From: Acidimicrobiales bacterium
Lineage (GTDB): Bacteria; Actinomycetota; Acidimicrobiia; Acidimicrobiales; MedAcidi-G1
NCBI GenBank assembly: GCA_016845305.1
Contig: JAERSW010000119.1
Location: 1-44,731 of the forward strand
Reading direction: 5' to 3'
DNA length: 44,731 nucleotides
The notes beneath the pieces were generated by a model. The model had not been told where the DNA came from. It ran no database searches and saw nothing but the letters and a program-made list of their open reading frames with translations. Of the stretch, positions 1 through 44,731 are shown one piece after another. How positions within the stretch are numbered: position 1 is the stretch's first letter; every line of letters begins with the position of its first letter. The translations under genes were made by a program, and so were the position numbers.

Positions 1-1
1 G

Positions 2-74
2 TACGCCCCCTGGGACTCGAACCCAGAACCTGCGGATTAAGAGTCCGATGCTCTACCAATTGAGCTAGAGGCGC
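2..74 (-). tRNA. tRNA-Lys (anticodon CTT)
   Basis: Read on the minus strand, this 73-nt stretch folds as a full cloverleaf. The acceptor stem is GCGCCTC with GGGGCGT (one G-U pair at the end), the D arm contains AGCTCAATTGGTAGAGC, the anticodon loop is CTCTTAA with anticodon CTT, and the T arm is CTGGG/CCCAG with TTCGAGT. CTT reads AAG lysine codons. The discriminator base is A. Whether CCA is encoded cannot be judged because the window ends at base 1. A TAGGAT -10 box lies 12 nt upstream. Confidence 0.96.
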
Positions 75-86
75 TAGCAGCGCCCG

Positions 87-92
87 ATCCTA
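87..92 (-). promoter_or_regulatory. -10 box of tRNA-Lys (TAGGAT)
   Basis: TAGGAT on the minus strand ends 12 nt before the mature 5' end of tRNA-Lys, a normal distance for a short precursor leader. No convincing -35 hexamer is seen. The spacing matches that of tRNA-His (11 nt) and tRNA-Arg (12 nt) in this window. Confidence 0.55.
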
Positions 93-133
93 TCGGTGCC
101 CGTCAGGACGGACGACCGGCGGACCGGACCGCG

Positions 134-212
134 TGGGGTGACCGAGGGGATTCGAACCCCCGACATCCTGGACCACAACCAGGTGCTCTAACCGGACTGA
201 GCTACGGCCACC
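134..212 (-). tRNA. tRNA-His (anticodon GTG), CCA encoded
   Basis: The minus strand gives a complete cloverleaf with anticodon GTG in the loop TTGTGGT, which reads histidine CAC/CAU. The acceptor is GTGGCCG/CGGTCAC, with the extra G at position -1 facing C73 that is the identity mark of bacterial tRNA-His. The 3' CCA is encoded in the DNA (bases 134-136). It lies about 60 nt upstream of tRNA-Lys on the same strand; each gene has its own plausible -10 box. Confidence 0.96.
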
Positions 213-223
213 AAGTGGGCGCC

Positions 224-229
224 ATGCTA
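224..229 (-). promoter_or_regulatory. -10 box of tRNA-His (TAGCAT)
   Basis: TAGCAT on the minus strand lies 11 nt upstream of the tRNA-His 5' end. It sits in the gap that separates the leftward tRNA-His from the rightward oxidoreductase gene. No clear -35 element. Confidence 0.5.
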
Positions 230-313
230 CGGCCTGCCCGACCTGCTCCCGCCCCGGTTGACCGGCCCGGGTGGGGGTCGTCGGCCACCTCGACGGTGTG
301 CGATCCTGCCCCG

Positions 314-1447
314 GTGACGACGAGGGTGGCGGTCATCGGCGGGGGCATCGCGGGCGTCAGCGTCGCCCACCACCTCCTCGAGGCCGACCCGACGCTCGAC
401 GTGGTCCTCCTCGAGATGGAGGCCACCCTGGCGCAGCACACCACCGGCCGTTCGGCCGCCCTGCTGCTCGAGAACCTCGGCACGCCGTCGATGCGGGCCC
501 TGTGTTCGGCCAGCCTGGGGCACCTGCGCGACACCCCCGACGACCTCGTCGACGCCCCGCTGCTGACCCACCGTCGGGTGCTGCACGTGGCCACCGTCGA
601 CCAGAACGAGGCGACCGACCAGATGCTGGCCGAGGGCGTCGAGTCGGCCACCACCCCGACCGTCGAGGTGACCGTCGACGAGGCCATGCGGCTCTTCCCG
701 CCGTTGCGCCGCGAACGGATCCACCGGGCCATCGTCGAACCGGACAGCGCCGACATCGACGTCGGCGGCCTCCACCAGTCGTTCGTCCGGGGCCTGCGTC
801 GGGCCGGCGGCCGCATCGCCACCTCCACCCGGGTCGACGCCGCCAGCCCCGACGGCGACGGCTGGCGCCTCGACACCACCGACGGGCCCGTCGGCGCCGA
901 CGTGGTCGTGAACTGTGCCGGGGCGTGGGGCGACGTGGTGGCCGCCCGGGCCGGCGTGGAACCGGTCGGCCTCCAGCCGATGCGACGCACGGCGTTCATG
1001 GTCGACGGCCCCGGGGTCGACCCCACGGGCTGGGCGTTCACCGGCGACATGCAGCACCTCTGGTACCTGCGCGACGACGGCCCGCAGATGTTCTGCTCGC
1101 TGGCCGAGGAGAACCCGTCGGAGCCGTGCGACCCCAAGCCCGAGGAACTCGACGTGGCGTTGGCCATCGACCGGCTCAACGAGGCCACGACGCTGGGCAT
1201 CCGGTCGGTCAACTCGGCGTGGGTGGGCCTGCGGACCTTCTCGCCGGACCGCTCCATGGTGATCGGCCCCGAGCCCGACCAGCCGGGCTTTGTGTGGTGC
1301 GTCGGCCAGGGTGGGACCGGCATCCAGACGTCGCCCGGTGCCGGCCGACTCGCCGCACGACTGGCCCTCGGCCTCGATCTGGGCGACGACTTCCCCGGCC
1401 TGGACCCCTCCGAGGTCAGACCCGACCGGTTCCGGACCCGCCGGTAG
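314..1447 (+). CDS. FAD-dependent D-amino-acid dehydrogenase, DauA-like (DAO family)
   Basis: A 377-residue flavoprotein of the DAO superfamily that probably oxidises an amine or D-amino acid. The dinucleotide fold GGGIAG begins about seven residues from the chosen GTG start. The open frame extends upstream to 215, but that extension is low-complexity and would run up to the tRNA-His gene. The overall pattern, recalled rather than searched, resembles Pseudomonas D-arginine dehydrogenase DauA: HTTGRSAA near the flavin, DSADIDVGGLHQ, VVNCAGAWGD, GLQPMRRTAF with an arginine where DauA binds substrate carboxylate, WVGLRTF, and GQGGTGIQTSPG near the C-terminus. DauA's active-site tyrosine appears to be leucine and its acidic specificity residue aspartate, so the substrate may differ. 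No Shine-Dalgarno is seen. The TAG stop is part of the -10 box of the following tRNA-Arg. Alternative calls are a sarcosine-oxidase-like or another DAO enzyme. Confidence 0.78.
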   Translation: MTTRVAVIGGGIAGVSVAHHLLEADPTLDVVLLEMEATLAQHTTGRSAALLLENLGTPSMRALCSASLGHLRDTPDDLVDAPLLTHRRVLHVATVDQNEATDQMLAEGVESATTPTVEVTVDEAMRLFPPLRRERIHRAIVEPDSADIDVGGLHQSFVRGLRRAGGRIATSTRVDAASPDGDGWRLDTTDGPVGADVVVNCAGAWGDVVAARAGVEPVGLQPMRRTAFMVDGPGVDPTGWAFTGDMQHLWYLRDDGPQMFCSLAEENPSEPCDPKPEELDVALAIDRLNEATTLGIRSVNSAWVGLRTFSPDRSMVIGPEPDQPGFVWCVGQGGTGIQTSPGAGRLAARLALGLDLGDDFPGLDPSEVRPDRFRTRR

Positions 1448-1450
1448 CCT
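1445..1450 (+). promoter_or_regulatory. -10 box of tRNA-Arg (TAGCCT), overlapping a stop codon
   Basis: TAGCCT lies 12 nt before the tRNA-Arg 5' end. Its first three bases are the TAG stop codon of the preceding oxidoreductase gene, so coding end and promoter core are the same bases. Confidence 0.55.
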
Positions 1451-1462
1451 CGGCGGGACTCC

Positions 1463-1535
1463 GCCCCCGTAGCTCAGCGGACAGAGCGGTGGCCTTCTAA
1501 TCCACTGGTCGGAGGTTCGAATCCTCCCGGGGGCA
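1463..1535 (+). tRNA. tRNA-Arg (anticodon TCT)
   Basis: A 73-nt cloverleaf: acceptor GCCCCCG/CGGGGGC, D arm with AGCTCAGCGGACAGAGC, anticodon loop CTTCTAA with anticodon TCT, T arm GGAGG/CCTCC with TTCGAAT, discriminator A, and no encoded CCA. TCT reads AGA arginine codons, which are very rare in the high-GC genes here. A methyltransferase gene starts 30 nt downstream and may be read through from the same promoter. Confidence 0.96.
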
Positions 1536-1565
1536 CGACCGTCCACCGACCGAGGTCCCAACGCC

Positions 1566-2420
1566 ATGGCCGACACCTCCGACGAGCGTCCCGCCGCCAT
1601 GAAGGGGCCCGGTTCCATGAAGGGGATGGCCCTCTACCACCACGTGGATCGGGTGGCGAACGAGCTGCGGGAACTCGGCGACGGCCCGCTGGACCCGGCC
1701 GACCTGGCCGGCTTCGACCAGCTCCACTACCACGGCACCGACGCCGTCGACGCGGCCACCCGCACCCTCGGCCTGGGGTCGGGAAACTCAGTGCTGGAGG
1801 TCGGGTCCGGCCTTGGCGGTCCGGCCCGGTGGATCGCGGCGACCACCGGTGCCGCCGTCACCGCCCTCGAGCTCCAGGCCGACCACCACGGCGTCGCCAC
1901 CGAGCTCACCGCCCGCTGCGGCCTCGACGACCGGGTCACCCACGTGTGCGGCGACGCCCTGGCCCACGACTGGGGCGACCAGCGGTTCGACGCCGTCGTC
2001 AGCTGGTTGGCGCTGTACCACATCCCCGATCGGCCCCGACTCCTGGACCGCCTGCGGGCCGTGCTGTCGACCGACGGTCAGGTGTACGTCGAGGACCTGT
2101 GTGCCGGGCCGGCGGTAGGAGACGCCGACCGGGACGAGCTGTCGACCGAGCTGGCCGCCAACCACCTCCCGGACCTCGACCGCTACGCCGCCGAGATCGC
2201 CGACGCCGGCTTCGAGGTCGTGGCCTGCGACGACATGACCGGCGACTGGGCGGCGTTCACCCGGCAGCGGCTCGACGCCTACGACGCCGACCGGGATCGG
2301 CACCTCCGGGTCCACGGGCCCGACGTCGTCGACACCCTGCGGGCCTTCTACGCCCGGATGGTCCGCCTGCTCGGCGACGGCACCCTCGCCGGGGTGCGCC
2401 TCCACGCCCGACGCACCTGA
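1566..2420 (+). CDS. Class I SAM-dependent methyltransferase (small-molecule type)
   Basis: A 284-residue methyltransferase. Motif I of the Rossmann fold is VLEVGSGLGGPARW at about residues 77-89, followed by the acidic ribose-binding strand (ALELQ), the motif II/III region GDALAHDWGDQRFD and VVSWLALYHIPDR. The long N-terminal segment, the GSGLGGPARW version of motif I and the C-terminal helix ending ARMVRLLGDGTLAGVRLHARR resemble glycine/sarcosine/dimethylglycine N-methyltransferases and related enzymes, so an amine or other small metabolite is a reasonable substrate class; this is inference. ATG 1566 is preceded by GAGG about 10 nt upstream. Only 30 nt separate it from tRNA-Arg and no separate promoter is obvious. 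It runs convergently into the alpha/beta hydrolase with a 37-nt gap. Confidence 0.8.
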   Translation: MADTSDERPAAMKGPGSMKGMALYHHVDRVANELRELGDGPLDPADLAGFDQLHYHGTDAVDAATRTLGLGSGNSVLEVGSGLGGPARWIAATTGAAVTALELQADHHGVATELTARCGLDDRVTHVCGDALAHDWGDQRFDAVVSWLALYHIPDRPRLLDRLRAVLSTDGQVYVEDLCAGPAVGDADRDELSTELAANHLPDLDRYAAEIADAGFEVVACDDMTGDWAAFTRQRLDAYDADRDRHLRVHGPDVVDTLRAFYARMVRLLGDGTLAGVRLHARRT

Positions 2421-2457
2421 CCGACGGTCGGCCGGGCCCGGTTGCTGGCCCAGCCGC

Positions 2458-3237
2458 TCAGGCGTCGCGGTGGCGCAGGAGGAAGTCCCGCACCGGTCCG
2501 AGGACCCGCTCGGGCGCCTCGATCAGGATCGAGTGCTTCAGGTCGTCGAGGATCACCAGCTCCGAATCGGGCAGCTCATCGGCGATGAACCGGTTCAGGC
2601 GCGGGTTGCAGCCCCCGTCGAACTCGCCGGTCATCACCAGGCACGGGCACGCCACCTCGTGCAGCCACGGGCCCATCTCGGCCCCGGCGTACACGTCGAA
2701 CACGCTGAGGAAGACCTCCTCCGGCGTGCCGAGGACCTGTTCGATCCGGTTCTGGATGGCGTCCGGGCGGGCTTCGATGAACTCGTCGGTGTACCAGCGG
2801 TCCAGCAGCGTGCCGAGCACCGGTTCGACGCCCTCGGCGCGCATCTTGGCGACGACGCCCTGCACCTTGGCGCTGTCGTCCTCTGTGCGGCCCGCGGCCG
2901 TGGACAGCAGCACCACGCTGGCCGTGTGCTCCGGGTGGGCCCGGGCGTAGGCGGGGCCGATCTGGCCGCCCAGGGAGTGGCCGATCACGTGGATGCGGTC
3001 GTGGCCGAGCCGCTGGCGCAGCGCCTCGAGGTCGTCGACGAGGTCGTCGAGGCTGTACGGCACCGGGGCGACCGGGCTCTCGCCGTGGCCGCGCAGGTCG
3101 TAGCGCACGCAGGTGAAGTGCTCCTCGAGGCCGGGGATGATCCCGTCCCACGTGACCCGGCGGCTGCCGATCCCGTGGACCATGTACAACGGCGGTCCCT
3201 CGCCGGAGATCGTGTACAAGACGTCGACGGCACCCAT
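2458..3237 (-). CDS. Alpha/beta hydrolase
   Basis: A 259-residue alpha/beta-hydrolase-fold enzyme. The oxyanion-hole motif is HGIGS (residues 21-25), the nucleophile elbow GHSLGG places Ser88, and the remaining triad is Asp207 in GEFDGG and His235 in DLKHSIL. This order and spacing fit esterases, lactonases and C-C bond hydrolases of the 3-oxoadipate enol-lactonase/MhpC type. ATG 3237 was chosen because AGGAG lies about 10 nt upstream and the fold starts at once; the open frame continues upstream without recognisable sequence. It is the last gene of a leftward operon with BVMO, luciferase-like monooxygenase and tautomerase, where a hydrolase opening a lactone or cleaving a ring-fission product would fit. 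The exact substrate is unknown. Confidence 0.85.
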   Translation of the reverse strand: MGAVDVLYTISGEGPPLYMVHGIGSRRVTWDGIIPGLEEHFTCVRYDLRGHGESPVAPVPYSLDDLVDDLEALRQRLGHDRIHVIGHSLGGQIGPAYARAHPEHTASVVLLSTAAGRTEDDSAKVQGVVAKMRAEGVEPVLGTLLDRWYTDEFIEARPDAIQNRIEQVLGTPEEVFLSVFDVYAGAEMGPWLHEVACPCLVMTGEFDGGCNPRLNRFIADELPDSELVILDDLKHSILIEAPERVLGPVRDFLLRHRDA

Positions 3238-3281
3238 GGTCTGCTCCTGCTCTGCTGGTCTGCGGTCCGTGTGCGGCCGGC

Positions 3282-3467
3282 CTACTTGTCGGACATCAGC
3301 TCGCCGCCGACGCCCCAGTCCTCGCGTTCCACCTCGGTGATGACGACGTGCAGCCGGTCGCCGGCACCGCCGCACGCCCGGACGAAGCCGTCCGTGAGCT
3401 CGCGGACCAGGTCGCGCTTCTGGTCGACGGTGCGACCGGGGAACATCTCGACGCGGATGATGGGCAT
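3282..3467 (-). CDS. 4-oxalocrotonate tautomerase family protein
   Basis: A 61-residue protein of the typical size for the 4-oxalocrotonate tautomerase family. It starts MPIIRVEMFPGRT: removal of Met exposes the catalytic N-terminal proline, and the GRT arginine is the usual substrate-binding Arg11. These enzymes form hexamers and shift double bonds in 2-hydroxymuconate-like compounds during aromatic catabolism; some members act as dehalogenases or hydratases. A Shine-Dalgarno AGGAG lies about 7 nt before the ATG. It sits 44 nt upstream of the alpha/beta hydrolase and 86 nt downstream of the luciferase-like monooxygenase on the same strand, so it is probably co-transcribed with them. Function beyond the family is inferred from the neighbourhood. 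Confidence 0.9.
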   Translation of the reverse strand: MPIIRVEMFPGRTVDQKRDLVRELTDGFVRACGGAGDRLHVVITEVEREDWGVGGELMSDK

Positions 3468-3508
3468 GGATCGGCTCCTGGTGGTTCGGCGGGTGACGGG
3501 CAGTCTGG

Positions 3509-3565
3509 CCTATGCGGCGACCCTGCCCTGCCTACGCGGCGGCCCTGCCCTGCCTACGCGGCGGC
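3509..3565. repeat. 22-bp tandem repeat at the 3' end of the luciferase-like gene
   Basis: Two 22-bp units (3509-3530 and 3531-3552) and a partial third (3553-3565) follow head to tail. The first unit has two substitutions relative to the second. The partial copy contains the stop codon of the luciferase-like monooxygenase; the other copies lie just after the stop and contain further in-frame-looking GCCGCCGCGTAG segments. It looks like replication slippage that duplicated the gene's terminal codons and stop. Confidence 0.85.
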
Positions 3566-4588
3566 GGGGACCTGCTGCAGGTGGGGGAGCACGTCGGTGG
3601 CGAAGCGCTCCATGGCCTCGAGGTGCTCGCCCTGCGGCTGGCCGAGGTTCGAGCTCAGGATCACCTCGTCGATGCCGGCCTCGGCGTACTCGGCGAGCCG
3701 GTCGACCATCTCGTCGGCCTGGCAGATGACGAGGTTCTCCTCGAGCTCCTCGATGGTCTGCGCCCTCGGGAGCGGGGCGACGTCGCCGCCGTGCACGATG
3801 CCGGGACCGGTGAACACGTTGTCGAACCGGCTGTAGTAGTCGTGGGCCATCTGGACCATGCGGCGGGTCTCGGCCTCGGAGTCGGTGCAGTAGATGACCC
3901 GCGACATCATGATCCGCAGGTCGCGGCCGGCGTCGCCCATCTCGGCCTTGGCCTCCTTGTGGGCGGCGATCTGGGCCCTGAACAGCTCGGGCTTGCCGGC
4001 CAGCGGTGTCGTCTGGATGTCGAAGCCGCGCTTCGTGCAGGCGGCGATGCCGGGTGGGTTCATGACGGCGACCATGACCTTCGGCATGGGCTGGGTCATG
4101 GGGCGGGGCATGATCGTGAGCGGTTCGAAGCGGTAGTACTCGCCGTCCCACGACACCTCCTCCTCGGTGAGCAGGGCGATGAGGACGTCGAGGCTCTCGT
4201 CGAACTTCGGCTTGGACTCCTCGATGGGGGAGCCGAGGCGGGCCATCTCGTAGGCGAAGGCGCCGCGGCCCACGCCGAGGACGAGGCGGCCGTCGGTGAG
4301 GATGTCGGCCTGGACGACCTCGCCGGCGAAGACCCGCATGTCGCGCAGCGGGAGCACGGCGACCGACGTGACCAGCTCGAGGTGCTCGGTCATGCAGGCC
4401 ACCTTGACGGCCATCTGCAACGGCGACGGCATGAGCAGCACGTTGATGAGGTGGTGCTCGGGCAGCGTGATGCCCCGATAGCCGAGGCGTTCGGCGTGCA
4501 CGGCCTGCTCGACCATGTCGTCGTAGAGGCGCTTGCCGCCGTACGACAGGTCGGGGAGGTAGCTGGAGAGGAAGTGGTTGGCCTCCAC
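3554..4588 (-). CDS. Luciferase-like flavin monooxygenase (LLM family)
   Basis: A 344-residue protein of the bacterial luciferase-like (TIM-barrel) family, in which FMNH2- or F420-dependent enzymes oxidise alkanes, ketones or other substrates. Visible family features are an N-terminal strand followed by YDDMVEQAVHAERLGYRGITLPEHHL, the segment RLVLGVGRGAFAYEMARLGSP, FDESLDVLIALLTEEEVSWDGEYYRF, and a C-terminal helix carrying the AEAGIDEVIL motif. Length is normal. The frame runs upstream to 5305 but overlaps the BVMO gene, so the GTG at 4588 is taken as start; no Shine-Dalgarno is seen there and instead a perfect hairpin (4596-4618) ends 7 nt before it. It is between BVMO and the tautomerase in a leftward operon. 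Whether it uses FMN or F420 is not decidable here. Confidence 0.85.
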   Translation of the reverse strand: MEANHFLSSYLPDLSYGGKRLYDDMVEQAVHAERLGYRGITLPEHHLINVLLMPSPLQMAVKVACMTEHLELVTSVAVLPLRDMRVFAGEVVQADILTDGRLVLGVGRGAFAYEMARLGSPIEESKPKFDESLDVLIALLTEEEVSWDGEYYRFEPLTIMPRPMTQPMPKVMVAVMNPPGIAACTKRGFDIQTTPLAGKPELFRAQIAAHKEAKAEMGDAGRDLRIMMSRVIYCTDSEAETRRMVQMAHDYYSRFDNVFTGPGIVHGGDVAPLPRAQTIEELEENLVICQADEMVDRLAEYAEAGIDEVILSSNLGQPQGEHLEAMERFATDVLPHLQQVPAAA

Positions 4589-4595
4589 CGGGCAA

Positions 4596-4618
4596 GTCTG
4601 GCGCGGAGAACGCCAGAC
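4596..4618 (-). promoter_or_regulatory. Perfect inverted repeat just before the luciferase-like gene start
   Basis: GTCTGGCG and CGCCAGAC flank a 7-nt loop in the 44-nt gap between the BVMO stop and the GTG start. In the leftward transcript the 8-bp hairpin ends 7 nt from the start codon, where a Shine-Dalgarno would normally be, and no U-tract follows. It could be a translational control or RNA-processing element; a weak terminator is less likely. Confidence 0.6.
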
Positions 4619-4632
4619 GGGACGAACGAGGC

Positions 4633-6132
4633 TCAGCCGCTGAGGACGTAGGCGTCGAGGTCGGGGGCGGCCATCCGGCGCTGGAACTCCCGGAACGGCC
4701 ACGGCCACGCCATGGGCACCCCCCGGTCGTCGAGGTACCAGCTGTTGCATCCCGTGGCCCACACCGTCTTCGAGGCCGCCGCCACCCGGGCCTCCTCGTG
4801 GGATTCGGTGGCCTCGACCGACGGCTCGACCAGGCGGCACTCGCCGGCGGCGATTTGGTCGACCAGCTGCAGCGAGTACTCCACCTGCAGCTCGGCCACC
4901 TCGATCAACGAGAAGTTGCCGACCGGCCCGTTCGGACCGTTGACCATGAACAAGTTGGGCAGTCCCGGGACGCTCAACGACAGGTAGGCGGTGGGGCGCT
5001 CGGCCCACGCCTCGGACAGGCGCACCCCGGTCGGCCCGACGACCTCCATGGGGCGCAGGAACCGGTCGACCCGGAAGCCGGTGGCCAGCACCAGGACGTC
5101 GAGCTCGTGGAACCGGCCGTTGACGGTGCGGATGCCGCCGGCCTCGATGCGGTCGATGTCGGTGGTGACGAGGTGGGCGTTGGGCCGCTGGATGGCACCG
5201 TAGAAGTCCTCGGCGACGATGAGCCGCTTGCAGGCCGCCCGGTGGTCCGGGGTGAGGCGGGCCCTCAGGTCCGGGTCGGCCACGGTGTCGAGGTTCTCCC
5301 GGCACATCTCGGCGATCTTGACCAGTTGCGGGGAGTCGGCGTCGACCACGGCGTTGGCGAACCCGTCGGCGAACAGTTCCGAGACCTCGTAGTGCAGCTG
5401 CATCTGCGCCTCGGGGTCGGCCCGGAAGGCGGCCTTCTCATCGTCGGTGTACGCCGGGTTGACCTGCGGCAGCACCCACTGGGCGGTGCGCTGGAACAAG
5501 TGGAGCTCGGCGACGTCGTCGACGATGGCGCCGACGGTCTGCACCGCCGACGAGCCGGTGCCGACGATGCCGACCCGGCGACCAGCCAGCGGAACGTCCT
5601 CGTCCCACCGGGCCGTGTGGACCAGGTCGCCGGCGAAGTCATCCAGCCCGTCGAGGCCGGGGACGAACGGATGGTGCAGGACCCCGGTCGCGGCGATGAC
5701 CACGTCGGCGACGTCGGTGCGACCGCTGTCGGTGCGCAGGTGCCAGCGGTGGCCGTCGTGCTCGGCGTGGACGACCTCCTCGCCGTAGACGACGGAGCGC
5801 TCCACGTCGTGGTCGGCGGCCACTTTCTCGAGGTACGCCTGGATCTCGGCGCCCGGCGAGAAGCGGTGCGACCAGTCGGGGTTCGGGGCGAACGAGAAGC
5901 TGTAGAGCACCGACGGGACGTCGCAGGCCACGCCCGGGTAGCGGTTCTCGCGCCACGTGCCGCCGAGCCGGTCGGCCTTCTCGTAGACGACGACGTCCTC
6001 GAAGCCGCGTGCCCGCAGGCGGATGACGGCGAGGATCCCCGACACGCCGGCCCCGATGACCACGAAGCGCAGGTTCCGCCGCCCGTCGGGGAGGAGGTCG
6101 CCCGAGGAGGTCCGGTCGTCGAGGTCGGTCAC
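4633..6132 (-). CDS. Baeyer-Villiger-type flavin monooxygenase
   Basis: A 499-residue class B flavoprotein monooxygenase. The FAD fold GAGVSG is at residues 27-32 and the NADPH fold GTGSSA at 191-196. Between them the Baeyer-Villiger fingerprint FxGxxxHxxxW is present without change (F166, G168, H172, W176), followed by Asp177. LATGFR near residue 345 is the second family motif. Such enzymes insert oxygen next to a ketone to give an ester or lactone using NADPH and O2. Start is GTG 6132 with no clear Shine-Dalgarno. It is first in the leftward string of luciferase-like enzyme, tautomerase and alpha/beta hydrolase; a BVMO product could be opened by that hydrolase. It is divergent from arfB with an 86-nt gap. 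The substrate (cyclic ketone, steroid or other) cannot be read. Confidence 0.92.
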   Translation of the reverse strand: MTDLDDRTSSGDLLPDGRRNLRFVVIGAGVSGILAVIRLRARGFEDVVVYEKADRLGGTWRENRYPGVACDVPSVLYSFSFAPNPDWSHRFSPGAEIQAYLEKVAADHDVERSVVYGEEVVHAEHDGHRWHLRTDSGRTDVADVVIAATGVLHHPFVPGLDGLDDFAGDLVHTARWDEDVPLAGRRVGIVGTGSSAVQTVGAIVDDVAELHLFQRTAQWVLPQVNPAYTDDEKAAFRADPEAQMQLHYEVSELFADGFANAVVDADSPQLVKIAEMCRENLDTVADPDLRARLTPDHRAACKRLIVAEDFYGAIQRPNAHLVTTDIDRIEAGGIRTVNGRFHELDVLVLATGFRVDRFLRPMEVVGPTGVRLSEAWAERPTAYLSLSVPGLPNLFMVNGPNGPVGNFSLIEVAELQVEYSLQLVDQIAAGECRLVEPSVEATESHEEARVAAASKTVWATGCNSWYLDDRGVPMAWPWPFREFQRRMAAPDLDAYVLSG

Positions 6133-6206
6133 GTCGGCGAGTTCATCAGGGGGTGCGGTGCCGCGGCCAGTCCGGCGGGGTCCCGGGGCCGTGGACGGCC
6201 TGCCCG

Positions 6207-6212
6207 TAGCGT
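6207..6212 (+). promoter_or_regulatory. -10 box of arfB (TAGCGT), leaderless
   Basis: TAGCGT ends 6 nt before ATG 6219. With the usual 6-7 nt from -10 to +1, transcription would begin at or next to the start codon. No Shine-Dalgarno is present. Confidence 0.55.
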
Positions 6213-6218
6213 CGGTCC

Positions 6219-6635
6219 ATGGCCGACGGCGATCGGGTGCTGTCGGCGGGGCCGGGATGTCGGGTGCCCGCCGAGGAGGTGCGGTGGCGGTTCGGCCCGT
6301 CGGGCGGACCCGGCGGCCAGCACGCCAACCGTGCCCACACCCGTGTCGAGGCCGAGCTGGACCTGTCGTCGGCCCGTGGCATCGACGACGACGTCCGGGC
6401 CCGGTTGGTGGCCCGCCTGGGGGCGACGGTCCGGGTGGTCGTCGACCGTTCCCGGTCCCAGGTCCGCAACCGCGAACGCGCCCTCGACGAGATCCAGCGG
6501 CGGCTGCAGGAGGCCCTCGTCGAACAGGCGAAGCGGCGGCCGACCCGCCCGGGGCGGGGTGCGGTGGAGCGCCGGCTCGAGGCGAAGCGCCAGCGCGGCG
6601 CCCGGAAGGCCGACCGCCGCCGCGACTGGGACTAG
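6219..6635 (+). CDS. arfB: Peptidyl-tRNA hydrolase ArfB (ribosome rescue)
   Basis: A 138-residue protein of the ArfB/YaeJ/ICT1 family, which releases peptides from ribosomes stalled on mRNAs without a stop codon. The class I release-factor motif GPSGGPGGQHANR places the catalytic GGQ at residues 32-34. The rest of the small RF-3 domain follows, and the C-terminal 35 residues are rich in Arg and Lys, as expected for the tail that inserts into the empty mRNA channel. There is no codon-recognition domain, which separates it from RF1/RF2. A TAGCGT box 6 nt upstream suggests a leaderless mRNA. Its TAG stop overlaps that of the convergent amidase gene within a shared CTAG. Confidence 0.92.
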   Translation: MADGDRVLSAGPGCRVPAEEVRWRFGPSGGPGGQHANRAHTRVEAELDLSSARGIDDDVRARLVARLGATVRVVVDRSRSQVRNRERALDEIQRRLQEALVEQAKRRPTRPGRGAVERRLEAKRQRGARKADRRRDWD

Positions 6636-7936
6636 TCGGAGGTCCCGGCTTCGGGCTCGGCCTCGGCCGGCGTCGGGGGGAGGTTGGCGAGGAAGACCAT
6701 GAGGACGGCGCCCAGCTTCTGGACCTCGGTCCGGGTCAGGCCGTAGGCCTCGGCCATCCGCACCAGCACCACCTGCTCGGCCTGGTCCCACTCGACGGCC
6801 ACCGCCTCCGGCCCGTACGCATCGGGACGCTGGTCGTCGGCCAGCGCCATGACCGGTTCGGCGCCCGGGAGGTCGCCCAGAAACTTCAGCGTGTACACGC
6901 CGAACTTGAGCAGCCACTCGACCGACCGGCCCATCCGGCGGGCCGTGGCCTCCAGCGAGGCGTGCTCCTCGTCGGTGAAGCCCGTAGCGATGGTCGTCGA
7001 CGGCGAGTACGTACGGTCGACGCACCCCCGGGCCGTGCCCGTCCCCGTGGTGTGCGGATCGAAGAACGGATCCTTGAAGCCCGAGCCCGGATCGTCGGTG
7101 GACAGGAACCGGTCGATGGCCGAGGCGATGGCCCGCGCCTCCACCTCCTGGACCTCGGGCAGGGCGATCAGCTCGGCCTCCGGAGGGTTCGACATGTACA
7201 GGCCCTCGACGATGGCCGCCGGGATCCCCCGGGTGAGGCGCAGCACGCCGTAGGTGTCAGTGCGCGGCGGCCGCAGGCGGGCCGACACGCCCTGGTGGTA
7301 GGTGCGCACCCATGGCACCCAGTAGCCCGACAACGACGCCTGGACCTCCTCGAACAGCAGGCCGGCCAGCCGACGCGACCCGTCGTCGTCGACCTGGTGG
7401 AAGGCCTCGGTGCCCGGCGTGTCCGAGCGCTTCACGGCACCGCCGTTGTGGTGGATCGACACGAACGCCCGCGGCTCGAGCGACCGCACGATGGCGGCCC
7501 GCTGGCGGATCGGCATGTGGAGGTCGCGGTCGCGGGTCAGCACCACGGTGTGCCCCAGCTCCTCCAGCGCCGCCTTCGTCCGGACGGCAACCAGCAGGTT
7601 CAGGTCGCGCTCCACGAGGCCGTTGACGCCCACCGACCCGGTCTCCGGACCACCGTGGCCCGGATCGAGCACGACGTCGACCGGACCGTCGACGGGCGTG
7701 CCGCCCTCGAAGGCGACCTCCCGGCCACACGTGCTGCTGACCACCCGGGAGCCGGCGAACGTGCCGACCACCGGCAGGAGGACGTCGTCGGGGCCCCGCA
7801 CGATCGACGGGCCGGACCCGCCGTTCCCGTTGCCGTTGCCCACGGCACCGACCGGCGACGCGGACACGGCCACCACGGCGAGCACGATGCCGACGACGGC
7901 CGCGACGAGACGGGGGCGGCGGGTCCGACGGGGCAC
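6632..7936 (-). CDS. N-acetylmuramoyl-L-alanine amidase (Amidase_3), secreted
   Basis: A 434-residue exported cell-wall hydrolase that cleaves the bond between muramic acid and the stem peptide. Residues 1-31 form a signal peptide: a basic start, a hydrophobic stretch rich in Val and Ala, and a likely cut near VGA. The zinc amidase domain spans about 86-270, with ligands His94 in DPGHGG, Glu109 in VERDLN and His162 in SIHHN, and the catalytic Glu in AIVEGLYMSNP. The C-terminal 150 residues form a second, mostly helical region without SH3, SPOR, LysM or PG_binding features that I recognise; it ends in an acidic, Pro/Glu-rich tail. GTG 7936 is preceded 6 nt away by TAGCGT, so a leaderless mRNA is likely. 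Confidence 0.9.
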   Translation of the reverse strand: MPRRTRRPRLVAAVVGIVLAVVAVSASPVGAVGNGNGNGGSGPSIVRGPDDVLLPVVGTFAGSRVVSSTCGREVAFEGGTPVDGPVDVVLDPGHGGPETGSVGVNGLVERDLNLLVAVRTKAALEELGHTVVLTRDRDLHMPIRQRAAIVRSLEPRAFVSIHHNGGAVKRSDTPGTEAFHQVDDDGSRRLAGLLFEEVQASLSGYWVPWVRTYHQGVSARLRPPRTDTYGVLRLTRGIPAAIVEGLYMSNPPEAELIALPEVQEVEARAIASAIDRFLSTDDPGSGFKDPFFDPHTTGTGTARGCVDRTYSPSTTIATGFTDEEHASLEATARRMGRSVEWLLKFGVYTLKFLGDLPGAEPVMALADDQRPDAYGPEAVAVEWDQAEQVVLVRMAEAYGLTRTEVQKLGAVLMVFLANLPPTPAEAEPEAGTSD

Positions 7937-7942
7937 GGCGTG

Positions 7943-7948
7943 ACGCTA
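7943..7948 (-). promoter_or_regulatory. -10 box of amidase gene (TAGCGT), leaderless
   Basis: TAGCGT on the minus strand ends 6 nt before the GTG start at 7936, the same arrangement and sequence as arfB. Confidence 0.55.
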
Positions 7949-7975
7949 GGTGACCCGACCCCAGACGCGACACGA

Positions 7976-7993
7976 CCCCGGCCGGAGCCGGGG
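7976..7993 (-). terminator. Hairpin downstream of aceA
   Basis: CCCCGGC and GCCGGGG pair perfectly around a 4-nt loop, about 55 nt past the aceA stop. No T-run follows on the minus strand, so it is a possible terminator of the GC-rich actinobacterial kind. A second inverted repeat (8023-8029 with 8044-8050) and a direct repeat CCGTTCAGGA (8017-8026, 8031-8040) lie between it and the stop codon. Confidence 0.45.
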
Positions 7994-8048
7994 CCGCATC
8001 AGAGACGGTGTGGGAGCCGTTCAGGACCCCCCGTTCAGGAAGCGGGTC

Positions 8049-9335
8049 CTAGAACTGCTCCTCCTCGGTGGAGCCCTCGAGGGCCAGCGTCGAGGCGGTG
8101 CCACCGGAGATCACGGTGGCCACGTCGTCGAAGTAGCCGGCGCCGACCTCGCGCTGGTGGCGGGTCGCCGTGTAGCCGTCGCCCTCCATGCCGAACTCGG
8201 CCTGCTGGAGCGCCACGTAGGCCGTCATGTCCGACTCGGTGTAGCCACGGGCCAGCTCGAACGCCGAGGCGTTCAGGGCGTGCCAGCCGGCCAGGGTGAT
8301 GAACTGGAACTTGTAGCCCATCTTCCCGAGCTCGCTCTGGAACTTGGCGATGGTCTCGTCGTCCAGGGCCGCCTTCCAGTTGAAGGACGGCGAGCAGTTG
8401 TAGGCCAGCATCTTGTCCGGGAACTCGGCGTGCACCGCGTCGGCGAACTCCCTGGCCTGGTCGAGGTCCGGCGTGCCGGTCTCGCACCAGATGAGGTCGC
8501 TGTACGGGGCGTAGGCGAGCGCCCGGGAGATCGGCGTGGCCATGCCCGGCTCGGTGCCGAAGAAGCCCTCGGCGGTCCGCTCGCCGTTCAGGAACGGCTT
8601 GTCGCGGTCGTCCACGTCGCTGGTGATCAGGTTGGCGGCCAGCGCATCGGTGCGGGCGATCAGCACCGACGGGACGCCGAGCACGTCGGCGGCCAGGCGG
8701 GCGGCCGTCAGGGTGCGGACGTGCTGCTGGGTCGGGATCAGCACCTTGCCGCCCATGTGGCCGCACTTCTTCTCCGAGGCCAGCTGGTCCTCGAAGTGCA
8801 CGCCGGCGGCACCGGCGCGGATCATGCGCTTCATGAGCTCGTAGACGTTCAGGGCGCCACCGAAGCCGGCCTCGGCGTCGGCCACGATCGGGACCATCCA
8901 GTCCCGCAGCATCTCGCCCTTGTTCTCGGCCCACTCGATCTGGTCGGCACGACGCAGGGCGTTGTTGAGGCGCTCGACGACGGCCGGCACCGAGTTGGCC
9001 GGGTACAGGCTCTGGTCCGGGTACACCTGACCGGCCAGGTTGGCGTCACCGGCCACCTGCCAGCCCGACAGGTACAGCGCCGGGAGGCCACCCTTCACGT
9101 ACTGGATGGCCTGGCCGCCGGTCATGGCGCCCAGGGCGTGGACGTAGTCCATCTCGTGCATCTTGTCCCACAGCACCTCGGCGCCGTGGCGGGCGATGGA
9201 GCACTCGGGCAGCACCGAGCCCCGGAGCCGGACGACGTCGGCCGCGGTGTAGTCCCGCTTGGTGCCGTTCCAGCGCGGGTTCTCGGCCCAGTCCTGCTCG
9301 AGGGCCTCGACCTGCTGGTCGAAGGATTCACGCAT
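8049..9335 (-). CDS. aceA: Isocitrate lyase
   Basis: A 428-residue isocitrate lyase, the usual length for the short actinobacterial form. It splits isocitrate to glyoxylate and succinate in the glyoxylate shunt. The signature KKCGHMGGK places the catalytic Cys at residue 191 with His193. ADAEAGFGG (metal site), [23 protein letters not shown] and TLAGWHALN are all present. The frame continues upstream to 10067 through another gene, so ATG 9335, where [16 protein letters not shown] begins, is the start. It follows aceB on the same strand after 106 nt, probably in one transcript. A divergent RamB-like gene beyond aceB suggests acetate- or fatty-acid-dependent control. Confidence 0.97.
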
Positions 9336-9441
9336 TGCTGACTCGCTTTCGTGGTGGGCGTGGGCGGAGGCCGCTGCCCGTGGGGGAGTGGTGGGGTGGG
9401 GTGTGCCCGCTGGCGGGACCCTGTTCCTCGGGCGGAGGCCG

Positions 9442-11028
<1,587 letters not shown>

Positions 11029-11079
11029 GGAAGTCCCCTTTCGACCGGTGGGTTCCTGCTGGTACGTCTCGTGGCGGCC

Positions 11080-11085
11080 AGTATC
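11080..11085 (-). promoter_or_regulatory. Candidate -10 box of aceB-aceA (GATACT)
   Basis: GATACT on the minus strand, preceded by TG-like context, lies about 50 nt before the aceB ATG. Exactly 3 nt upstream of it is the arm GGCCGGAAGATC. The corresponding box on the other strand (TAGGCT) has the same relation to the other arm. Confidence 0.45.
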
Positions 11086-11088
11086 AGC

Positions 11089-11129
11089 GATCTTCCGGCC
11101 TCGACCGGGGACGGGGGCCGGAGAAGATC
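11089..11129. promoter_or_regulatory. Inverted repeat between divergent aceB and ramB-like promoters
   Basis: The left arm GATCTTCCGGCC (11089-11100) and the right arm GGCCGGAGAAGATC (11116-11129) are inverted copies, the right one with two extra bases. Each arm ends 3 nt upstream of the -10 box of the gene it points to. The position suggests a regulator site that controls both directions, possibly for the RamB-like protein itself. It does not match the corynebacterial RamB consensus as I recall it. Confidence 0.5.
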
Positions 11130-11132
11130 ACC

Positions 11133-11138
11133 TAGGCT
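11133..11138 (+). promoter_or_regulatory. Candidate -10 box of the ramB-like gene (TAGGCT)
   Basis: TAGGCT lies 59 nt before the ATG at 11198, so this gene, unlike many here, should have a 5' leader of about 50 nt. That leader starts with an inverted repeat (11147-11172). Confidence 0.5.
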
Positions 11139-11146
11139 GTGCTCGA

Positions 11147-11172
11147 GGCCGAAAAATCCAAGGACTTCGGCC
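11147..11172 (+). promoter_or_regulatory. Inverted repeat in the leader of the ramB-like gene
   Basis: GGCCGAA and TTCGGCC are perfect inverted copies with a 12-nt A-rich spacer, starting about 9 nt after the -10 box. It could be a repressor site for autoregulation or an RNA hairpin. The A-rich centre stands out in this GC-rich DNA. Confidence 0.45.
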
Positions 11173-11197
11173 AGTTGGACGGCGAAGGGGGAGCACG

Positions 11198-12664
11198 ATG
11201 GGTGGACCGGCCTTCGACCCGGTCGTCCTCGGCCACCGACTCCGCCACCTGCGCCGGGACGCGGGGCTCACCCTGGCGGTGCTCGGCGAGCGCATCGGCC
11301 GACCCGCCTCGTACCTGTCCCAGGTCGAGAACGGCCGGATCGAGCCCCGTCTCGGCGTGCTGGGCGAGCTGGCCGAGGCCCTGGGTTGCACCACCGCCGA
11401 CCTCCTCGACCCGACCCCGCCCAGCCGACGGGCCGAGCTGGAGATCGAGTTGGACCGCCACCAGCAGGGCCCGTGGCGGTCCACCCTGGAACTTCCCGAG
11501 GTGCGGGCCGGAGCCCGCCTCGACGACGACGTGCTCGAGGCGCTCGTCGGCCTCTACCGGGTGCTGCCCGACGTCGAGGTCAGCCGGTCGGGCCTCGCCA
11601 GCCTCGAGGCGGGCGACCGGGCCCGGATGGCCAACATCGGCCTGCGGTCGGAGATGCGGGAGCGCGACAACTACTTCGCCGAGGTGGAGGCCCTCGCCGC
11701 CGCCGACCTGGCCGCCGCTGGCTACGGCGGCGAGGGGCCACCCACGGAACGGGACATGGAGGGCCTCGCCGCCCACCACGGGTTCACCGTGGAGCGGGTC
11801 AAGGGCATGCCCCGCACCGCCCGGTCGGTGACCGACACCCGGCGGCGGGTCATCTACATCCCGCAGCGCGACGACCTCAGCGTGCGGGCCGCCCGGTCGG
11901 TGGTGCTCCAGACCCTGGGGCACTTCGCCCTCGAGCACGCCGAGACCACCGACTTCGAGGGCTACCTGCGCCAGCGGATCCAGTCGAACTACTACGCGGC
12001 GGCCGTCCTCATCCCCGAGGAGGCCGCCGTGGGCTTCCTCGGCGCGGCCAGGGAGGACGGCGACCTGTCCATCGAGGACCTCAAGGAGCGCTACTACGTC
12101 TCCTACGAGATGGCCGCCCACCGGTTCACCAACCTGGCCACCCGGCACCTCGGCCTTCCCGTGCACTTCATCCGCACCGACCCGGAGGGCACCGTCACCA
12201 AGGCCTACGAGAACGACGGCATCCGGTTCCCCGCCGACCCCGACGGTGGCCTGGAGGGCGCCCGCCTGGGTCGCAACTGGGGGGCCCGCCAAGCGTGGGA
12301 CGGATCCGACCTCCTCCACTACCAGCGGACGGTGATGGACGACGGCGACTACTGGTGCGTGACCTACATCGAGAACGCCACCGAGCGGACCCCGTACGCG
12401 GTGACCCTCGGCTGCAGGGTCGAGCACGCCGAGGCGTTCCGGGGCGGCGACACCCTTCGCCGCGTCGATGCCCGGGGTGGGGACGAGCAGGCGGACGAGG
12501 ACCTCCTGCAGCGTTGGGAGGGCGTGGCCTGGCCGTCGGCCTCGGAGCGGAGCTTCGTGCTGACCGCGCTGCCGTCGGCGGCGCGGGAGTTCACGCCGTT
12601 CCCCGGCATCGACCTGATGGACGTCTACCGGTTCCTCGAACGGCAGGGCGGCGGCCCGACCTGA
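11198..12664 (+). CDS. RamB-like XRE/ScfR family transcriptional regulator
   Basis: A 488-residue regulator with an N-terminal XRE helix-turn-helix (about residues 10-65, GLTLAVLGERIGRPASYLSQVENGRIEP), an ImmA/IrrE-like middle region (DUF955; about 170-330) and a C-terminal domain of the type found in short-chain fatty-acyl/RamB regulators (DUF2083). In Corynebacterium, RamB represses acetate and glyoxylate-shunt genes, and here the gene is divergent from aceB-aceA, which supports the same role. The zinc-protease-like motif of ImmA is degenerate (GHFALEH, lacking the HExxH glutamate), as expected for a ligand-sensing rather than protease role. ATG 11198 is preceded by GAAGGGGGAG. The frame extends upstream to 10595 over aceB, without meaning. 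I leave the gene symbol empty because orthology was not tested. Confidence 0.88.
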   Translation: MGGPAFDPVVLGHRLRHLRRDAGLTLAVLGERIGRPASYLSQVENGRIEPRLGVLGELAEALGCTTADLLDPTPPSRRAELEIELDRHQQGPWRSTLELPEVRAGARLDDDVLEALVGLYRVLPDVEVSRSGLASLEAGDRARMANIGLRSEMRERDNYFAEVEALAAADLAAAGYGGEGPPTERDMEGLAAHHGFTVERVKGMPRTARSVTDTRRRVIYIPQRDDLSVRAARSVVLQTLGHFALEHAETTDFEGYLRQRIQSNYYAAAVLIPEEAAVGFLGAAREDGDLSIEDLKERYYVSYEMAAHRFTNLATRHLGLPVHFIRTDPEGTVTKAYENDGIRFPADPDGGLEGARLGRNWGARQAWDGSDLLHYQRTVMDDGDYWCVTYIENATERTPYAVTLGCRVEHAEAFRGGDTLRRVDARGGDEQADEDLLQRWEGVAWPSASERSFVLTALPSAAREFTPFPGIDLMDVYRFLERQGGGPT

Positions 12665-12673
12665 TCCTCCGCT

Positions 12674-12694
12674 CCGGTCCCGGGTCGGGACCGG
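12674..12694. terminator. Hairpin between convergent genes
   Basis: CCGGTCCCG and CGGGACCGG form a perfect 9-bp stem with a 3-nt loop in the 37-nt gap between the convergent ramB-like and phosphodiesterase genes. No T-run is present. It may act as a bidirectional terminator or RNA end stabiliser. Confidence 0.55.
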
Positions 12695-12701
12695 GGACCG
12701 G

Positions 12702-13556
12702 TCACGCCTTGGTGAACGGTTCGCCGGCAGCGTGCCGGCGTCGGACCTCGGCGGCGTAGGACGACAGGTCGACGGTGCGCACGGCGGCCGGATCCCGGAC
12801 CGTTCCCGTGTGGGTGGCGAAGCGCTCGCCGTCCCACCGGTGGAGCTGGTAGGCGGGGGGTTCGTCGACCGCTCCGGCCCGGTCGGAGTCGAGGTCGAGC
12901 CCCAGCTGGTTCCCGGTCGACGGACAGGTGGTGGCCAGGGCCGCGCCGATCGCCGTCTGGATGGGACGGTGCAGGTGGCCGCACGTCAGGAGCCGGACCT
13001 GGGGGTGGCGTTCGATGGTGGCCCGGAGCCGGTCGGCGTCGAGCAGGCCGGCCAGGTCCATGAAACGCAGGCCGGTCTCGAACGGCGGGAAGTGGGTGAA
13101 GATCGCCGTGGGGCGGTCGGGCTCGGCGGCCAGCACGCCGTCCAGCCAGGCCTCTCGCTCGGTGTCGAAGCGTCCGTCGTGTCGGCCGGGCAGGGTCGTG
13201 TCGAGGCCGACGAGCCGGATCGGATGGTCGTCGACCACGTAGCTGCAGTGGCCGTCGGGCAGGTCGTCGGGCAGGAGGTCGGCGAAGGCCAGGCGGAAGG
13301 CCGGCTCCTCGTCGTGGTTGCCGGGCAGCGGGACCAGCCGGTCGTCCAGCGGGGCGAGGATGTCACGGAGGGTGGCGTACTGGGCCGGGGTGCCGTCGTC
13401 GGTGAGGTCGCCGGTGGCCAGCACCACGTCGGGCGCCGAATCCAGGCCCAGGAGGTGGTCGACGACCCGCCGGAGGGTCTCGGTGGTGTCGACCAGGCGG
13501 CCGAACGAGGTGTCCCGATCGCGGATGTGGCAGTCGGTGACCTGGGCGATCAGCAC
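12702..13556 (-). CDS. Metallophosphoesterase, class III cyclic-nucleotide phosphodiesterase type
   Basis: A 284-residue calcineurin-like phosphoesterase. All metal-site motifs are in order: Asp8-x-His10 (TDCHI), GD at 49-50, GNHD at 79-82, His in IFTHFPP near residue 154, and GHLH near 190. The layout matches CpdA/Rv0805-type enzymes that hydrolyse cAMP and other phosphodiesters in vitro; the physiological substrate is uncertain in the family. The GTG start at 13556 has a TAGGGT box 6 nt upstream, so the mRNA is probably leaderless. It is divergent from the phosphatase/ADP-ribosylglycohydrolase pair with a 55-nt gap and convergent with the RamB-like gene. cAMP turnover and acetate control would be a natural link, but this is speculation. 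Confidence 0.87.
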   Translation of the reverse strand: MLIAQVTDCHIRDRDTSFGRLVDTTETLRRVVDHLLGLDSAPDVVLATGDLTDDGTPAQYATLRDILAPLDDRLVPLPGNHDEEPAFRLAFADLLPDDLPDGHCSYVVDDHPIRLVGLDTTLPGRHDGRFDTEREAWLDGVLAAEPDRPTAIFTHFPPFETGLRFMDLAGLLDADRLRATIERHPQVRLLTCGHLHRPIQTAIGAALATTCPSTGNQLGLDLDSDRAGAVDEPPAYQLHRWDGERFATHTGTVRDPAAVRTVDLSSYAAEVRRRHAAGEPFTKA

Positions 13557-13562
13557 GACCCG

Positions 13563-13568
13563 ACCCTA
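13563..13568 (-). promoter_or_regulatory. -10 box of the phosphodiesterase gene (TAGGGT), leaderless
   Basis: TAGGGT on the minus strand ends 6 nt before GTG 13556, with no Shine-Dalgarno in between. Confidence 0.55.
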
Positions 13569-13611
13569 GGGGCCGGGCGCCGACAGGCGGAACCGTGGGA
13601 GGATTCACGAG

Positions 13612-14217
13612 ATGGCGGAGATGACGGGATTTCGGGACGGGTCGGGTGAGGCGTGGCCGCTGGCCCGCTTCGTTCCCGGTCCGACCCGACGGTCGTACTG
13701 GGTGGTGGAGGGACGGCTGGCGGCCGGCGCCTACCCGGGCAAGGCCGGCCGCGGCGACCGCGAGCACGTGCCGGAGGTGCTCCAGGAGCTGTTGGACGCC
13801 GGGATCGACACGTTCGTGAACCTGACCCAGGACGATCCGGACGTGTTTCCCTACGGGACCGACGTCCACCTGACCCGCTACCACGGAGCCGTGGACGGTC
13901 GAGCCGAGGTGCTGGCCTGTCCCATCCCGGACATGGGGGTGCCGGACGGGGGTCCCGTGGAGCTGGTCGGGATCCTCGACGTGCTGGACGAGGCGCTGGC
14001 CGCCGGCGGGACCGCCTACGTCCACTGCTGGGGTGGCCTGGGCCGGACCGGCACGGTGGTGGGCTGCTGGCTGGCCCGGCACGGGTATGCCTCGGGCCGC
14101 GACGTCCTGGAGGTCCTGACCGATCTGCGGCTGGGTGACCTGGACGCGGGCCACCGGGAGTCGCCACAGACCCGCGACCAGGAGCGGATGGTCGTGGAGT
14201 GGGAGGCCGGCCGGTGA
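13612..14217 (+). CDS. Cys-based dual-specificity-like phosphatase (first of two)
   Basis: A 201-residue protein with the CX5R signature HCWGGLGRTG: Cys139 would be the nucleophile and Arg145 the phosphate-binding residue. PIPDMGVPD upstream offers Asp107 as general acid, and the preceding VNLTQDD and CPIPDMG strands fit the dual-specificity/CDC14-like fold. Such domains remove phosphate from proteins, nucleotides or inositols; the target is unknown. ATG 13612 has GGGAGG about 9 nt upstream. The TGA stop overlaps the GTG start of the ADP-ribosylglycohydrolase (GTGA), so the two proteins are translationally coupled. Phosphatase domains fused to ADP-ribosylglycohydrolases are known in other bacteria (recalled, not searched), which supports a joint pathway. 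Confidence 0.88.
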   Translation: MAEMTGFRDGSGEAWPLARFVPGPTRRSYWVVEGRLAAGAYPGKAGRGDREHVPEVLQELLDAGIDTFVNLTQDDPDVFPYGTDVHLTRYHGAVDGRAEVLACPIPDMGVPDGGPVELVGILDVLDEALAAGGTAYVHCWGGLGRTGTVVGCWLARHGYASGRDVLEVLTDLRLGDLDAGHRESPQTRDQERMVVEWEAGR

Positions 14218-15212
14218 GCGGCCCGCTCGACGACGGCGTGGTGGACCGGGCGCTGGGGGCAGTGCTGGCCTCGGCGTGCGGCGACGCCCTCGGGGCCGGC
14301 TACGAGTTCGCCGACTCGACGCTCCCGGACGACCCGGCCGATCTGGACATGATCGGCGGCGGGCTTGGCGACTGGGCGCCGGGGGAGTGGACCGACGACA
14401 CCCAGATGGCGCTCGGCATCCTCGACGTGCTGGCGGACCGGGGCGGCGACGGTCCGGTGGACCACGTGGCCATCGGTCGGAACTTCCTGGACTGGGCGGC
14501 GACCGATCCGCCGGACATCGGGATGCACACCCGGGCGGTGCTGTGCGCCGGCGTCGACGCCGACGGGCTCCTCGACTGGTCCGACGAGGTCCAGGAGCGG
14601 AAGGGCGACAGCGTCGGGAACGGCGGCCTGATGCGGAGCGCACCGGTGCCGTTGGTGGCGCTCGGCGACCGCGACGCAGTGGCACGCGCCGCGGCCACCG
14701 TGTCGAGGCTGACCCACGCCCACGCCGACTCGCGCGACGCCTGCGTGCTGTGGTGCGAGGCGGCCCGCTCGGCCATCGTGGACGCCGAGGCGATGGACGG
14801 CTTCGACGCCGCGGACCTGGTGCGTGCCGGCCTCGATCTGGTCCCGGAGGACCGCCGGGACCTGTGGGCAGCTCGAATCGACGAGGCGGTGATGCTGCCA
14901 CCAGAGGCCTTCAACCCGAACGGATGGGTGGTGACCGCCTTCCAGGCGGTGCTGTCGGCCATCGTCCACACCCCGGTCGACCCCGACGATCCGTCGGGGC
15001 ACCTCGAGGCAGCGTTGCGTGCCGCGGTGATGGTCGGCAACGACACCGACACCGTGGCCGCCATCGCCGGGACGCTGCTGGGCGCCCGCTGGGGCGCGGC
15101 GGCCCTGCCGGGGGAGTGGCTGGAGCTGCTCCACGGCATCCGCCGGGCCGGGGAACCGGTGGTCCGGGCCGACGAGCTGGACGTGCTCGTTCGGTCCTCA
15201 CTCGGCCTCTGA
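14214..15212 (+). CDS. ADP-ribosylglycohydrolase family protein
   Basis: A 332-residue all-helical ADP-ribosylglycohydrolase (DraG/ARH family), which removes ADP-ribose from proteins or nucleic acids or splits related N- and O-glycosides. Both metal-binding motifs are intact: EWTDDTQM with Thr60-Asp61-Asp62 and GNDTDTVAAIAG with Asp277 and Asp279. SVGNGGLMRSAP, the family's middle motif, is also present. The GTG at 14214 overlaps the phosphatase stop by 4 nt and has GGAGG about 8 nt upstream; the frame would also allow 14199, but that start has no Shine-Dalgarno advantage. No ADP-ribosyltransferase is seen in the window, so the modification it reverses is unidentified. After its stop comes a 146-nt gap with regulatory-looking repeats. 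Confidence 0.92.
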   Translation: MSGPLDDGVVDRALGAVLASACGDALGAGYEFADSTLPDDPADLDMIGGGLGDWAPGEWTDDTQMALGILDVLADRGGDGPVDHVAIGRNFLDWAATDPPDIGMHTRAVLCAGVDADGLLDWSDEVQERKGDSVGNGGLMRSAPVPLVALGDRDAVARAAATVSRLTHAHADSRDACVLWCEAARSAIVDAEAMDGFDAADLVRAGLDLVPEDRRDLWAARIDEAVMLPPEAFNPNGWVVTAFQAVLSAIVHTPVDPDDPSGHLEAALRAAVMVGNDTDTVAAIAGTLLGARWGAAALPGEWLELLHGIRRAGEPVVRADELDVLVRSSLGL

Positions 15213-15273
15213 TCCCCGTCGTTCCAACGATCTCGAGCCGTTCGTCGGGAGGCTGTCACACCCCCTCTCTATC

Positions 15274-15318
15274 TTGTCATTCAATCACGAAATGGTGATC
15301 TCGAAATGACAATCACGA
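15274..15318. promoter_or_regulatory. Nested palindromes and direct repeats upstream of phosphatase 2
   Basis: TTGTCATT (15274-15281) and AATGACAA (15305-15312) are a perfect inverted pair 23 nt apart. Inside and beside them AATCACGA occurs twice in the same direction (15283-15290, 15311-15318), CGAAATG occurs twice, and ATCAC/GTGAT form an inner palindrome. The stretch is AT-rich for this genome. A TATCTT box (15270-15275) could serve as -10. The layout looks like an operator array for a dimeric regulator. Confidence 0.55.
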
Positions 15319-15320
15319 GA

Positions 15321-15346
15321 GGGCGGACGCACCGAATCGTCCGCCC
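15321..15346 (+). promoter_or_regulatory. Leader hairpin abutting the ribosome binding site of phosphatase 2
   Basis: GGGCGGAC and GTCCGCCC pair perfectly across a 10-nt loop. The stem ends 2 nt before the Shine-Dalgarno GGAGG (15349-15353) of the gene at 15359. Such a stem could limit ribosome access or protect the mRNA 5' end. A nearly identical element (20 of 26 positions) lies in the mreB leader at 28288-28313. Confidence 0.5.
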
Positions 15347-15358
15347 ACGGAGGACCCG

Positions 15359-16372
15359 ATGAACGACCTGACCCCACCCACCACCGCCCACCGTCCCGAC
15401 GACCCCGCCGCCTGGTGGCGGCGACCGTGCGAGGTGGCCGACCGCCTGTACGTGAGCGGCGACCTGCCCACCGACCCGATCGGCTCCCAGCGGGGCCTCG
15501 CCATCTGGCTCGAGGTCGGCATCACCCACGTGGTCGACCTCCGTGGCGAGTGGAACAGCGATGACGTCGTCGCCGCGGCGGCACCGCACGTCGTGTACCA
15601 CCACCTCGGCACCCATGACGACGGCGCCGCCCACGGCCAGGCGAAGGGCTGGTTCACCGAGGGCGTCGACGCCATCACCGAGGCGTTGGCCGATCCCGAT
15701 GCCCGGGTCATGGTGCATTGCCACATGGGCGTGAACCGGGCCCCGTCGATGGCCTACGCCGTGCTGCTCGAGCTGGGCCACGGCATCGAGGAGGGCCTCG
15801 AGGCCATCCGCGCCGCCCGCCCCATCGCCGGCATCGAGTACGCCGGCGACGCCATCCGGTGGCACGCCGACCGCCGGTCGTGGACGATCGACGAGGAGCG
15901 CGACGCGGTCCGCCGGGCCAACGCCTGGCGGTTGGCCAACCCGGTCGACCTCGGCTGGATCATCAGCAAGATCCGGACGGCCGAGGACGTCGTCGACCAC
16001 CTGGACGAGGGCGTCCTGCCGTCCGGCGACGTCGACTGGGACGCCGAGATGGCCGACCTGCCGGCCGGCGAGATCCTCGCCGAGGTCGCCCAGGACCGTG
16101 CCGTGGAGGCCGTCCGCCAGTGGGCCGACCTGCGGATCGCCGACATGGACGGCTTCGAGAGCCTGCCCGAGGAGATCCGGCCCGATCCGGACACCCGGAT
16201 CGGTGACCTCGTGGTCCCCGGGATCGTCGACGGCCTGTGCCGGCTCCTCGGCGTGTCCCCGGAGGACCTGGACCGGGCCGTGGTCGAGGGGCTCCACGAG
16301 CAGGTCGAGGGGTGCCTGGTGCAGGGCGTCCACATCGGCTTCGCCGCCATGGCCTCCGAGGAGGAGGTGTGA
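15359..16372 (+). CDS. Cys-based dual-specificity-like phosphatase (second) with unknown C-terminal domain
   Basis: A 337-residue protein. Residues 20-165 form a dual-specificity phosphatase-like domain with the strand ITHVVDLRGEWN and the CX5R loop HCHMGVNRAPS; Cys121 and Arg127 are the catalytic residues, and Asp87/Asp88 in THDDG could supply the acid. The remaining 170 residues are acidic and helical in appearance and match no family I recognise; they contain WIISKIRTAEDVVDHLDEG and a terminal GLHEQVEGCLVQGVHIGF. ATG 15359 has GGAGG 5 nt upstream. The stop TGA overlaps the ATG of the deacetylase-like gene, so the two are coupled. It shares only the catalytic loop pattern with the first phosphatase and is not a recent duplicate. 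Confidence 0.85.
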   Translation: MNDLTPPTTAHRPDDPAAWWRRPCEVADRLYVSGDLPTDPIGSQRGLAIWLEVGITHVVDLRGEWNSDDVVAAAAPHVVYHHLGTHDDGAAHGQAKGWFTEGVDAITEALADPDARVMVHCHMGVNRAPSMAYAVLLELGHGIEEGLEAIRAARPIAGIEYAGDAIRWHADRRSWTIDEERDAVRRANAWRLANPVDLGWIISKIRTAEDVVDHLDEGVLPSGDVDWDAEMADLPAGEILAEVAQDRAVEAVRQWADLRIADMDGFESLPEEIRPDPDTRIGDLVVPGIVDGLCRLLGVSPEDLDRAVVEGLHEQVEGCLVQGVHIGFAAMASEEEV

Positions 16373-17328
16373 TGCGGGTCTTCCACGACGACGGCTACGT
16401 CGCCACCGACCACGACTTCGACACCACCCGGAAGTCGTCCTGGATCGCCGAGGCGATCCGGGGCGGCCGGGTTCCCGGTGTCGAGGTCGTCCCGCCGACC
16501 TCCCACCTGTCGGTGGCCGAGGCGGCCATCGGCGCGGTGCACGACGGGGCCTACGTCGAGGCGTTGCGCACCGGCGAGCCCGCCGAGCTGGCCGAGGGCA
16601 ACGACTTCCCGTGGGACCCGGGCATCTGGACGATGGCGGTCCATTCCACCGCCGGCGTCCTGGCCGCCGTGGACGAGGCGATCGCGTCCGGCGGCGCCAG
16701 CGGAAGCCTGTCGTCCGGCCTCCACCACGCACGGCGTGCGGGTGGGTCCGGCTACTGCACGGTCAACGGCTTGGCCGTCGCCGTGCACCACGTCCTGGAC
16801 GGTGCCGCCTCGGACGGCGCGGGCGCAGCGGTGGAGCGGGTCGTCATCCTCGACGTCGACGCCCACTGCGGCGGCGGCACCGACGAGCTGGTCGGAACCG
16901 ACCCTCGGGTGCTGCACCTCGACCTGAGCACCAGCGGCTTCGACGGCTACGAGCCGTCCGGCGCGGGCATGCTGGAGATCGTCTCGTCCGATGACGACGC
17001 CTACCTCGCCGGGCTGGACCGGATGCTGGACCGCCTCCCGGACGACGCCGGCCTGGTGCTGGTCAACGCGGGCATGGACCCCCACCCGGGGGTGTCGTTC
17101 GAGGCCCTGGCCGAGCGGGAGCGCCGGATCGCCGAGCGGTGCCGCGGGCGAGCCACGGCGTTCGTGCTCGCCGGGGGCTACACGTGGTCGATGACCGAGG
17201 AGCGGCTCGTCGACCTCCACCTCCTCACGGTGGCGGCCATGGCCGGGCTCGACCCGGATCCGTCACCGGGCGGCGATTCGTCACAGGCCAGTCGGACAGG
17301 GGACCAGGTCGGGTGCTTCGTGGGTTGA
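16372..17328 (+). CDS. Histone-deacetylase-fold hydrolase
   Basis: A 318-residue member of the histone deacetylase/AcuC/acetylpolyamine amidohydrolase superfamily, zinc enzymes that remove acyl groups from lysines or polyamines. The paired histidines are His118-His119 in SSGLHHARR, the zinc ligands Asp163 and His165 in DVDAHCGGGT and Asp235 in NAGMDPH, and the transition-state tyrosine Tyr270 in LAGGYT. GYCTVNGLAVAVHH is the usual following helix. The signature DAHCGGG differs from the more usual DVHHGNG, so it is probably a divergent subfamily. It starts at ATG 16372 inside the stop of phosphatase 2, with GGAGGAGGTG just upstream. Substrate unknown: acetyl-lysine, acylated polyamine or acylated small molecule are all possible. 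Confidence 0.88.
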   Translation: MRVFHDDGYVATDHDFDTTRKSSWIAEAIRGGRVPGVEVVPPTSHLSVAEAAIGAVHDGAYVEALRTGEPAELAEGNDFPWDPGIWTMAVHSTAGVLAAVDEAIASGGASGSLSSGLHHARRAGGSGYCTVNGLAVAVHHVLDGAASDGAGAAVERVVILDVDAHCGGGTDELVGTDPRVLHLDLSTSGFDGYEPSGAGMLEIVSSDDDAYLAGLDRMLDRLPDDAGLVLVNAGMDPHPGVSFEALAERERRIAERCRGRATAFVLAGGYTWSMTEERLVDLHLLTVAAMAGLDPDPSPGGDSSQASRTGDQVGCFVG

Positions 17329-17350
17329 CGATCCGGACAGCGACCCGCCC

Positions 17351-17404
17351 GAGACAGGCAGAGAGATCGAGACAGGCAGAGAGATCGAGATAGGCAGAGA
17401 GAAG
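17351..17404 (+). repeat. Three 18-bp purine-rich tandem repeats
   Basis: Units at 17351-17368 and 17369-17386 are identical (GAGACAGGCAGAGAGATC); the third at 17387-17404 differs at three positions. They fill most of the 88-nt gap before the gene at 17417 and are almost free of pyrimidines on the plus strand. Too short and spacer-free for CRISPR. They end 12 nt before the ATG and may act as an untranslated purine-rich leader or protein-binding site. Confidence 0.9.
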
Positions 17405-17416
17405 AGAGAACAGAAG

Positions 17417-18331
17417 ATGAACCTCCCCCCGAGCGGATCGACCGGCGTCGACAGCGACCGGTTCACCGCCTACCAGATGGGTGCCGACATCGCCCGCAGC
17501 CGGATGGCCATCGAGCAGCCGCTCCAGGCCGAGGCCCTGGAGGCGGTCCAGGCCGCCGACATCGTGGTGGTCGAGGGCTGCTACGACCACGTCGAGCAGG
17601 TCCTGGGCGCCCTGGACGTCCCGTTCACGGTGGTCCCGGAGGGCCACCTCGCGACGGCCGGCCTGAACCCCGACCAGCTCCTGGTCGTGAACTGCCCGGG
17701 CAACATGACCGAAGCCGAGATCGTGGCCGTCCGTGACTTCGTGGCCGCCGGCGGCACCCTCTTCACCACCGACTGGGCGCTGACCAACGTGATCGAGCGG
17801 GCCTTTCCGGGCCACGTCGCCTACAACGGCCGGTCCACCGGCGACGACGTGGTGCGGATCGACGTGTTGGAGACCGACAGCCCGTACCTCCAGGGCGTGC
17901 TCGACGCCGACGACGACCCGCAGTGGTGGCTGGAGGGCTCCTCCTACCCCGTCCGGGTCCTCGACGACGAGCGTGTCCGGGTGCTCATCCGGTCGGCCGA
18001 GCTGGGCGAGAAGTACGGCGAGGACGCGGTGGCCGTGGTGTTCGCGTACGGGAAGGGCGAGGTCTTCCACATGATCTCGCACTACTACCTGCAGCGCACC
18101 GAGCTCCGGACCGAGCGGCACCAGCGCTCGGCGGCCTCCTACGCCGCCGAGAAGGGCGGTTCCATCCGGGAGAGCCTGTGGCAGGAGGCGAACCTCAGCA
18201 GCCTGGGCGACGTCGAGTCGGCGGCCACCTCGGCCCGCATGATGGCCAACATCGTGGCCGACAAGAAGTCCCGGAGGATGGCCGAGAGGATGGCCGACCC
18301 GGACGAGCAGTGGGAGCCCATCGACTGGTGA
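17417..18331 (+). CDS. Uncharacterised class I glutamine-amidotransferase-like protein
   Basis: A 304-residue protein I cannot assign to a characterised family. The first 160 residues alternate strands and helices like the flavodoxin-like fold of class I glutamine amidotransferases, ThuA and DJ-1 proteins: ADIVVVEGCYDHVEQVL, then LLVVNCPGNMTEAEIVAVRDFVAAGGTLFTTDW. Cys93 in VNCPGN is where the nucleophile elbow would be, although glutamine amidotransferases normally have GxCxG. A later strand GKGEVFHMISHYYLQRTE carries two histidines. The C-terminal 70 residues are helical and charged. The ribosome binding region is a purine-rich AGAGAGAACAGAAG. It follows the deacetylase-like gene by 88 nt, with the tandem repeat in between, and converges on tRNA-Gly. 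Function unknown; its place with two phosphatases and a deacetylase suggests a linked role. Confidence 0.72.
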   Translation: MNLPPSGSTGVDSDRFTAYQMGADIARSRMAIEQPLQAEALEAVQAADIVVVEGCYDHVEQVLGALDVPFTVVPEGHLATAGLNPDQLLVVNCPGNMTEAEIVAVRDFVAAGGTLFTTDWALTNVIERAFPGHVAYNGRSTGDDVVRIDVLETDSPYLQGVLDADDDPQWWLEGSSYPVRVLDDERVRVLIRSAELGEKYGEDAVAVVFAYGKGEVFHMISHYYLQRTELRTERHQRSAASYAAEKGGSIRESLWQEANLSSLGDVESAATSARMMANIVADKKSRRMAERMADPDEQWEPIDW

Positions 18332-18345
18332 GCGGTGGCCGTCGG

Positions 18346-18417
18346 AGCGGGTGAAGGGAATCGAACCCTCATCATCAGCTTGGAAGGCTGAGGTTCTAGC
18401 CGTTGAACTACACCCGC
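18346..18417 (-). tRNA. tRNA-Gly (anticodon TCC)
   Basis: On the minus strand a 72-nt cloverleaf forms: acceptor GCGGGTG/CACCCGC, loop TTCCAAG with anticodon TCC, T arm GAGGG/CCCTT with TTCGATT, and discriminator U, which is typical of bacterial glycine tRNAs. TCC reads GGA and GGG. CCA is not encoded. It sits 15 nt beyond the stop of the convergent gene at 17417. I found no copy of its 3' end nearby that would mark an integrated element. Confidence 0.95.
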
Positions 18418-18444
18418 GTGCCCGCCTGAGCGGGACCGCAGACG

Positions 18445-18450
18445 AACCTA
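18445..18450 (-). promoter_or_regulatory. Candidate -10 box of tRNA-Gly (TAGGTT)
   Basis: TAGGTT on the minus strand lies 27 nt upstream of the mature tRNA-Gly, implying a precursor leader of about 20 nt. The leader contains a small CCCGC...GCGGG hairpin. Confidence 0.45.
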
Positions 18451-18501
18451 CCCGCCGCCCCTCTCGTCCCGCGACCTGCTTCCCGGTCCCGGCCCGGTCG
18501 G

Positions 18502-18507
18502 TACGCT
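18502..18507 (+). promoter_or_regulatory. -10 box of the aldehyde dehydrogenase operon (TACGCT), leaderless
   Basis: TACGCT ends 7 nt before ATG 18515. There is no Shine-Dalgarno, so the operon's first gene is probably read from a leaderless mRNA. Confidence 0.55.
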
Positions 18508-18514
18508 GCCGCGC

Positions 18515-19975
18515 ATGACCACCATGAGCATCCCCGCAGGCGCCCACCTCATCGGTGGCGACTGGAGCACCGCCGCCCCGGGCGGCACCGCGGTGAGTGA
18601 CAACCCGGCCCGCCCCGACGAGCCGGTCGGCGAGTTCCCGCAGGGCGACGCCTCGACCGCCGCCGACGCGGTGACCGCCGCCGTCGACGCCCAGGCCGCC
18701 TGGGCCCGCGCCGGCTTCGGCGCCCGGGCCCGGGTGCTCGAGCGGGCCGCCGTGCTCTTCGACGAGCGGGCCGACGAGCTGGCGCTGCTCTGCACCCTCG
18801 AGGAGGGCAAGACCGTCCCCGAATCACGCGGCGAGGCGGTCCTGTCGGCCGAGACCTGCCGCTACCAGGCCGGCCTGGCCAAGGTCTCCAGCGAGCGGAT
18901 CTTCCCGTCGAACAACCCGGGCGAGACCATCCGCACCGTGCGGGCCCCTCTCGGCGTGGTCGGGGTCATCACGCCGTGGAACTTCCCGCTGCTCATCCCC
19001 GTCTGGAAGATCGCCCCGGCGCTCGTCACCGGCAACGCCGTGGTGTGGAAGCCGGCCAGCAACACGCCGCTGAGCGCCGTGGCCATCGCCTCGATCTTCA
19101 CCGAGGCCGGCCTGCCGCCCGGCGTCCTCAACCTCGTTCTGGGTCCCGGTTCGATGGGCGGCGCCCTCGTTGCCGACGACCGGGTCGACGGCGTGACCTT
19201 CACCGGCTCGGTCGGCGTCGGACAGGGCATCCGCGACACCGTCACCGCCCGCAACGGCCGGGTCCAGCTCGAGCTGGGCGGCCACAACCCCTGCATCGTG
19301 TTCGGCGACGCCGATATCGACGTGGCCGTGGCCGGCGTGGTCAACGGCGCCATGGGCGCCACCGGCCAGAAGTGCACCGCCACGCGCCGCATCATCGCCG
19401 TCGGCGACGTCCATGACGAGCTGGTCGACCGGCTCGTCGACGCCGTGACCGCCCTGAAGGTCGGCGACGGACAGGACGCGGCGACGGCCATCGGCCCGCT
19501 GGTCTCGGCCGGTGCCCGCGCCGAGGTGGCCGACGCCGTCGACCAGGCGAAGGCCGAGGGCGCCGAGACGCTGGCGGTGGCCGGCGGCACCCCCGACGGA
19601 CCGTGCTTCTTCGCCCCCACGCTCTTCGCCGGCGGCACCGACCTGACCATCACCCACGAGGAGGTGTTCGGCCCGGTCAGCACCGTCCTGCGGGTCGACG
19701 ACGAGGACGAGGCGTTCGCCCTGGCCAACGACACCGACTTCGGCCTGACGGCGTCGGTCTACACCGACGACCCGTGGATCGTGGACCGGGCCGTCCACGA
19801 GTTGCAGGCCGGCCTCATCAAGGTCAACGGGCCCACGACCGGCTCGGAGATCCACGCCCCGTTCGGCGGCGAGAAGGACTCGTCGGGCCACGCGGCACGC
19901 GAGCAGGGCGACACCGCCCAGGAGTTCTTCACCCGCACCCGGACCGCCTACATCAAGCCCGGGAGGCCCCGATGA
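18515..19975 (+). CDS. NAD(P)+-dependent aldehyde dehydrogenase (first of two)
   Basis: A 486-residue aldehyde dehydrogenase that oxidises an aldehyde to the acid. The cofactor segment is GVITPWNFPLLIPVWKIAPAL, the general base Glu253 lies in LELGGHNP, and the nucleophile Cys287 in GQKCTATRR, 34 residues later as in the family. EEVFGPVSTV and GGEKDSSGHAAREQG close the domain. The GQKCTATRR and C-terminal motifs resemble 2-oxoglutarate-semialdehyde dehydrogenases, though the substrate cannot be fixed. The start is supported by a TACGCT box 7 nt upstream. Its TGA overlaps the ATG of the AA_synth-like gene (ATGA). It is clearly different from the second dehydrogenase at the end of the operon. 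Confidence 0.92.
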   Translation: MTTMSIPAGAHLIGGDWSTAAPGGTAVSDNPARPDEPVGEFPQGDASTAADAVTAAVDAQAAWARAGFGARARVLERAAVLFDERADELALLCTLEEGKTVPESRGEAVLSAETCRYQAGLAKVSSERIFPSNNPGETIRTVRAPLGVVGVITPWNFPLLIPVWKIAPALVTGNAVVWKPASNTPLSAVAIASIFTEAGLPPGVLNLVLGPGSMGGALVADDRVDGVTFTGSVGVGQGIRDTVTARNGRVQLELGGHNPCIVFGDADIDVAVAGVVNGAMGATGQKCTATRRIIAVGDVHDELVDRLVDAVTALKVGDGQDAATAIGPLVSAGARAEVADAVDQAKAEGAETLAVAGGTPDGPCFFAPTLFAGGTDLTITHEEVFGPVSTVLRVDDEDEAFALANDTDFGLTASVYTDDPWIVDRAVHELQAGLIKVNGPTTGSEIHAPFGGEKDSSGHAAREQGDTAQEFFTRTRTAYIKPGRPR

Positions 19976-20571
19976 GCGACGCCGCGGACCTCGGACTGCG
20001 CAAGGTCGTCGTCCACAGCGAGGAGACCCACCTCGAGGGCGGCCGACCGGCCGACCCGCCGATGGCCATGCACGGCGTCGCCGCCGTGATCGCCAACCCC
20101 TGGGCCGGCCAGGGGTTCGTCGAGGACCTCCGCCCCGTGATCATGGACCTCGCCCCGCAGCTGGGCGCGCTGCTGGTGCCCCGCCTCGTCGACCTGTGCG
20201 GCGGTCCCGACGGCGTCGAGGGCTACGGCAAGGCGGCCATGGTGGGTACGTCCGGCGAGGTCGAGCACGCCTCGGCGTTCATCCACACGCTGCGCTTCGG
20301 CAACGTGTTCCGCGACGCCGTCGGCGGCACCGCCTACCTGTCGTTCACCAACACCCGGGGCGGTCCGGGCACGACGCTGTCCATCCCGATGATGCACAAG
20401 GTCGACGCCGGCTGGCGGTCGCACTACCTGACGCTCGAGATGCAGGTCCAGGACGCCCCGGCACCTGACGAGATCCTCGTCGCCATCGGCGCCTCGACCG
20501 GCGGTCGGCCCCACCACCGGATCGGCAACCGGTACACCGACATGGAGGAGATGGGGCTGACGGAGGGGTGA
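19972..20571 (+). CDS. AA_synth (DUF1185) family protein
   Basis: A 199-residue protein of the family annotated as 'amino acid synthesis' (AA_synth, formerly DUF1185). The visible landmarks are LRKVVVHSEETHLEGG at the start, AAVIANPWAGQGFVEDL, VEGYGKAAMVGTSGEVEHASAF, RFGNVFRDAVGGTAYLSFTNTRGGPG and SHYLTLEMQVQDAPAPDEILVAIGASTGGRPHHR near the end. No member has a firmly established reaction that I know of; the name is historical. The conserved His/Glu residues in the VEHASAF and SHYLTLE segments could form an active site. It overlaps the preceding aldehyde dehydrogenase by 4 nt and the following hydrolase by 4 nt, so it must belong to the same catabolic operon. Length is normal. Confidence 0.85.
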   Translation: MSDAADLGLRKVVVHSEETHLEGGRPADPPMAMHGVAAVIANPWAGQGFVEDLRPVIMDLAPQLGALLVPRLVDLCGGPDGVEGYGKAAMVGTSGEVEHASAFIHTLRFGNVFRDAVGGTAYLSFTNTRGGPGTTLSIPMMHKVDAGWRSHYLTLEMQVQDAPAPDEILVAIGASTGGRPHHRIGNRYTDMEEMGLTEG

Positions 20572-21419
20572 TCCCCGATCCGTCGGCCACCCACGTCCGC
20601 ACCGACGGTCCGACCGGTCCGGCGGGGCCGCTCCGCCCGCCGCTGGTCCTCGTCCACGGCGTCGGCCTCGACCTGGCCATGTGGGACCTCGTCGTCCCCG
20701 ACCTGGCCGTCGACCGCACCGTGGTCCGCTACGACCTCTGGGGACACGGCCACACGCCGGACCCGCCCGGGCCCCGCAGCGTCGACGACCTCGTCGACCA
20801 GTGTCGCTGGGTGCTCGACGAGGTCGCGGGATGGACCGGCTCGCTACCGGACCTGGTGGGCCTCTCGCTCGGCGGGCTCGTGGCACTGGCCACCGCGGCC
20901 CGCCACCCGACGTCGATCCGCCGTCTGGTGGCGATGAACGCCGTGTTCGACCGCTCCGAGGCCGACAAGCGGGGCAGTCGGGGCCGCCTGGCCCTCACCG
21001 AGGCCGACGGGCTCGCACCGGTCGCGGCGCTCGCCGTCGACCGGTGGTTCGCCCCTGACTGGCAGGTCGCACACCCCGACCGGGTCGCCACCGTGCGCGA
21101 CCGCCTTGTCGGCAACGACCTCGGGGCGTACCTGAAGGCCTACCGGTTGTTCGTCGACGGCGACCCGTCGATGCCGGCCGCGGCGGCCCGGATCGCCGTC
21201 CCGACCCTGGCGATGACCGGCGAGCTCGACGTCGGCTCGACGCCGGCCATGAGCCACGCCATCGCCGCCGCCGTCCACGACGGCCGATCGCGGGTACTTT
21301 CCGGGCTCCGGCACCTGCCGCCGATCGAGGCGCCCGAGGCGTGCCTCGACGCCCTCCGGGACTTCCTGGACGACGACGCACCGGTGACGGACGAGGATCC
21401 CGGGGAGGTACGGGGATGA
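20568..21419 (+). CDS. Alpha/beta hydrolase, PcaD-like
   Basis: A 283-residue alpha/beta hydrolase. HGVGLDLAMWD forms the oxyanion hole region, GLSLGG carries the nucleophile Ser100, Asp221 is in GELDVG and His249 in LRHLPPIEAP. The arrangement is typical of 3-oxoadipate enol-lactonase (PcaD) relatives, which open lactones or esters. The start is GTG 20568 overlapping the previous stop (GTGA); the following aldehyde dehydrogenase begins inside this gene's stop (ATGA). Together with two aldehyde dehydrogenases, it could release an aldehyde or acid from an ester-like intermediate. It is not close to the hydrolase at 2458. Confidence 0.85.
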   Translation: MIPDPSATHVRTDGPTGPAGPLRPPLVLVHGVGLDLAMWDLVVPDLAVDRTVVRYDLWGHGHTPDPPGPRSVDDLVDQCRWVLDEVAGWTGSLPDLVGLSLGGLVALATAARHPTSIRRLVAMNAVFDRSEADKRGSRGRLALTEADGLAPVAALAVDRWFAPDWQVAHPDRVATVRDRLVGNDLGAYLKAYRLFVDGDPSMPAAAARIAVPTLAMTGELDVGSTPAMSHAIAAAVHDGRSRVLSGLRHLPPIEAPEACLDALRDFLDDDAPVTDEDPGEVRG

Positions 21420-22891
21420 TCGACTACCAGCTCTACATCGACGGCGAGTTCTGCGAGGCCTCCGACGGCAACCGCTTCACGTCGACCAACCCGGCCACCG
21501 GCGAGGGCTGGGCGACGGCGCCCGGCGCCACCGAGGCCGACGTGGATCGGGCCGTCCGGGCCGCCCGGCGCGCCCTGACCGAGGGCGACTGGCCGGCGAT
21601 GACCGCCACGCAGCGCGGCCACCTGCTGTTTCGCCTCGCCGACCTCGTCGCCGAGGCCGCCCACCACCTGGGCAGCGTGGAGACCACCGACAGCGGGAAG
21701 CTGGCCGCCGAGACCCGGGCCCAGTCCGCCTACGTGGCCGACTACTACCGCTACTACGCCGGGCTGGCCGACAAGATCCAGGGCGACACGCTGCCCATCG
21801 ACAAGCCCGACCTCCACGTCTACACGACCCGGGAGCCGGTCGGGGTGGTGGCCGCCATCGTCCCGTGGAACGCCGAGATGTTCCTGACCGCCACCAAGGT
21901 CGGTCCGGCGCTGGCCGCCGGCAACACCGTCGTCATCAAGGCGTCGGAGGTGGCCCCGGCACCGCTGCTGGAGTTCGCCCGCGTGGTCGACGAGGTCGGC
22001 TTCCCGCCGGGCGTGGTCAACCTGATCACCGGCTTCGGCGAGCCGTGTGGCAGGGCGTTGACCAGCCATCCGCTGGTCGACAAGGTGGCCTTCACCGGCG
22101 GCGTGGAGACGGCCCGCCACGTGGTGGCCAACACGGCGCAGAACCTGGCGCCGGTCACCCTCGAACTGGGCGGCAAGTCGCCCATCCTGGTGTTCGACGA
22201 CGCCGACTTCGACGGGGCGGTCAACGGGGCCATCGCCGGGAACTTCGGCGCGTCGGGCCAGAGCTGCGTGGCCGGGTCCCGGGTCTTCGTCCAGTCCGGG
22301 GTCCACGACGAGTTCGTGGCCGAGGTGGTGCGACGGGCCGAGCAGATCCGGATCGGCGACCCGTTGGACGACGACTCGCAGATGGGGCCGCTGGCCACCG
22401 AGGCCCAGCGCGACCGCTGCGAGGCCGTCGTCGCCGAGTCGGCCGCCCAGGGGGCCGCCATCCACACCGGCGGCGCCCGACCCGAGGGCCTGGATGGGGG
22501 CTGGTACTACCGGCCGACCGTGCTGGGCTGTCCGGACCAGGACGTCCGGAGCACCCGGGTCGAGCTGTTCGGTCCCGTCATGTCGGTCCTGCGGTTCGAC
22601 ACCGAGGACGAGGCCGTCGCCATGGCCAACGACACCGAGTTCGGCCTGGGCGCCGGCGTGTTCACCAGCGACGTGGGCCGGGTCCACCGGGTGTCGAAGG
22701 CCATCCGCTCGGGGATCGTGTGGGTGAACACGTATCGGGCCATCTCTCCCATCGCTCCGTTCGGAGGCTTCGGCCTCAGCGGATCGGGCCGCGAGGCCGG
22801 TGTCGACGCCATCCACGAGTTCACGACCACCAAGACGGTCTGGATCAACACGTCGGCCGAGCCCATGGCCAACCCGTTCACCATTCGCTGA
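21416..22891 (+). CDS. NAD(P)+-dependent aldehyde dehydrogenase (second)
   Basis: A 491-residue aldehyde dehydrogenase. PWNAEMFLTATKVGPALAAGN marks the cofactor site, Glu250 is in LELGGKSP, and Cys284 is in GQSCVAGSR, again 34 residues apart. ELFGPVMSVL and GFGLSGSGREAG are in place. The GQSCVAGSR variant is common among dehydrogenases of aliphatic, betaine-type and hydroxymuconic-type aldehydes; no finer call is justified. The frame extends 25 codons upstream, but ATG 21416, overlapping the hydrolase stop (ATGA), begins at the normal N-terminus IDYQLYIDGEF and is preceded by GGGGAGG. It is the last gene of the four-gene operon; the trigger factor promoter follows. Confidence 0.92.
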   Translation: MIDYQLYIDGEFCEASDGNRFTSTNPATGEGWATAPGATEADVDRAVRAARRALTEGDWPAMTATQRGHLLFRLADLVAEAAHHLGSVETTDSGKLAAETRAQSAYVADYYRYYAGLADKIQGDTLPIDKPDLHVYTTREPVGVVAAIVPWNAEMFLTATKVGPALAAGNTVVIKASEVAPAPLLEFARVVDEVGFPPGVVNLITGFGEPCGRALTSHPLVDKVAFTGGVETARHVVANTAQNLAPVTLELGGKSPILVFDDADFDGAVNGAIAGNFGASGQSCVAGSRVFVQSGVHDEFVAEVVRRAEQIRIGDPLDDDSQMGPLATEAQRDRCEAVVAESAAQGAAIHTGGARPEGLDGGWYYRPTVLGCPDQDVRSTRVELFGPVMSVLRFDTEDEAVAMANDTEFGLGAGVFTSDVGRVHRVSKAIRSGIVWVNTYRAISPIAPFGGFGLSGSGREAGVDAIHEFTTTKTVWINTSAEPMANPFTIR

Positions 22892-22953
22892 CGGGTGCCG
22901 CTGAAGGGGCCCGCTGACCGGTTTCCTGCGGGGGTCGCCGAGGGGGCCACCGG

Positions 22954-22959
22954 TACACT
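22954..22959 (+). promoter_or_regulatory. -10 box of tig (TACACT), leaderless
   Basis: TACACT ends 9 nt before GTG 22969. No Shine-Dalgarno lies between, so initiation at a leaderless or nearly leaderless GTG is likely. It probably drives tig-clpP-clpX. Confidence 0.55.
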
Positions 22960-22968
22960 CCGGCCACT

Positions 22969-24387
22969 GTGGAGACCACCCTTGAAACCCTGGACGGCGA
23001 CCGGGTCAAACTGACCGTCGCCGTCGACGAGACCGAGTTCGACGTCGCCGTCGACGCCGCCTTCAAGCGCATCGCCAAGGAGGTCCGGCTGCCCGGCTTC
23101 CGGCCCGGCAAGGCGCCCCGCAAGCTGCTGGAGGCCCGCCTCGGCGTGGCCGCCGGCCGCCAGGAGGCCATGCAGCAGGCCCTGCCCGACTACTACGGGC
23201 GTGCGCTGGTCGAGAACGAGGTCGACGCCATCGACCAGCCGGAGATCGAGATCACCGGCGGCACCGAGGAGGGTCCCCTGACCTTCGACGCCGTGGTGCC
23301 GGTCCGGCCCCGGGCCACGGTGGCCGGCCACGGCTCGCTGCGCGTCGAGATCGAGGGCCCCGAGGCCCGAGACGAGGACGTCCAGCAGCAGGTCGACGCC
23401 CTGCGCCGCCAGCACGGCACGTTGGAGGACGCCGGTCGCCCCGCCGAGGACGGCGACCAGGTCACCATCGACATCGAGGGCAGCGTGGACGGCGAGGCCG
23501 TCGAGGGCCTGACCACCACCGACTACCTCTACGAGGTGGGTGCCGGTGCCGTGGTCCCCGAGATCGACGAGAACCTCCGTGGCGCCTCGGCCGGCGACAC
23601 GCTCGAGTTCGACGCCGACCACCCGGAGGAGGAGGGCTCCTCGCTCTCGTTCGCCATCGAGGTCAAGGCCGTGCAGGAGCGGGTGCTCCCCGAGGCCGAC
23701 GACGCCTTCGCCGCCGAGGCGTCCGAGTTCGAGACGCTGGCCGACCTGGAGGCCGACCTCCGGGAACGCATCACCACGATGCGTCGTCGTCAGGCCGGGA
23801 TGATGGCCCGGGACCGGGTGGCCCAGGCCGTGGCCGACCTGGTGGAGCTCGACGTGCCCGACGCCCTGGTGGAGGCCGAGATCGACAATCGGATCAACGA
23901 GATGGCCATGCGGATGGGCTCGCAGGGCATCGACTTCGCCACCTACATGGAGGCCATGGGGCGGGACCTCGAGTCGATGCGCGACGAGATGCGCGACGGC
24001 GCCGAGATCGCGGCCCGGGTGGACCTGGGCCTGCGGGCCGTGGCCGACGCCGAGGGCCTGGAGGGCGACGGCGACCAGCTCGAGGAGTACCTGGGGATGC
24101 TGGCCGGGCAGACGGGGGGCGACGTGGACGGCATCCGCGAGGCCCTGACCGCCTCGGGTCGGATGCTCGAGGTGCGCTCCGACCTCCGCAAGCAGGCCGC
24201 CCTGGACTGGGTGCTGGAGCGGGCCGAGATCGTGGACGAGGACGGCAACGAGGTGGACCGGGCCCTGCTGGAACCGCCCGAGGAACCCGAGCCGGCCGCC
24301 ATCCCCGACGCCGGGGACGCGGTGGACGAGACTGTGGGTTCGGCCGACGACGAGGACGCGGTCGACGGAGGGGACGAGGAAGAGTGA
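22969..24387 (+). CDS. tig: Trigger factor
   Basis: A 472-residue trigger factor, the ribosome-bound chaperone and peptidyl-prolyl isomerase that meets nascent chains. The ribosome-binding signature GFRPGKAP is at residues 43-50 in the N-terminal domain. The FKBP-like domain follows (about 155-245, starting [19 protein letters not shown]), then the helical C-terminal chaperone arms. The last 45 residues are an acidic, Glu/Asp-rich tail, common in actinobacterial trigger factors. Start is GTG with a TACACT box 9 nt upstream. The stop overlaps the GTG of clpP (GTGA). The grouping with clpP and clpX is the common bacterial order. Confidence 0.96.
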
Positions 24388-25043
24388 ACCCGGTGACCGG
24401 CCTGGCCGGACTGCGCGTGCAGAACTACCTCGTTCCGACGGTCGTCGAGCAGACCAACCGGGGCGAGCGGGCCTTCGACCTGTACTCCCGCCTGCTCAAG
24501 GAGAACATCGTCTTCATCGGCACGCCGATCGACGACACGGTGGCCAACCTGATCTGCGCCCAGTTGCTCCACCTGGAGTCGGAGAACCCCGACCGGGACA
24601 TCAGCCTCTACATCAACTCGCCGGGTGGCGACATCAACGCCCTGTTCGCCATCTACGACACGATGCAGTACATCAAGCCCGACGTCACCACCATCTGCTT
24701 CGGGCAGGCGGCATCGGCCGCCGCGGTGCTGCTGGCCGCCGGCACGCCGGGCAAGCGCCTGGCCCTGCCGCACTCCCGGGTGCTGATCCACCAGCCGTAC
24801 GCCGGCGCCTCCGGCCAGGTCTCCGACATCGAGCTGGCCTCGAAGGAGATCCAGCGGCTGAAGGTCCAGCTCGAGGAGATCCTGGCCCGCCACACCGGGC
24901 AGGACGCCGAGCGCATCCACGCCGACACCGACCGGGACTTCGTCATGACGGCCGAGGAGGCCAAGGAGTACGGCATCATCGACGAGGTCATCGACCAGCG
25001 GAACCTGGCCGACAACAGCGGGCCGATCTCCGCCGTCGAGTAG
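24384..25043 (+). CDS. clpP: ATP-dependent Clp protease proteolytic subunit ClpP
   Basis: A 219-residue ClpP serine protease subunit that forms the barrel working with ClpX. The catalytic triad is Ser111 (GQAASAAA), His136 (LIHQP) and Asp185 (ADTDRD), with exactly the family spacing. Other marks are [30 protein letters not shown] and [25 protein letters not shown] 24384 overlaps the tig stop; GTG 24393 is an alternative start, and the choice changes three residues. Only one clpP is seen here, whereas many actinobacteria have two adjacent clpP genes. clpX follows after 36 nt. Confidence 0.96.
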
Positions 25044-25079
25044 CAGCGGCCGAAGCACGGGACCAGGGGGACCAGGGGC

Positions 25080-26348
<1,269 letters not shown>

Positions 26349-26391
26349 CCGGACGGGGACGGCTCCGGTGGGGTCCCCTTCGGAGCCGAGC

Positions 26392-27747
26392 GTGCGCGAC
26401 ATGCGCACCGCGCTGCGCTTCCTCGAGCGCTTCACCAACCTGGAGGCCGCAGCAGGCCGGATCCACGGCCTGAGCCTGGAGGCCATGCGCGGCCTGGTCG
26501 GGGTGATGGGCGACCCGCACCGCGACGTGCGGTCCGTCCACGTGACGGGCACCAACGGCAAGGGGTCGGTGTCGGCCATGGTGTCGTCGCTGCTGACCGC
26601 GGCCGGGTTGAAGGTGGGCGGGTACTCCAGCCCGCACGTCGACACGGTGCGGGAACGCCTGACCATGGGCGGCGAGATGATCGGCGAGGAGGCCTTCGCC
26701 GAGGTGGTGGCCGACCTGGAGCGCTACGCGGCGGTGGCGCCGGAGCGGCCCTCGTACTTCGAGCTGCTGACCGCGGCGGCCTTCCTCTGGTTCAGCAACG
26801 AGGCGGTCGAGGCGGCCGTGGTCGAGGTGGGGCTGCTGGGCCGCTACGACGCCACGAACGTCATCGACGCCGACGTGTCGGTGGTGACCAACATCGGGCG
26901 GGACCACACCGACGGGTCGGGCGACTGGCGGCGCGACGTGGCCTCGGAGAAGGCGGGGATCATCCGGGCCGGGCGTCCCCTGGTGCTGGGCGAGACGTCG
27001 ATCGACCTCCGGGAGGTCTTCGCCGCCGAGGCACCGGATCCGCTGCTGGAGCGGGGCGTGGACTTCGGGGTGCGGGGTGCCGAGCCGGCGGTCGGCGGCC
27101 AGGTGCTCGACCTGTGGACCCCGTCGGGCGACCACGCCGAGGTGTTCCTCCCGCTGCACGGCTCCCACCAGGCCGACAACGCGGGGATCGCCCTGACCGC
27201 CGCCGAGGCCTTCCTGGGAGCGCCGCTGGGTGCCGACGCGGTGGCCGAGGGCTTCGGGTCGGTGTCCATTCCGGGCCGGATGGAGGTGGCGGCCGCCGAG
27301 CCGCTGGTCGTCCTGGACGGTGCCCACAACCAGCAGGCGGTCCGTGCCCTGGTGGCCGCCGTCCCCGAGGTGTTCGGCGCGGCCCGTCGGATCCTGGTGG
27401 TCGGTTCGCTGGGACCGCGGGAGCCCGCCGAGGTCTTCGACGAGCTGGTGCCGCTGGCGCCCGACCTGGTCATCGCCTGCACGGCGCCGTCGCCCCGCGC
27501 CGTGCCGGCCGCCGACCTGGCGGCGCTGGCCCGTCAGCGGGGTATGGCCGCCGAGGCGGTGTCCGACGCCGTCGACGCGGTGCGCCTGGCCGTCACGGTG
27601 GCCGACGAGGCCGATCTGGTGCTGGTGACGGGATCGTTCTACGTGCTGTCGGCGGCACGGGAGGCGCTCGCCCTCCTGGCCGACGGGGAGGACGGGGACG
27701 ACGGGGCGGCGCTGCTCGAGGAGTGGCGTGACGAACCCGACACCTGA
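26392..27747 (+). CDS. folC: Folylpolyglutamate synthase / dihydrofolate synthase
   Basis: A 451-residue Mur-ligase-family enzyme that adds glutamates to folates (and may make dihydrofolate). The ATP-binding P-loop [10 protein letters not shown] is at residues 50-59, [20 protein letters not shown] provides the folate-binding region, [16 protein letters not shown] the next motif, and LDGAHNQQA the C-terminal Mur-ligase signature. Start choice: GTG 26392 has GGAG 6 nt upstream; ATG 26401 is possible and upstream in-frame starts lie in unconserved sequence. In many actinobacteria folC follows valS; here it follows clpX, with ndk after it as usual. Confidence 0.93.
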
Positions 27748-27775
27748 GCCGATCGGCACCGTCGGGCGACGGCCG

Positions 27776-27781
27776 TAGCCT
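27776..27781 (+). promoter_or_regulatory. -10 box of ndk (TAGCCT), leaderless
   Basis: TAGCCT ends 6 nt before ATG 27788, with no Shine-Dalgarno. Confidence 0.55.
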
Positions 27782-27787
27782 GCCGGC

Positions 27788-28195
27788 ATGGATCGAACCC
27801 TCGTCATCTGCAAGCCCGACGCCGTGGAACGCGGCCTCGTCGGGGAGATCATCGGCCGCCTCGAGCGCAAGGGCCTGACCATCGCCGCCGCCGAGCTGCG
27901 CAGCCTCGACGCGGACACCCTGGCGCGGCACTACGAGGAGCACGTCGGCAAGGGCTTCTACGACGACCTGGTGGCCTTCATGTCCCGGTCGCCGGCCATG
28001 GTGCTGGTCGTGGAGGGCCCGGAGGACACCTTCGCCGTGGTGCGGACCCTGATGGGCACCACCAACCCGCGGGAGGCCGCTCCGGGGACCATCCGGGGCG
28101 ACTTCGGCCTGGTGATGACCGAGAACCTGGTGCACGGCTCGGACTCGGTGGACTCCGCCGAGCGGGAGATCGGGATCTTCTTCCCCGGCCTGTAG
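27788..28195 (+). CDS. ndk: Nucleoside diphosphate kinase
   Basis: A 135-residue NDK that transfers the terminal phosphate among nucleoside triphosphates through a phosphohistidine. The catalytic His116 is in NLVHGSDS; TLVICKPDAVERGLVGEI at the start and GTTNPREAAPGTIRGDFG before the active site are standard. Length is normal. TAGCCT 6 nt before the ATG suggests a leaderless mRNA, so ndk probably has its own promoter and not only folC readthrough. A weak hairpin with a TTT follows the stop (28196-28210). Confidence 0.97.
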   Translation: MDRTLVICKPDAVERGLVGEIIGRLERKGLTIAAAELRSLDADTLARHYEEHVGKGFYDDLVAFMSRSPAMVLVVEGPEDTFAVVRTLMGTTNPREAAPGTIRGDFGLVMTENLVHGSDSVDSAEREIGIFFPGL

Positions 28196-28210
28196 CCCGC
28201 CAGCGGGTTT
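28196..28210 (+). terminator. Weak hairpin after ndk
   Basis: CCCG and CGGG pair around a 4-nt loop directly after the ndk stop and are followed by TTT. The stem is short, so this is only a possible terminator. Confidence 0.3.
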
Positions 28211-28268
28211 CCAAGCGCACAGCGTGGTCGGCTGGGCGCGGAGAGTGGCATCCGGCCGGCGGACGCGT

Positions 28269-28274
28269 TACGGT
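28269..28274 (+). promoter_or_regulatory. Candidate -10 box of mreB (TACGGT)
   Basis: TACGGT lies 74 nt before the mreB ATG, so this transcript would carry a leader of about 65 nt, which contains the hairpin at 28288-28313. No clear -35. Confidence 0.4.
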
Positions 28275-28287
28275 TCCGTCTGGACCC

Positions 28288-28313
28288 GGGCGGACGCGCC
28301 CCGACGTCCGCCT
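28288..28313 (+). promoter_or_regulatory. Leader hairpin upstream of mreB
   Basis: GGCGGAC and GTCCGCC pair across a 10-nt loop about 13 nt after the -10 box. The element matches the leader hairpin at 15321-15346 at 20 of 26 positions. It lies 36 nt before the mreB start, so it is not directly on the ribosome binding site. Confidence 0.4.
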
Positions 28314-28348
28314 GCCGCGTTCGAGACCGACGGAGACACCCCGGGGCG

Positions 28349-29416
28349 ATGGTCGACCAGAGGAACAGACCCCCTGCCCGGCGTGGGTCCCGTCGGATCG
28401 TCCTCGGAGCGCGCGACGTCGCCGTCGACCTGGGCACGGCCAACACGCTGGTCTACGTCCGCGGCGAGGGCATCGTCCTCGACGAGCCGTCGGTGGTGGC
28501 CGCCAACGCCCTGGACGGCACGCCGGTGGCCGTGGGCCGGGAGGCCAAGCGGATGGCCGGCAGGACGCCCGACCGGATCAAGGTCGTCCGCCCGCTGAAG
28601 GACGGGGTGATCGCCGACTTCGACGTCTGCGAGAAGATGCTCCGGTACTTCATCCAGCAGGTCCACTCCCGCAAGTGGGCCAAGCCCCGCATGGTGATCT
28701 GCGTTCCGTCCGGCGTGACCGGCGTGGAGCGACGGGCCGTCCAGGAGGCCGCCGAGTACGCGGGGGCCCGACCCCCGGCCTACATCATCGAAGAGCCCAT
28801 GGCCGCGGCCATCGGCGCCGGCCTGCCGGTGGCCGAACCCACCGGGTCGATGATCGTCGACGTCGGCGGTGGGACCACCGAGGTCGCCGTCCTCTCCCTG
28901 GGCGGGGTGGTGGCCGCCCAGTCGTCGCGGGTCGGCGGCGACGAGATGGACGACGCCGTGAAGGGGTTCTTCAAGAAGGAGAAGGGGGTGGACATCGGCG
29001 ACCGGTTGGCCGAGGAGGTCAAGGTCCGCTTCGGTTCCGCCCATCCGCTGGTCCAGGAGATCCGGGCCGAGGTGCCGGGCCGGAACATGCGGACCGGCCT
29101 GCCCGACAAGGCGGTCTTCTCCACCCGCGAACTCCGCGAGGCCCTCGACGAGCCGGTGTCCGACGTGGTGGACGCGGTGAAGGTCACGCTGGACCGGACG
29201 CCGCCCGAACTGGCCGTCGACCTCATGGAACGGGGCATCACCCTGGCCGGTGGCGGCTCGCTGCTCATCGGGCTGGCCGACCGGCTCCGGGCCGAGACGG
29301 GGATGCCGGTCTGGATGGCCCCCGACCCGCTCACCGCGGTGGTGGAGGGGGCCGGACGGGTCCTCGAGGAGTTCTCGCGCTTCGGAGAGCTGATCTTCGG
29401 CGACGCTCCGGAGTAG
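28349..29416 (+). CDS. mreB: Rod shape-determining protein MreB
   Basis: A 355-residue bacterial actin that forms filaments under the membrane and guides side-wall synthesis. Phosphate-1 motif DLGTANTLVY, connect-1 region, phosphate-2 motif IVDVGGGTTEVAVLS and the adenosine motif LAGGGSLLIGL are present, as are the PRMVICVPSGVTGVERRAV and IIEEPMAAAIGAGLPV segments. The first 20 residues are a basic extension. No Shine-Dalgarno of note precedes ATG 28349. mreC begins 6 nt after the stop. It heads the elongation cluster mreBCD-mrdA-rodA and implies a rod-shaped or laterally growing cell, unlike polar-growing mycobacteria. Confidence 0.97.
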   Translation: MVDQRNRPPARRGSRRIVLGARDVAVDLGTANTLVYVRGEGIVLDEPSVVAANALDGTPVAVGREAKRMAGRTPDRIKVVRPLKDGVIADFDVCEKMLRYFIQQVHSRKWAKPRMVICVPSGVTGVERRAVQEAAEYAGARPPAYIIEEPMAAAIGAGLPVAEPTGSMIVDVGGGTTEVAVLSLGGVVAAQSSRVGGDEMDDAVKGFFKKEKGVDIGDRLAEEVKVRFGSAHPLVQEIRAEVPGRNMRTGLPDKAVFSTRELREALDEPVSDVVDAVKVTLDRTPPELAVDLMERGITLAGGGSLLIGLADRLRAETGMPVWMAPDPLTAVVEGAGRVLEEFSRFGELIFGDAPE

Positions 29417-29422
29417 GCGACG

Positions 29423-30280
29423 GTGGCGGCCCCCGGTGGTGGTCGGTCCCGGCCCACCCTGCTGATCCTGGTGGCGGCGGCCCTGACGCTGCTCACCATG
29501 CAGTACCGGGGCGTGGAGCCGCTGGCCGCCTTCCAGCGCGGCGTCCGGGACGTCGTCGAGCCGCTGCGGTCGGCCACCGACCGGGTCGCCTCGCCGTTCC
29601 GGTCGGCCTGGAACGGACTGCTCGACTACGACGAGGTGGTGGCCGAGAACGAGCGGCTGGCCGACGAGCTGGCCCGCCTGCGGGGGCGTCGCCTCACCGC
29701 CGAGGCCGACGCCGAACTCCTGGAACGCCTCCTCGGCGAGGTGGGGATCGACGTGGGGGGCCGACGCTCGGTCGTGGTGCGGATCCTCGGAACCCCACCC
29801 GGGAACTTCGCCACCCACACCATCGAGGTGGACAAGGGCAGCGACGACGGCCTCGCCGAGGGGATGCCGGTGGTGACGGCCGCCGGCCTGGTGGGTCGCC
29901 TGGAGACCGTCGACCGGTCGCGGTCCACGGTCCGGCTGGCCACCCACCCGGAGTTCCGGGTCGGGGTCCGCCTGGTGGGCTCCCAGGACGAGGGCCTGGC
30001 CCGGGGCGGCGGTCGAACGGGGTTCCTGGTCGTGGATGCCGGAATCCGCCTCGATGCCGAGGTGGAGGCCGGTGAGGTGGTGGTCACGTCCGGCGGTCGG
30101 AGCCTCTTCCCGCCCGACGTCCCGGTGGGGCGGGTCCTCGACCCCGACGACGATGCCGAGTTCGAGCGGGCCGTGGTCGTCGAGCCGGCGGCCTCGCTGG
30201 AGAACCTGAGCTTCCTCAACGTGCTCCTGATGGCGGACGAGCCGACCACCGGCGACCCGTCGGGCCTGCGGGGCGGGTGA
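29423..30280 (+). CDS. mreC: Rod shape-determining protein MreC
   Basis: A 285-residue MreC. A single transmembrane segment lies at about residues 10-27 (PTLLILVAAALTLL), then a coiled coil from about 74 to 110 (YDEVVAENERLADELARLRG), then the two beta-barrel domains of the family: VVVRILGTPPGNFATHTIEVDKGSDDGLAEGMPVV and later DAGIRLDAEVEAGEVVVTSGG. It links MreB to PBP2 outside the membrane. The start is GTG 29423, 6 nt after mreB, without its own Shine-Dalgarno, so coupled translation is likely. Confidence 0.93.
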   Translation: MAAPGGGRSRPTLLILVAAALTLLTMQYRGVEPLAAFQRGVRDVVEPLRSATDRVASPFRSAWNGLLDYDEVVAENERLADELARLRGRRLTAEADAELLERLLGEVGIDVGGRRSVVVRILGTPPGNFATHTIEVDKGSDDGLAEGMPVVTAAGLVGRLETVDRSRSTVRLATHPEFRVGVRLVGSQDEGLARGGGRTGFLVVDAGIRLDAEVEAGEVVVTSGGRSLFPPDVPVGRVLDPDDDAEFERAVVVEPAASLENLSFLNVLLMADEPTTGDPSGLRGG

Positions 30281-30284
30281 GCCG

Positions 30285-30845
30285 GTGACCGGCCGGTTCC
30301 GGGTCCTGGCCCTGCTGCTGACCGCGGCGACGCTGCAGGCCACCCTGTTCGACGAGGTCCGCGTCGACGGCGTGGCCGTCGAGTACCTCCTCCTGGTGGC
30401 CGTCCTGGCCGGCCACCACGGCGGCCCCGAACGCGGCGCCGTGGTGGCCTTCTTCGCCGGGCTCCTCCACGACTCGGTGGGGGTGTCGCCGCTGGGCCTC
30501 CACGCCCTGGCCTTCGCCCCGGTGGCCGTCGTGGTCGGCCACCTCTCGGTGCGCCTCGCCGCGGGCGCCCGCGGCCTGGCCGCCCTCGGCCTCCTGGCCG
30601 CCATCGCCGCGGGGGTGGCCGCCGCGACGGCCATCGGCACCGTGTTCGGCCTCCACCCGGTGGACGGATCCACCCTGCTGGGCACGGCACTGGTGGCCGC
30701 GCTGATGACCGGGACGGTGGCCCTGCCGACCAGCCGGATCGTCCGGTGGGCGGTGACGGGGGGCCTCCCGGTGGACGTCGCCGTGGACCGGGAGCCGGCC
30801 CGTGGTCCCCGGGCCACCGCGGCCGGTCGGGTCGGGCGGCGATGA
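30285..30845 (+). CDS. mreD: Rod shape-determining protein MreD
   Basis: A 186-residue integral membrane protein with about five hydrophobic segments, matching MreD in size and place. LLLTAATLQATLFDEVRVDGVAVEYLL is the family start, and FFAGLLHDSVGVSPLGLHALAF is the conserved loop with Gly-Leu-x-x-Asp. The C-terminal 25 residues are polar and Arg-rich. The start is GTG 30285, 4 nt after the mreC stop; its stop overlaps the mrdA ATG (ATGA). The family evolves fast, so place in the cluster is a main part of the evidence. Confidence 0.9.
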   Translation: MTGRFRVLALLLTAATLQATLFDEVRVDGVAVEYLLLVAVLAGHHGGPERGAVVAFFAGLLHDSVGVSPLGLHALAFAPVAVVVGHLSVRLAAGARGLAALGLLAAIAAGVAAATAIGTVFGLHPVDGSTLLGTALVAALMTGTVALPTSRIVRWAVTGGLPVDVAVDREPARGPRATAAGRVGRR

Positions 30846-33136
30846 ACGAATCCACCCGGTTCCGGATGAGGGTCCTGGCCATCGTCGGCCTGTCGTTGTT
30901 CGCCACCCTCGGCGTCCGGCTCTGGTACCTGCAGGTGATGACCAGCGAGCAGGCGGTGGCGGTGGCCCACAGCAACGTCACCCGCGTCATCCCGGTTCCC
31001 GCCCCCCGGGGGCGGATCCTCGACGTGCAGGGCCGGGTGCTGGTGGGCAACCGCACGACCACGGTCCTGACCATGAACCGCCACGAGCTCGAGGAGGCCG
31101 AGTTCGACGAGCAGCAGGTCCGGGAGCTGCTCACCGAGGTCGCCGTGGAGGTCAACCGGGGCGGACACCTGATGAAGGTGACCGACGTGGAGCGGGCGTT
31201 GAACGACCCGTCCTACGGCCGCTACGACGACGTGCCCATCGCCCATGACGTGGGCGAGGACCTCCTCGTCTACTTCGGCGAACGTGGCGAGCGCTTCCCC
31301 GGCGTGCGGGTGTCGGAGAGCACCGTGCGGTCCTACCTGTACGGCGACCTGGCCACCCACGTCCTGGGCTGGGTGGGCCCGGTCAACGACGCCGAGCTGC
31401 GCAGTCGCCGTCCGCCGGAGGGCAAGGCGTACCGCCTGCGCGACCACATCGGAAAGGCCGGCGTGGAGCTCATGTTCGAGGACGACCTGCGGGGCGTGGC
31501 CGGTCGCAAGGTGGTGGAGGTGGACCGGCTCGGCCAGATCGTGCGGGAACGCCCCGACCTCTTCGTGCCGCCGGTGCGGGGCGACGATGTCGTCCTGTCG
31601 ATCGACGTGGACGTCCAGTACCTGGCCGAGCGGGAGCTGGAGCGGTCCATCCACCGGGCCCGAACCCAGGAGCCCGAACCGGACCCGAAGGACCCGTCGC
31701 GCCTCCTGCCGGCCTACGACGCGCCCGGCGGGGCGGTGGTGGTCCTGGACCCGACCGACGGGTCGGTGGTGGCGCTGGCGTCGTACCCGACCTACGACCC
31801 GAACGAGTCGATCGGCGGGTTCTCCTCGGAGCAGTGGGCCGAGCTGAACGATCCGGCCAACGACCTCCCCATGTTCAACCGGGCCATCCAGGGCGAGTAC
31901 GCCCCCGGCTCGACCTTCAAGTTGTTCACGGCGCACGCCGCCTGGCACGCCGGGGTGTTCGGCGTGGGGGCGGTTCCGAGGGCCGACGTGGCCGGCCATG
32001 ACCCCGGCGCCTACGTGTTGCGCAGCTGTGGTGACGTGGACCCCACCGACCCGCCACCCGGGTGCCGCTACCGCAACGCCGGGGAGAAGCAGTACGACGA
32101 CGTGGACCTGGTCCGGAGCCTCACCGTGTCGAGCGACGTCTACTACTACCGGATCGGCGAGTCGATCTACGTCACCCCCGGTCATCCCGACACGGCCATC
32201 CAGGACGCGGCGACCGCCTACGGGCTCGGCCTGGAGACGGGGATCACCCTGCCCTTCGAGCAGGACGGCTACCTGCCCACGCCGACCAACCGCCGGCAGC
32301 GCCACGAGGACAATCCGGTGGCCTTCCCGGAGTGGGGCTGGTCGACCGGCGACAACGTCATCACCGCCATCGGGCAGGGCGAGGTGCTGGCCACGCCGCT
32401 GCAGCTGGCCAACGCCTTCGCCACGTTCGCCAACGGGGGGACCCGCTACGCCCCCAACGTGGTCGATCGGGTGGTCGACCCGGACGGCGGGGTGGTCCGG
32501 GCCTTCGGACCGAGGGCACTGTCGGAGGTCCACCAGGACCCGGGCTTCCGGACGCGGGTCCTCGCCGGCCTGGTGGGGGTGACGGCCGACGAGGAGGGCA
32601 CCGCCTACTGGGCCTTCAACTCGGAGGCCACCGACGGGGTGTACTTCCCGCTGGACGAGTTCCCGGTGGCGGCCAAGACGGGCACGGCCGAGGTCCGGGG
32701 CAAGGCCGACACGTCGATCTTCGCCGCCTTCCTCCCGGCCGAGGCGCCGACCCACGTCGCGGTGGCCATCCTGGAGGAGGCGGGCTTCGGATCCAGCGTG
32801 GCCGCCCCCCTGGTGGCGCGCCTGATGGAGAAGGTGGCCGAGGGGACGGTCCCGCCGGCCCCGCTGGCCGCCCACCGCTATGCCCGGTCGACGGCGCTCC
32901 CGCTGTGCGTGGCCTGGCACCGCTGGCGGACCGGCGACACCCTGGACCGGTTGGACGCGGCCGATCCGACGGCCGCCGATGTCGGCGGCCCCGTCCTCGA
33001 CGCGTCGGGCCGGGTGGTGGTCCGGGGCATCCAGGTCGACTGCGCGGACCTGATCGGTGAGGTCCTCGACGCCTTCGACGGGCCGGGGGCCACCGATGCG
33101 ACGGGGGCCACCGATGGGACGGGGGCGAGCGGCTGA
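30842..33136 (+). CDS. mrdA: Penicillin-binding protein 2 (elongation transpeptidase)
   Basis: A 764-residue class B PBP that cross-links peptidoglycan during elongation with RodA. One N-terminal membrane segment (residues 9-30) is followed by the dimerisation domain starting PAPRGRILDVQGRVL. The transpeptidase motifs are Ser357 in GSTFK, SSD at 430-432, and Lys612 in KTGTAEV; Asp rather than Asn in the second motif is usual for PBP2. The C-terminal 90 residues after the enzyme domain are unusual, with two cysteines (LCVAW and VDCADL) and a tail repeating GATDATGATD. ATG 30842 overlaps the mreD stop, and the frame's upstream extension is meaningless. It overlaps rodA in TGATG. Confidence 0.95.
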   Translation: MNESTRFRMRVLAIVGLSLFATLGVRLWYLQVMTSEQAVAVAHSNVTRVIPVPAPRGRILDVQGRVLVGNRTTTVLTMNRHELEEAEFDEQQVRELLTEVAVEVNRGGHLMKVTDVERALNDPSYGRYDDVPIAHDVGEDLLVYFGERGERFPGVRVSESTVRSYLYGDLATHVLGWVGPVNDAELRSRRPPEGKAYRLRDHIGKAGVELMFEDDLRGVAGRKVVEVDRLGQIVRERPDLFVPPVRGDDVVLSIDVDVQYLAERELERSIHRARTQEPEPDPKDPSRLLPAYDAPGGAVVVLDPTDGSVVALASYPTYDPNESIGGFSSEQWAELNDPANDLPMFNRAIQGEYAPGSTFKLFTAHAAWHAGVFGVGAVPRADVAGHDPGAYVLRSCGDVDPTDPPPGCRYRNAGEKQYDDVDLVRSLTVSSDVYYYRIGESIYVTPGHPDTAIQDAATAYGLGLETGITLPFEQDGYLPTPTNRRQRHEDNPVAFPEWGWSTGDNVITAIGQGEVLATPLQLANAFATFANGGTRYAPNVVDRVVDPDGGVVRAFGPRALSEVHQDPGFRTRVLAGLVGVTADEEGTAYWAFNSEATDGVYFPLDEFPVAAKTGTAEVRGKADTSIFAAFLPAEAPTHVAVAILEEAGFGSSVAAPLVARLMEKVAEGTVPPAPLAAHRYARSTALPLCVAWHRWRTGDTLDRLDAADPTAADVGGPVLDASGRVVVRGIQVDCADLIGEVLDAFDGPGATDATGATDGTGASG

Positions 33137-34281
33137 TGGTCGACCTCCGACGTCCCGACTACGAGCGTCCCCGGATCCTCCGCCACGTCGACATCGTCCT
33201 TCCGGTGCTGGCCGTGGTGGTGGCGGCCATCGGCGTGGTCATGGTCTATTCGGCCACCCGCGGGCCGGCCACCGACCTGCGTCCCGCCCAGACCTTCCAC
33301 CTGGACCGGCAGCTCCGCATGGCCGGCCTGAGCGTGGCGGCCATGGTGGCGGCCACGTGGTTCGGCCACCGGCGCGCCCAGCGCCTGGCCTGGTGGATCC
33401 ACGGGGCGGCACTGGGGCTGCTGGCCGCCGTCCTGGTGGTCGGCGTGGAGGTCAAGGGTGCTCGGGCCTGGTTCCAGGTGGCCGGTTCGCAGTTCCAGCC
33501 GTCGGAGCTGGGCAAGGTGGCGCTCATCGTGGTGCTGGCCGCCTGGCTGGCCCGGACCGAGGAGCCGAACGTCCCCCGGGTCCTCGTCGCCGTGCTCCTG
33601 GCTGCGGGCCCCGTCGCCCTGATCGCCGCCCAGCCCGACCTCGGGACGGTGCTCGTCTACGGGGCGATCGTGGCCGGGATGGTGCTGGTGGCCGGCGTGA
33701 AGGGCCGTCACCTGCTCCTGCTGGGACTGTTGCTGGTCACCGGGCTGGTCCTGGTCCTGGAATCCGAGGTGCTCGAGGAGTACCAGGTGCGTCGGCTGCT
33801 GGTCTTCGTGGAGGAGGGGCCCGATTCGACGGCCAGCTACAACCTCGAGCAGGCGCAGATCGCCATCGGGAACGGTGGACTGACCGGTCGGGGCCTCTTC
33901 CAGGGCACCCAGAACAACTCGGCCCTGGTGCCCGAGCAGCAGACCGACTTCATCTTCACCGTGGTGGCCGAGGAGCTGGGCTTCGTCGGCGGGGTGGTCC
34001 TGCTGGGGCTGCTGGGCCTGCTCCTGGTCCGGATCTGGCGGATCGGCCAGATGGCCGACGACCGCTTCGGCACCCTGCTGGCCGCCGGGACCTTCTCGAT
34101 GGTGGCCTTCCAGGTGTTCCAGAGCGTGGGGATGTCGACCGGGATCATGCCCATCACCGGCATCCCGTTTCCGCTGGTCAGCTACGGCGGATCGTCGCTG
34201 CTGACCACCTTCGCGGCCCTCGGGCTGGTCCAGAGCGTTCACATGCGCCGACACGAGGGGCTGAGCAGGCCGGTACGCTGA
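33136..34281 (+). CDS. rodA: SEDS peptidoglycan glycosyltransferase RodA
   Basis: A 381-residue polytopic SEDS protein with about ten membrane segments. It polymerises lipid II in the elongation complex with PBP2. VVMVYSATRG in the first helices, GARAWFQVAGSQFQPSELGK, the catalytic Asp168 in AAQPDLGT, and VVAEELGFVGG and PFPLVSYGGSSLL near the end are family hallmarks. It could be named FtsW from sequence alone, but the place directly after mreBCD-mrdA makes RodA the better call. ATG 33136 overlaps the mrdA stop. The last bases of the gene, including the stop's T, form the TACGCT box for the next gene. Confidence 0.94.
   Translation: MVDLRRPDYERPRILRHVDIVLPVLAVVVAAIGVVMVYSATRGPATDLRPAQTFHLDRQLRMAGLSVAAMVAATWFGHRRAQRLAWWIHGAALGLLAAVLVVGVEVKGARAWFQVAGSQFQPSELGKVALIVVLAAWLARTEEPNVPRVLVAVLLAAGPVALIAAQPDLGTVLVYGAIVAGMVLVAGVKGRHLLLLGLLLVTGLVLVLESEVLEEYQVRRLLVFVEEGPDSTASYNLEQAQIAIGNGGLTGRGLFQGTQNNSALVPEQQTDFIFTVVAEELGFVGGVVLLGLLGLLLVRIWRIGQMADDRFGTLLAAGTFSMVAFQVFQSVGMSTGIMPITGIPFPLVSYGGSSLLTTFAALGLVQSVHMRRHEGLSRPVR
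34274..34279 (+). promoter_or_regulatory. -10 box of the radical SAM gene (TACGCT), inside rodA
   Basis: TACGCT ends 8 nt before ATG 34288 and lies in the final codons of rodA; its last T is the first base of the rodA TGA stop. It would give a leaderless mRNA independent of the elongation operon. Confidence 0.5.
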
Positions 34282-34287
34282 ACGATC

Positions 34288-36300
34288 ATGAGTTCGCTCT
34301 GGTCCGAACTCGAGCGTGTCCTCGGCGAGGTCCAGAAGCCCGCCCGCTACATCGGCTGCGAGGACGGCATGACCGTCCCCGACCACCACCCCGACGCAGT
34401 GGCCTGGCTCCTCTGCTACCCGGACACCTACGAGGTCGGCCTTCCCAACCAGGGTCTCCAGATCCTGTACGAGATCCTCAACGAACGGCCCGACGCCGTG
34501 GCCGAACGGGGCTATGCGCCCTGGATGGACCTGGCGGCCGTGCTGCGCCGCGAGGGGCTGCCCTTCTTCTCGGTCGACACGCACCGACCCGCCCGCGACT
34601 TCGACGTGCTGGCCTTCAACCTGTCGGCGGAGCTCGTCTACACGAACGTGCTGGAGTGCGTGGACCTGGCCGGCATTCCGATCCGGACGGCGGACCGTGC
34701 CGACGACGACCCGCTGGTGCTGGTGGGCGGGCACTGTGCCTACAACCCGGAGCCGTTGGCCGACTTCGTGGACGCGGCGGTGCTGGGCGACGGCGAGGAG
34801 GTCGTCTCCGAGGTCACCGTGGTGCTGTCGGCCTGGAAGGCGGCCGGCGGGGGCTCCCGGGCCGAGCTGCACCGCCGTCTGGCCGTCGTCCCCGGCGTCT
34901 ACGTGCCGTCGCTGTACGAGGCCGACTTCGAGGAGTCGGCCGCCGGTGGCACGCCCGGTCGGCGCCTGGTCGGCATCCGGCCCGTCGACGACGCGGCGCC
35001 CGCGGTGGTCGAGAAGCGCACCGTGGCCGACCTGGCCGACTGGCCGTACCCGAAGAACCAGCTGGTGCCGTTGACCGAGGTGGTCCACGACCGCCTCAAC
35101 ATCGAGGTCTTCCGGGGCTGCACGCGGGGCTGCCGCTTCTGTCAGGCGGGGATGATCACCCGCCCGGTCCGGGAGCGTCCCGCCGAGCAGGTCCGGACCA
35201 TGGTGGCCGACGGCCTGCGTCGCACCGGCTACGACGAGGTGGCCCTCACCTCGCTCAGCACGGCCGACTTCAGCGGCATCGAGGAGGTGGTGGCCGCCAC
35301 CGTCGCCGACGACGCCTGCGGCCAGGTGTCGGTGTCGCTGCCCAGCCTGCGGGTCGACGCCTTCACGGTGGGGATCGCCGCCGAGATCCAGAAGGCCCGT
35401 CGGACCGGCCTGACCTTCGCCCCGGAGGCCGGGACGTGGCGGATGCGCCAGGTCATCAACAAGCTGATCCGCGAGGAGGACCTGTACGCCGCCGTCGAGT
35501 CCGCCTACTCGCAGGGCTGGCGACGGGTGAAGCTGTACTTCCTGACCGGCCTGCCCACCGAGACCGACGAGGACACCCTGGGCATCCTCCAGATGGCCCG
35601 CCGCTGCGTGGAGGTGGGCCGCCGCCACCTGCGGAACCCGTCGGTCACCGTGTCGGTCGGGGGCTTCGTCCCCAAGCCGTTCACCCCGTTCCAGTGGTTC
35701 GGGCAGAACACCGAGGCCGAGCTGAAGCGCAAGGTCGGCCTGCTGCGCGACGAGCTGAAGCGGGACACCAAGGGGTACCGGGGCGTCCAGTTGAAGTGGC
35801 ACGATCCGAAGGCCACGGCCGTCGAGGGCCTACTGAGCCGGGGCGACCGACGCCTCTGCGACGTGGTCGAGGCGGTCTGGCGGGGCGGCGGGGTGTTCCA
35901 GGAGTGGAGCGAGCACTTCGACCTCGACCTGTGGTCCGAGGCCGTCGAGGCGGCCGGGCTGTCGTTCGAGGAGATGGTGTACCGCCACCGCACCGAGGAC
36001 GAGGCGTTCGCCTGGGACCACCTGTCGGCCGGCCTGCACCGGGACTTCCTGTGGCAGGACTGGCGGGACGCCCTCGACGCGGTGGGCCTCGAGGACTGCC
36101 GGTGGACGCCGTGCTACGACTGCGGCGCCTGCACCGGCTACGGCATCGAGCACGTGGTGGCCTCGGCCGTGCCGCCCGCCGGCGGCAGCCAGGGCACCGG
36201 TCAGGACCTCGGCAGCGGTGGCGAGGTGCCGGTCGTCCTGATGGCCCGACCGGGATCGGAAGGCGCCGACGAGCAGGTCGCGGTGGGGGTGGGCTCGTGA
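34288..36300 (+). CDS. TIGR03960-type B12-binding-like radical SAM protein
   Basis: A 670-residue radical SAM protein of the family known as TIGR03960. The N-terminal 240 residues form a cobalamin-binding-like domain (CYPDTYEVGLPNQGLQILYEILN). The radical SAM cluster motif is CTRGCRFC, with Cys278, Cys282 and Cys285 binding the 4Fe-4S cluster. The C-terminal part carries CYDCGACTGYGIEH, a cysteine-rich segment that may bind another metal. The reaction is not established. The partner DUF2344 protein overlaps its stop (GTGA), as is common for this pair, and an RNase E/G follows, which has led to the idea of a role in RNA modification; that link is inference. Residues after about 630 are Gly-rich and poorly conserved. 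Confidence 0.92.
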   Translation: MSSLWSELERVLGEVQKPARYIGCEDGMTVPDHHPDAVAWLLCYPDTYEVGLPNQGLQILYEILNERPDAVAERGYAPWMDLAAVLRREGLPFFSVDTHRPARDFDVLAFNLSAELVYTNVLECVDLAGIPIRTADRADDDPLVLVGGHCAYNPEPLADFVDAAVLGDGEEVVSEVTVVLSAWKAAGGGSRAELHRRLAVVPGVYVPSLYEADFEESAAGGTPGRRLVGIRPVDDAAPAVVEKRTVADLADWPYPKNQLVPLTEVVHDRLNIEVFRGCTRGCRFCQAGMITRPVRERPAEQVRTMVADGLRRTGYDEVALTSLSTADFSGIEEVVAATVADDACGQVSVSLPSLRVDAFTVGIAAEIQKARRTGLTFAPEAGTWRMRQVINKLIREEDLYAAVESAYSQGWRRVKLYFLTGLPTETDEDTLGILQMARRCVEVGRRHLRNPSVTVSVGGFVPKPFTPFQWFGQNTEAELKRKVGLLRDELKRDTKGYRGVQLKWHDPKATAVEGLLSRGDRRLCDVVEAVWRGGGVFQEWSEHFDLDLWSEAVEAAGLSFEEMVYRHRTEDEAFAWDHLSAGLHRDFLWQDWRDALDAVGLEDCRWTPCYDCGACTGYGIEHVVASAVPPAGGSQGTGQDLGSGGEVPVVLMARPGSEGADEQVAVGVGS

Positions 36301-37052
36301 GGGTCCGCATCCGCTTCACCAAGGTCGGCAAGGTCCGCTTCACCAGCCACCGGGACGTGGCCCGGATCTGGGAGCGAGCCCTGCGCCGGGCCGGGATCAG
36401 CATGGCCTACAGCCAGGGCTTCTCGCCCCGACCCAAGCTGTCCTTCGGCCTGGCCCTGTCGACCGGACACGAGTCCGACGCCGAATACCTGGACGTCGAG
36501 CTGGTGGACGAGCGCTATGCCGCCGAGGATGCGTGGGGCGACTCGGGCACCGCGGCGACGGACCTGGCCGAGGCGCTGACGTCCGTCCTGCCCGATGGCA
36601 TGGACGTCGTGGCCGTGGCCCCCATCGCCTTCGACGGCACGAAGGGCGAGTCGTTGCAGCAGGCCGTGGTGTCGTGCACGTGGGCCGTCGAGGTGGACGG
36701 CGTCGAGCGGGCCGACGTGGACGCGTGGGTGGCCGACGTGCTGTCCCGCGAGGAGATCGTCGTGGAACGGGAGCGCAAGGGGAAGCCGGTGGTCGAGGAC
36801 CTCCGGCCCCAGGTGCTGGCGCTCCGCGTCGAAGAGGAGTCCGGGACCGGATCGTCGGGGGTGCGCCTGTTGGCCGACCTCGGGACCCAGCCCCGGGCGC
36901 TCAGGCCGACCGAACTCCTGGTGGCGGTGGATCCGCCACTGGTGGCCCGGTCTGTGCGCAGGATGAACCAGTGGATGTCGCAGGGAGCCGACCGCGAGGA
37001 ACCGTTGACGGTCGCGGTCGCCCCTGCCCCGCCGACCACGGAGTCGGCGTGA
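36297..37052 (+). CDS. TIGR03936/DUF2344 radical-SAM-associated protein
   Basis: A 251-residue protein of the DUF2344 family, which almost always accompanies the TIGR03960 radical SAM protein and is sometimes fused to it. The start VRIRFTKVGKVRFTSHRDVARIWERALRRAG and AYSQGFSPRPKLSFGLALSTGHES are the family's defining segments; the fold is thought to resemble an RNA-binding domain. GTG 36297 overlaps the radical SAM stop by 4 nt. The C-terminal 20 residues are low-complexity. The ORF continues far upstream in this frame, but only the part from 36297 has protein-like sequence. rng follows after 18 nt. Confidence 0.9.
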   Translation: MRVRIRFTKVGKVRFTSHRDVARIWERALRRAGISMAYSQGFSPRPKLSFGLALSTGHESDAEYLDVELVDERYAAEDAWGDSGTAATDLAEALTSVLPDGMDVVAVAPIAFDGTKGESLQQAVVSCTWAVEVDGVERADVDAWVADVLSREEIVVERERKGKPVVEDLRPQVLALRVEEESGTGSSGVRLLADLGTQPRALRPTELLVAVDPPLVARSVRRMNQWMSQGADREEPLTVAVAPAPPTTESA

Positions 37053-37070
37053 CGAGAAGGGAACACACCA

Positions 37071-38774
37071 GTGACCACCGAAGAGGGTCCCCGGAACCAG
37101 GGGACCGGACAGCAGGGGGCGGCTGAGGCCGCTCCGGAGATTCGCAAGCCGCAGATCGGCGACAGCCGGCCCGCACCGAAGATCGGCGATAGCCGGCCCG
37201 CACCGAAGATCGGCGACAGCCGCCCGGCCCCCGCTTCCGGCGGCGGCCAGGGAGGCGGCCAGAGTGCCCGACAGGGCGGCGGACAGGGCGGCGGACAGGG
37301 CGAGCCCGGCTCGGGCCGGCGTCGGCGCCGGCGTCGTGGTGGCCGTGGCCGTGGCCGTGGTGGGGGCGGTGGCGGCCAGCAGGGCGGCAACCGTCCGGTG
37401 GAGGCCGTCACCGACGACACACCCCTCGAGCTCGACGAGGACGTCCTCAAGCGGCGTCGGGGCCGTGAGCGCCGCGGCAAGCCCATCGGTCGCTACCTGA
37501 TGTGCGTCAGCGTCAGCGACGGGATCACCCAGATCGCGGTGATGGAGGGACGCCAGCTCATCGAGCACTACCTGTCCCGCCCGGCGGACGACGTCAGCGA
37601 GATCCACGGGAACGTCTACCTGGCCAAGGTGCAGAACGTCCTGCCGGGCATGGAGGCCGCCTTCGTCGACATCGGGACCCCCAAGAACGCCGTGCTGTAC
37701 CGGGGCGACGTCCAGTACGACGACAAGGAGTTCGAGGGCAAGGGTCGGCCCCGTATCGAGCAGGTCCTCAAGGCGAAGCAGACGATCCTCGCCCAGGTGA
37801 CCAAGAACCCGATCGCCCACAAGGGCGCCCGCCTGACCCAGGAGGTCTCGCTGCCGGGACGGTTCGTGGTGCTGGTCCCCAACAGCTCCACCTACGGCAT
37901 CTCCAAGCGCCTCCCGGAGTCGGAGCGCAAGAGGTTGCGCACCATCCTCGACCGGGTCAAGCCCAAGCAGCACGGGATCATCGTGCGCACCGCGGCCGAG
38001 AACATCACCAAGGAGGAGATCGAGCGGGACGTCCGTCGGCTCCTCGGCCAGTGGGACGAGATCGAGGCCCTGGCCGGCCGTTCCCAGGCACCCAACCTGC
38101 TGTACCGGGAGCCGGAGATGGCCTTCCGCTTCATCCGCGAGGAGTTCAACAAGGACTTCCGGGGCGTGGTCATCGACGACGCCGAGATGTACGAGAGGGT
38201 CCGGACCTACGTGGAGAGCGTCAACCCGGCGCTGGTGGATCGCATCTCCTATCACGATCCGGAGACCGAGTCGCTGCCGCTGTTCGAGCGGCACCACGTC
38301 CACGAGCAGCTGCGAAAGGCCCTGGACCGCAAGGTGTGGCTGCCGTCGGGTGGGTCGCTCATCATCGAGCACACCGAGGCGCTCACGGTCATCGACGTCA
38401 ACACCGGCAAGAACGTGGGCCGGTCCAGCCTCGAAGAGACGGTGTTCCGCAACAACCTCGAGGCGGCCGAGGAGATCGCCCGCCAGCTCCGGCTGCGCGA
38501 CATCGGCGGCATCATCGTCATCGACTTCGTGGACATGGAGGTCAAGGCCAACCGCGAGGCCGTGGCCACCACGCTCCGGGACGCCCTGGCCCGCGACAAG
38601 ACCCGCACCCAGGTCTTCGACATCTCCGAGCTGGGCCTGGTCGAGATGACCCGCAAGCGCATCGGCGAGGGGCTGCTGGAGTCGTTCGCCAACGCCTGCG
38701 AGGACTGCGGGGGCCGCGGCGTGAACCTCGACGACGACCTGCTGGCCGGCTCCGGCCGGGCGGGGCGTCGCTAG
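37071..38774 (+). CDS. rng: Ribonuclease E/G family endoribonuclease
   Basis: A 567-residue RNase E/G that cleaves single-stranded AU-rich RNA in mRNA decay and rRNA maturation. The N-terminal 140 residues are disordered: three tandem IGDSRPAPK units (about residues 29-54), a Gly/Gln-rich stretch and an Arg/Gly-rich block, which probably bind RNA. The S1-like part starts near GNVYLAKVQNVLPGMEAAFVDIG. The catalytic metal site has Asp442 in VIDVNTGK and Asp485 in IVIDFVDM, 43 residues apart as in E. coli RNase E. Cys543-x-x-Cys546 would share the zinc link. The catalytic core is intact and there is no long C-terminal scaffold. GTG 37071 has AAGGGA about 11 nt upstream. Actinobacterial members are often called rne; either name is acceptable. 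Confidence 0.93.
   Translation: MTTEEGPRNQGTGQQGAAEAAPEIRKPQIGDSRPAPKIGDSRPAPKIGDSRPAPASGGGQGGGQSARQGGGQGGGQGEPGSGRRRRRRRGGRGRGRGGGGGGQQGGNRPVEAVTDDTPLELDEDVLKRRRGRERRGKPIGRYLMCVSVSDGITQIAVMEGRQLIEHYLSRPADDVSEIHGNVYLAKVQNVLPGMEAAFVDIGTPKNAVLYRGDVQYDDKEFEGKGRPRIEQVLKAKQTILAQVTKNPIAHKGARLTQEVSLPGRFVVLVPNSSTYGISKRLPESERKRLRTILDRVKPKQHGIIVRTAAENITKEEIERDVRRLLGQWDEIEALAGRSQAPNLLYREPEMAFRFIREEFNKDFRGVVIDDAEMYERVRTYVESVNPALVDRISYHDPETESLPLFERHHVHEQLRKALDRKVWLPSGGSLIIEHTEALTVIDVNTGKNVGRSSLEETVFRNNLEAAEEIARQLRLRDIGGIIVIDFVDMEVKANREAVATTLRDALARDKTRTQVFDISELGLVEMTRKRIGEGLLESFANACEDCGGRGVNLDDDLLAGSGRAGRR
37155..37232 (+). repeat. 27-bp in-frame tandem repeat in rng
   Basis: Three units (37155-37181, 37182-37208, 37209-37232) encode IGDSRPAPK, IGDSRPAPK and IGDSRPAP. 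The DNA copies differ by a few silent changes, so they are not brand new. They lie in the disordered N-terminal region of the ribonuclease. Confidence 0.9.
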
Positions 38775-38857
38775 CAGGCCGGGTCGTCGGCGGACCGGGA
38801 TTCCGGGGCGCCAACGGTCACACCACGGTGCCCGGTGGTGCCGTGGGCGGCCACCGG

Positions 38858-38863
38858 TAGATT
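38858..38863 (+). promoter_or_regulatory. -10 box of rplU-rpmA (TAGATT), leaderless
   Basis: TAGATT ends 9 nt before ATG 38873. There is no good Shine-Dalgarno, so the L21 mRNA probably starts near its first codon and leaves no room for a leader-based L21 control. Confidence 0.5.
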
Positions 38864-38872
38864 GGACGAACT

Positions 38873-39181
38873 ATGTACGCAGTGATCGCCACCGGCGGAA
38901 AGCAGTACCGGGTCGAGGAGGGCCAGCGGGTCCTCGTCGAGCGCCTGGGAGCCGTGGACAGCGAGGTCGAGTTGACGCCGGTGATGGTCGTCGACGGCGA
39001 CGACGTGCTGGCCACGCCCGAGGCCCTCTCCGGTGCCAGCGTGTTCGCCCGCATCGTCGGTGACGCCAAGGGTCCGAAGATCCGGGGCTTCACCTACAAG
39101 AACAAGAGCAACCAGCGTCGCAGGTGGGGCCACCGCCAGCACCTGGCCGAGATCGAGATCACCGGGATCACGAGGGGCTGA
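38873..39181 (+). CDS. rplU: 50S ribosomal protein L21
   Basis: A 102-residue L21, of normal length. [18 protein letters not shown] at the start and [19 protein letters not shown] in the C-terminal half, the 23S rRNA-binding segment, identify it. It has its own TAGATT box and is followed by rpmA after 4 nt, so both are made from one mRNA. Confidence 0.98.
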
Positions 39182-39185
39182 CGAC

Positions 39186-39437
39186 ATGTCCAAGACCAAG
39201 GGCGGCGGCTCGACCCGCAACGGCCGGGACTCCAACGCACAGCGACTGGGCGTGAAGGTCTACGACGGTGGCTGGGTGAGCGCCGGCAGCATCATCGTCC
39301 GGCAGCGAGGCACCAAGTTCCACCCGGGCTCCAACGTGGGCCGGGGTGGCGACGACACCCTCTTCGCCACCGCCGACGGCACCGTGAAGTTCGGCCGCCG
39401 TGGTGGCCGCAAGTTGGTGGACATCATCACCGACTGA
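39186..39437 (+). CDS. rpmA: 50S ribosomal protein L27
   Basis: An 83-residue L27. [27 protein letters not shown] is the classic start; the N-terminal tail reaches the peptidyl transferase centre. There is no cleavable extension of the kind found in Firmicutes. [24 protein letters not shown] follows. It is 4 nt after rplU, and a strong hairpin terminator lies 37 nt after its stop. Confidence 0.98.
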
Positions 39438-39473
39438 CCCGGTCTTCCTGACGCCACCTCGGGTGGCCGACCC

Positions 39474-39507
39474 CGACGCACCGCCGAGCGGTGCGTCGTT
39501 CGGGTTT
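39474..39507 (+). terminator. Rho-independent terminator after rpmA
   Basis: CGACGCACCG and CGGTGCGTCG form a perfect 10-bp stem with a 5-nt loop, followed by TTCGGGTTTT. This is the best intrinsic terminator in the window and ends the rplU-rpmA transcript before the leftward dgt gene. A smaller stem (CCACC/GGTGG) lies just upstream. Confidence 0.8.
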
Positions 39508-39551
39508 TCGGGCCCCGTGGAGGGATCAGGTGGCCGAGTCAGGTGGCCGGC

Positions 39552-42039
<2,488 letters not shown>

Positions 42040-42040
<1 letters not shown>

Positions 42041-43155
42041 TGGCCGTGACGGGTGGTGCCGACACCGCCGTGGTGAAGATCGGGACCTCGTCGATCACCG
42101 ACGACCAGGGCACCATCGACCGTGCCGCGGTGGGTCGCCTGTGCGACGGCGTGGCGGCGCTCCGGGACACCGGTCGTCGGGTCGTCGTGGTGACCTCGGG
42201 GGCCATCGCCGCCGGCCTCCCCGAGCTGGGCCTGGGCGGGGATCGTCGCCCCCGGGACGCCGTCACCCTCCAGGCGGTCTCCGCGGTCGGCCAGGGCGGC
42301 CTGATCCGCACCTACCGCGAGGAGCTGGGTCGACACGGCCTGATCGCCGGCCAGGTGCTCCTGGCGCCCCTCGACTTCTTCGTGCGGGCGCAGTACCTGC
42401 ACGCCCGGGGCACCCTGACCCGGCTGCTGGAGCTGGGCGTGGTCCCGGTGGTCAACGAGAACGACGCCATCGCCGACGACGAGATCCGCTTCGGCGACAA
42501 CGACCGGATCGCCGCCCTGGTGGCCCATCTGGTGGGGGCCTCCACGCTGGTCCTGCTGACCGACACGCCGGGGCTGTTGACCGCCGACCCGCGGCTCGAC
42601 GCCGGCGCCTCGCTGATCGAGGAGATCGTGGAGATCGACCACGAGCTGGAGGGCCTGGCCGGGACGGCCGGGTCGGTCCGGGGCAGCGGCGGGATGGCCT
42701 CCAAGCTGGCTGCGGCCAAGATCGCCAACTGGTCCGGCGTCCGGACGGTCATCGCCGATGCGGCCCGCGACGGGGTGATGGTCGACGCCTGCGAGGGGAC
42801 GTCCGGCGTGGGGACGGTCGTCCACCCGCGTGCCTCCAGCCTCGGCGCCCGGCGGTTGTGGATCGCCTTCGCCGTGGGCTCGGCCGGTCGGATCACCGTC
42901 GACGTGGGCGCTCGGCGGGCGCTCGAGGAGCGGCGGGTGTCGCTGCTGCCGGCCGGCGTGGTGGCCGTGGACGGGTCGTATGAGGCCGGTGCGGCGGTCG
43001 AGGTCTGCGACCCGTCGGGCACGGTGTTCGCCAAGGGGATCGTGCGCCACGACTCGGCGCTGCTCCGGGCCCACGCCGGGCGACGGACCGGCGACCTGCC
43101 CGACGGGATGGCCCACGAGGCCATCCACGCCGACGACCTGGTCGTCTTGCCCTGA
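42040..43155 (+). CDS. proB: Glutamate 5-kinase
   Basis: A 371-residue enzyme for the first step of proline synthesis, ATP-dependent phosphorylation of glutamate. The amino-acid kinase domain begins AVVKIGTSSITDDQG; VVVVTSGAIAAGLPELGL, VVPVVNENDAIADDEIRFGDND and GSGGMASKLAAAKIA are its signatures. The C-terminal 90 residues form a PUA domain (ALLRAHAGRRTGDLPDG... near the end). The frame is open upstream through obg, but ATG 42040 in the obg stop is the natural start. proA, its usual neighbour, does not follow. Confidence 0.96.
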
Positions 43156-43189
43156 CGGGCGGGGGTCGTGCTGTCCTGACGGGGCGGGG

Positions 43190-44731
43190 TCAGCGTCGGA
43201 GGCGGGTGACGAGGGAGCGGGCCTCGTCGACGCCGAGACGGGCGGCCACGGCCACGTAGACGAGGCCCGCCCCGCCGACGGCGACCACCGCGTCGACCAC
43301 CTGGGGGAGGCCCCCGGTGGCCCACCGCAGGAGCACGGCGACGGCGACCGAGGCGGCCACCGGCACGGCCAGGGCCCCCAGCACCGTCGAGGGTCCGTCC
43401 ACCACGGGCAGGCGCCGGCGCACCCGGCGGGACAGGAGGGCCAGCTCGACCCACGCCGCGACTGCCGAACCGAGGGCCAGCCCGACGGCGCCGAGGTGGG
43501 GGTCAGGCGAACCGGACCGGACCCCGGCCGACAGCGGGCCGAACCATCCGGCGTCGACCATCGAGATGACGTCACCCCCGTGGACGGTCAGGCGGTCGAA
43601 CGGGAACATGGCCACCAGGCCGATCCCGGCGGCCAGCGACACCCGGAGGGCGGCCAGACGGGCCGGGCCGGCCGTGTCGCCCAGGGCGTACAGGGTGTTC
43701 TGGTGGATCCTGGCCGAGGCCACGGCCGGGAGGCCCAGGGCGTAGGCGGCCAGCACCAGGGCCACGGCCCGGCCGTCGTCGCCGTCGAAGGCACCCCAGC
43801 CGAACAGGGCGTCCACGATGGTCTCGCCGAGGACCAGGTAGGCGACCGTGGCGAAGCTGATGAAGAAGGCGGTGCGTCGTCGGGCCGCCATCGACGTGGC
43901 GGCCACCTCGGCGGCCTCGGGGGTGCGGGACATGGCGGGCAGCGATGCGGCGGCCACGCTGGTGGCGAAGAGGGCGACCGGCAGGCCGTAGAGCATCTGG
44001 GCCGAGAGCAGGCCGGCCACCGCTCCGGTGGCCAGCATCGACGCCAGCACCAGGTCGAGGTAGCCGGACAGTTGGACCACGCCCCGCCCGAGGACGGCCG
44101 GTCCGAAGCGGCGGCGGACGTCGGCCACCCGCTCGTCGCCCCGCCCCACGGTGCGCCCCAGTAGCGGCCGGACCTCCGGGGCGAGGCGCCACACGGCCAC
44201 CGCCTGGACGCCGAACTGGAGGGCGCCGCCGGCCACCAGGCCCCAGGCCAGGCCGGTGGCCGCGTCGCGGGGTGACCAGTCGCCGACCAGGGCGGCCACG
44301 AGGACGGCGGCCTGGGCGGCGTTCCAGAGCACCGGCGCCACGTAGGGCAGGAAGAACCGGCCGTGGCTGTTGAGCACGCCCAGGCACCACGCCGAGAGCA
44401 CCAGCAGGCCGAGGCCCCCGGTGGTGATGCGCAGCAGGTCGACGGTCAGGTCGAGTCGTGCGCCCTCGAACCCGGGGGCCAGCAGGGTGGCCAGCGGCTC
44501 GGCGGCCACGATGGCGACCAGCACCAGGACGCCGGCCACCACGGTGAGCAGGCCGGCCACCGCGGCGGCCACCCGCCCGGCCTCCTCCCGGCGTCCCTCG
44601 CCCAGCAGGCGGCTGTAGACGGGGATGAACGAGGCCGACAGCGAACCCTCGCCGAGGAGGTTCTGGAGCAGGTTGGGGATGCGCAACGCGGCGGCGAAGG
44701 CGTCGGCGGCCGGACCGAGGGCCAGCACGGA
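43190..44731 (-). CDS. murJ: Lipid II flippase MurJ (N-terminus cut by window edge)
   Basis: The C-terminal 513 residues of a MurJ/MviN membrane protein with about 13-14 hydrophobic segments, which flips lipid II outward. ADAFAAALRIPNLLQNLLGEGSLSASFIPVYSRLL near the cut end is the family's hallmark first helices and loop. Further marks are LSGYLDLVLASML, PVALFATSVAAASLPAMSR and ARIHQNTLYALGD. The reading frame is open to the last base; perhaps 20-60 residues are missing. It ends convergently with proB after 34 nt. A near-duplicate 17-bp segment (43151-43167 and 43175-43191) covers both stop codons. In many actinobacteria murJ lies near the replication origin instead. Confidence 0.93.
   Translation of the reverse strand, partial: SVLALGPAADAFAAALRIPNLLQNLLGEGSLSASFIPVYSRLLGEGRREEAGRVAAAVAGLLTVVAGVLVLVAIVAAEPLATLLAPGFEGARLDLTVDLLRITTGGLGLLVLSAWCLGVLNSHGRFFLPYVAPVLWNAAQAAVLVAALVGDWSPRDAATGLAWGLVAGGALQFGVQAVAVWRLAPEVRPLLGRTVGRGDERVADVRRRFGPAVLGRGVVQLSGYLDLVLASMLATGAVAGLLSAQMLYGLPVALFATSVAAASLPAMSRTPEAAEVAATSMAARRRTAFFISFATVAYLVLGETIVDALFGWGAFDGDDGRAVALVLAAYALGLPAVASARIHQNTLYALGDTAGPARLAALRVSLAAGIGLVAMFPFDRLTVHGGDVISMVDAGWFGPLSAGVRSGSPDPHLGAVGLALGSAVAAWVELALLSRRVRRRLPVVDGPSTVLGALAVPVAASVAVAVLLRWATGGLPQVVDAVVAVGGAGLVYVAVAARLGVDEARSLVTRLRR

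Follow-up and report, generated by a model that had tools for sequence, protein, structure and literature searches.

A candidate ADP-ribose-removal system without linked writers, extended by further enzymes and a common upstream element, in acidimicrobial actinobacteria

The DNA analysed here (the window) comprises 44,731 nucleotides of an Acidimicrobiales bacterium, positions 1-44,731 of the forward strand of contig JAERSW010000119.1 in assembly GCA_016845305.1. An earlier note on this sequence had described six neighboring genes for modification-removing enzymes, and open reading frames together with Pfam matches placed all six where it had put them. A PF00149 metallophosphoesterase is encoded on the minus strand (12702-13556; E 1.3e-16). 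On the plus strand are DSP1, a Cys-phosphatase of the PTP-SAK/Tc-R-P type within the rhodanese-phosphatase superfamily (13612-14217; PF22784, E 1.5e-13); ARG, an ADP-ribosylglycohydrolase (14214-15212; PF03747, E 8.6e-54); DSP2, a second Cys-phosphatase (15359-16372; PF00782, E 1.5e-6, below the family cut-off); an HDAC-fold hydrolase (16372-17328; PF00850, E 7.8e-26); and GAT, a protein of the class I glutamine amidotransferase fold (DUF4350/ThuA-like; 17417-18331; PF14258/DUF4350, E 1.1e-5, below the cut-off). Both coupled starts reported earlier can be read in the sequence: ARG starts with GTG within the DSP1 stop in a GTGA overlap (14214-14217), and the HDAC start lies within the DSP2 stop in a TGATG overlap (16370-16374). 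The plus-strand genes had been regarded as a single string of five; instead they fall into two units, the coupled pair DSP1-ARG and a second unit of DSP2, HDAC and GAT, which has its own candidate promoter, TGTCACACCCCCTCTCTATCTT (15254-15275, plus strand), of the type TGTCACACCC-N6-TAnnnT.

The active sites of the first five genes, previously judged intact, held up on inspection of the catalytic motifs. DSP1, which scored above the cut-off for both PF22784 and PF22785, contains HCWGGLGR, an intact HCx5R by eye; ARG contains GDALG, TDDT and GNDTDT, and its solved relatives include DraG-type and ARH3 chains; the metallophosphoesterase contains DCH, GNHD and GHLH. HCx5R is likewise intact in DSP2 (HCHMGVNR), the profile of which matches dual-specificity phosphatase structures and the catalytic columns of which are invariant across 11 aligned homologues. 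The DSP2 structure model is confident for about residues 20-210 only, with low confidence for a C-terminal extension that, among the homologues read, is common only to loci L032, L034 and L035. The HDAC-fold enzyme scored 91.5 bits against a PF00850 cut-off of 27.9, shows LHHA, DVDAH, AGMD and GGY by eye, and has H118, H119, D163, H165, D236 and Y270 invariant in an alignment of 9 homologues. It shares with bacterial HDAC-like enzymes the family match, the Asp, His and Asp zinc ligands, the His pair and the Tyr, but its subfamily carries the signature DAHCGGGT in place of DxHHGNGT, which sets it apart from the ordinary HDACs read, and differs further in being linked to genes of the system described below in many carriers.

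Iyer et al. 2022 (Viruses 14:1977, PMC9503650, section 3.8) predicted ARG-centred "eraser without writer" systems, which are built around removal enzymes with no writer linked to them; that such systems reverse foreign ADP-ribosylation is likewise a prediction. In those systems the coupled phosphatase is mostly a rhodanese-phosphatase (a little over 55% of cases), a Nudix or WYL regulator is optional (42% of cases) and so is the partner ARPP (PMC9503650). Judged from sequence, the DSP1-ARG pair appears to match them: ARG is paired with a rhodanese-phosphatase, and, in line with the earlier note, no linked writer turned up, protein kinase, ADP-ribosyltransferase, sirtuin and acetyltransferase families having no match among the 27 window proteins scanned. 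Phosphatases of the DSP1 type are fused with or near ARG on a single contig in 12 of 118 genomes of the order. The relatives of the window resemble the published systems further in a changing set of partner genes (ARPP, TY-Chap, Macro, nuclease-like and helicase genes) and, in genome G111, in an NrtR-type Nudix regulator adjoining ARPP. Compared with the published systems, the scanned window proteins yielded neither an adjacent regulator of the Nudix or WYL kind nor a chaperone or a nuclease, and the ARPP of the genome is on a different contig (PF20208; G000:C27:26028-26888; E 9.8e-63). DSP2, the HDAC-fold enzyme and GAT are additions in the window; the main text of PMC9503650 makes no mention of HDAC, DUF4350, ThuA or amidotransferase, and the literature searched, at the level of titles and abstract openings, reported no HDAC gene in ARG-centred systems. 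The passages of PMC4431377 consulted tie ARG to peptide-ligase genes and not to genes of this system.

We surveyed 296 genomes of the class, scoring in each genome only the 7-8 top first-look candidates, and assessed co-occurrence by Fisher tests that treat genomes as independent. DSP2 was present in 26 genomes spread over 10 families, the HDAC subfamily in 13 and ARG in 99. Eleven of the 13 HDAC carriers also had DSP2, compared with 26 of 296 genomes overall (p 2e-11), and ARG accompanied DSP2 in 21 of 26 carriers versus 99 of 296 overall (p 3e-7) and HDAC in 11 of 13 (p 2e-4); ARG at E 1e-10 was missing from the other 5 DSP2 carriers and 2 HDAC carriers. A survey of the order found ARG in all 8 strong DSP2 carriers versus 32 of 118 genomes, and ARPP was found in 12 of 26 DSP2 carriers compared with 4 of 54 hand-picked DSP2-negative genomes.

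The genes are also neighbors. Pairs within 6 kb on a single contig comprised HDAC-DSP2 in 8 genomes, DSP2-ARG in 7, DSP2-ARPP in 6 and HDAC-ARG in 4. In G299 and G140, which belong to different families, ARG, ARPP, DSP2 and HDAC map in that sequence on one contig each, and in G090 HDAC, a metallo-beta-lactamase-fold gene and an ARG-DSP fusion are consecutive. The proposal that the five plus-strand genes would co-occur elsewhere was upheld for subsets, which reappear in several families within the class, and for locus L034, which has all five on a single contig, rearranged and at 30-69% identity to the window (its ARG, like that of L023, is only ~30% identical). It was not upheld for the arrangement itself: the order in the window was seen again in L033 alone, whereas L032, L035 and L023 have it in part. 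(L044 was dropped as a duplicate of L030.) A chance grouping of small housekeeping hydrolases, which the restriction of the identical order to L033 and the lack of conservation of the metallophosphoesterase elsewhere would favor, is nevertheless contradicted by the co-occurrence, by the neighborhoods in other families and by the common upstream element, and we regard it as very improbable; the grouping exceeds chance. We conclude that DSP2 and the HDAC subfamily with DAHCGGGT are members of the system, beyond those in the main text of PMC9503650.

The metallophosphoesterase, which the earlier note had counted in the grouping, is probably a bystander. Outside the window, tblastn matched it in L033 only, and the neighborhood of L033 is syntenic with the window well beyond the cluster, so it was rejected as a core member.

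GAT is a looser partner. It was found in only 5 of 296 class genomes, 3 of which have ARG (p 0.21, not significant), and in only 3 of 26 DSP2 carriers, and it adjoins ARPP in four loci (L030, L037, L038 and L040); in the loci from Chloroflexi and Asgard archaea, none of the other window genes turned up nearby. The label "amidotransferase-like" holds at the level of fold: the AlphaFold2 model (pLDDT 88.5) gave VIA Z scores of 13-14 against amidotransferase and ThuA-like chains. Foldseek TM-scores were low (query-normalised 0.34-0.42 among the 50 matches listed), GH42 galactosidases ranked alongside amidotransferases, and the GAT profile had no match to PDB sequences at E up to 1. The GxCxG nucleophile motif defines class I glutamine amidotransferases. 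GAT lacks it, having instead its own invariant blocks TTDW and FHMISHYYLQR, with C93 in NCPG as the only Cys among its invariant columns; we therefore rejected GAT as a true glutamine amidotransferase although the fold fits.

A NAD synthase gene adjoins GAT in L042, which, together with the suggestion in PMC9503650 that small ADP-ribose derivatives may be substrates of the ARG and phosphatase families, would suit a salvage pathway that constitutively dephosphorylates and deacylates soluble NAD/ADP-ribose derivatives such as O-acetyl-ADP-ribose or ADP-ribose-1''-phosphate. However, GAT is followed by a gene other than NAD synthase in the sister locus L045, the patchy presence of DSP2 (26/296) and HDAC (13/296) is unlike that of a housekeeping pathway, and the upstream element resembles a regulated promoter. 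We consider salvage distinctly unlikely.

The element TGTCACACCC-N6-TAnnnT occurs at 16 sites in 1.03 Mb from 149 loci, mostly chosen for holding system genes, compared with 0.05 expected. Fourteen of the 16 are within 600 bp upstream of DSP2 (10 sites, one of them, in L167, at 573 bp), ARG-DSP (2), ARPP (1) or GAT (1), although such zones make up 4.8% of the strand-specific sequence; the other two precede TY-Chap3 genes and a sigma-like/MerR-Macro operon. Since the site in G188 lies within the longest TY-Chap3 ORF call, upstream of the domain match, the start of that gene must be further in. TGTCACACCC was read at all 16 sites, always with a spacing of 8 to TAnnnT and never 6, 7, 9 or 10, and at 6 of 16 sites an ATG follows TAnnnT by 6-7 nt (~2% by chance), the pattern for leaderless transcripts. 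Duplicate loci were removed by a mid-sequence check that may leave some overlap, but the sequence context varies among the 16 sites; they are not all independent, the window being related to L032 and L033, and L216 being a paralogue of L217. Nor is the element general in these systems, since among 19 further loci around system genes it was absent from 16 and the 3 occurrences were sites previously counted; the DSP1-ARG pair of the window and the ARPP of its genome have no copy. Unselected control sequence (0.55 Mb, mostly starts of contigs chosen by number) contained one site, before a gene with a PF00156 phosphoribosyltransferase domain, the off-theme one of two unexpected sites. The string TGTCACAC was not met in the literature searched for it in combination with other terms. 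An inverted repeat within the window (15263-15281/15305-15323) was rejected as a conserved operator, being unseen by eye upstream in L032, L033, L034 and G299.

The element resembles the mycobacterial P1 damage promoter, given as tTGTCRgtg-8nt-TannnT in PMC5656591, in its TGTC-purine block, its fixed and identical spacing and its TAnnnT. The activator of that promoter, PafBC, acts by sigma adaptation after binding ssDNA (PMC11804915). This likeness would fit a regulon that responds mainly to DNA damage (or DNA uptake), with enzymes that repair ADP-ribosylated or blocked DNA or RNA ends and do not counter viral protein ADP-ribosylation, as would the control site at the phosphoribosyltransferase-domain gene and the UvrD-type helicase or nuclease-like genes that flank the system in L023, L034 and L035. 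However, after TGTCR the element has CAC and then an invariant CC where the mycobacterial promoter has gtg, which is missing in all 16 sites, so the element was rejected as a PafBC promoter proper; canonical TGTC[AG]GTG-8-TAnnnT sites numbered 0 in the 1.03 Mb of loci and 0 in the controls. Moreover, P1/PafBC promoters precede recA and repair genes, whereas the element precedes ADP-ribose genes, and neither recA nor a uvr gene was identified among the genes that follow it. We view a mainly DNA-damage regulon as a serious but somewhat unlikely alternative.

Because relatives often carry the genes as a group or with one unusual promoter in common, we favor one damage- or phage-response system over a chance cluster. 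It is probable that the locus belongs to an extended ARG-centred, writer-less ADP-ribose-removal system in a small, likely stress-induced regulon, with an enzyme set whose predicted activities remove ADP-ribose, phosphate and, probably, acyl groups. In the order of steps that we infer, a signal (phage attack, an ADP-ribosylating toxin or DNA damage) would activate a regulator, RNA polymerase would then start at TGTCACACCC-N6-TAnnnT promoters, and the products would clean up: ARG may release ADP-ribose by hydrolysis from macromolecules or from small conjugates, the ribosyl moiety, whether freed or still attached, may be dephosphorylated by DSP1 and DSP2, the HDAC-fold enzyme may take an acyl group off the same conjugates or a modified protein, and GAT, with the ARPP encoded elsewhere in the genome, may handle the sugar part. 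More tentatively, acidimicrobial actinobacteria may have a dedicated ADP-ribose-stress regulon, with a PafBC-like sigma-adapted promoter and a multi-step eraser set (ARG, two Cys-phosphatases, a specialised HDAC-fold deacylase, an amidotransferase-fold sugar enzyme and ARPP), the HDAC branch of which would act on acylated ADP-ribose or on acylated targets of enzymes from phages or toxins; if so, an HDAC-fold enzyme would have been recruited into ADP-ribose chemistry.

With the two added enzyme families and the upstream element, which is absent from the description in section 3.8, the published ARG-centred prediction comes within reach of transcriptomic tests on a cultured acidimicrobial relative. 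The element ties members together even when they are unlinked and can be used to find more of them. PADLOC returned zero matches for the five plus-strand proteins and a weak PDC-S10 match for the metallophosphoesterase.

All six genes described in the earlier note were confirmed in the window, whose source genome is a 2.92 Mb draft with a completeness of 98%. They encode a metallophosphoesterase (12702-13556, minus strand) and, on the plus strand, a Cys-phosphatase, DSP1 (13612-14217), an ADP-ribosylglycohydrolase, ARG (14214-15212), a second Cys-phosphatase, DSP2 (15359-16372), a histone-deacetylase-fold hydrolase, HDAC (16372-17328), and a class-I-amidotransferase-fold protein, GAT (17417-18331). 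The coupled starts were also confirmed, as a GTGA overlap between DSP1 and ARG and a TGATG overlap between DSP2 and HDAC. ARG and DSP2 are separated by 146 bp containing a promoter-like element, HDAC and GAT by 88 bp, and a tRNA-Gly gene on the opposite strand follows GAT; the layout is that of two units, DSP1-ARG and DSP2-HDAC-GAT, with a common theme. The HDAC-GAT gap holds three copies of an 18-nt tandem repeat (CGAGACAGGCAGAGAGAT; 17350-17403), the last at 89%. The metallophosphoesterase, divergent from DSP1, is a SpdA/CpdA-like phosphodiesterase scoring under the NCBIfam cut-offs, and is probably a bystander to the cluster, since elsewhere it was found only in related locus L033, within wider synteny. 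An HTH/IrrE-type regulator (10595-12664) shows weak likeness to RamB (63 bits against a cut-off of 700) and its adjoining genes resemble malate synthase and isocitrate lyase; by eye, this is an ordinary glyoxylate-shunt locus adjoining the cluster.

The earlier note had proposed that these enzymes remove modifications whose writers are missing nearby. This idea has a published counterpart, because the authors of the ARG-centred systems searched for, and found, enzymes that remove ADP-ribose and have no transferase coupled to them (Iyer et al. 2022, PMC9503650). As section 3.8 of that paper describes them, these systems have a core DSP1-ARG-type pair, as in the window; their partners include rhodanese-phosphatases, calcineurin-like phosphatases, chaperones, nucleases, helicases, ARPP (PF20208), TY-Chap and Macro, WYL is one of two regulator types reported with them, and their proposed role is reversal of viral ADP-ribosylation. 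The DSP1-ARG pair recurs: of 118 genomes surveyed in the order, 27 had DSP1 matches and 32 ARG matches, and manual reading placed the two on a single contig, fused or close, in 12 genomes representing 8 families. In L023 and L034, DSP1 and DSP2 share 51-54% identity with their window counterparts but ARG only ∼30%, as would fit an exchange of ARG. The surroundings of the locus in relatives appear defence-like: UvrD-type helicase genes, cut by contig ends, flank the homologues in L023, L034 and L035, with a NERD domain visible in L035, a weak PD-(D/E)XK match under cut-off in L023 and a flanking mad2-like methylase in L034. The window proteins that were scanned included none of these.

A wider survey covered 296 evenly drawn genomes of the class Acidimicrobiia. 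DSP2 (E 1e-20) was carried by 26, the HDAC subfamily (E 1e-40) by 13 and ARG (E 1e-10) by 99; HDAC and DSP2 occurred jointly in 11, DSP2 and ARG in 21, and HDAC and ARG in 11, with ARG not found at its cut-off in 5 DSP2 carriers and 2 HDAC carriers. Within 6 kb on one contig lay HDAC/DSP2 in 8 genomes, DSP2/ARG in 7, DSP2/ARPP in 6 and HDAC/ARG in 4; absent linkage is weak evidence because draft assemblies break contigs. The order ARG, ARPP, DSP2, HDAC is found on single contigs of G299, from the window's family, and G140, from another family and with a divergent HDAC. Each of the three HDAC copies in G299 shares a contig with ARG, and three consecutive genes of G090 encode HDAC, a metallo-beta-lactamase-fold protein and an ARG-DSP fusion. 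System HDACs, whose nearest solved structures are chains labelled histone deacetylase and HDAC6, have retained the catalytic residues but carry HCGGGT in place of the HHGNGT of ordinary HDACs, which was present in 20 of 20 where the pattern was found (26 loci examined). The motif begins HC in 15 of 18 distinct system copies, HG in 2 and HF in 1, the last three (L195, L199, L204) being exactly those with a stop codon inside the matched stretch. Co-occurrence and linkage place DSP2 and HDAC as predicted members of an ARG-centred system. We consider it very likely that DSP1-ARG-DSP2-HDAC serve one ADP-ribose-related process; that its purpose is reversing foreign ADP-ribosylation is a tentative suggestion.

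Side-by-side comparison of upstream regions revealed TGTCACACCC-N6-TAnnnT before DSP2 at several loci (15254-15275, plus strand, in the window). A scan of 149 loci (1,033,861 bases) for TGTCACAC-N8-TAnnnT yielded 16 sites, all containing TGTCACACCC, compared with a mean of 0.05 and a maximum of 1 in 20 first-order Markov simulations; spacings of 6, 7, 9 and 10 gave zero sites in the same loci. Fourteen of the 16 precede a system gene by ≤600 bp: ten DSP2 (window, L025, L032, L033, L034, L216, L217, L167, L169, L171), two an ARG-DSP fusion (L153, L055), and one each ARPP (L153) and GAT (L219 of G299, whose DSP2 is on a different contig). The remaining two sites precede a pair of TY-Chap3 genes (G188) and an operon that encodes sigma-like proteins together with a MerR-Macro protein (G351, with HDAC, ARPP and ARG on the same contig). 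The octamer TGTCACAC alone occurred 38 times, 21 of them in the same 600-bp range before system genes (60 permuted octamers: mean 1.3, maximum 7). At 6 of the 16 sites an ATG follows TAnnnT by 6 or 7 nt, the position expected if the transcript is leaderless; read by eye, four of them are the start codons of DSP2 or ARPP, and the other two open a short leader ORF in G299, which supports TAnnnT as a predicted functional -10. The element was not found at 16 of 19 further loci around system genes, nor before the window's own DSP1-ARG and ARPP. A control of 39 stretches, totalling 554,931 bases of four carrier genomes and consisting for the most part of the starts of contigs picked by number, gave one site, an exact element with TAAGTT and an ATG 6 nt on (L295 18466-18494, G299:C18), before a leaderless phosphoribosyltransferase-domain gene, presumably ComF-like and a possible further regulon member. 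Thus, the element is rare and strongly enriched at system genes, but only some of the systems have it, and it is not confined to them. We think it likely that the genes behind it are induced jointly.

The mycobacterial damage promoter, given as tTGTCRgtg-8nt-TannnT (PMC5656591), has the same layout, with gtg where the element has CAC. The WYL activator PafBC is described as driving that regulon by sigma adaptation (PMC11804915), and SiwR, also a WYL activator, as relying on the -26 region (PMC10693628). In the window (15263-15358), an imperfect inverted repeat spans the -10 of the predicted DSP2 promoter, and visual reading shows the start codon of DSP2 overlapped by a short upstream ORF. In G299, a leaderless short leader ORF (MTTTEEKPKVLAHGLS / MTKIEEKPKVLAHGLS, by eye) follows the element in L216 (from 4883) and a nearly identical stretch of L217, with a GC-rich inverted repeat between it and DSP2, a possible attenuator. 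The divergent HDAC/DSP2 gap of L026 (G072) and L232 (G362) contains, by eye, ATGTGAC...GTCACAT inverted repeats that resemble the core TGTCACA and are perhaps that family's dimeric version of the operator.

The AlphaFold2 model of GAT (pLDDT 88.5) has a predicted class I amidotransferase/ThuA-like fold, with VIA Z scores of 13-14 and an rmsd of ∼3 Å over 170-200 residues to chains of aminodeoxychorismate synthase, GMP synthetase and ThuA-like proteins; GH42 galactosidases likewise scored high (up to Z 15.1). The GxCxG motif is absent from the GAT alignment, in which blocks peculiar to GAT are strictly conserved between sequences as distant as those of Acidimicrobiia and Asgard archaea (44% identity). 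Few genomes of the class carry GAT (5 of 296); three of these five have DSP2 (p 0.005) and three ARG (p 0.21). It adjoins ARPP in L030, a relative from the order, and in three loci from Thermoleophilia bins (L037, L038, L040), as assigned by clustering, with Pfam run on L030 and L037; a query set without ARPP found no other window genes near GAT in L042, L043 and L045. GAT is thus an optional partner of the system and has a wider range. The closest named matches of the window GAT are in Acidimicrobiaceae and Acidimicrobiales metagenome bins, one filed as Euryarchaeota. The contig of L034, from a Euryarchaeota bin, has a gene set of actinobacterial type and a GAT 69% identical to that of the window, and is probably misbinned.
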